Shown: positions 1-41,265 of the stretch, in pieces | Numbering within the stretch: the first letter of the stretch is position 1 | How the letters are laid out: every line of letters starts with the position of its first letter | Position numbers and translations under genes: made by a program | Notes under the pieces: generated by a model | What the model was told of the DNA's origin: nothing | Databases searched by the model: none | What the model saw: only the letters and a program-made list of their open reading frames with translations | From: Thermoleophilia bacterium | Lineage (GTDB): Bacteria > Actinomycetota > Thermoleophilia > Solirubrobacterales > 70-9 | DNA: 41,265 bases | NCBI GenBank assembly: GCA_016649905.1 | Contig: JAENWU010000010.1 | Location: 1-41,265 of the forward strand | Direction: 5' to 3'

Positions 1-2
1 AG

Positions 3-347
3 GTGTCGGGCGTTCGCTTCCGCTTCGAGGGAGGCAAGGTCGTCGACGCGTCGGCCGAGCAGGGCGAGGAGTTCCTGATCGAGATGCTCGACACCGACGA
101 CGGCGCCCGCCGCCTCGGCGAGCTCGGGATCGGCACCAACTACGGGATCGACCGCGGCACCCGCGAGGTCCTGCTCGACGAGAAGATCGGCGGCACCGTG
201 CACATGGCCGTTGGCGCCAGCTACCCGGAGTCCGGCGGCGTCAACGAGTCCTCGGTCCACACCGACCTCGTCTGCGACCTCCGCCTCGGCGGCAAGCTCG
301 AAGTCGACGGCGTGGTGATGCAGGAAAACGGCAAGTTCGTGGTCTAA
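3..347 (+). CDS. M29-family aminopeptidase, C-terminal fragment (5' truncated by window edge)
   Basis: [52 protein letters not shown] resembles the thermophilic metalloprotease M29 C-terminus. Confidence 0.85.
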
Positions 348-357
348 AGCGGCGTGC

Positions 358-609
358 TCAGAGCTGGGTGACGATGGCCGTGATCGTGCCCAGAAAGCCG
401 ACGAGCATCGCCCCGAATGCGGCAAATGCGATCTGGTTCATCGAGCGGTGCATGGCGCCGATCTCAGCTCGCAGCGCCTGAGATTCGGTGCGCATGCCCC
501 CTCGTAGGGCGCGGAACTCCTCACGCATGTCCCGGAAGCCCTCATCCACCCTGTGGTTCAGATCGTCGAGTCGCTCGTCCGTCCAGGATTCCCTTGCCAT
601 CACCGCCAT
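358..609 (-). CDS. Small coiled-coil protein with one C-terminal transmembrane segment, hypothetical
   Basis: 83 aa; heptad-like N-terminal region then hydrophobic IAFAAFGAMLVGFLGTITAIV; TATCGT hexamer 6 nt upstream of the ATG. Confidence 0.65.
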   Translation of the reverse strand: MAVMARESWTDERLDDLNHRVDEGFRDMREEFRALRGGMRTESQALRAEIGAMHRSMNQIAFAAFGAMLVGFLGTITAIVTQL

Positions 610-678
610 GATGCCACGATAGCCGGCCAGATATGACGTGTTGTCTGCGAAACGTAAAAGTTTCGCGACGGAGACGGT

Positions 679-781
679 ACTGAGGTCGCAGGGGCAAGCA
701 GGTCAAGGACACAGGGAGCGAAGCGTGCTCCGCACGTGAGCGACCGAGGACGCCGAGATGCGCCGGCCCTGCGACCTCAGT
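679..781. repeat. Structured inverted-repeat element, copy 1
   Basis: Perfect 15-bp arms actgaggtcgcaggg (679-693) / ccctgcgacctcagt (767-781); inner hairpin cgtgc-tcc-gcacg (724-736); core similar to reverse complement of 21372-21443. Confidence 0.85.
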
Positions 782-1215
782 TACTGGTTCGGAATCGGCG
801 AGCCGGCGAGCAGGAAGAACCAGACAGTGAGCGCCACCGCGGCGAGCATCACCGAGCCCATCAGCACCGCCTCGACGACCGTGACCGAGCTCTGGACCGG
901 GGTGGCGTCGCGCATGCTGCGCAGCCAGGCCGGCCGCATCGGCTGCAACCGGTTGGTGCCGGTGATGCGGACATAGAGGTTGTTGAGGCGGCCGATCAGC
1001 CAGGCAACGAAGACGACCGAGACGAGGATGCCGATGATCACGACCGCGTAGGGCCCGCTGCTGGGGAACTGGGTGTCGGAGACCTTGGAGGCGATGTAGA
1101 CCCAGCTCAGCGGGATCGCCGTCCACAAGGCCAGCGCCGCGAGCAGCATCGCCGTGAATACCAGTCCGGCAGCCAACCCCCGAGTCGCTCCATGGATGTG
1201 TGCGTTCGAACTCAT
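781..1215 (-). CDS. Hypothetical membrane protein
   Basis: 144 aa with several hydrophobic segments; gggag Shine-Dalgarno-like sequence before the ATG. Confidence 0.65.
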   Translation of the reverse strand: MSSNAHIHGATRGLAAGLVFTAMLLAALALWTAIPLSWVYIASKVSDTQFPSSGPYAVVIIGILVSVVFVAWLIGRLNNLYVRITGTNRLQPMRPAWLRSMRDATPVQSSVTVVEAVLMGSVMLAAVALTVWFFLLAGSPIPNQ

Positions 1216-1242
1216 CTCCCTAGTTCATAGAATGACAGGGAT

Positions 1243-1992
1243 ATGTCCGGACACTCGAAGTGGTCGTCGATAAAACATAAGAAGGGCGCCGCCGACGCCA
1301 AACGCGGCAAGCTCTTCAGCAAGCTCGCGCGGGCGATCACGGTCGCCGCCCGCGACGGCGGTGGCGACACCGAGGGCAACCCGTCGCTGGCGACCGCGGT
1401 GCAGAAGGCGCGCGAAGCGTCGATGCCGAAGGACAAAATCCAGAAGGCGATCGATACCGGCACCGGCGCGGGCGCCGACGGCGCTGCGATCGAACGGATC
1501 GTCTACGAGGGCTACGGCCCCAACGGCGTCGCCGTTCTGGTCGAGGCCCTGACTGACAACCGCAACCGCGCCAGCGCCGAGATCCGCTTCGCCTTCTCGA
1601 GTCACGGAGGCAGCCTCGGCGAGCCCGGGTCGGTTGCCTGGATCTTCGAGAAAAAGGGGGCGATCGCGGTCGACGCCGGGCGCTACAGCGAGGATGACCT
1701 GATGCCCGCGATCGACGCCGGCGCCGAGGACGTTCGCGAGGACGGCGAGCAGTTGCGGGTGCTCTGCGATCCCCACGATCTCACCGCCGTGCGCGAGGCG
1801 CTCGAGGCGGCTGGGGTGGAGGTCGGGTCGGCGACGATCGCCACCGAACCGAAATCCACCGTCGAGCTCAAAGGCCACGACGCCGAGCGCATCCTCAAGC
1901 TCCTCGACGCCCTCGACGACCAGGACGACGTCGACGAAGTCTTCGCGAATTTCGACATTCCAGAGGACGAGCTCGAAAAACTCGCCGCCTGA
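1243..1992 (+). CDS. YebC/PmpR-family protein (transcriptional regulator / translation factor)
   Basis: MSGHSKWSSIKHKKGAADAKRGKLFSKLARAITVAAR... is the hallmark YebC N-terminus. Confidence 0.97.
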   Translation: MSGHSKWSSIKHKKGAADAKRGKLFSKLARAITVAARDGGGDTEGNPSLATAVQKAREASMPKDKIQKAIDTGTGAGADGAAIERIVYEGYGPNGVAVLVEALTDNRNRASAEIRFAFSSHGGSLGEPGSVAWIFEKKGAIAVDAGRYSEDDLMPAIDAGAEDVREDGEQLRVLCDPHDLTAVREALEAAGVEVGSATIATEPKSTVELKGHDAERILKLLDALDDQDDVDEVFANFDIPEDELEKLAA

Positions 1993-2020
1993 CCTCGGGC
2001 CGCTCTCGACTGACCCGGGA

Positions 2021-2081
2021 TCAGCTCGAAGCTGACGAGTTTCCGCGAGAACCTCCCAAGCTTCTCACGAGTTCCAGCTGA
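2021..2081. repeat. Imperfect inverted repeat, possible 3'-UTR structure after yebC
   Basis: tcagctcgaa (2021-2030) versus ttccagctga (2072-2081), one mismatch; inner gagaa/ttctc. Confidence 0.4.
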
Positions 2082-2104
2082 CGGATCTTCGGCGGGCTTG
2101 GTTG

Positions 2105-2227
2105 GAGGGGGCGGGGTGCCCGTCGTACGAGCGGCGTTAGAAATTCGCCCGAGCGCTCGACCTCGGACGGGCGGGGCACTCTCCGGGCGAATTTCCCAGC
2201 GAAGGTAGACGGGCACCCCGCCCCCTC
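2105..2227. repeat. Long nested palindromic element between yebC and ruvC
   Basis: Perfect 20-bp outer arms gagggggcggggtgcccgtc (2105-2124) / gacgggcaccccgccccctc (2208-2227); perfect 12-bp inner arms gaaattcgcccg / cgggcgaatttc. Confidence 0.85.
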
Positions 2228-2279
2228 ACGCCAACCCTCGACCGGAAGGCATCCGGAGCGGCGCCCAGAATCAATCCCC

Positions 2280-2819
2280 ATGCAGGTAGTGATGGGGGTC
2301 GACCCCGGCGCAGCCAACCTTGGATTCGGAATCGTGCGGGTCGAGGGCAACCACATGGTCGCCCTCGACGGCGGTGTGGTCGAGACGACCCCTGACCAGC
2401 CGATGGAGCGCCGCTTGGATCGGATCCATCGCGCGCTTTCTGAGTTGATCGCCTGGCACGAGCCGAAGGCGATGGCGATCGAGCAGGTGTATTTCGGCAA
2501 GAACGTTGGTTCGGCAACGGTCGTCGGCCAGGCCAGCGGCGTCGCCATGCTTGCCGCGGCGCAAAGCGGCATCGGCTGCTTCGCCTACACGCCGCAGGCG
2601 ATCAAGATGGCCGTCTGCGGTTCCGGCGGCGCCGGCAAGCGCCAGGTTCAGCGGATGGTCGGCACCCTGCTTGGGCTGCCCGAGCCGCCCACCCCCGACC
2701 ACGCCGCAGATGCGCTCGCGGTGGCGATCTGCCATGGCGGCAGCAGCGGACACCGGCAGGCGGTGGCCGCCGCGGAGGCGCCCACGGTGGCGACGAGCAC
2801 GGAACGGGTGGCGGGATGA
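2280..2819 (+). CDS. ruvC: Crossover junction endodeoxyribonuclease RuvC
   Basis: MGVDPGAANLGFGIV, EQVYFGKN and DHAADALAVAICH motifs; followed by ruvA and ruvB. Confidence 0.95.
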   Translation: MQVVMGVDPGAANLGFGIVRVEGNHMVALDGGVVETTPDQPMERRLDRIHRALSELIAWHEPKAMAIEQVYFGKNVGSATVVGQASGVAMLAAAQSGIGCFAYTPQAIKMAVCGSGGAGKRQVQRMVGTLLGLPEPPTPDHAADALAVAICHGGSSGHRQAVAAAEAPTVATSTERVAG

Positions 2820-3409
2820 TTGCCGCGGTTCGCGGTGAGGTGATGGTGCGGCGCGCCGACCACGTCGTGATCGACGCCGCCGGCGTCGGCTACAGGCTCG
2901 CGGTCTCAGCGGAGACGCTGAAGGCGGTGCCCGCTGCGGGCAGCGACACCTTTCTGCACGCTGAGCTGATCGCTCGCGAGGACTCACTTGCGCTCTACGG
3001 CTTCTCCTCGGAGGAGGAGCGCGACCTCTTCCGCCTGCTGATCTCGGTCAGCGGCATCGGTCCGAAGGTCGCGATCGCGACCCTCTCCGGCGGCACCGCC
3101 CGCGATCTCCTCAGCGCGATCGCTGCCGGTGACGCCAAACGCTTCCAGGCCGTGCCCGGGATCGGCAAACGGACGGCCGAGCGGATCATCGTCGAGCTGC
3201 GCGAGAAGGTGGCCGGCACGCTCGAGGAAGGGGTCGCGCTCGCCGCCACGGGGGGTGGCGACGCCCGCTCCCTCGCCCGCGACGGCCTCGTCAACCTCGG
3301 CTACGCGCCACTGGAGGCCGAGCAGCTGCTCGACGGCCTCTCCGGCGAGGACCCCGAGACCCTGCTGGCCACCGCCCTGCGCAAGGCCGGCAGCGGCAAG
3401 GCCGTATGA
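2816..3409 (+). CDS. ruvA: Holliday junction branch migration protein RuvA
   Basis: HhH motifs [14 protein letters not shown] and [19 protein letters not shown]; 4-nt overlap with ruvC. Confidence 0.95.
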
Positions 3410-4497
3410 GCGACTCTCCGGACATTGGCGCCAACCGCATCCGCACGCCGGGAATCGGCGACGAGCCGGCGCCGATCGACGCGGAGGTGCGGGTGCACGA
3501 CGCGCGCGCCGACATCCCCGACGATGATCTCGATCGTTCGCTGCGACCGCCGACGCTGAGCGACTTCGTCAACCAGTCCCAGGTCACCGAGCAGCTGGCG
3601 ATCTTCATCGAGGCGGCGCGCCGACGTGGCGAGCCGCTCGACCACGTCTTGTTGGCGGGACCGCCAGGGCTGGGGAAGACCTCGCTCGCCCACATCGTCG
3701 CCGCCGAGCTCGGAGTGCCGATGGTGCAGACCGCCGGGCCGGCGCTGGAGCGCAAGGCCGACATCGCCTCCTTCCTCACCTCGCTGGAGCCGGGCAGCGT
3801 CTTCTTCATCGACGAGATCCACCGGCTCGGCCGCGCGGTCGAGGAGACGCTCTACCCGGCGATGGAGGATGGCGAGCTTCCGGTCGTGCTCGGCCAGGGG
3901 GCAGGGGCGAGGACCGTGACGCTGCCGCTGCCCCCGTTCACGCTGGTCGGCGCCACCACCCGCGCCGGGCTGCTAACGACGCCGCTGCGCGATCGCTTTG
4001 GCGTCTCCCACCGGCTCGAGCACTACAACCCCGAACACTTGGCCCGGATCATCGAACGCTCAGCCAAGATCCTCGAAGTCGAGATCGACTCCGCCGGCGC
4101 CGAGATGATCGCCTCGCGCTCGCGCGGCACGCCACGCGTCGCCAACCGGCTGCTGAAGCGGGTCCGCGACTTCTCCCAGGTGAAGGGAACCGGGGAGATC
4201 GGCGGCGCCGTCGCCGCCGACGCCCTGGCGATGCTGGAGGTGGACGCCGGTGGCCTCGATCGCTCCGATCGCGCCCTGCTCGACACGGTCGCGACGAAGT
4301 TCGGCGGTGGCCCAGTCGGCCTTTCGACGCTGGCGATCGCGATCGGCGAGGAGCAGGACACGATCGAGGACGTACTCGAGCCATACCTGCTCCAACAAGG
4401 CTTGCTGAAGCGCACGCCGCGAGGCCGGGTTCTAACCCAGCGGGCCTACGAGCACCTCGGCATACCCGCACCAGAAGGCGCGGCCAGCCTCTTCTAG
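3406..4497 (+). CDS. ruvB: Holliday junction branch migration helicase RuvB
   Basis: Walker [14 protein letters not shown]; Walker [21 protein letters not shown]-terminal motif. Confidence 0.97.
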
Positions 4498-4521
4498 GCG
4501 CGCTCCTCTAGCCTGTCGCTG

Positions 4522-5010
4522 ATGCCGTACTTCATCTGTCCCAACTGCGGGAACCGCGAGGCGAGCAGCAACCGGACGGCGGGCTTCAGCAGCCGCCCCA
4601 AGGGTTGTTCAAAATGCGGTTTCGGATTCGTCTTCGAATTACTCGACGATTATTATCCGGCTCCGAACGCAGCATTCTTCGTTTGCGACAGGCAGGAACG
4701 GGTGATTGACGCAGGGAAAGGGAGCTTCGAGTTGACCGGCCTCACCGACGAGGACGTAATCGGTCGGCCCGTGCGCGAGGTTCTCGGGCTTGACTGGGTC
4801 GACGCCGGCGACGGGGGCGAGGGCGCCGACACCGACGGCGACGGCGTCACCGACCCGATCGAGACCTCCCTGGAGTGGGGGGTGCGCTCGCTCGGCAAGC
4901 GCGTCTCGGTGAACGCCGAGGGAGACCTTCCCGCCAAAGCCGTCGCCGACGTATTCCCCGCCTACGACGACGACGGCGGGCTGCTGCTCGTCCTCACCCC
5001 GGAGGGCTAG
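4522..5010 (+). CDS. Zinc-ribbon plus PAS-like domain protein
   Basis: CPNCGNRE...CSKCGFGF then FFVCDRQERVIDAGKGSFELTGLTDEDVIGRPVREVLGL; TAGCCT 7 nt upstream of the ATG. Confidence 0.7.
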   Translation: MPYFICPNCGNREASSNRTAGFSSRPKGCSKCGFGFVFELLDDYYPAPNAAFFVCDRQERVIDAGKGSFELTGLTDEDVIGRPVREVLGLDWVDAGDGGEGADTDGDGVTDPIETSLEWGVRSLGKRVSVNAEGDLPAKAVADVFPAYDDDGGLLLVLTPEG

Positions 5011-5017
5011 ACACCCG

Positions 5018-7990
5018 ATGGGCTCGCGGCGCCGACACCTCTTTGTCCTGCTCTTCGTCCTCGGTCTGATCGTCGTCTCGGGCGTCGTCATCGCCAAAAA
5101 CTCGACCAAGCTCGGCCTCGACCTCAAGGGTGGCCTGGAGCTGGTCTACCAGGGGCAGCCGACCGGTCAGGTCAAGGAGGTCAGCGGCGAAGACATCGAA
5201 CGCGCGATCGAGATCATCCGCGAGCGGATCGACGAGCTCGGCGTCTCCGAGCCGGAAGTGTCACGCCTCGGCACCGACCAGATCTCGGTCAGCCTGCCGG
5301 ACATCACCGACCCCTCGCAGGCGATCGAACAGGTCGGCACCACCGCCCAGCTCTACTTCTTCGATTGGGAGCCGAGCCTGATCGGCCCCGAGTTCACGAT
5401 CGGCGGTCACCCGGGGCAGGAACCGCCGCCGAAAGCGCTGAACGAATCGGTCAAACGCTGGAAAGCCGCGGGTCGCAACACCAACAGCTTCGAGAACAGC
5501 CAGCTGATCGCCGCCGGCGCCTATCCGACGGCATACGAAGCCGCCCTGCTCGCCTCCGAACAGGAACCGGTCGCCGACTGCGAAAACTGCACCGCCAACC
5601 AGCGGCGCTTCTACCTCTTCGAGAAAGAGGCTCCGCACAAGTTGATCGCCGGCCCGGAGATCTCCGAAAAAGACCTCTACGTCAGCCCGACCGGGGAAAA
5701 ACGGCCGAAAGACGGGATCGTCGTCGAAGTCCCGGTTGGGACGATCGTCGTCTCGGAGCTGCCGACGGACGAAAAAGGGATCGTCGACAACACCGCCCAG
5801 CCCGGTTGGTACGCGTTGAAAGACGACCCGGCGCTGTCGGGCACCGACATCACCAATCCCGAACAGAGCTACGGCCAGGTCAACAACGAACCGCAGGTCT
5901 CCTTCGGCTTCACCGACAAGGGCCGCGACGCCTTCCAGGAAATCACCCGCCGGATCGCCCAGCGCGGCCAGGCCCAGGCGATCGGTCCGGTCGCCGGCGA
6001 ACAGGCCGCGGCGCTCTCGGGCCACTTCGCGGTGATCCTCGACAACGAGGTCAAAACCCGGCCGATCATCAACTTCGCCGAAAACCCGGACGGCATCGAC
6101 GGTCGCACCGGCGCCCAGATCTCCGGCGGCTTCACGAGCCCGCAGGAGGCCCAGGACCTGGCGACGACGCTGCAGATCGGCGCCCTGCCGATCAACCTCA
6201 AACTGATCAGCCAGACCCAGGTCTCGGCGACCCTCGGCTCGCAGGCGCTCGACGAAGGCATCAAAGCGGGGATCATCGGCGTCGCCCTCGTCATCCTCTT
6301 CCTGCTGCTCTACTACCGCCTGCTCGGGCTGATCGCCTCGATCGCGCTCGCCGCCTACGGGATCATCTTCTTCGCCCTGATCGACCTGATCCCGATCACC
6401 CTGACGCTGCCGGGGATCGCGGGCTTGGTGCTGACGATCGGCGTCGCCGCCGACTCCAACATCGTTATTTTCGAGCGAATAAAGGAGGAGGTGCGGGCAG
6501 GGCGCTCGATGTCGAGCGCGATCAGCGCTGGCTACAAACGCGGCATCAGCACGATCATCGACGCCAACGTCATCACCCTGTTGACGGCGTTCATCCTCTT
6601 CGTGCTGGCGACCGCCGGCGTCAAAGGCTTCGCCTTCACCCTCGGCGTCGGCACGATCGTCTCGCTGCTGACCGCGGTCGTCTTCACCCAGTCGCTGCTC
6701 GGCAGCATGAGTCGCACGCGCCTGCTGAACTCGCCGGCCGCGCTCGGTGCCAGCGGCGAGGGGATGCGCTGGCACTTCGACTTCATGGGCGCCAGCCGCT
6801 GGTTCTTCTCGATTTCGGGCATGATCCTGATCGTCGGCGCGCTGGCCTTGGCGACCAAGCAGCTCAACTTCGGGATCGACTTCGAGTCGGGCACCCGGGT
6901 CAAGGTGGCGCTGGTCCAGCCGACCGACGAGGAAGGCGTACGCGGCACCCTCGACGGGGTCGGGGTCAGCGGCGAGGAGATCCAGCAGGTATCCGACCCG
7001 GTCCTCGGCGACAACGTCTTCCAGATCCAGACCAATGAGCTCGGCCCCGGCGAGGTGAGAAAAGTCGAAGCGGCCCTGGTGGACCAGTACGGCGTCGCCG
7101 CCGACGGGTTCGACATCACCAGCGTCGGCCCGACCTTCGGCGAACAGGTCGCCAACAGCGCCCTCAAGGCGCTGATCTTCTCGATGCTGGTGATCGCCGG
7201 CTACGTCGCCCTGCGCTTCGAGCCGAAGTTCGCGGTGCCGGTGCTGATCGCGATCTTCCACGACATCCTGATCACCGCCGGCATCTACTCGTTGACCGGA
7301 AAAGAGGTGAGCAGCGGGACGGTCGCCGCCTTCCTGACCATCTTGGGCTACTCCATCTACGACACGATCATCGTCTTCGACCGAATACGAGAGAACGTCC
7401 CGCGGATGCCGCGGGCGGCCTTCTCGCAGATCGTCAACCGCTCGATGAGCGAGGTGCTGACGCGATCGCTGGCAACCAGCTTCTCGACCATCCTCGCGAT
7501 CCTCTCGCTGCTGGTCTTCGGCGGCGCGACCCTGCAGGACTTCGCCTTCGCGATGCTGGTCGGGATCGCCTCCGGTACCTACTCGTCGATCTTCATCGCC
7601 TCGCCGGTGCTGACCGCTTGGAAGGAACGCGAGCCGGGCTTCATCCGCCGCCGCCTGCGGATCGCGGAGGAATCCGGTGGCGTCGTGCCTCCCTTCGCCG
7701 ATGACATCGCGGTGTTGAGTCTGGGTGAGGACGACGAGGCCGAAACGGCGATTGCCGGCGAGCTCGAGGAGCAGCCGCAGGAGTTCGCCGCCGCACCGAC
7801 GGCCGAGCCAGCAGCCGAGCCGGACATGGGCAGCGTCGCGACCGCCGCCCGCGATCAGGAGCCGGAGGGCAATGGCGCCGATCCGGCAGCTGACGGCGAC
7901 GGAGACCAGGAGTCGGTGGAACGGCGCGAGCGCAACGCCGAGCGCAAGGCCCGCCGCCAGCAGCGCCGCAAACACGGGAGGAAGCGTTAG
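5018..7990 (+). CDS. secDF: Fused protein translocase subunit SecDF
   Basis: SecD LGLDLKGGLELVYQ, RIDELGVSEPEV and GVAADSNIVIFERIKEEVRAGRS, followed in frame by SecF GIDFESGT and YSIYDTIIVFDRIREN. Confidence 0.95.
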   Translation: MGSRRRHLFVLLFVLGLIVVSGVVIAKNSTKLGLDLKGGLELVYQGQPTGQVKEVSGEDIERAIEIIRERIDELGVSEPEVSRLGTDQISVSLPDITDPSQAIEQVGTTAQLYFFDWEPSLIGPEFTIGGHPGQEPPPKALNESVKRWKAAGRNTNSFENSQLIAAGAYPTAYEAALLASEQEPVADCENCTANQRRFYLFEKEAPHKLIAGPEISEKDLYVSPTGEKRPKDGIVVEVPVGTIVVSELPTDEKGIVDNTAQPGWYALKDDPALSGTDITNPEQSYGQVNNEPQVSFGFTDKGRDAFQEITRRIAQRGQAQAIGPVAGEQAAALSGHFAVILDNEVKTRPIINFAENPDGIDGRTGAQISGGFTSPQEAQDLATTLQIGALPINLKLISQTQVSATLGSQALDEGIKAGIIGVALVILFLLLYYRLLGLIASIALAAYGIIFFALIDLIPITLTLPGIAGLVLTIGVAADSNIVIFERIKEEVRAGRSMSSAISAGYKRGISTIIDANVITLLTAFILFVLATAGVKGFAFTLGVGTIVSLLTAVVFTQSLLGSMSRTRLLNSPAALGASGEGMRWHFDFMGASRWFFSISGMILIVGALALATKQLNFGIDFESGTRVKVALVQPTDEEGVRGTLDGVGVSGEEIQQVSDPVLGDNVFQIQTNELGPGEVRKVEAALVDQYGVAADGFDITSVGPTFGEQVANSALKALIFSMLVIAGYVALRFEPKFAVPVLIAIFHDILITAGIYSLTGKEVSSGTVAAFLTILGYSIYDTIIVFDRIRENVPRMPRAAFSQIVNRSMSEVLTRSLATSFSTILAILSLLVFGGATLQDFAFAMLVGIASGTYSSIFIASPVLTAWKEREPGFIRRRLRIAEESGGVVPPFADDIAVLSLGEDDEAETAIAGELEEQPQEFAAAPTAEPAAEPDMGSVATAARDQEPEGNGADPAADGDGDQESVERRERNAERKARRQQRRKHGRKR

Positions 7991-8024
7991 ATGACCACCC
8001 CCGCATCCACGAAGGAGGTCATCT
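7989..8024 (+). promoter_or_regulatory. Perfect 8-bp hairpin covering the ribosome binding site of the downstream small membrane gene
   Basis: agatgacc (7989-7996) / ggtcatct (8017-8024); aaggagg SD at 8012-8018. Confidence 0.5.
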
Positions 8025-8025
8025 G

Positions 8026-8295
8026 ATGGCACTGGTCGTCTGGTTCACGATGGGCATTGCCCTCTGGCACTTCACCGTCTTCCTGCCCGACCACTTCTGG
8101 CAGGGGATCATCGGCGCCTTCCTCGGCGCTGTGCTGGGGGCCGTGATCTTTGGCCTGACCGTCGAGGTCATCAGCGGTCGCGGTCTCGGCGAGACCGACC
8201 TGGCGACGGCGCTGACGGCGATTCCGGGCGTCGCAATTGGCCTTGGGATCGTCTGGGCGATCGGTCGCCACCAAGAAGCCCGGCTGGCGCCATAG
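8026..8295 (+). CDS. Small membrane protein, hypothetical
   Basis: 89 aa with hydrophobic segments; strong aaggagg SD. Confidence 0.6.
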   Translation: MALVVWFTMGIALWHFTVFLPDHFWQGIIGAFLGAVLGAVIFGLTVEVISGRGLGETDLATALTAIPGVAIGLGIVWAIGRHQEARLAP

Positions 8296-8384
8296 CCGGC
8301 GGCGCCTATAGCGCACTCGTTTCGCCTGCAATTTAGGCGTGACATGCGGCGGATTGCCGCCGCGACGCGTCCTAGCTTGGACGT

Positions 8385-10982
8385 GTGCCGGAATCCGCCC
8401 ACGCCTTCGCCGCTGAGCCCTATTCCTACGCCGACGTCCGGGCCGTAGCCGCCGACCTTGACCTCAGCGAGCCGGTCGCGGTGACCCTGGTCCGCCGCGG
8501 CTACAACACGCCGGAGCTGGCGCGGGCGTTCCTCGCCGCCGACGAGTCGCATCCGCCGTCCGCCTTCGCGGGGATCGACGCGATCGTCGAGCAGGTACGG
8601 GCCGCGATCGATGCCGGCAAGCGGATCACCGTCCACGGCGACTTCGACGTCGACGGCGTCTGCGCAACCTCGGTGATGGTCTCGACGCTGCGCGAGCTCG
8701 GCGCCGACTGCGACTGGCTAATCCCGGACCGGATCGGCGACGGCTACGGGGTCAGCGGTAACAACGTCGAGCGCCTGGCCGCGCGCGGGACCGCGCTGCT
8801 GCTTACCGTCGACTGCGGCATCACCGCGGTTGATGAGGTCCGTCTCGCCCGTGGGCTCGGCGTGGAGACGATCGTCACCGACCACCACCAGGCCGGCGCC
8901 GAGCTTCCCGACTGCCCGATCCTGCATCCGGAAATCAGTGACTACCCGTTCCCTTCTCTCTGTGGGACGGCGGTGGCGTGGAAGCTCGCCTGTGCGCTGC
9001 GCGAGGCCAGCGGTGGAGACGGCAGCGGCGAAGGGGACCTCGACCTCGTCGCCCTGGCCACGGTCGCCGACGTGGTGCCCCTGGTCGGCGAGAACCGCTC
9101 GCTGGTGCGCCGCGGACTGGCGCAGATGCGCCGTGTGCGCCGACCTGGGCTGCGAGCGCTGATCGCGGCCGCCAAATGCGAGCCGACTCGGCTCGACGAG
9201 GGCGACCTCGCCTTTCGTCTGGCGCCCCGGATCAACGCCGCCGGCCGCCTCTACCGCGCCGACGCGGGGGTCGAGCTGATGCTCACCGACAACGAGGACC
9301 GCGCCGAGCAGATCGCGATCGAGCTCAGCCGCGCCAACTCCGAGCGCCGGGCGACCGAGCGCGAGGTCGACACCGGCGCCGAGGCCGCCCTGCGTGAGCT
9401 GTCGGAGGACCTGCGGGCCGCGCCTGGTTTCGTCCTCGCCGGCGAGGGCTGGCACCCCGGCGTGGTCGGGATCGTCGCCTCGCGCCTGGTCGAGCGCCAT
9501 CATCGTCCCGTCGTCGTCGTCTCGCTCGACGAAGAGGGGATGGGACGGGGGAGTGGGCGCAGCATCCCCGGCTTCGACCTGTTGGCGGCTCTGGAGGCGT
9601 GCTCCGAGCATCTCGAGAGCTTCGGCGGCCACCGGGCCGCCGCCGGTCTCTCGCTGCGGGCGGAGAACCTGGAGCCGTTCCGGCGTGCCTTCGCCGCCCA
9701 TGCTGCCGAGCGGCTCAGCCCTGAGGACCTGCAGCGCAAGGAGCGGATCGACGCGATGGTCGGCGGCGTCGGACTTGGCCTCGATCTGGCCGAGGAACTG
9801 GGGAAGTTGGCCCCGTTCGGAATGGGCAACCCCGGGGTGCGGCTGATGGTCCCCTCGGCCCGGGTCAGCGACGTGCGGACGATGGGGCAGGAGGGCAAAC
9901 ACGCTCGCTTCAGCCTCCACAGCGGCTCCCACCGGGCACTCGGCGTCGCCTTCGGCCGCTCCTCGCTCGGCGTCGAGGACGACGAGGCGGTCGATGCCGC
10001 GGTCCGACTCGAGGTCAACCACTGGAACGGCTCGGTCGAGCCGCGCGTGGTGCTGCGCGAGCTCTACCCGCTCGAGGACAAGGTCGCCCCGGTCCCGGCG
10101 GCGCACGCCTGCGAGTGCGAGGAAACGGAGTGGTGGCAGCGCTTCGAGGCCGAGCTAGGCCGCGAGCTGGGCGCGGGAGATGAGGTGGCGGGTTTGTCCC
10201 ACCCCTCGGAACAAACCCGCCAGGCGCGCACCGTGATCCGCGGCGGCGGCGCGGTCAACGCCTCGATCGCCGAGCTGGTTTCGAGCGGGGCGGGGGTGCT
10301 CGCGGTCTGCGCCGACGCCTCGCGGCGCTCGGCCCTGGCCAGCGGCGCCACCGGCCTCGCCCGCTTCAACGGGGGGGCGGCGCTGATCGCCTGTCACCGC
10401 TGCGGCCATGAGCGCATCGCCGGCCTCGTGGCCCGCGCCGGTGGCGGCCTGGCGCTAACCGACTACGCCGCGCTGGAACAGGTCCCCGAGCTGGCGGCCC
10501 GCTTCGAGCACGTCGTCCTCGTCGATCCACCGCGGGGACCGGCGGACGTCGAGCGTCTGCGCCAGTTCTCTGCGGAGGCGCCGGTTTTGGAGACCGCTGC
10601 CTCGTCTGGCTACCTGCACGAGCTCCACACCGAGGCCGAGCGCGACTTCTCGCTCAACGTGCTGGCGACGATGGCGCCCTCGCGTGAGGTGATCGCCGGC
10701 GCCTTCCGCCGCCTGCGGGAGGCCGGCGAAGTGAGCGGCGCGGAGCTGCGAGAGGCCCTCGCTGGCGATGGCGCGCACCCGCTCTGCGCCGAGACCGCCG
10801 CCCGCTGCCTGCGGGTTTTGCGTGAGCTCGATCTCGTGCGCGGCGAGCCGGCTGCCGGCGACGGCGTCGTGGGGGTCGTATCCTCGGAAGGGACCGATCT
10901 GGAGCGCTCGACCGCGTTCCGCGCCTACAGCGACGAATTCTCGGAGGCAAGGCGATTCCTCGAAAGACCCAAACTGCCGTAG
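8385..10982 (+). CDS. recJ: Single-stranded-DNA-specific exonuclease RecJ with long C-terminal extension
   Basis: HGDFDVDGVCATS, LLLTVDCGI, VTDHHQ and SFGGHRAAAGLSL motifs; GTG start preceded by TAGCTT. Confidence 0.95.
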   Translation: MPESAHAFAAEPYSYADVRAVAADLDLSEPVAVTLVRRGYNTPELARAFLAADESHPPSAFAGIDAIVEQVRAAIDAGKRITVHGDFDVDGVCATSVMVSTLRELGADCDWLIPDRIGDGYGVSGNNVERLAARGTALLLTVDCGITAVDEVRLARGLGVETIVTDHHQAGAELPDCPILHPEISDYPFPSLCGTAVAWKLACALREASGGDGSGEGDLDLVALATVADVVPLVGENRSLVRRGLAQMRRVRRPGLRALIAAAKCEPTRLDEGDLAFRLAPRINAAGRLYRADAGVELMLTDNEDRAEQIAIELSRANSERRATEREVDTGAEAALRELSEDLRAAPGFVLAGEGWHPGVVGIVASRLVERHHRPVVVVSLDEEGMGRGSGRSIPGFDLLAALEACSEHLESFGGHRAAAGLSLRAENLEPFRRAFAAHAAERLSPEDLQRKERIDAMVGGVGLGLDLAEELGKLAPFGMGNPGVRLMVPSARVSDVRTMGQEGKHARFSLHSGSHRALGVAFGRSSLGVEDDEAVDAAVRLEVNHWNGSVEPRVVLRELYPLEDKVAPVPAAHACECEETEWWQRFEAELGRELGAGDEVAGLSHPSEQTRQARTVIRGGGAVNASIAELVSSGAGVLAVCADASRRSALASGATGLARFNGGAALIACHRCGHERIAGLVARAGGGLALTDYAALEQVPELAARFEHVVLVDPPRGPADVERLRQFSAEAPVLETAASSGYLHELHTEAERDFSLNVLATMAPSREVIAGAFRRLREAGEVSGAELREALAGDGAHPLCAETAARCLRVLRELDLVRGEPAAGDGVVGVVSSEGTDLERSTAFRAYSDEFSEARRFLERPKLP
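10186..10222. repeat. 12-bp perfect palindromic hairpin inside recJ
   Basis: tggcgggtttgt (10186-10197) / acaaacccgcca (10211-10222), 13-nt loop. Confidence 0.8.
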
Positions 10983-11014
10983 AGCACTCAGAGCTCCTCG
11001 CCGATCTCTTTGCC

Positions 11015-13213
11015 GTGATCGAGGAGTTCGACTCGGTGCCGGGCGACGCAGCGAACGGGAACGGCGGCATCGCGGTGGCGGTGGCGACGGTCGACCGCGC
11101 CAAGATCGAGCGCGCCTTCGACTTCGCCTGCGAGCGCCACGCCGACCAACTGCGCTACTCGGGCGACGAGTTCATCACCCATCCGGTCGGCGTCGCCCAG
11201 GTCTGCGCCGGGCTGCGACTCGACACCGAGACCCTCTGCGCGGCGCTCCTCCACGACACCGTCGAGGACACCAGCGCCAGCCTCGAGGAAATCCGCGCCG
11301 AGTTCGGCGAGGAGATCGCCCAGCTCGTCGACGGCGTCACCAAGCTGACGGGGATGAACTTCGAGAGCCGCGACGAGCGCCAGGCCGAGAACTACCGGAA
11401 GATGATGGTGGCGATGGCCACCGACGTCAGGGTGATCCTGATCAAGCTGGCCGACCGCCTCCACAACATGCGCACGCTCGGCGCTCTGCCGAAGCAAAAA
11501 CAGACTTCGAAGTCGCACGAGACGCTGGAGATCTACGCGCCGCTTGCGCATCGCCTCGGTATCCACGCAATCAAGTGGGAGCTGGAGGACCTCTCCTTCG
11601 CAACCCTGCATCCGCGCAAGTACGCCGAAATCAAGCAGCTCGTCGCCCAGCAGCGCGACGAGCGCGAGAGCTACGTCTCCGCCGCTGGCGAGTTCCTCGG
11701 CGAGGAGCTCGACCAGGTCGGGATCGAGGCCGAGATCTCGGGCCGCGCCAAGCACTTCTACTCGATCTACACGAAGATGGCCAAGAAGGGCCGCGAGTTC
11801 AACGAGATCTTCGACCTGACGGCGATGCGGGTGATCGTCGGCTCGGTCAAGGACTGCTACGGCGCGATCGGCGTCATCCACTCGCTCTGGAAGCCGTTGC
11901 CCGGTCGCTTCAAGGACTTCGTAGCGATGCCGAAGGCGAACATGTACCAGGCGCTGCACACGACCGTGATCGGGCCCGAGGGCAAGCCGTTGGAGATCCA
12001 GATCCGGACCGAGGAGATGCACAAACTCGCCGAGTACGGGATCGCCGCACACGTCGCCTACAAAGAGGGCGCCACCAGGGACCCAAAACGGGAGAAGATG
12101 ACCTGGCTGCGGCAGCTGGTCGAGGCCGAGGGCGAACAGGACCCGGCCGAGTTCCTCGAGTCGCTGAAGGTCGACCTCTTCGAGGACGAGGTCTTCGTCT
12201 TCACGCCAAAGGGGGAAGTGAAGAACCTTTCGGCTGGCTCGACCCCGCTCGACTTCGCCTACGCCGTCCACACCGATGTTGGTCACCGCACCGTCGGCGC
12301 CAAGGTCAACGGCAACATCGTGCCGCTGCACTACCAGCTGAAGTCGGGCGACATCGTCGAGGTGCTGACCGCGAAGCAGAACCGGGGCCCCTCCCGCGAC
12401 TGGCTGAAACTGGTGCGGACCAGCCGTGCCCGCAACAAGATCCGCGCCTTCTTCAAAGAGGAACGCCGCGAGGACGCCGAGCGCAAGGGGCGCGAGAGCC
12501 TCGACGAAGCGCTGCGCACGCGCGGTATCCCGATGCAGAAGGTCGCCGGCTCAGCTCTGCTCGCCGACGTTTTCCGCGAGATGGGCTACAAAAAAGGCAC
12601 CGACTTCTACATCGCGCTGGGCCAAGGCAAGATCTCCACCAAGACCGCCGCCAACAAGCTGATGCAGCGCTTGAAGGAGGGCGAGGCGGTCGAGGAGCGA
12701 CCCGCCAACACGCCGCTGCGCGGCCGCGAGGACGACCGCGCCCGCCGCACCAAGGACGCCTCCAACTACGGGATCGCCGTCAAGGGGGTCGAGAACGTCG
12801 CCGTTCGGCTCGCCAAGTGCTGCCGTCCGGTGCCCGGAGACGAGATCGCCGGCTACGTCTCACTCGGTCGCGGGATCACGATCCACCGCGCCGACTGCAA
12901 AAACGTCAAAGCGCTGAAACGGGCGCCGGAGCGCTTCGTCGAGGTTGGCTGGGCGGGCGAAAACGAGGCCTCCTACCGGGTCGAGCTGCAGATCGACGCC
13001 TACGACCGCACCCGCCTGCTCGAGGACCTCTCACGCACCTTCTCGGAGGCCGGGATGAACATCATCGGCGCCACCTGCACGACCAACCCGCCGATGGTGA
13101 AAAACCGCTTCGTCATCGAGGTCGGCGACACCGAGCAACTCAAGCAGTGCATCAGCCGCTTGCGCAATATCGAGTCTGTGTTCGACGCCTACAGAGTCAC
13201 GCCGGCGGCGTGA
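11015..13213 (+). CDS. relA: Bifunctional (p)ppGpp synthetase/hydrolase RelA/SpoT family
   Basis: HD motif LLHDTVEDT, synthetase region GRAKHFYSIYTKM...YQALHTTVIGPEG, TGS and C-terminal ACT regions. Confidence 0.96.
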   Translation: MIEEFDSVPGDAANGNGGIAVAVATVDRAKIERAFDFACERHADQLRYSGDEFITHPVGVAQVCAGLRLDTETLCAALLHDTVEDTSASLEEIRAEFGEEIAQLVDGVTKLTGMNFESRDERQAENYRKMMVAMATDVRVILIKLADRLHNMRTLGALPKQKQTSKSHETLEIYAPLAHRLGIHAIKWELEDLSFATLHPRKYAEIKQLVAQQRDERESYVSAAGEFLGEELDQVGIEAEISGRAKHFYSIYTKMAKKGREFNEIFDLTAMRVIVGSVKDCYGAIGVIHSLWKPLPGRFKDFVAMPKANMYQALHTTVIGPEGKPLEIQIRTEEMHKLAEYGIAAHVAYKEGATRDPKREKMTWLRQLVEAEGEQDPAEFLESLKVDLFEDEVFVFTPKGEVKNLSAGSTPLDFAYAVHTDVGHRTVGAKVNGNIVPLHYQLKSGDIVEVLTAKQNRGPSRDWLKLVRTSRARNKIRAFFKEERREDAERKGRESLDEALRTRGIPMQKVAGSALLADVFREMGYKKGTDFYIALGQGKISTKTAANKLMQRLKEGEAVEERPANTPLRGREDDRARRTKDASNYGIAVKGVENVAVRLAKCCRPVPGDEIAGYVSLGRGITIHRADCKNVKALKRAPERFVEVGWAGENEASYRVELQIDAYDRTRLLEDLSRTFSEAGMNIIGATCTTNPPMVKNRFVIEVGDTEQLKQCISRLRNIESVFDAYRVTPAA

Positions 13214-13239
13214 GCCGCTGATAGAAAGCTAGTCGTCGC

Positions 13240-14169
13240 TCAGGCGACGATCGTTAAAGCGCCGGGGTCGATACCAAGCTCGACCCGGGTGCGCTCGCCG
13301 ATGTAGTCGCCGTCGACCTGGACCGGGAACGGGCGGGGGTTGCCCTCCTTGTCCTTGGAGAGGGAGCTGACCGTGGCGGCGACGACGTCGTCGAAGTGGG
13401 CGACCTGCTTGTGGCCGGCGGCGGTGCGGGTCTCGCTGAACAGGCGCGGGATCAAGGTCGGCATGTCGCGCTGGGCGGCCCGCTTGAGGACCGCGAGCGA
13501 GAGGGTGCCGTCGTCGATCGCGATCCCCTCACAGACGCGGATCGGCCGGCTCGCGAAGTAGGTCAGCGGGTCGGAGTTCTGGGCGATTGCGGTGACGCCC
13601 TCGACCGTCTCCGCGCCGGCGACCTCGACCCGCATCCGCACCGCTTTCATCAAGTACCGGCGGTAGAAGCCGGAGACGCCGGCCCAGCTGTAGTAATAGG
13701 GGCCCGCTTTGGCCTTCAGCTTCGGGTTTTCGTCGACCCGCCGCACCACGGTGGCGTCGATCCCGACCCCGCAGGCGAAGACGAAGCGGCGCTGGTCGAC
13801 CCGTCCGAGGTCGATCTTCCGCGGCGCCCAGTCGTCGGCCAGCGAGAGCAGGTGCTCGGTCGCGTCGACGACGTCGTTGGGGATCCCCAGGGTGCGGCAG
13901 ACGACGTTGGTCGAGCCGCCGGGCAGCATCGCCACCGGCAGGTCGGTCCCCGCCAGTCCGTTGGCGACCTCGTTCAGCGTCCCGTCGCCGCCGAAGGCGA
14001 CGACGACGTCGTAGCCCCCGTCGATCGCTTGCCGGCCGATCTCGGTCGCGTGGTTCTGCGCCTCGGTCGTCACCGCCTCGACGTCGAAGCGCCCCTGCAA
14101 CGCATAGACCACCAGGTTCCGCAACCGGTCGGAGACCGTCGTCGCATACGGATTGACGATGATCAGCAT
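13240..14169 (-). CDS. Diacylglycerol kinase-family lipid kinase
   Basis: MLIIVNPYATTVSDRL, VVAFGGDGTLNEVANGL and MLPGGSTNVVCRTLGIP; a TTG start at 14214 with TACGCT upstream is an alternative to the ATG at 14169. Confidence 0.9.
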   Translation of the reverse strand: MLIIVNPYATTVSDRLRNLVVYALQGRFDVEAVTTEAQNHATEIGRQAIDGGYDVVVAFGGDGTLNEVANGLAGTDLPVAMLPGGSTNVVCRTLGIPNDVVDATEHLLSLADDWAPRKIDLGRVDQRRFVFACGVGIDATVVRRVDENPKLKAKAGPYYYSWAGVSGFYRRYLMKAVRMRVEVAGAETVEGVTAIAQNSDPLTYFASRPIRVCEGIAIDDGTLSLAVLKRAAQRDMPTLIPRLFSETRTAAGHKQVAHFDDVVAATVSSLSKDKEGNPRPFPVQVDGDYIGERTRVELGIDPGALTIVA

Positions 14170-14289
14170 CCGCTTCTTGGCGGGCTTGCGGTGTTTGCCG
14201 TGGCCGAGTCTCAATGCGGGCCCAGCGTATTGCGATTTCGCTTGGCTGCGCTGCAAGCCCCACCGCTCCGGCAGGGCTAACCTGCTGCC

Positions 14290-14457
14290 ATGGCCAAGAG
14301 CGATAAGCGGGACCCGCAACCGAAGTACGTCGATCCCGAGACCGGTGAGCTCCGCGAGGTGGGGGAGGGAGAAAGCCCGAAGCGCTCGGGACTGGTGGAT
14401 GCGCTCAAGCGCGCCGCCAGCGACGCGGTGGTGCGCCGGACCAGCACCAAGCGATAG
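14290..14457 (+). CDS. Small 55-aa charged protein, hypothetical (not in supplied ORF track)
   Basis: MAKSDKRDPQPKYVDPETGELREVGEGESPKRSGLVDALKRAASDAVVRRTSTKR*; TAACCT hexamer 6 nt before the ATG; fits the gap between two minus-strand genes. Confidence 0.6.
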   Translation: MAKSDKRDPQPKYVDPETGELREVGEGESPKRSGLVDALKRAASDAVVRRTSTKR

Positions 14458-14473
14458 CGCCTCGGCGCTCCCG

Positions 14474-15610
14474 TCAGACGACGGTCGCCTGCAGCGCGGC
14501 TCCAGCCAGTCCGCAACCCAGCACCACGTAGAGGACCGTCAGCTTGCCGTGCCAGCGGGTCAGTGCCAGGAAGGCCGCGACGGCGAGGACGCCGGTGTAG
14601 ACGTCGACGACGCTGGCGTCGACGATGTCGACGGTGACGGCGGCGATCAACCCGATCACGCCGGCCGCGACGCCGAGCAGGAAGGGGCGGATGCGGGGGT
14701 TCTCGGCGACGGCGACGAAAAAGCGGTGAAAGAAGATCGGGAAGACGAAAGCTGGCAGGAAGATGCCGAGGGTCATCGCCAAGGCGCCGGCGAGCCCCCC
14801 GGCCAGGTAGCCGACGAAGGTCGAGAAGATGATCAGCGGCGCCGGCAGGATCCCGCCCAGCGCCAGGCCGTCGATGAACTGGCTTTCGGTCAGCCAGTGG
14901 TGGTCGACGACGGCGCCCTGCTGGAGGAAGGGGATCACCGTGAAGGCGCCGCCAAAGGTGAGCAGACCGGCCTTCAGCCCTTCGAAGAAGATCTCCGCCG
15001 TCAATGAGAGCGTCACCGCGCCGGCGACGACCGCCAGCGCCACAGGGGCGAAGGAATTCGTTCGCCCGACCCAGCGACCGGCGTTGTTGCGCAACTCGTA
15101 GGCGATTCCAGCCCCGAGCAGAACGAGGATGAAGCTGGCCGAGGCAAACGCGGTCAGCGCGAAGGCGGCGACGGCGATCGCGGCCAGCCAGGCGTCGGTG
15201 ACGAAGGTGCCGCTCAGCCGCACCACGGCGCGCAGGACGACCGCGCCGACCGCGGCGCTGAGCCCATAGAAGAGCGCGTCGAGATGGCCTTCCAGGTCCG
15301 CCTCGACGTAGAGGATCGAGAGCGACAGCATCAGCAGGAAACCGGGCAGCATGAAGCCGAGCCCAGCCAGGAAGCCGCCCAGCTTGCCGCCGCGGACACG
15401 GCCGAAGTAGACGCAGAGCTCGTGCGCCTCGGGACCGGGGAGGACCTGGTAGACGGCGAGCGTCTTCTTGAAGGTCTCCTCGGAGACCCAGCCCTCCTCG
15501 TCGACGCACTCGCGCTTGATCATCGCGACCTGTGCCGCCGGCCCGCCCCAGGCGAGGGCGCCAAACTTGAGGAAGCGGATGAAGATCGCCCGCGGGCTTT
15601 CCGGGGCCAT
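14474..15610 (-). CDS. chrA: Chromate transporter, ChrA family
   Basis: FLKFGALAWGGPAAQVAMIKRE, LPGPEAHELCVYFGRVRGGKLGGFLAGLGFMLPG, and a second repeat FFEGLKAGLLTFGGAFTVIPFLQQ. Confidence 0.93.
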   Translation of the reverse strand: MAPESPRAIFIRFLKFGALAWGGPAAQVAMIKRECVDEEGWVSEETFKKTLAVYQVLPGPEAHELCVYFGRVRGGKLGGFLAGLGFMLPGFLLMLSLSILYVEADLEGHLDALFYGLSAAVGAVVLRAVVRLSGTFVTDAWLAAIAVAAFALTAFASASFILVLLGAGIAYELRNNAGRWVGRTNSFAPVALAVVAGAVTLSLTAEIFFEGLKAGLLTFGGAFTVIPFLQQGAVVDHHWLTESQFIDGLALGGILPAPLIIFSTFVGYLAGGLAGALAMTLGIFLPAFVFPIFFHRFFVAVAENPRIRPFLLGVAAGVIGLIAAVTVDIVDASVVDVYTGVLAVAAFLALTRWHGKLTVLYVVLGCGLAGAALQATVV

Positions 15611-15626
15611 GCTGTTCGACCGGGGG

Positions 15627-16628
15627 CTAGGTCGTCTCGTAGCGGACCACGGCGCCGTCGTCGACCTCGCGTACCCGGCCTGCGTTGACGAGCAGGTCGG
15701 TGTGACCGATCACCTCCGAGAGCGTGAGGAAGGCCTGGGTGACGGCGACGTTGCCCCAGATCGCCTGCGCCAACTCATAGCCGGTCTGCGGGCGCTCCTC
15801 GATCAGGCCGAAGATCTTCTCCTTGCGGCGCTCGTGGGAGGCGAGGCGGGCATCGATCAGCTCGGCATGGTCGGTGATCGGCTCGCCGTGGCCGGGGAGG
15901 ACGATCTCCGCCGGCATCTCGCGGGTCTTGCGCAGCGACTCGATGTATGTGACCAGCGCCTGGGTCCGCTTTTCGGAGCCGTCGAGCGGGCGGCTGATCA
16001 ACGGGTTCGAGGAGATGTGGCCGATCAGGTGGTCGCCGGCGATCAGGATCCGCCGCTCCGCGTCCCAGAAGAGGGTGTCGGAGGGGCTGTGCCCAGGGCG
16101 GTGCAGCGTCTCCAGGCGGCGGTTGGCGAATTCGATCGTCTCGCCGTCGGCCAGGGGCCGCGTCACGGTGACGTGCGAGCCCCAGCCGCGGAAGCTGCGT
16201 GAGACGGTGCGCAGCGCCACGGTCACGTCCTCGGGGATCCCGTTGCGCAGCATCACTTCGACCGCGAAGTCGTCCTCGCGCTCGGCGTCCTCGTCGAAGT
16301 CGGCGAGACGGTCGCTGGCGGCCCCGATCGCGGCGACCTCGGCGCCGGAATGCTCGACCAGGATCTCGACCAGGCCGAGGTGGTCGATGTGCTGGTGAGT
16401 GACGATGATCAACTCGAGGTCGTCGATCGTGTGCCCGCGCTCGCCGAGCCGGGCGCTCAGTTCGTCGAGGCCCTTGCCGGAGTTGGGCCCGGTGTCGACG
16501 AGGGTCAGCGGCTCGTCCTCGATCAGGTAGCAGTTGACCTTGCCGACGGCGAACGGGGTGGAGATCGCGAGGCGGTGGATCCCGGCCAGGGCCGACTGCT
16601 CGAGCGCCTCCTCCGGCGTCATCGTCAT
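15627..16628 (-). CDS. MBL-fold metallo-hydrolase
   Basis: VTHQHIDHLG, LHRPGHSPSDTLFW and LIAGDHLIGHIS motifs. Confidence 0.93.
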   Translation of the reverse strand: MTMTPEEALEQSALAGIHRLAISTPFAVGKVNCYLIEDEPLTLVDTGPNSGKGLDELSARLGERGHTIDDLELIIVTHQHIDHLGLVEILVEHSGAEVAAIGAASDRLADFDEDAEREDDFAVEVMLRNGIPEDVTVALRTVSRSFRGWGSHVTVTRPLADGETIEFANRRLETLHRPGHSPSDTLFWDAERRILIAGDHLIGHISSNPLISRPLDGSEKRTQALVTYIESLRKTREMPAEIVLPGHGEPITDHAELIDARLASHERRKEKIFGLIEERPQTGYELAQAIWGNVAVTQAFLTLSEVIGHTDLLVNAGRVREVDDGAVVRYETT

Positions 16629-18007
16629 GCCCGGATCAACCCCAGTACCGCATCTCGTTTGGCCGCCATGTCCTCGGCGGAGATCAGCGACTCGAGGTTC
16701 AGCCGCAGCAGCGGCTCCGTGTTGGAGGGCCGCACGTTGAAGTGCCAGTCGGGGTAGTCGATCGAGATCCCGTCGAGCCGGGTCAGCTCCCCGTCGCTAT
16801 AGCGGGCGACGATCTCGTCCATCTTCGCCTCGGGGTCGGCGACCTCGGAGTTGATCTCGCCGGAGATGAAGTAGCGCGAGCGGAACTCGGCCATCAACTC
16901 GCCGAGGCCGCGGCCGTCGATCGAGAGCAGCTCCAGCATCAGCAGCGCCGGGATCGTCCCCGAGTCGGCGCACCAGAAGTCGCGGAAGTAGTAGTGCCCG
17001 GAGACCTCGCCGCCGAAGGCGGCGCTCTCCTCGCGCATCCGCGCCTTGAAGAAGGCGTGGCCGACCCGGGAGAGCTCGGAGCGACCGCCCTCGCTGGCGA
17101 CCACGTCCGGCACGGCGCGACTGGAACGCGGGTCGTAGAGGATCGTCGCGCCGGGGTTCTTGCGCAGGGCCGAGCGGGCGAGCAGGGCGCAGATGAAGTC
17201 GCCATCGCAGAATTCGCCGCTGGCGTCGATGAAGAAGCAGCGATCGGCGTCGCCGTCCCAGGCGATCCCGAGGTCGGCACCGCTGGCCTGCACCCGCTCC
17301 ATGATCATCCGCCGGTTCTCCTCCAGCAGCGGGTTCGGCTCGTGGTCGGGGAACTCGCCGTTGGGCACGAAGTACATGCGCTCGAGGTCGAGGCCGAGGG
17401 TGTCGAGGATCGGGCCCACCATCGGGCCGCCCATCCCGTTGCCGCCGTCGACGACGACCTTCATCGGCGCGATCCGGCTGGGGTCGATGAAGGAGAGCGC
17501 GTGGGCGCGGAATTCGTCCCAGACGTCGACCTCCTCGAACGAGCCGCCGCCGGGGGCGGGCTCGAGGCCAGCCTCGATCTCGGCCTGGACTTCGCCGATC
17601 CCGGCGTCGCCGGAAAGCGGCAGGGCGCCCTCGCGAACCAGCTTGACGCCGGTGTAGGCCTTGGGGTTGTGCGAGGCGGTGACCATCGCGCCGCCGTCGA
17701 GCTCGCGCGAGCCGACCAGGTGGTAGAGCATCTCGGTCGCGACCATGCCGGCGTCGAGCACGGTCGCGCCCTCGAAGATCAGCCCGTCGCGCAGCTCGGC
17801 AGCCATCGCCGGTGCGGTCAGCCGCATGTCGCGCCCGAGCCCGATCCGCAGCTCGGCGACCGGCTTGTCCCGCAGCCGCCCAAGCACCCGGGCGAAGGCG
17901 CGGCCGATCGCGTGGGCGGTTCCCTCGTCCATCTCGGTGCCGTGCAGGCCACGGATGTCATAGGCCTTGAAGATTCCCGGCGGTGCCAACGGCTGCTGCT
18001 CGTTCAA
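16625..18007 (-). CDS. Phosphomannomutase/phosphoglucomutase
   Basis: FKAYDIRGLHG, TASHNPKAYTGVKLV, WDGDADRCFFID and VRPSNTEPLLRLN. Confidence 0.95.
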   Translation of the reverse strand: MNEQQPLAPPGIFKAYDIRGLHGTEMDEGTAHAIGRAFARVLGRLRDKPVAELRIGLGRDMRLTAPAMAAELRDGLIFEGATVLDAGMVATEMLYHLVGSRELDGGAMVTASHNPKAYTGVKLVREGALPLSGDAGIGEVQAEIEAGLEPAPGGGSFEEVDVWDEFRAHALSFIDPSRIAPMKVVVDGGNGMGGPMVGPILDTLGLDLERMYFVPNGEFPDHEPNPLLEENRRMIMERVQASGADLGIAWDGDADRCFFIDASGEFCDGDFICALLARSALRKNPGATILYDPRSSRAVPDVVASEGGRSELSRVGHAFFKARMREESAAFGGEVSGHYYFRDFWCADSGTIPALLMLELLSIDGRGLGELMAEFRSRYFISGEINSEVADPEAKMDEIVARYSDGELTRLDGISIDYPDWHFNVRPSNTEPLLRLNLESLISAEDMAAKRDAVLGLIRA

Positions 18008-18492
18008 AACGCCCCTTCCAGTGCTTCGTAGCTCTGCTCGATCGATTGCGGCATCACTTTGGTGTCGGCGATCACCGGCATGAAGTTGTTGTCGCCCGCC
18101 CAGCGCGGCACCACGTGCATGTGGATGTGGTGCTCGACCCCGGCGCCGGCGACCCGGCCCTGGTTGAAGCCGACGTTGTAGCCGTGCGGCTCGTAGGCGC
18201 TCTCGAGCCTGTCCATCGCCTTCTGGGCCATTCCCATCATCTCCGTCAGCGTCTCGGGCGGCAGCTCCTGCAAGCGGCCGATGTGGTCGTACGGGGCGAC
18301 CATCAGGTGGCCGTTCGTGTACGGGAAGAGGTTGAGGATCACGAAGCAGCTCTCGCCGCGGTGGACGATCAGGTTCGCCTTGTCATCTCCCGCGGCCGGC
18401 TTGGCGCAGAAGATGCACTGCTCCTCGATGTCCTTGGCTGCGTCCTTCACGTAAGCGAGGCGCCAGGGCGCCCAGATCCGAAAGTTGGCCAC
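18004..18492 (-). CDS. HIT-domain protein (Ap4A phosphorylase/hydrolase-like)
   Basis: EQCIFCAK...NLFPYTNGHLMVAPYDH...VEHHIHMHVVPRW; GTG start. Confidence 0.95.
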   Translation of the reverse strand: MANFRIWAPWRLAYVKDAAKDIEEQCIFCAKPAAGDDKANLIVHRGESCFVILNLFPYTNGHLMVAPYDHIGRLQELPPETLTEMMGMAQKAMDRLESAYEPHGYNVGFNQGRVAGAGVEHHIHMHVVPRWAGDNNFMPVIADTKVMPQSIEQSYEALEGAF

Positions 18493-18535
18493 TGCTTGCC
18501 ATCCTATTCAGGGACGTGCGTGGTTTCGGCGACGG

Positions 18536-19543
18536 CTAGAGCCAGCCGCGCTTTCGGAAGTAGCCAACCATCCCGAGCAGGATCACCAGCATCGCGCCGA
18601 GCACGGCCCAGAAGGCGGTTTCGCCGCCCTCGCCGGGCACCTTGGAGTTCATCCCCCAGATGCTGGCGATCAGGGTCAGCGGCAGGACGATGACGCTGAT
18701 CGAGGTGAGGACGCGGAGGATGTCGTTGACGCGGTGGGAGATCACCGACTCGTTGGTCTCGGCCAGCGCCTCGGCGACCTCCTTGTAGTTCTCGAGCATG
18801 TCCCAGATCCGCTCGTGGGCGTCGACGATGTCGTCGAAATAGATCTCCAGGTCGAGGTCGTTGGCGAGGTAGCGCTGCTTGACTTTCTCGAGGTCGCGCA
18901 GGACCGGTCGCTGCGGTCGGATCACCTTGCGGAAGTTGATGATCTCCTGCTTGACGTTGGAGATGTCGCGGACGACCTCGTCGGAGCGGCCGTCGAAGAT
19001 GTCGTCCTCGAGCGCGTCGAGCTTGTTGCCGATCTTGCGCAGCATCGGGAAGCAGTAGTCGAAGCTGTCGTCGACGAGCCTGTAGAGCAGGTAGCCCGAG
19101 CCGCGTGAGAAGAGCTGCTCGCGCAGCTCCTCTTTGCTGCGGCAGCGCTCGAACAGGTACTCCACGGGCTGCAGCGGCTGGTTCGGGATCGTGACCATGT
19201 AGTCGGGGCCGACGAAGACGTCGAGCTCGCCGGCGCCGAGGCGCTTGGCGGCCCGGTCGAAGACCGGCAGGTGGAGGACGATGAACAGGTACTCGTCGTA
19301 GACGTCGATCTTCGGCCGCTGGTTGCGCGAGAGCACGTCCTCGAGGTCGAGCGCGTGGAACTCGAAGTGCTCCTCCAGCCAGGCGCGCTCGAGGGCGCCG
19401 GGGCGCTCGATGTTGACCCAGCGCAGGCCGGCGGCGTCGATCTGCTCGACCCGCGGCGTCTGTGGCTCAGGCGGGGAAGCGGGACCGACGAGCTCGCTGC
19501 GCCGGCCAGGCCGCCGCAGCCTTGGTTTCGGAAGGTTCGGCAT
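18536..19543 (-). CDS. corA: CorA-family magnesium transporter
   Basis: Two C-terminal TM segments with IWGMNSKVPGE (GMN motif variant). Confidence 0.93.
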   Translation of the reverse strand: MPNLPKPRLRRPGRRSELVGPASPPEPQTPRVEQIDAAGLRWVNIERPGALERAWLEEHFEFHALDLEDVLSRNQRPKIDVYDEYLFIVLHLPVFDRAAKRLGAGELDVFVGPDYMVTIPNQPLQPVEYLFERCRSKEELREQLFSRGSGYLLYRLVDDSFDYCFPMLRKIGNKLDALEDDIFDGRSDEVVRDISNVKQEIINFRKVIRPQRPVLRDLEKVKQRYLANDLDLEIYFDDIVDAHERIWDMLENYKEVAEALAETNESVISHRVNDILRVLTSISVIVLPLTLIASIWGMNSKVPGEGGETAFWAVLGAMLVILLGMVGYFRKRGWL

Positions 19544-19656
19544 CTGGCTGGCTCGTCGTCTCGTCGTGGAGCACCGTCATCGTCCGCCTAGGTTAGCCGC
19601 CCTGCCTGCCTGCAAACGTCCGCGGGACGCCTGGTAGTCTTCTCCCAACATAAGCG

Positions 19657-19786
19657 CCACATCTAGAGGGGTGGAGGGACTGGCCCAGTGAAGCCCCGGC
19701 AACCATCTTCGGATCGATTCGATTCGAGGGGAGGTGCCAACTCCAGCAGGTCACCGTTGTTGTTGTGCGGGGCCTGGAAGATGTGG
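19657..19786 (+). promoter_or_regulatory. SAM-I (S-box) riboswitch aptamer
   Basis: Core agaggGGTGGAGGGACTGGCCCaGTGAAGCCCcGGCAACC...GGTGCCAACTCCAGCAGG; P1 closes perfectly: ccacatct (19657-19664) with agatgtgg (19779-19786). Confidence 0.96.
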
Positions 19787-19803
19787 GGGACGTCCGATCC
19801 GGA

Positions 19804-19834
19804 CCTCTGCCCCACAAACGGCGGAGGTTTTTTT
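19804..19834 (+). terminator. Riboswitch expression-platform intrinsic terminator
   Basis: cctctgcc (19804-19811) pairs with ggcggagg (19820-19827), followed by 7 T; tgtgggg (19782-19788) / ccccaca (19810-19816) form a competing antiterminator. Confidence 0.9.
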
Positions 19835-19852
19835 GATGGAAGTGAGGATCGG

Positions 19853-21085
19853 ATGTCAATCGAGAATCTGAAGTGCAAGGAGTGCGGGTCGACCTATGAG
19901 CTCGGCGCCAGCTACTTCTGCGAAAACTGTTTCGGCCCGCTGGAGGTCAACTACGACTTCTCGGGGCTGGACCCGCACGAGGTCAAACGGCAGATCCAGG
20001 CCGGTTCACAGGGGATCTGGCGCTACAGCGACTTCCTCCCCTTCGAGGGGCGCCCCGGCGACCCGCTGGAGCCGGGCCTGACGCCGCTGCTGCGCGCCGA
20101 CCGGCTGGCCGAGCGGCTCGGGATCGAGGCGGAGCTGTGGCTCAAGAACGACGCCGCCAACCCGACCCACTCCTTCAAGGACCGGGTCGTCGCGGTCGCG
20201 GTCGCCAAAGCCCAGGAGCTCGGCTTCGACACCGTCGCCTGCGCGTCCACCGGCAACCTCGCCAACGCGGTCGCCGCCCACGCGGCCGCCGCGGGTCTCG
20301 CCTCCTACGTTTTCGTCCCCGCCAACCTCGAGGAGCAAAAGCTGCTTGCGACCGGCGTCTACGGGACCAACCTGGTCGGCGTCCGCGGCAACTACGACGA
20401 CGTCAACCGGCTCTGCACGCAGCTGGCGGAGACGCGGCCGTGGGCCTTCGTCAACGTCAACCTGCGCCCCTACTACGCCGAGGGCTCGAAGACGCTCGCC
20501 TACGAGACCGCCGAGCAGCTCGGCTGGGAACTGCCCGACCGGGTCGTCTGCCCGATCGCCTCGGGTTCGTTGTTCACCAAACTCGGCCGTGGCTTCCAGG
20601 AGTGGCTCGACCTCGGGCTCGTCAGCGGCAAGCAGCCGGTCTTCAACGGCGCCCAGGCCGAGGGCTGCAGCCCGGTCGCGACCGCCTTCGCCGAAGGTTG
20701 GGACGTCTGCAAGCCGCAGAAGCCGGAGACGATCGCCAAAAGCCTCGCGATCGGCGACCCCGCCGACGGTCCCTACGCTGTCGAGCAGGCGCGGAGCAGC
20801 GGCGGCGGCATCGACGCTGTCACCGACCAGGAGATCCGCGAGGGGATCAAGCTGCTGGCCGAAACCACCGGCATCTTCACCGAGACCGCCGGCGGCGTCA
20901 CCGTCGGCGTCCTCAAGAAGCTCGCCGAACGCGGCGAGTTGGCCGCCGACGAACGCGTCGTCGTCTACCTCACCGGCGAGGGCCTGAAGACCCTCGACGC
21001 CACCCGCGATACGTTCCAGATGCACGAGATCGACCCCAACCTCGATAGCTTCGAGGCCGAGTTCCGCCGGGAGGTAAGCGTCTAG
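19853..21085 (+). CDS. thrC: Threonine synthase-family PLP enzyme with N-terminal zinc ribbon
   Basis: CKECG...CENCFGPLEV zinc ribbon; PLP lysine motif NPTHSFKDR; ACASTGNLANAVAAHAA. Symbol reflects family; substrate uncertain, see findings. Confidence 0.9.
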   Translation: MSIENLKCKECGSTYELGASYFCENCFGPLEVNYDFSGLDPHEVKRQIQAGSQGIWRYSDFLPFEGRPGDPLEPGLTPLLRADRLAERLGIEAELWLKNDAANPTHSFKDRVVAVAVAKAQELGFDTVACASTGNLANAVAAHAAAAGLASYVFVPANLEEQKLLATGVYGTNLVGVRGNYDDVNRLCTQLAETRPWAFVNVNLRPYYAEGSKTLAYETAEQLGWELPDRVVCPIASGSLFTKLGRGFQEWLDLGLVSGKQPVFNGAQAEGCSPVATAFAEGWDVCKPQKPETIAKSLAIGDPADGPYAVEQARSSGGGIDAVTDQEIREGIKLLAETTGIFTETAGGVTVGVLKKLAERGELAADERVVVYLTGEGLKTLDATRDTFQMHEIDPNLDSFEAEFRREVSV

Positions 21086-21358
21086 ATGGCAATCACGGTG
21101 AAGATCCCGACCCAGTTGCGCGCCGCGACCGGCGGCGAATCGGAGGTCGAGGTGAGCGGCGGCACCGTTGGCGAGGCGCTCGACGCCGTCTTCGATGCCC
21201 ACACCGAACTGCGCGAGCGGATCACCCAGGACGGCGACCTGCGCCGCTTCGTCAACGTCTACGTCTCCGGCGAGGACATCCGCTTCCAGCAGGGCCTCGA
21301 CACCGCGATCAACGACGGCGACGAGGTCACGATCCTGCCCGCCGTCGCCGGCGGCTGA
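21086..21358 (+). CDS. ThiS/MoaD/CysO-family ubiquitin-like sulfur carrier protein
   Basis: 90 aa ending VTILPAVAGG with diglycine tail; resembles mycobacterial CysO; starts immediately after the upstream stop codon. Confidence 0.93.
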   Translation: MAITVKIPTQLRAATGGESEVEVSGGTVGEALDAVFDAHTELRERITQDGDLRRFVNVYVSGEDIRFQQGLDTAINDGDEVTILPAVAGG

Positions 21359-21460
21359 GCGTGGCCGTGGCGCGGCGCATTTCGGCGTCCTCGGTCGCTT
21401 GTGTGCAGAGCACACGGCGCTCCCTGCGTCCTTGAACTGCTTGGCCACGGCCACGCTCAG
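21355..21460. repeat. Structured inverted-repeat element, copy 2
   Basis: Perfect 17-bp arms ctgagcgtggccgtggc (21355-21371) / gccacggccacgctcag (21444-21460); inner hairpin gtgtgc-aga-gcacac (21401-21415). Confidence 0.88.
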
Positions 21461-21467
21461 GAGCTGA

Positions 21468-22199
21468 ATGGGAAAACCACCTGTAGTCATTCTTTGCGGG
21501 GGGAGGGGGACGCGGCTGCGGGAGCGGACGGAGTCGGTGCCGAAGGCGCTGGTCGAGATCGGCGGTAGGCCGATCCTCTGGCACGTGATCCAGATCTATG
21601 CGGCCCAGGGCTTTGAGCGCTTTCTGCTCGCCACCGGCTACCTGGGCGAGGCGATCGAGGAGTTCGCCGTTGGGCAGCGCTGGCCCGACGGAGTGGAGGT
21701 GGAGTGCGTCGATACCGGCCTCGACACGGCGACCGGGGGTCGGGTCGCCCGTCTCCGCGACCGCCTCGCCAGCGAGAGCTTCTGCGTCACCTACGCCGAT
21801 GGGGTCGCCGACGTCGACCTTGGCGCCCAGCTCGACTTCCACCGCCACCGCGGCGCCTTGGCGACGATGACCGTGGTCCGGCCCGACCTGCAGTGGGGCG
21901 TTGCCGAGCTCGAGGGTGACCGCGTCGCCGGCTTCGTCGAGAAGCCGCGCAGCGAGCACTGGATCAACGGCGGCTTCTTCTGCCTCGAGCCGGGCGCCCT
22001 CGCGTATATCGACGAGGACAGCGTGCTCGAGCGTGAACCGCTGCAGCGGCTCGCAGTCGACGGCAAGCTCGCCGCCTTTCGCCACGACGGCTTCTGGGAC
22101 TGCATGGACACCTACAAGGACGCGGTTGTCCTCAACGACCTCTGGATCGCCGGTAGGGCCCCCTGGCGCATCTGGGACGCGGCCACGGAGCTGAGTTGA
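21468..22199 (+). CDS. Sugar-1-phosphate nucleotidyltransferase (glucose-1-phosphate cytidylyltransferase-like)
   Basis: VILCGGRGTRLRERTESVPKALVEIGGRPILWHV; DGFWDCMDTYKD. Confidence 0.9.
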   Translation: MGKPPVVILCGGRGTRLRERTESVPKALVEIGGRPILWHVIQIYAAQGFERFLLATGYLGEAIEEFAVGQRWPDGVEVECVDTGLDTATGGRVARLRDRLASESFCVTYADGVADVDLGAQLDFHRHRGALATMTVVRPDLQWGVAELEGDRVAGFVEKPRSEHWINGGFFCLEPGALAYIDEDSVLEREPLQRLAVDGKLAAFRHDGFWDCMDTYKDAVVLNDLWIAGRAPWRIWDAATELS

Positions 22200-23164
22200 A
22201 GCGGGCCCTGCTGACCGGCGGCAACGGCTTCGTCGCCTCGCACCTGGCGAGGGCGCTGCTGGAGCGCGGCGACGCGGTGACCGTGCTGGAGCTGGCGCCG
22301 CGGCCGCGCTCGGGGCTGACGCTGCAGGGCATCCGCGACGAGGTCGAGCTGGTCGAGGCCGATCTGCGGGACGCCGAGCGGGTCGGCGCGACCGTGACGG
22401 CGAACGAGTTCGACGTCGTCTTCCACCTCGGCGCCCAGACCCTGGTCGGCCCGGCGATGGCTGATCCCATCACCACCTTCGAGACCAACGTGCGTGGAAC
22501 CTGGACGCTGCTCGAGGCCTGCCGGGAAGCCGATGTGCCCGCCGTCGTCGTCGCCTCCTCCGACAAGGCCTACGGCCCCAGCGACCGCCTGCCCTACCGG
22601 GAGGACATGCAGCTGCGACCGGCCTCGCCCTACGAGGCGAGCAAGGCCGCCGCGGACGTGATCGCGCTCAGCTACTTCCCCGCCTACGGCGTACCGGTCG
22701 GGGTCACCCGCTTCGCCAACATCTACGGCGGCGGCGACGCGAACTTCTCCCGTCTGATCCCGGAAACGATCGCCGCGCTGCTGGACGGCCGCCGGCCACA
22801 GATCCGCTCCGACGGCAGCCCCGAGCGCGACTTCCTGTATGTCGACGACGCAGTTGCCGCCTACTTCGCGGTCGAGCAGGCGGTCGGGGCGGGCGGTCCG
22901 GGCGCCGGCGAGGCCTTCAACGCCGGCGGCGAGCAGCCGCACTCGGTGGCCGAGGTGCTGGGGACGATCGCCGAGGTGTCCGGATCGGGCCTCGAGCCCG
23001 AGTATCTCGGCATCGGCAACCCCGCCGGGGAGATCGACCGCCAGTACGTCGATTCGACCAAGCTGCGAGAGCTGACCGGGTGGGTTCCGGCCGTGGGATT
23101 GCGCGACGGCCTGATCCGCACGCTCGAGTGGTACCGCGGCCATCCGCAGCTGAGGCCCGGCTAG
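22196..23164 (+). CDS. NAD-dependent sugar-nucleotide epimerase/dehydratase (SDR)
   Basis: LLTGGNGFVASHLARALLERG; YEASKAAAD; RFANIYGGGD. Confidence 0.92.
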   Translation: MKRALLTGGNGFVASHLARALLERGDAVTVLELAPRPRSGLTLQGIRDEVELVEADLRDAERVGATVTANEFDVVFHLGAQTLVGPAMADPITTFETNVRGTWTLLEACREADVPAVVVASSDKAYGPSDRLPYREDMQLRPASPYEASKAAADVIALSYFPAYGVPVGVTRFANIYGGGDANFSRLIPETIAALLDGRRPQIRSDGSPERDFLYVDDAVAAYFAVEQAVGAGGPGAGEAFNAGGEQPHSVAEVLGTIAEVSGSGLEPEYLGIGNPAGEIDRQYVDSTKLRELTGWVPAVGLRDGLIRTLEWYRGHPQLRPG

Positions 23165-23173
23165 GCTGAGTTC

Positions 23174-24001
23174 ATGTGCGGACGCTTCACGGTCACCACC
23201 AAAGACACGAAGAAGATCGCCGATCGATTCCAGGTCGAGCTCGAGAAGGCGCTGCAGCGCGGCGGCGACGGCGAGGGCCCGACCGCGAGCAAAGAGCAGG
23301 CCAAGGACGGCAAGGCCAAAGCCGCGAAATCCCCGCCGGGGATGGGGCGCTTCAACGTGGCGCCGAGCCAGGAGATCCTCGTCGTCCGCTCCTCGCCCGA
23401 TCCCGAGGAGGCGAGCGCTGGCGAGCGCGAGGCGCGGCTGATGCGCTGGGGGCTGGTGCCGCGCTGGGCCAAGGACCTCAAGGTCGGCTACAAGATGATC
23501 AACGCCAAAGCTGAGAACCTCGACTCCAGCCGCGCCTACGCGCCGCTGGTCGGCAAGTACCGCCACCGCTGCCTGATTCTCGCCGACGGCTTCTACGAGT
23601 GGATGCGGGCCGAGGACCCCAAGCAGCCCCGCCAGCCGTGGCGCTTCACCGTCGACGGCGGCGAGCCCTTCGCCTTCGCCGGGATCTGCACCCGCAAGGA
23701 GTGGGAGGACGCCGAGGACCGCGGCTTCGACGACGGCTGGCTCTACAGCGCCACGATCGTGACCACGACCCCGAACGACGTGGTGGCACCGGTCCACAAC
23801 CGGATGCCGGCGATCCTGGCCGACGCCGAGGCGGAGGCCGCCTGGCTGCGCCCCGACCTCAGCGCCGAGGACGCGATCGCGATGTGCGGGCCACTGGACG
23901 GCGCCCGGATGGAGGGGGCGCCGGCGAACCCGAAGCTGAACAAGGTCGGCAAAGGCTCGGAGGAAGGGCCGGAGCTGCTGGTCGCACCGCAGTCCGGCTG
24001 A
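23174..24001 (+). CDS. SOS response-associated peptidase (SRAP/YedK/HMCES family)
   Basis: MCGRFTVTT with catalytic Cys2, NVAPSQEILVVR, RWGLVPRWAKD, NAKAENL, RCLILADGFYEW. Confidence 0.95.
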   Translation: MCGRFTVTTKDTKKIADRFQVELEKALQRGGDGEGPTASKEQAKDGKAKAAKSPPGMGRFNVAPSQEILVVRSSPDPEEASAGEREARLMRWGLVPRWAKDLKVGYKMINAKAENLDSSRAYAPLVGKYRHRCLILADGFYEWMRAEDPKQPRQPWRFTVDGGEPFAFAGICTRKEWEDAEDRGFDDGWLYSATIVTTTPNDVVAPVHNRMPAILADAEAEAAWLRPDLSAEDAIAMCGPLDGARMEGAPANPKLNKVGKGSEEGPELLVAPQSG

Positions 24002-24004
24002 GCC

Positions 24005-24832
24005 TCATTCTTCGGGCTCTTCTTCGTCCCCTTCGGCTTCTTCCTCTTCTTCTTCGGCCTGTTCTTCTTTTTCTTCTTCCGCCTCTTCGTCGATCGGCGG
24101 CGAGACCTTCTTCAGCGCGCCCACGGTCTTGACGGTCGCCTCGCCGGCGCTGGTCGTCACCGTGCAGGCCAGCGTCGCGGAGGGCACGGCGGTCGTTTTC
24201 CAGACGGTGTAGAAGGGCAGTTCGAGGTCGCGTTTCGGCTTGCCGCCGGCGATGAAGTATTTGAGCCGCTCGAGGCCGGGCCTGTATTCGGGCCATTCGA
24301 GCTTCACCCCCTGTTCGCTGGTGAAGCGGGGCGGGAAGTCCTCGGTTTCCAGCACCGCGAGTTCGGCGCCGCGGGCGCTGAAGTCGATCAACAGCGTTTC
24401 CGGCACTTCCTGGCTGTAGATCCCGGAATCCGAGGAGCGCGGGTAGGTCGCCCGCAGGCCGCCCGCCGACTGCGCGATTTCGGAGCGGGGGCCGCCCTTC
24501 GCGGAGCAGAGGATGCGGGCGTCGCCGACGGGGGAGCCGGCGTCGATCCGCAGCGTCGCGCCGACTTTGAACAGTGAGTAGGCGCTGACGTTGGTGCCGG
24601 TGGCGCGGATGTCGCCGTCGACGAGCTGCATCGAGCCCTTGCCGCCGGGGACGTCGACCGGTTTGGAGTCGGGCACGGACCCCCTCTGCACCCATTCGAG
24701 GTTGGCGGCTTCACCCTCGCCCTTGCCGGTGGCGAGGACCGCGGCGGCGAGGCAGGCGATCAGACCGACGGCGACCACGATCAGGGCCCCGCGCGGGATC
24801 CCGTTGTCCGGTGGCGGCGCCTCGCTCGTCAC
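24005..24832 (-). CDS. Hypothetical membrane-anchored protein with glutamate-rich C-terminal tail
   Basis: N-terminal TM GALIVVAVGLIACLAAAVLATG; tail EEEAEEEKEEQAEEEEEEAEGDEEEPEE; GTG start with TACTGT 6 nt upstream. Confidence 0.75.
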   Translation of the reverse strand: MTSEAPPPDNGIPRGALIVVAVGLIACLAAAVLATGKGEGEAANLEWVQRGSVPDSKPVDVPGGKGSMQLVDGDIRATGTNVSAYSLFKVGATLRIDAGSPVGDARILCSAKGGPRSEIAQSAGGLRATYPRSSDSGIYSQEVPETLLIDFSARGAELAVLETEDFPPRFTSEQGVKLEWPEYRPGLERLKYFIAGGKPKRDLELPFYTVWKTTAVPSATLACTVTTSAGEATVKTVGALKKVSPPIDEEAEEEKEEQAEEEEEEAEGDEEEPEE

Positions 24833-24877
24833 ACCGCGACAGTATTGGAATCGCTTACATCGCGGCCAGACAGAGCC

Positions 24878-25186
24878 TCAGCTCAGCCGCGCGATCACAC
24901 GCGCTTTCGCCTCGGCGAACTCCCCGTCTGTCAAAGCGCCAGCCGCATGAAGGTCCCTCAGGCCCTTGAGCTGCTCGACTGGGTCTGCGTCCGCGCGTTC
25001 TGGCTTCGCGGCCCCACGAGCGCCGGCGCTGAAGCTGTCCTCCGGTTGCGCGCGATCGAGCTGTTCGATGTCCAGGTCCGTGAGCTTCAGCCTCGGTGGC
25101 GAGAGGAGAAAGCTCCCCTCCGTCATCTCAGGCCGGTCCCTGCGCTCCCGATGCGAATCTCGGAGCCAATCCTCGCTCTCCGGCAC
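24878..25186 (-). CDS. SHOCT-domain protein (start uncertain)
   Basis: C-terminal VEQLKGLRDLHAAGALTDGEFAEAKARVIARL matches the SHOCT pattern. Confidence 0.75.
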   Translation of the reverse strand: MPESEDWLRDSHRERRDRPEMTEGSFLLSPPRLKLTDLDIEQLDRAQPEDSFSAGARGAAKPERADADPVEQLKGLRDLHAAGALTDGEFAEAKARVIARLS

Positions 25187-25254
25187 CGGGTCGGAGTCCT
25201 CCGCTCCGTGGAGAGTCGAGAGTAACCGCTGATAGCAATCCGCTCCGCGCGCAA

Positions 25255-25407
25255 TCAGAGAGTGTCCGCACCGTTGGGAGCGCTGGGCGGGCTGGAAGCG
25301 CGCGCTTTATCCCAGGCGAGCAGCTCCAAAGCCACCTTGCTCGCCTGAAGGTTGACGGCAGTGAGCCTTCGAGGCACCTTGGCGCCGCAGCCGCAGAAGC
25401 AATTCAT
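25255..25407 (-). CDS. Small 50-aa Cys-rich protein, hypothetical (not in supplied ORF track)
   Basis: MNCFCGCGAKVPRRLTAVNLQASKVALELLAWDKARASSPPSAPNGADTL*; CxCGCG cluster resembling small metal-binding motifs. Confidence 0.45.
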   Translation of the reverse strand: MNCFCGCGAKVPRRLTAVNLQASKVALELLAWDKARASSPPSAPNGADTL

Positions 25408-25510
25408 CGGCTCGAGGATGGCACGTCGCGTGCGGCCGATGCCGTAGGTGCATCCATCACAGATCCGCGCTGCTGACCGCTGCAGAGTTCCGTGCAGCTA
25501 ACGTTGGGGT

Positions 25511-26431
25511 ATGGCCCGCAAGGTGGTTCCAATCGCTCCAGAGAAGGCACAATTTCGGACCGCGACCGTCCACGGTCGCTCGGTCGGCTACGTCGAGGCG
25601 GGCTCGGGCAACTTGCTGCTGCTGATCCACGGCATGGCCGGCACCGCCGAGAACTGGGGCTCGGTGATCGAACCGCTCGCCCTCGGGCACACGGTGATCG
25701 CCCCCGACTTCCCCGGCCACGGCACCTCTGAGCCCGGAGGCGGCGACTACTCGCTGGGGAGCCTCGCCAGTGGCCTGCGTGACCTGATGCTGACCCTCGG
25801 TCACGAGCGCGCGACGCTGGTCGGCCACTCACTCGGGGGCGGCGTCGCGCTGCAGTTCACCTACCAGTTCCCGGAGATGGTCGAGCGCCTGGTCCTGGTC
25901 TCCAGCGGCGGCCTCGGCCCTGACGTCAGCCCGATCCTTCGCGCCGCGGCCCTGCCCGGCGCCGACCTCTTCATCTCTGCCACCGCCGGGATCGGCGCCC
26001 GCGCCGGCTCCCTGCTCGGCGGCGGCCTCGGCAAGCTGGGGCTGCGTCCCAGCGCCGACGTCGCCGAGGTCGCGCGGGGCTACGCCAGCCTCTCGGACCC
26101 CGAGCGTCGCAAGGCATTCCTGGCGACCCTCCGCGCCGTCGTCGGCACCGGGGGCCAGCGAGTTGCCGCTCGTGACCTCCTCTACCTGGCTGATGCACTG
26201 CCGCTGCTGATCGTCTGGGGCGACCGCGACCCGATCATCCCCGTCTCGCACGCCGAGGAGACGCACAAAGCGCTGCCAGGCAGCCGCCTGGAGATCTTCG
26301 AGAACACCGGCCACGTGCCACAACTGGAGTGCCCGGGCCGCTTCGTCGCCGTCCTCCAGCGCTTTCTCGACGAGACCGAACCCGCCCGCTTCGACCGCGA
26401 CGAGTGGGTGGCGCGGTTCAAGACCGCCTGA
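25511..26431 (+). CDS. Alpha/beta hydrolase
   Basis: LLLIHGMAGTAENW, LVGHSLGGGVALQF and VWGDRDPIIP; TAACGT 6 nt upstream of the ATG. Confidence 0.93.
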   Translation: MARKVVPIAPEKAQFRTATVHGRSVGYVEAGSGNLLLLIHGMAGTAENWGSVIEPLALGHTVIAPDFPGHGTSEPGGGDYSLGSLASGLRDLMLTLGHERATLVGHSLGGGVALQFTYQFPEMVERLVLVSSGGLGPDVSPILRAAALPGADLFISATAGIGARAGSLLGGGLGKLGLRPSADVAEVARGYASLSDPERRKAFLATLRAVVGTGGQRVAARDLLYLADALPLLIVWGDRDPIIPVSHAEETHKALPGSRLEIFENTGHVPQLECPGRFVAVLQRFLDETEPARFDRDEWVARFKTA

Positions 26432-26498
26432 GCGTCGAATCTGCTCTGGGTGGCGATATACGCCACTGAGAGCAGACTCGGTGAGCACACGAGAGCGA

Positions 26499-26572
26499 CG
26501 CGCCCGACAGGATTCGAACCTGTGGCCTCTTCCTCCGGAGGGAAGCGCTCTATCCAGCTGAGCTACGGGCGC
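26499..26572 (-). tRNA. tRNA-Arg (anticodon CCG)
   Basis: Reverse complement GCGCCCGTAGCTCAGCTGGATAGAGCGCTTCCCTCCGGAGGAAGAGGCCACAGGTTCGAATCCTGTCGGGCGC folds as a cloverleaf; anticodon loop CTCCGGA; CCA not encoded. Confidence 0.95.
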
Positions 26573-26614
26573 TCGGGGTGGAGCTTAGTGATCGATCACG
26601 TAGGCTCGCCGCCG

Positions 26615-27610
26615 ATGGATCTTGCGGCGATATTCCTTGGCACTGGCGGCTCGGTGCCCTCGGCGCGGCGCTCGACCGCGAGCGTGCTGATCGCGCGTGG
26701 GGGGGACCGGCTGCTGTTCGACTGCGGCGAAGGGACGCAGCGGCAGCTGCAGCGCTCGCTGGGCCTGGTCCAGGTCGACGAGCTCTATTTGACCCACTTC
26801 CACGCTGACCACATCCTCGGCTTGCCGGGGCTGCTGAAGACCTATGACCTCACCGACCGCGAGGTGCCGCTGACGATCTACGGCCCGAGCGGGCTGAGGG
26901 AGTTGTTCAAGGTGCTGGGCCCGATCGTCGGTCGAATTGGCTTTGGGCTCGAGCTGGTCGAGCTCGCGCCCGGTGACGCGGTGGCTCACAACGGTTACGA
27001 GGTGCAGTCCTTCGAAGCGGCTCACAGCGTGCGGGCCAGCGGCTACGCGCTGGTCGAGGAGGAGCGACCCGGGCGCTTCGATCCCGACGCGGCCAAGGCC
27101 GCGGGCGTGCCCGAAGGCCCGGCCTTCGCGGCGTTGCAGCGTGGGGAGGAGGTCGAGGGCTCCAAGGGCTCCGTCTCGCCGGGCCAGGTAATGGGCCCGA
27201 GCCGCCCCGGACGCACCGTCGTCCTCACCGGCGACACCGCGCCCAGCCCGGCGACCGTCGCCGCCGCGGCCGATGCCGAGCTGCTGATCCACGACGCCAG
27301 CTTCGCCGAGGAGGAGGCGCAACGGGCGGCCGAAACCGGGCACTCGACCGTCGGCCAGGCCGCCGCGGTCGCCGCCGAGGCGCACGTGAAGCTGCTGGCG
27401 CTGGTTCACATCTCCTCCCGCTACCACGTCGGCAAGGTGCTCGACGAGGCTCGCGAGGTGTTCGAGCCGACGATCGCCCCGCGCGACTTCGACATCATCG
27501 AGATCCCCTTCGCCGAGCGTGGCGAGCCGGAGCTGATCCCGAACGGTGCCCGCGAGCGCGGGCGCGATGAGGTTCAGCCCGGCACCGAGTCGAGCTCGCC
27601 GACGCCCTGA
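26615..27610 (+). CDS. rnz: Ribonuclease Z / MBL-fold
   Basis: FLGTGGSVPSARRSTASVLI, LLFDCGEGTQRQLQRS, THFHADHILGLPGLL; ATG at 26615 chosen because the longer ORF overlaps the tRNA. Confidence 0.93.
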   Translation: MDLAAIFLGTGGSVPSARRSTASVLIARGGDRLLFDCGEGTQRQLQRSLGLVQVDELYLTHFHADHILGLPGLLKTYDLTDREVPLTIYGPSGLRELFKVLGPIVGRIGFGLELVELAPGDAVAHNGYEVQSFEAAHSVRASGYALVEEERPGRFDPDAAKAAGVPEGPAFAALQRGEEVEGSKGSVSPGQVMGPSRPGRTVVLTGDTAPSPATVAAAADAELLIHDASFAEEEAQRAAETGHSTVGQAAAVAAEAHVKLLALVHISSRYHVGKVLDEAREVFEPTIAPRDFDIIEIPFAERGEPELIPNGARERGRDEVQPGTESSSPTP

Positions 27611-28815
27611 TCGGGGGCGTCGTCACCGCGGCCGACCCGCTGCGTCGCCGCCCAGATCGAGCACGCCACCGCGCAGATGCCGCCGGCGACGGCGCAGACC
27701 TCGTACCAACCGCCGGCCGCGTAGATCAGCGCGGCGAGGGTCGAGCCGACGACCATGCCGAAGAAACCGGCCACCAGGTAGGCGGTGGTGAGGCGGCTGC
27801 GCGCCTCCGGCCGCAGCGCGTAGATCGCCGTCTGGTTGTTGATCTGGGCGCCCTGGGTGGCGAGGTCGAGGAGAACGATGCCGGCCACAAGCGGCAACAC
27901 CGACGAGCGGCCGAGTGCCAGCATTCCCCAGCTGAGCAGCAGCAGGAGGAGGAAGCCGGTGAGGGCGAGCCGGGCGTGCCCGCGGTCGGCGAGCCGGCCG
28001 GAGACGGGCGCCACCGCGGCCCCGGCGACGCCGGCAATCCCGAAGAGGCCGATCACGCCCTCGCCGTAGTCGAAGGGGGAGCCGCTGAGCAGGAAGGTGA
28101 TCGACGTCCACAGCATCGCGAAGCTGCAGAAGGTCATTACCGCGATCGCCATCCGCTGGCGCAGGACCGGCTCCTCGCGGATCAGCGCCAGCACCGAGCG
28201 CAGGGTGGCCCGGTAGCTCGCTGAGGAGATTGGGGGCGGCGCCAGGGGCAGCGCCCGTCGCAGAACCAGCGAGAGCACCAGCAGGACGACCGCGGCGAGG
28301 ACGTAGACGCCACGCCAGCCGACCAGCTCGGCGACCAGGCCGCTGACGACCCGGGCCGAGAGGATGCCGATGAAGAGCCCGCTCATCACCATGCCGACGA
28401 TCTGCCCGCGCTCCTCGGGACCGGCCAGCGAAGACGCCAGCGGCACGACGATCTGGGCGACCACCGAGAGGACGCCGAGCACCACCAGGGCTCCGGCGAG
28501 CACGGCGAAGGTCGGTGCCGCGGCGCAGACCGCGGCGGCGACGCCGGCCAGCGCCAGGAACCCGGTGATCAGCCGACGACGCTCGATCAGGTCGCCCAGC
28601 GGCACCAGCAGCGCCAGGCCGAGCAGGTAGCCGAGCTGCGTGATCGCAACCAGCAGCCCGGCCGTGGCGTCAGAGACGCCGAAGGCCCGCCCGATTACGT
28701 CGAGCAGCGGCTGGACGTAGTAGATGTTGGCGACCGCGACTCCCGTGGTCAGGGCGAAGAGGGCGACGAGGCCGCGGGGGAGCCGGTCGGGCTCGCTTTT
28801 TGCGTGAGTGCTCAA
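27574..28815 (-). CDS. MFS transporter
   Basis: About 12 hydrophobic segments; VANIYYVQPLLDVIGRAFGVSDATAGLLVAITQLGYLLGLALLVPLGDLIERR; TTG start. Confidence 0.92.
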   Translation of the reverse strand: MSTHAKSEPDRLPRGLVALFALTTGVAVANIYYVQPLLDVIGRAFGVSDATAGLLVAITQLGYLLGLALLVPLGDLIERRRLITGFLALAGVAAAVCAAAPTFAVLAGALVVLGVLSVVAQIVVPLASSLAGPEERGQIVGMVMSGLFIGILSARVVSGLVAELVGWRGVYVLAAVVLLVLSLVLRRALPLAPPPISSASYRATLRSVLALIREEPVLRQRMAIAVMTFCSFAMLWTSITFLLSGSPFDYGEGVIGLFGIAGVAGAAVAPVSGRLADRGHARLALTGFLLLLLLSWGMLALGRSSVLPLVAGIVLLDLATQGAQINNQTAIYALRPEARSRLTTAYLVAGFFGMVVGSTLAALIYAAGGWYEVCAVAGGICAVACSIWAATQRVGRGDDAPDQGVGELDSVPG

Positions 28816-28871
28816 GCGCCAGACAATCTAGGGAGGCGGAATCGTCAGCCGGCGCTGCTACGCTGGCGACG

Positions 28872-28904
28872 TCCTTTAACCAGGTCCCGTGAGGCCAGGA
28901 AGGA
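28872..28904 (+). promoter_or_regulatory. PyrR-binding RNA hairpin in the pyr operon leader
   Basis: TCCTTtaaccaGGTCCCGTGAGGCCaggAAGGA: tcctt/aagga and ggtc/ggcc stems with CCGTGA loop; 3' stem contains the SD of pyrR. Confidence 0.85.
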
Positions 28905-28912
28905 AGCGAAAA

Positions 28913-29473
28913 GTGAGTGAGAAGGTCGTGCTGGAGCACGACGATCTGCGGCGAACGCTACGGCGAATCGCCCACGAGATCGCCGAGAAGAATCCGAGTT
29001 CCGAGCGTCTCGCCGTCGTCGGCATCCACACTCGGGGCGCCCTCCTCGCCCGCCGTCTCCACACTGTTCTCGGCGAGCTGACAGGGGCCGAGCTGCCGAT
29101 CGGCGACCTCGACATCTCCTTCTACCGCGATGACGTTGGCGCCCAGTCACCCGCATCGCAGCCGGTCGTCCACGCCTCCCACATCGACTTCGACGTCAGC
29201 GAGCGCACCGTCGTCCTCGTCGACGACGTCCTCTTCACCGGTCGCACCGTCCGCGCCGGGATCGACGCCCTCTTCGACTACGGACGGCCGCAGCGGGTCC
29301 AGCTCGCGGTCCTCTGCGACCGCGGCCACCGGGAGCTGCCGATCCGGCCCGACTACGTCGGCAAGAACCTGCCGACGGCCCGCGAGGAGCGGGTCAACGT
29401 CAGGCTCGAGGAGATCGACGGGGTCGACGAAGTGACGATCTCCGAGCCGCGACCGGCAGAGACGCTGGCATGA
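28913..29473 (+). CDS. pyrR: Bifunctional pyr operon regulator / uracil phosphoribosyltransferase PyrR
   Basis: LAVVGIHTRGALLARRL and PRPP motif VVLVDDVLFTGRTVRAGIDAL; GTG start. Confidence 0.96.
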   Translation: MSEKVVLEHDDLRRTLRRIAHEIAEKNPSSERLAVVGIHTRGALLARRLHTVLGELTGAELPIGDLDISFYRDDVGAQSPASQPVVHASHIDFDVSERTVVLVDDVLFTGRTVRAGIDALFDYGRPQRVQLAVLCDRGHRELPIRPDYVGKNLPTAREERVNVRLEEIDGVDEVTISEPRPAETLA

Positions 29474-30432
29474 GGCACCTACTGGCGATCGAGGACGTCA
29501 GCCGCGAGGAGATCGAGGCGATCCTCGATCGCGCCGAGAGCTTCGCCGAGGTCGGCCGCCGCGACATCAAGAAAGTCCCGACCCTGCGCGGCCGCACCGT
29601 CGTCACCCTCTTCTACGAGTCGAGCACCCGGACCAGCAGCTCCTTCGAACTGGCGGCCAAGCGGCTCTCTGCCGACCTCGTTTCGGTCAAGGCCGCGGGA
29701 TCCTCGGTCGACAAGGGCGAGTCGCTCAAGGACACGGTGGCGACGCTGTCCGCCTACGACCCCGCCGCGATCGTGATCCGCCACCCCTACGCCGGCGCCG
29801 CCCAGATGATCGCCAAATGGACCGGCGCCGCGGTCATCAACGCCGGCGACGGCAAGCACGAGCACCCGAGCCAGGCCCTGCTCGACGTCTACACGCTGCG
29901 CCGCCGCCTGGGCAAGCTCGACGGCGTGCGGATCTGGATCGTCGGCGACGTCCTCCACAGCCGCGTCGCCCGCTCCAACCTGATCGCCTTCCAGCGGATG
30001 GGGGCCGAGGTCACCGTCTGCGGCCCGCCGACGCTGATCCCGCGCGGGATCGAGGAGCTCGGCTGCGAGGTCTCGCACTCGCTTGACGCAATCGGCGAGG
30101 CCGACGTCGTCTACGCGCTGCGGATGCAGCAGGAGCGGATGAGCGAGAGCTTCGTCCCCTCGCTGCGCGAGTACGCGGCGACCTTCCAGATCGACACCCG
30201 CCGCCTCAACCCGCGCCAGCTGCTGATGCACCCGGGCCCGGTCAACCGCGGGGTCGAGCTCTCCGGGGAGGCGATCGACTCGCCGCAGTCGCTGATCACC
30301 GAGCAGGTCGCGGCCGGCCTGGTGGTGCGGATGGCGATCCTCTACGAGCTGCTCGCCGGCTCCGAGCGCTCGGCGCCGCTCAGCGACGGCGAGGGCGCCG
30401 GCAGCCCGACCCCGATCGGGCAACCCGCATGA
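29470..30432 (+). CDS. pyrB: Aspartate carbamoyltransferase catalytic subunit
   Basis: LFYESSTRTSSSFELAAKRL; HPSQALLDVYT; LMHPGPVNRGVE. Confidence 0.97.
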   Translation: MRHLLAIEDVSREEIEAILDRAESFAEVGRRDIKKVPTLRGRTVVTLFYESSTRTSSSFELAAKRLSADLVSVKAAGSSVDKGESLKDTVATLSAYDPAAIVIRHPYAGAAQMIAKWTGAAVINAGDGKHEHPSQALLDVYTLRRRLGKLDGVRIWIVGDVLHSRVARSNLIAFQRMGAEVTVCGPPTLIPRGIEELGCEVSHSLDAIGEADVVYALRMQQERMSESFVPSLREYAATFQIDTRRLNPRQLLMHPGPVNRGVELSGEAIDSPQSLITEQVAAGLVVRMAILYELLAGSERSAPLSDGEGAGSPTPIGQPA

Positions 30433-31778
30433 GCCTCACCGAGACCCTCGACATGCGCCCGGGCGAGAACGCGCACCTGGTTCTGCGCCGGGCGACCGTG
30501 CTCGATCCGGTTGCCGGCATCGATGCCGTCCACGATGTCGTCGTCCGTGACGGCCAGATCGCCGCCCTGGCGGCCCCGGGCGAGGCCGAGACCGACGGTG
30601 CCGAGGTGGTCGAGGCCGAGGGGCTGCACGCCTTCCCCGCCTTCTTCGACCCGCACGTCCATCTGCGCACGCCTGGGCACGAGCACAAAGAGGACGTCGA
30701 GACGGGCACCCGCTCGGCCGCCGCCGGTGGCTACTGCGGGATCCTGGCGATGGCCAACACCGAGCCGCCGGTCTCCACCGCCGCCGACATCAGCGCCCTG
30801 CGCGAGCAGGCGCGCGCCGGCGCCTCGGTCCCGGTCGGCTTCCTCGCCACCGTCACCAAAGCCATGCAGGGCAGGGAGTTGACCGAGATGGTCGAATTGC
30901 GCGAAGCCGGCGCGATCGGCTTCTCCGACGACGGGCTGCCGATCACCAGCGCCCGGGTGATGCGGCGGGCGCTCCAGTACCAGCGGCTCTGCGGCGGCAA
31001 CATCGCCCTGCACGAGGAGGACCCCGAGCTCTCCGGCGACGGGGTCATGCACGAGGGCCCGGTCTCGGCCGCGGTTGGGCTTGCCGGCATCCCCTCGGTC
31101 TCGGAGTCGACGATGGTCTCCCGCGACGCCGCCCTCGCCGCCTACGAGGAGGCTCGCATCCACGTCCAGCACCTCTCCGCGGCGGAGTCGGTCGAGGTCG
31201 TCCGCGCCGCCAAGGCCGCCGGGGTGAAGATCAGCGCCGAGGCCAGCCCGCACCACCTCTGCCTCACCGACGAGGAGGTCCGCAGCCTCGACCCGCAGCG
31301 GTTCAAGATGAACCCGCCGCTGCGCCGCGAGTCCGACCGCCAGGCGCTGATCGAGGGCCTGCGCGAGGGCACGATCGAGTGCATCGCCACCGATCACGCG
31401 CCGCATCAGGCAGAGGAAAAGGAGGTCCCTTACGAGCAGGCCGCGATGGGGGTGACGGGGCTGGAGACCGCCTTCGCGGCGCTCCACACCGAGCTGGTCC
31501 TGCCCGGCGTGATCGAGCTCGGCCTGCTGGTCGAGCGGATGGCCGGCGGCGCCGCCCCGTTCGGGCTCGAGCGGCCGACGCTGGCGCCGGGCTCGGAGGC
31601 GAACGTCGTCCTCTGCGACCTCGGCGCCGAGTGGACGGTGGGGGAGGACGGCTACGAGAGCCGCTCCCAGAACTCCTGGTGCGCCGGGCGCACCGTGACC
31701 GGCCGCGTCCTGATCACGGTCGCCGCCGGCCAGGTCGCCTTCCGCCTGCGCTCCTTCAGCCTGGGAGTGGCGGCATGA
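30429..31778 (+). CDS. pyrC: Dihydroorotase
   Basis: FFDPHVHLRTPGHEHKEDVETGTRSAAAGG; ATDHAPH. Confidence 0.96.
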   Translation: MSLTETLDMRPGENAHLVLRRATVLDPVAGIDAVHDVVVRDGQIAALAAPGEAETDGAEVVEAEGLHAFPAFFDPHVHLRTPGHEHKEDVETGTRSAAAGGYCGILAMANTEPPVSTAADISALREQARAGASVPVGFLATVTKAMQGRELTEMVELREAGAIGFSDDGLPITSARVMRRALQYQRLCGGNIALHEEDPELSGDGVMHEGPVSAAVGLAGIPSVSESTMVSRDAALAAYEEARIHVQHLSAAESVEVVRAAKAAGVKISAEASPHHLCLTDEEVRSLDPQRFKMNPPLRRESDRQALIEGLREGTIECIATDHAPHQAEEKEVPYEQAAMGVTGLETAFAALHTELVLPGVIELGLLVERMAGGAAPFGLERPTLAPGSEANVVLCDLGAEWTVGEDGYESRSQNSWCAGRTVTGRVLITVAAGQVAFRLRSFSLGVAA

Positions 31779-31794
31779 TCGGCCTTCCGGTGCG

Positions 31795-31821
31795 CCTTTT
31801 GTCCGCTATGCGACCAAAAGG
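31795..31821 (+). promoter_or_regulatory. Hairpin in the pyrC-carA junction overlapping the carA ribosome binding site
   Basis: ccttttg (31795-31801) / caaaagg (31815-31821); SD-like aaagga at 31817-31822 upstream of carA ATG at 31831. Confidence 0.55.
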
Positions 31822-31830
31822 AACAGGGGA

Positions 31831-32952
31831 ATGAGCGGCGCCTACCTGCTGCTGGAGGACGGGACCCGCTTCGACGGCGACGCCTGCGGGCGCCCCGGCG
31901 AGGTGACCGGCGAGGTCGTCTTCAACACCGCGATGACCGGCTACCAGGAGTCGGTCACCGATCCCTCCTACGCCGGCCAGATCGTCGTCTTCACCTACCC
32001 GCTGATCGGCAACTACGGAGTCAGCGGCGAGGCGATGGAGTCCGACCGCGTCCACGCCCGCGGCGTGGTCATGCGCGACGCCAAGAACAGCGAGGACGCC
32101 GCCAGCTCCGAGGGCGGCTGGCTCGACTGGCTCGGCGACTGCGGTGTGCCCGGGATCAGCGGCATCGACACGCGGGCGCTGGTCCGCCACATCCGTGACC
32201 GCGGCGCGATGCGCGGCGGCATCTTCCCGGCGTCGGTGCCCGAGGCGGAGGCGCGCGAAAAGATCGCCGCCGAGCCCGCGATGGACGGCGCCGACCTCGC
32301 CCGCACGGTGACCCCGGCCGAAGCGATCCGCTTCGACGGCGACGGCCCCCACGTGGTCGGGATCGACACCGGCGTCAAGCTCAGCATCGTCCGCCAGCTG
32401 CGCGAGCACGGCTGCAAGCTGACCCTGTTGCCCTGCACCGTCAGTCCCGAGGAAGTCCTCGCCGAGGATCCCGACGTCGTCTTCCTCGCCAACGGCCCCG
32501 GCGACCCGGCGGCGCTCGACTACGTCGTCGAGACCGTCCGCGGTGTGATCGGCAAGCGGCCCGTCTTCGGAATCTGCCTCGGCCACCAGCTGCTCTGCCG
32601 TGCGGTCGGGCTGCAGACCTACAAGCTGCCGTTCGGCCACCGTGGCGCCAACCACCCGGTCAAGGACCTGGAGACGGGGCGGATCGACATCACCTCCCAG
32701 AACCACGGCTTCGCGGTCGCGGGGCCCGGCGGCGAGCCGCGGATCGAGGGCGACGAGCCGGTTCGCTGGGACACCGACTTCGGCGTCGCCGAGCTCTCGC
32801 AGCTGAACCTCTACGACCGCACCGTCGAGGGCCTGGTCCTGCGCGACGTCGCCGGCGCCACCGTCCAGTACCACCCGGAGGCCGGCCCCGGCCCGCACGA
32901 CGCCCGCCACCTATTCGATCGCTTTCTGTCTTTGGCAGGGGATCGGGCTTAG
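31831..32952 (+). CDS. carA: Carbamoyl-phosphate synthase small subunit
   Basis: [27 protein letters not shown]-type segment; class I glutaminase GICLGHQLL. Confidence 0.97.
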
Positions 32953-32965
32953 CCGAAAAGGACAC

Positions 32966-36078
<3,113 letters not shown>

Positions 36079-36082
<4 letters not shown>

Positions 36083-36906
36083 GCGCACCCTTCGGCCGCC
36101 GGCTCTGCGAGGTCAGCGAGAACCATTCCTCGGGCGGCTACCGGGTCTTCTCGCTGCTCGACCGCGAGGGCCCCACGCCGCTGCCGGGCCAGTTCTACAT
36201 GCTCGCCGCCGAGGACCACTGGGAGCAACTGGGCGGGCGGCCGTTCCTGCCGCGGGCGATCTCGGTCGCCGAGACCGGGCCGGCCGCCGCGGGTGTCCGC
36301 CTTGACTTCCTCATCGAGGGGATCGGCCCCGGCACCGGCCGGCTCTGCGAGTTAGCGCCGGGCGAGAGCGTCTGGGTCAACGGCCCGCTCGGCAACGCCT
36401 TCCGCGAGCCCCGCGAGGTGAGCGCCGGCGCCGCTGGAGCGATCCTGGTCGGCGGCGGCATCGGCGTCGCGCCGCTGGCGCTGCTGCGCCGCCGCTTCGG
36501 CGAGCGCAACGTGCCGGTGCGAGTGTTGCTGGGGTTCCGCGACGCGGAGCACTCCGGCGGGCTGGACGACCTCTTCGCCTGCTGCGAGGTGCGCCTGGCA
36601 AGCGAGGACGGGCACGCCGGCCACCAGGGCTACGTCACCGACCTCCTGGCGGCCATGCTGACCGGCGATGACGCCGGCTCGGCCGTCGTCTACTCCTGCG
36701 GCCCAGCGGCGATGCTGGAGGCGGTGAGGGCTCTCTGTGCCGCCCACGGCGTCGCCTGCGAGCTGGCGCTGGAGTCGCCGATGGCCTGCGGCTACGGAGC
36801 CTGCTTCGGCTGCGCCGTGCCGAAGCCAGAGGGTGGCTACCTACGGCTCTGTGTCGACGGGCCGGTCATCGCCGGCGACCGAGTCGCCGAGGTCACCCAT
36901 GCCTGA
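36079..36906 (+). CDS. pyrK: Dihydroorotate dehydrogenase electron transfer subunit
   Basis: FAD/NAD-binding domain [18 protein letters not shown]-terminal [2Fe-2S] cysteines [14 protein letters not shown]. Confidence 0.92.
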
Positions 36907-37795
36907 GTTCTGCGGGATCTCGCTTGCGCACCCGGTGATCAACGCCTCCGGGACCTTCGACGCGATCGCCGCCCGTCGCGTCTACGGCGACGCGTTGCTC
37001 GCCGACTTTCCCTTCTCGGCCTTCGTCTCGAAGACGATCACGCCGGAGCCGCGCGCCGGCAACGCGCCGCGGCGGATCTGGGAGACGCCGGCGGGGATGA
37101 TCAACTCGATCGGGCTGCCGAACAAGGGCCTCGAGGGCTTTCTGGCCGAGGATCTGCCGCAACTGGCCGAGCTGCCGGTGCCGCTGATCGTCTCGGTGAT
37201 GGCCACCGGCCGCCCTGAGTTTGCACGCCTGGTCGAGGCCGTGGCGGACAGGGAGGAGGTGGCGGCGATCGAGCTCAACGTCTCCTGCCCCAACGTGCAT
37301 TCCGGCCTGATCGTCGGCGAGGCGCCGGCCGAGACCGAGGCGCTGCTGGAGGCCCTGCGGCCGCTGACCGCAAAGCCGCTGATCGTGAAGCTGACGCCCA
37401 ACGTCGCCGACCCCGCAGCGGTGGCGGTTGCCGCCGAAAGTGGAGGCGCCGACGCCGTCTCGCTGATCAACACGCTGAAGGCCAGCGCCTTCGACCCGCT
37501 CAGCCGCGAGCCGGCCCTGGCGGCTGGCCACGGCGGCCTCTCCGGCCCGGCGGTGAGGCCGGTGGCGCTGCAGCAGCTGCGCTCGGTCGCCGCCGCGATC
37601 GGTCTGCCGGCGATCGGCATGGGCGGCATCGGCAGCGGCGCCGACGCGGCGGAATTCATCGCCGCAGGCGCCGCCCTGGTCGCCGTCGGGACCGAGAGCT
37701 TTCGCGATCCGCGGGCGGGTTCCCGGGTCGCCGCGGAACTCGATTTCACTTCGCCGCAGGGCGCCGCCGTCCAGCCAGCGCTCGACCTCGACTAG
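36899..37795 (+). CDS. pyrD: Dihydroorotate dehydrogenase (class 1B-like catalytic subunit)
   Basis: INASGTFD, NSIGLPNKG, ELNVSCPNV, GMGGIGSGADAAEFIAAGA; ATG at 36899 overlaps the pyrK end. Confidence 0.95.
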   Translation: MPEFCGISLAHPVINASGTFDAIAARRVYGDALLADFPFSAFVSKTITPEPRAGNAPRRIWETPAGMINSIGLPNKGLEGFLAEDLPQLAELPVPLIVSVMATGRPEFARLVEAVADREEVAAIELNVSCPNVHSGLIVGEAPAETEALLEALRPLTAKPLIVKLTPNVADPAAVAVAAESGGADAVSLINTLKASAFDPLSREPALAAGHGGLSGPAVRPVALQQLRSVAAAIGLPAIGMGGIGSGADAAEFIAAGAALVAVGTESFRDPRAGSRVAAELDFTSPQGAAVQPALDLD

Positions 37796-37834
37796 AGGTC
37801 TAGGTGAATTTGTGGGCAAATCGCAATAGTTCGC

Positions 37835-37862
37835 TTGCACGCCCCCGACCCGCGGCTATACT
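37835..37862 (+). promoter_or_regulatory. Sigma70-type promoter before mihF
   Basis: TTGCAC (37835-37840), 16-bp spacer, TATACT (37857-37862); ATG at 37873. Confidence 0.75.
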
Positions 37863-37872
37863 CGCCGCCCAG

Positions 37873-38208
37873 ATGCCGGCCCCTTCAGTCAAAATCTCGC
37901 TCGCGGCCCCCGAAAGGTCCCTCGATCAGAGGATGGAGGCGCTCAAACGGGCCAACGACATCCGCACCGCCCGCGCCAAGCTGAAGAAGGACCTGAAGGC
38001 CAGTCGCGCGAGTATTCACACGATCTTGCTCGATCCGCCCGAGTACGTCTTGACCGCAAAGGTCTTCGACATGCTGCTGGCGGTACCGAAGTACGGTCGG
38101 GTGAAGACCAACCGAATACTCAACCAGTGCCGGATTTCACCTTCGAAGACCATCGGCGGTCTCTCCGAGCGCCAAAGGGCTGAGTTGATCAGCCTGCTTC
38201 GTCGCTAA
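37873..38208 (+). CDS. mihF: Actinobacterial integration host factor
   Basis: RANDIRTARAKLKKDLKASRASI...YGRVKTNRILNQCRISPSKTIGGLSERQRAELI. Confidence 0.95.
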   Translation: MPAPSVKISLAAPERSLDQRMEALKRANDIRTARAKLKKDLKASRASIHTILLDPPEYVLTAKVFDMLLAVPKYGRVKTNRILNQCRISPSKTIGGLSERQRAELISLLRR

Positions 38209-38262
38209 CCCGGCTGTCCGGGCGACCTGCTTGATTTGCGCGGCCGCGACGCGGCTCTGAAC

Positions 38263-38838
38263 ATGTCAAAGGTCTTCGTAATAACCGGTCCGTCGGGTGT
38301 CGGCAAGGGCACTCTGATCTCGAAACTGCTCGAGCGCGTGCCCGACCTCGAGCTCTCCGTTTCGGCGACCACGCGGCAGCCGCGCGAGGGCGAGGTGAAC
38401 GGGCGCGACTACCACTTCCTCACGGCCGAGGAATTCGACGAACGGATCGAGCAGGGCGACTTCCTCGAGTTCGCGACCTACAGCGGCAACCTCTACGGGA
38501 CGATGCGCACAGAGGTCGAGCGCCGCCTCAGCGAAGGGCACTCGGTAGTGCTCGAGATCGAGGTTCAGGGGGCGCGCCAGGTGCGGGCGGCGATGCGCGA
38601 GTCGGTCCAGGTCTTCATCGCCCCGCCGGCGCCGGGGGTGCTGCGCCAGCGTCTCAACGCCCGCGGCACCGACGCGCCGCACGCGATCGACGCCCGGCTC
38701 GAGGTCGCCGCCCAGGAGTTGGCCGCCCAGGACGAGTTCGCCTACCGCGTCGTCAACGACGATCTGGCCCAGGCGGCGGACGAGCTGGAGCGGATCGTGC
38801 GCGTCGAGCTGGGTCTCCCGCTAGACTCGCCGCAATGA
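38263..38838 (+). CDS. gmk: Guanylate kinase
   Basis: VFVITGPSGVGKGTLISKLLE; TTRQPREGEVNGRDYHFL. Confidence 0.97.
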   Translation: MSKVFVITGPSGVGKGTLISKLLERVPDLELSVSATTRQPREGEVNGRDYHFLTAEEFDERIEQGDFLEFATYSGNLYGTMRTEVERRLSEGHSVVLEIEVQGARQVRAAMRESVQVFIAPPAPGVLRQRLNARGTDAPHAIDARLEVAAQELAAQDEFAYRVVNDDLAQAADELERIVRVELGLPLDSPQ

Positions 38839-39068
38839 TCAAACCCCGCGTAGACAAGCTTCTGGAGCATGCTGATTCTCACTACGCCGCGGTCGTCGTC
38901 TCGGCCAAGCGCGCGCGTCAGATCAACAGCTACTTCCACAACCTCGGAGAGGGCGGCTTCGGCGAGTACCCACCGCCGATGGTCGAGACGAACGCCGAGA
39001 GGAACTACCTCTCGATGGCGCTCGAAGAGCTCGCCGAGGGCAAGCTCAAATACGAGTACCGCACCTAG
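38835..39068 (+). CDS. rpoZ: DNA-directed RNA polymerase subunit omega
   Basis: 77 aa; SHYAAVVVSAKRARQINSYF...MALEELAEGKLKYEY; follows gmk. Confidence 0.94.
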   Translation: MIKPRVDKLLEHADSHYAAVVVSAKRARQINSYFHNLGEGGFGEYPPPMVETNAERNYLSMALEELAEGKLKYEYRT

Positions 39069-39107
39069 CCCCTCGCCCGGGGGCGCCGTCCCGAGGAGTC
39101 GGCTGAG

Positions 39108-40355
39108 ATGGCACGGATTCTGCTTGGCGTCAGTGGTGGGATAGCCGCCTACAAGGCGCTCGAGTTCGCCCGCCTGGCAACGCTGGGCGGGCACGGCGTG
39201 CGGGTGCTGATGAGTGAGACCGCCAGCCGTTTCGTCGGCGCCGCCTCCTTCGAGGGCATCGTCGGCGCTCCGGTCCTCGTCTCCGAGTTCGAGCGCGACC
39301 CGATGCGCGGCGCCTTCCCCGGCGAGGAGCCTCCCGGCCACGACCCGATCGGCCACCTCGAGCTCGCCGCCAACTGCGACGCGATGCTGGTCGCGCCGGC
39401 CACCGCCAACACGGTCGCCAAGCTCGCCGCCGGTGCCGCCGACTCGATGCTGACCACCTCCTTCCTGGCCTGCACGGCGCCGCGGCTCTTGGCGCCGGCG
39501 ATGAACGACCGCATGTACGCCGACGCGGCAACCCAGGCGAACCTGGCGACGCTGCGCGAGCGTGGGGTGGAGGTGATCGAGCCCGACGAGGGCAGGCTCG
39601 CCTCCCGTGGCGAGTACGGCCGCGGCCGCCTGCCCGACCCCGAACGGCTGCTGGCCCGGGCCGAAGCCGCCCTGCCGGCGGGCGAGCGCCCGTGGGATGG
39701 GCTGCGGGTGTTGGTCACCGCGGGAGGGACGCGCGAGCCGATCGACCCGGTCCGCTTCATCGGCAACCGCTCCAGCGGCCGCATGGGCATCGCGCTCGCG
39801 GCCGCCGCGGCGCGCCGCGGCGCCGAGGTGACCCTGATCGCCGCCAACGTCGCCCTGCCGGAGCCAGCCGGCGTCCGTCGCATCGACGTCGAGAGCGCCG
39901 CACAGCTCGCCGCTGCGGCCGAGGCGGAGTTCCCCCGCACCCACCTGCTGCTGATGGCGGCCGCGCCCGCTGACTTCCGCGCCGCCACGACCGCGACCGA
40001 GAAGATGGCGCGGGCCGACGGCCTCGAGCTGCGACTGGAGCCGACCGAGGACATCCTCGCCGCACTCACGGCCACCCGCGCCGAGGGCCAGACGATCGTC
40101 GGCTTCGCCGCCGAGCACGGCGGTGACGGGGTCGACCGCGCCCGCGAGAAGCGGCAGCGCAAGGGCGCCGACATGATCGTCCTCAACGACGTCTCCGACC
40201 CCGCGATCGGGTTCGAGAGCAGCGAGAACGCCGTTACCCTGATCGACGCCGAGGGCGAGGTCGAGGTGCCGATCGCCTCCAAGGACGCAATCGCCGAGGC
40301 GATCCTGGACCGGTCCGGGCAGCTGCGGGCGAAGGCTGGCGGGCCGGCTGGCTGA
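39108..40355 (+). CDS. coaBC: Bifunctional phosphopantothenoylcysteine decarboxylase / phosphopantothenate-cysteine ligase
   Basis: LLGVSGGIAAYKALEFARL, APAMNDRMY, VTAGGTREPIDPVRFIGNRSSGRMG. Confidence 0.97.
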   Translation: MARILLGVSGGIAAYKALEFARLATLGGHGVRVLMSETASRFVGAASFEGIVGAPVLVSEFERDPMRGAFPGEEPPGHDPIGHLELAANCDAMLVAPATANTVAKLAAGAADSMLTTSFLACTAPRLLAPAMNDRMYADAATQANLATLRERGVEVIEPDEGRLASRGEYGRGRLPDPERLLARAEAALPAGERPWDGLRVLVTAGGTREPIDPVRFIGNRSSGRMGIALAAAAARRGAEVTLIAANVALPEPAGVRRIDVESAAQLAAAAEAEFPRTHLLLMAAAPADFRAATTATEKMARADGLELRLEPTEDILAALTATRAEGQTIVGFAAEHGGDGVDRAREKRQRKGADMIVLNDVSDPAIGFESSENAVTLIDAEGEVEVPIASKDAIAEAILDRSGQLRAKAGGPAG

Positions 40356-40361
40356 GCGGGC

Positions 40362-40367
40362 TATACT
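40362..40367 (+). promoter_or_regulatory. -10 element of a rimP-nusA promoter (candidate)
   Basis: TATACT just after the coaBC stop codon; no convincing -35. Confidence 0.5.
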
Positions 40368-40400
40368 GGCTTCAAGCTTTTCAGTCCAAGCAGTACGGAG

Positions 40401-40424
40401 AAGTGGGCCTGGCCCACTTTTTTT
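40401..40424 (+). terminator. Intrinsic terminator/attenuator in the rimP-nusA leader
   Basis: aagtgggc (40401-40408) / gcccactt (40412-40419), loop ctg, T-run 40418-40424. Confidence 0.88.
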
Positions 40425-40440
40425 ACGGCCCGAATCAGGT

Positions 40441-40701
40441 ATGAGCGATCTTCAACAGAACATTCAACAGCAGCTGTCCGAGCTCGATTCCGAGCTCGAC
40501 GTCGTTGCTTTGGAGCGCCCCGGCAACGACGCGCTGCGGATCTACATCGACCACCCCGGCGGCGTCGACCTCGCACTCTGTGAACGGGTGACCAAGCACC
40601 TCAACCACCTGCTCGTCGACTACACGCTCGAGGTTTCCTCGCCGGGCCCCAAGTACAGCCGTTCCAGCACCTCTTCCGAGACCAAGGAGTCGCCCCAGTG
40701 A
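40441..40701 (+). CDS. rimP: RimP-like ribosome maturation factor, N-terminal domain only
   Basis: LRIYIDHPGGVDLALCERVTKHLNHLL...YTLEVSSPG is the RimP N-domain signature; ORF ends 17 residues later and directly abuts nusA. Confidence 0.85.
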   Translation: MSDLQQNIQQQLSELDSELDVVALERPGNDALRIYIDHPGGVDLALCERVTKHLNHLLVDYTLEVSSPGPKYSRSSTSSETKESPQ

Positions 40702-41265
40702 CCAAGGAGATCGTCGACGCAGTCAAAGCGCTCGAGGCAGAGAAGGGAATCTCCGCCGACAAGCTGATGGACGCCCTCGAGGACGCCCTTCTCTCCGCTT
40801 ACAAGAAGACCCCCGGCGCGGCGAAATACGCCCGCGTCGACCTCGATCACGAAACCGGCGACTTCCTCGTCTTCGAACTGATCCTGCCGCCGGAGCTGGA
40901 GGAGAAGCTGCTGGCCGAGGCCGCCGAGCTGCAGGAGGAGCCCGAGGTCGACCCGGAGACCGGTGAAATGCGCGAGCCGGAGGACCCCGAGCTCGACCCG
41001 GAGATGATCGCTCCCTACGAGGACCAGATCACGACCCGCGACGTCACCCCCGAAGACTTCGGCCGGATCGCCGCCCAGACCGCCAAGCAGGTGATCCTGC
41101 AGCGGATTCGCGAGGCCGAGCGGCAGATGATGTACGACGAGTACCAGGACCGCGTCGGCGAGCTGATCACCGGGATCATCCAGCAGTCCGACAAGCGCTA
41201 CACGCTGGTGCAGCTGCGCGAGCGGGTCGAGGCGCTGCTGCCCAAGTCCGGGCAGGTCTACAACG
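40698..41265 (+). CDS. nusA: Transcription termination/antitermination factor NusA (truncated at window end)
   Basis: VDAVKALEAEKGISADKLMDALEDALLSAYKK...DFGRIAAQTAKQVILQRIREAER; GTG start overlaps the rimP stop. Confidence 0.95.
   Translation, partial: MTKEIVDAVKALEAEKGISADKLMDALEDALLSAYKKTPGAAKYARVDLDHETGDFLVFELILPPELEEKLLAEAAELQEEPEVDPETGEMREPEDPELDPEMIAPYEDQITTRDVTPEDFGRIAAQTAKQVILQRIREAERQMMYDEYQDRVGELITGIIQQSDKRYTLVQLRERVEALLPKSGQVYN

What the first reader, a model, noticed from the sequence alone, without database searches (positions are those of the whole stretch)
19657..21358. SAM-I riboswitch driving a threonine synthase-like enzyme plus CysO-like sulfur carrier: candidate protein-thiocarboxylate homocysteine pathway
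Seen: a SAM-I aptamer followed by a PLP enzyme of the threonine synthase family and, with no gap between stop and start, a 90-aa ubiquitin-like protein ending AVAGG. Known: SAM-I riboswitches normally turn on methionine/SAM genes when SAM is low. Mycobacterial CysM uses O-phosphoserine plus the thiocarboxylate of CysO to make cysteine, and Wolinella uses a protein thiocarboxylate for homocysteine. Inference: boosting true threonine synthase during SAM starvation would drain O-phosphohomoserine away from methionine, so this enzyme may instead use O-phosphohomoserine and the sulfur-carrier thiocarboxylate to make homocysteine.
Basis: partly seen in the sequence, partly recalled or inferred. Interest (0 to 1): 0.87.

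Follow-up and report, generated by a model that had tools for sequence, protein, structure and literature searches.

The report
SAM-riboswitch MetM–MetO homocysteine synthase operon
This bacterium probably makes the methionine precursor homocysteine with an enzyme that looks like a threonine synthase plus a small sulfur-carrying protein, switched off by a SAM-sensing RNA; the route is already known from Streptomyces (2024), but here it appears to be the lineage's main or only route and it is routinely mislabelled as threonine synthase.

Summary
A SAM-I aptamer (80.5 bits) with a terminator and a mutually exclusive antiterminator precedes a 410-aa ThrC-family PLP enzyme, followed without a gap by a 90-aa CysO-like carrier ending AVAGG. 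The genome has an ordinary hom-thrC-thrB locus elsewhere, and MetH, but no MetX, MetA, Cys_Met_Meta_PP enzyme (MetB/C/Y/Z) or HcyBio (DUF39). All 41 genomes searched in the order carry the gene, 40 with SAM-I upstream. The protein falls outside the characterised threonine synthases and has replaced residues invariant in them. The idea is not new: Hasebe et al. 2024 described this system in Streptomyces albulus (SAM riboswitch, MetM, MetO). Added here: it is the apparent sole homocysteine route in most of the order (Solirubrobacterales); the metM-metO linkage holds in six phyla; a residue signature separates MetM from ThrC; the curated ThrC model mislabels MetM; and a genome matching Acidimicrobium ferrooxidans in length, a species listed in 2018 as having no known homocysteine pathway, carries SAM-I–metM–metO. 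Enzyme activity was not tested. Verdict: new member of a known kind.

The parts
19656..19787 (+). SAM-I riboswitch aptamer (P1 = 19656-19663 with 19780-19787)
   Evidence: RF00162 80.5 bits, gathering 44.4
19782..19816 (+). Antiterminator: UGUGGGG 19782-19788 (3' strand of P1) pairs with CCCCACA 19810-19816; excludes both P1 and the terminator
   Evidence: Fold of the nascent leader, -19.9 kcal/mol; similar pairing possible in most of 30 relatives, weaker in some
19801..19834 (+). Intrinsic terminator of the riboswitch expression platform (11-bp stem, T7 run)
   Evidence: terminator found in 26 of 30 relatives
19853..21085 (+). metM-like gene: ThrC-family PLP enzyme with N-terminal CxxC...CxxC zinc-ribbon-like motif, predicted O-phosphohomoserine-dependent homocysteine synthase
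21086..21358 (+). metO-like gene: ThiS/CysO-type sulfur carrier, C-terminus PAVAGG

Best explanation
This is a SAM-I-controlled metM-metO operon of the kind described in Streptomyces. When SAM is low, the 3' strand of aptamer helix P1 pairs with CCCCACA in the leader, blocks the terminator and lets metM-metO be transcribed. MetO is adenylated and sulfurated at its C-terminal glycine, probably by the rhodanese-MoeB fusion encoded on contig C30. MetM, using PLP, takes O-phosphohomoserine (made by Hom and ThrB), eliminates phosphate and adds the MetO thiocarboxylate at C-gamma. The adduct is released as homocysteine, perhaps by a Mec-type JAMM protease, and MetH methylates it to methionine. Shown here by sequence: riboswitch and expression platform, operon structure, orthology group, absence of other homocysteine routes, and presence of Hom, ThrB, ThrC, MetH, MoeZ-like, CysO/CysM-like and Mec-like genes. 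Inferred from the Streptomyces precedent and from CysO/CysM: the substrate, the thiocarboxylate donor, and the roles of MoeZ and Mec.
For: SAM-I with terminator and antiterminator. SAM-I upstream of the gene in 40 of 41 genomes of the order. Carrier gene adjacent in 30/30 order loci and downstream in 79 of 80 named loci from Actinomycetota, Cyanobacteriota, Chloroflexota, Nitrospirota, Nitrospinota and Acidobacteriota. Second, ordinary hom-thrC-thrB locus. No MetX, MetA, PF01053 enzyme or HcyBio, but MetH present; the same absences in single-contig relatives G014, G026 and G028. Clade separate from five characterised ThrCs at 100/100. About 30 catalytic-domain positions fixed differently in MetM and ThrC. 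MoeZ-like, CysO-like, CysM-like and Mec-like genes on C30. Published precedent. Anti-correlation with MetX in the phylum: 11 of 149 genomes have both, about 20 expected, Fisher p=0.0016 (not corrected for phylogeny).
Against: No assay. The genome is 92% complete in 212 contigs, so an absence is weaker here than in the closed relatives. The S. albulus MetM sequence could not be fetched; the Streptomyces-like loci L053-L055 come from unnamed 8-10 Mb Actinomycetota genomes. A Microcystis protein of the same group showed threonine synthase and threonine deaminase activity in vitro, and its authors doubted a full MetM role in vivo (PMC12172450). Eleven sampled genomes carry both metM and metX, so the pathway is not exclusive everywhere. 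The MetX anti-correlation may partly reflect shared ancestry.
Confidence: 0.9

Rival explanations
1. A second, SAM-repressed true threonine synthase; the carrier gene is a bystander or has another role.
For: TIGR00260 thrC passes its curated cut-off; nearest solved folds are threonine synthases; a Microcystis member of the group has threonine synthase activity in vitro (PMC12172450).
Against: A normal ThrC sits in hom-thrC-thrB. ThrC-invariant residues are replaced. The carrier gene is linked across six phyla. No other homocysteine source was found.
Confidence: 0.05
2. An O-phosphohomoserine sulfhydrylase that uses free sulfide in vivo; MetO is only a helper.
For: Many PLP sulfhydrylases accept free sulfide (established knowledge). 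The protein-thiocarboxylate step cannot be seen from sequence.
Against: Strict metM-metO linkage with an intact A-x-A-G-G motif at or near the C-terminus in all 125 metO-like proteins compared; a MoeZ-like activating enzyme is present; MetO was reported as sulfur donor in Streptomyces (own knowledge of Hasebe et al. 2024; the paper is cited).
Confidence: 0.04
3. A CysM-like cysteine synthase using O-phosphoserine and the MetO thiocarboxylate.
For: MetO is 52% identical to M. tuberculosis CysO, and CysM uses CysO-COSH (PMC3227635).
Against: A separate CysM-like, CysO-like, MoeZ-like and Mec-like set is on C30. The enzyme is ThrC-type, not CysM-type. The SAM-I switch points to methionine.
Confidence: 0.01

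Closest known systems
MetM/MetO methionine route of Streptomyces albulus (Hasebe et al. 2024, AEM 90:e01247-24)
   Same: ThrC-like enzyme, adjacent sulfur carrier, upstream SAM riboswitch (as reported in PMC12172450)
   Different: Different actinobacterial lineage (Solirubrobacterales); about 56-58% identity to the Streptomyces-like homologues; activity not tested here
CysO/CysM/MoeZ/Mec cysteine pathway of Mycobacterium tuberculosis
   Same: Carrier of the CysO type (52% identity to 3dwg_C), phosphorylated amino acid as acceptor, PLP enzyme
   Different: Enzyme is ThrC-type, acceptor would be O-phosphohomoserine, product homocysteine; a separate CysO/CysM-like set exists on C30
Protein-thiocarboxylate methionine pathway of Wolinella succinogenes (Krishnamoorthy & Begley 2011)
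   Same: Thiocarboxylated carrier as sulfur donor for homocysteine
   Different: Wolinella uses a MetY-type (PF01053) enzyme and O-acetylhomoserine (own knowledge); this genome has no PF01053 enzyme over cut-off
Threonine synthase ThrC (PDB 6cgq, 2zsj, 1uim, 2d1f, 1e5x)
   Same: Fold, catalytic Lys in SFKDR, presumably the same substrate
   Different: Separate clade, conserved residues replaced, N-terminal zinc-ribbon-like motif not in the matched parts of these ThrCs, own thrC elsewhere

Membership tests
SAM-I riboswitch (RF00162) | Covariance-model score above gathering threshold over the full aptamer | tested here: met
   80.5 vs 44.4 bits, positions 1-108
SAM-I riboswitch (RF00162) | Expression platform with mutually exclusive P1/antiterminator/terminator | tested here: met
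   By predicted folds; SAM response itself not measured
MetM/MetO system | ThrC-family enzyme gene next to a sulfur-carrier gene ending in GG | tested here: met
MetM/MetO system | Upstream SAM riboswitch (as in S. albulus) | tested here: met
MetM/MetO system | Phylogenetic grouping with the characterised S. albulus MetM | tested here: inconclusive
MetM/MetO system | Conversion of O-phosphohomoserine to homocysteine with thiocarboxylated MetO | not testable with these tools
   needs enzyme assay
Threonine synthase (ThrC) | Curated model TIGR00260 above cut-off | tested here: met
   281.9 vs 167.1 bits
Threonine synthase (ThrC) | Clusters with characterised threonine synthases | tested here: not met
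   100/100 split from five PDB ThrCs and the hom-operon ThrCs
Threonine synthase (ThrC) | Conserved ThrC residues (Thermus numbering T88, S155, R160, Q164, G187-N188) | tested here: not met
   Replaced by L136, N203, Y208, S212, A236-S237
CysM (O-phosphoserine sulfhydrylase) | CysK/CysM-type sequence | tested here: not met
   cysKM only 38.8 bits vs cut-off 344; a separate CysM-like protein is on C30
ThiS/CysO-type sulfur carrier | Beta-grasp ThiS family with exposed C-terminal Gly-Gly | tested here: met
   PF02597 60.8 bits; best solved relatives 4n6e_B and CysO 3dwg_C; ends AVAGG

The most novel reading that the evidence does not exclude
MetM/MetO is a widespread, possibly ancient homocysteine pathway that is the sole route in most of this order and in other organisms with a published gap, including Acidimicrobium ferrooxidans. 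It is hidden because the standard ThrC model names MetM a threonine synthase. In this genome two carriers (MetO and the C30 CysO-like protein) would share one MoeZ-like activator and one Mec-like protease, coupling methionine and cysteine synthesis.
Probability: 0.6. Interest if true: 0.55.

Novelty: new member of a known kind. Interest (0 to 1): 0.4.

Why it matters
Many genomes of Actinomycetota and other phyla would be scored as methionine auxotrophs because they lack MetX, MetA and MetB/Y/Z and because MetM is annotated as threonine synthase. Recognising the SAM-I–metM–metO signature and the residue differences would correct this. It also makes a published puzzle testable: Price et al. 2018 listed A. 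ferrooxidans as lacking every homocysteine pathway then known, and the genome that matches it in length carries this operon.

Tried and rejected
The first coordinates used for metM were off by one base, so searches failed. Hasebe et al. 2024 could not be read; its content is taken from PMC12172450 and from memory. Literature searches for an earlier report of SAM-I with a thrC-like and moaD-like gene outside Streptomyces found none in the held library. Iyer et al. 2006 links ThiS/MoaD genes to cysteine synthase; no threonine synthase link was found in it by term search. A plasmid search found one 11.9-Mb Nonomuraea record labelled as a plasmid, with SAM-I upstream of metM. Considered and rejected: true second threonine synthase, and CysM-like cysteine synthase (see rivals). 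The AlphaFold model (mean pLDDT 87.7) confirms the ThrC fold but does not separate MetM from ThrC function.

Full report
OBSERVATION. The window holds a SAM-I aptamer at 19656-19787 (+), 80.5 bits over the full Rfam model. It is followed by an ORF whose likely start is the ATG at 19853 (410 aa, stop at 21083-21085), and directly by a 90-aa ORF at 21086-21358 ending TILPAVAGG. The first protein is a PALP/ThrC-family PLP enzyme. The second is a ThiS-family protein whose closest solved relatives are 4n6e_B (a ThiS/MoaD family protein) and M. tuberculosis CysO, 3dwg_C.

RIBOSWITCH. Between the aptamer and the start codon lies an 11-bp hairpin with a T run, part of the minimum-energy fold. Before the terminator's 3' arm is made, the 3' strand of helix P1 (UGUGGGG, 19782-19788) pairs with CCCCACA (19810-19816), -19.9 kcal/mol. 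P1, terminator and antiterminator are mutually exclusive in the way expected of a transcription-terminating S-box: SAM present = off. A terminator was found in 26 of 30 relatives, and an antiterminator-type pairing is possible in most of them, weaker in some. The control mechanism is inferred from these folds; it was not measured.

GENOME CONTEXT. The genome (92% complete, 212 contigs) has three close ThrC-family proteins. Contig C28 carries homoserine dehydrogenase, ThrC (301 bits to TIGR00260) and homoserine kinase in a row: this is the ordinary threonine synthase. Contig C116 has a third paralogue downstream of leuS, found in the genus and one other genome. The genome lacks MetX (best 26 bits), MetA, any PF01053 enzyme above cut-off (best 21 bits, while all 14 control genomes ring) and HcyBio, but has MetH. 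Over the 41 genomes of the order searched, 37 lack MetX, 32 lack a strong PF01053 match, and all lack MetA and HcyBio. The single-contig genomes G014, G026 and G028 lack all of them, so fragmentation does not explain the absence. All 41 carry the window-type gene, and 40 have a SAM-I upstream of it; the exception, G005, has its copy at a contig edge. Named contigs identical in length to those of genus members are Solirubrobacterales / Actinomycetota MAGs, which places the window in Solirubrobacterales.

PARTNERS. On C30 lie a rhodanese-MoeB fusion (524 bits to PRK08762), a CysO-like protein (90 aa, ends PAMAGG), a CysM-like protein and a JAMM protease of the Mec/desampylase type. This resembles the mycobacterial cysteine system, in which MoeZ makes the CysO thiocarboxylate, CysM adds it to O-phosphoserine and Mec releases cysteine (PMC3227635). 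MetO is 53% identical to the C30 carrier and 52% to CysO. It is plausible, not shown, that the MoeZ-like and Mec-like enzymes serve both carriers. Of 125 metO-like proteins, 21 end 1-6 residues beyond GG, which would need trimming.

EVOLUTION. In a sample of 149 Actinomycetota, 56 have a close metM-like gene (E<=1e-80) and 53 have MetX; 11 have both against about 20 expected (Fisher p=0.0016; phylogeny not corrected). Of 20 distant loci examined, 12 have SAM-I, all upstream of the gene. A scan of named genomes gave 80 loci from Actinomycetota, Cyanobacteriota, Chloroflexota, Nitrospirota, Nitrospinota and Acidobacteriota; 79 have a metO-like gene downstream. SAM-I is also upstream in an Acidobacteria MAG and a Chloroflexi MAG, but was not found in the cyanobacterial loci scanned, in line with the Microcystis report. 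In a maximum-likelihood tree, five structurally characterised ThrCs and the hom-operon ThrCs form one side of a 100/100 split, with MetM-type proteins and the C116 paralogues on the other. Two long branches (Arabidopsis ThrC and C116) make their exact positions unsure.

RESIDUES. Within the catalytic domain about 30 positions are at least 90% fixed in MetM and differently fixed in ThrC. In Thermus ThrC numbering these include T88 to L136, S155 to N203, R160 to Y208, Q164 to S212 and the GNAG loop (187-190) to ASGS. From memory, not checked here, R160, S155 and N188 contact the substrate's phosphate in the Thermus enzyme. MetM also has four conserved N-terminal cysteines (C8, C11, C23, C26). 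The AlphaFold model (mean pLDDT 87.7) matches threonine synthases best.

COMPARISON WITH THE KNOWN. Hasebe et al. 2024 (AEM 90:e01247-24) reported MetM, a ThrC-like homocysteine synthase, with MetO as sulfur carrier in Streptomyces. The paper is not held; PMC12172450 states that MetM is a novel homocysteine synthase, that the S. albulus metM has an upstream SAM riboswitch, that a metO-like sulfur carrier gene lies next to the Microcystis homologue, and that homologues occur in cyanobacteria. That MetO-COSH is the sulfur donor is my own recollection of the abstract. The finding is therefore a new member of a known kind. A caution comes from the same paper: the Microcystis homologue made threonine and 2-ketobutyrate in vitro, and the authors doubted a full MetM role there.

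A PUBLISHED GAP. Price et al. 2018 (PMC5764234) named A. ferrooxidans DSM 10331 among organisms with neither the traditional, the DUF39 nor the Wolinella-type thiocarboxylate pathway. It carries SAM-I, metM (55% identity) and metO ending PAVAGG and shows no MetX match. In L062 the aptamer runs up to the ribosome-binding region, so control there may be translational. The identification of G119 rests on genome length and phylum only. I do not know whether Hasebe et al. already noted this case.

ANNOTATION. MetM exceeds the curated threonine synthase cut-off (281.9 vs 167.1), so annotation by that model will call it threonine synthase.

LIMITS.

Noticed in passing
L002:1462-2748 (G000 contig C116): A third ThrC-like protein (429 aa, zinc-ribbon-like N-terminus), found in the genus and one other genome, downstream of leuS, with no SAM-I found nearby and no sulfur carrier gene noticed next to it; it shares many but not all MetM-type residues. 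Function unknown.
   Followed up: partly
L167:4902-10559 (G000 contig C30): Rhodanese-MoeB fusion, CysO-like, CysM-like and JAMM protease genes near one another, resembling the mycobacterial CysO/CysM cysteine system, with an ABC transporter set on the other strand between them.
   Followed up: partly
L062 (G119, 2,158,157 bp): Probable Acidimicrobium ferrooxidans genome with SAM-I–metM–metO; the aptamer reaches the ribosome-binding region, suggesting translational rather than transcriptional control.
   Followed up: partly
L187 (NZ_LT559118.1): An 11.85-Mb Nonomuraea gerenzanensis record labelled 'plasmid I' carries metM with SAM-I upstream; the size suggests a chromosome.
   Followed up: partly
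G012-G016, G020, G023, G024, G032: Nine relatives have one or two further SAM-I matches away from metM (two of them, in G012 and G024, just below cut-off); the genes they control were not examined.
   Followed up: no
L113: Pseudanabaena biceps has a metM-like gene but no metO-like gene detected in the fetched locus, the one exception of 80.
   Followed up: no
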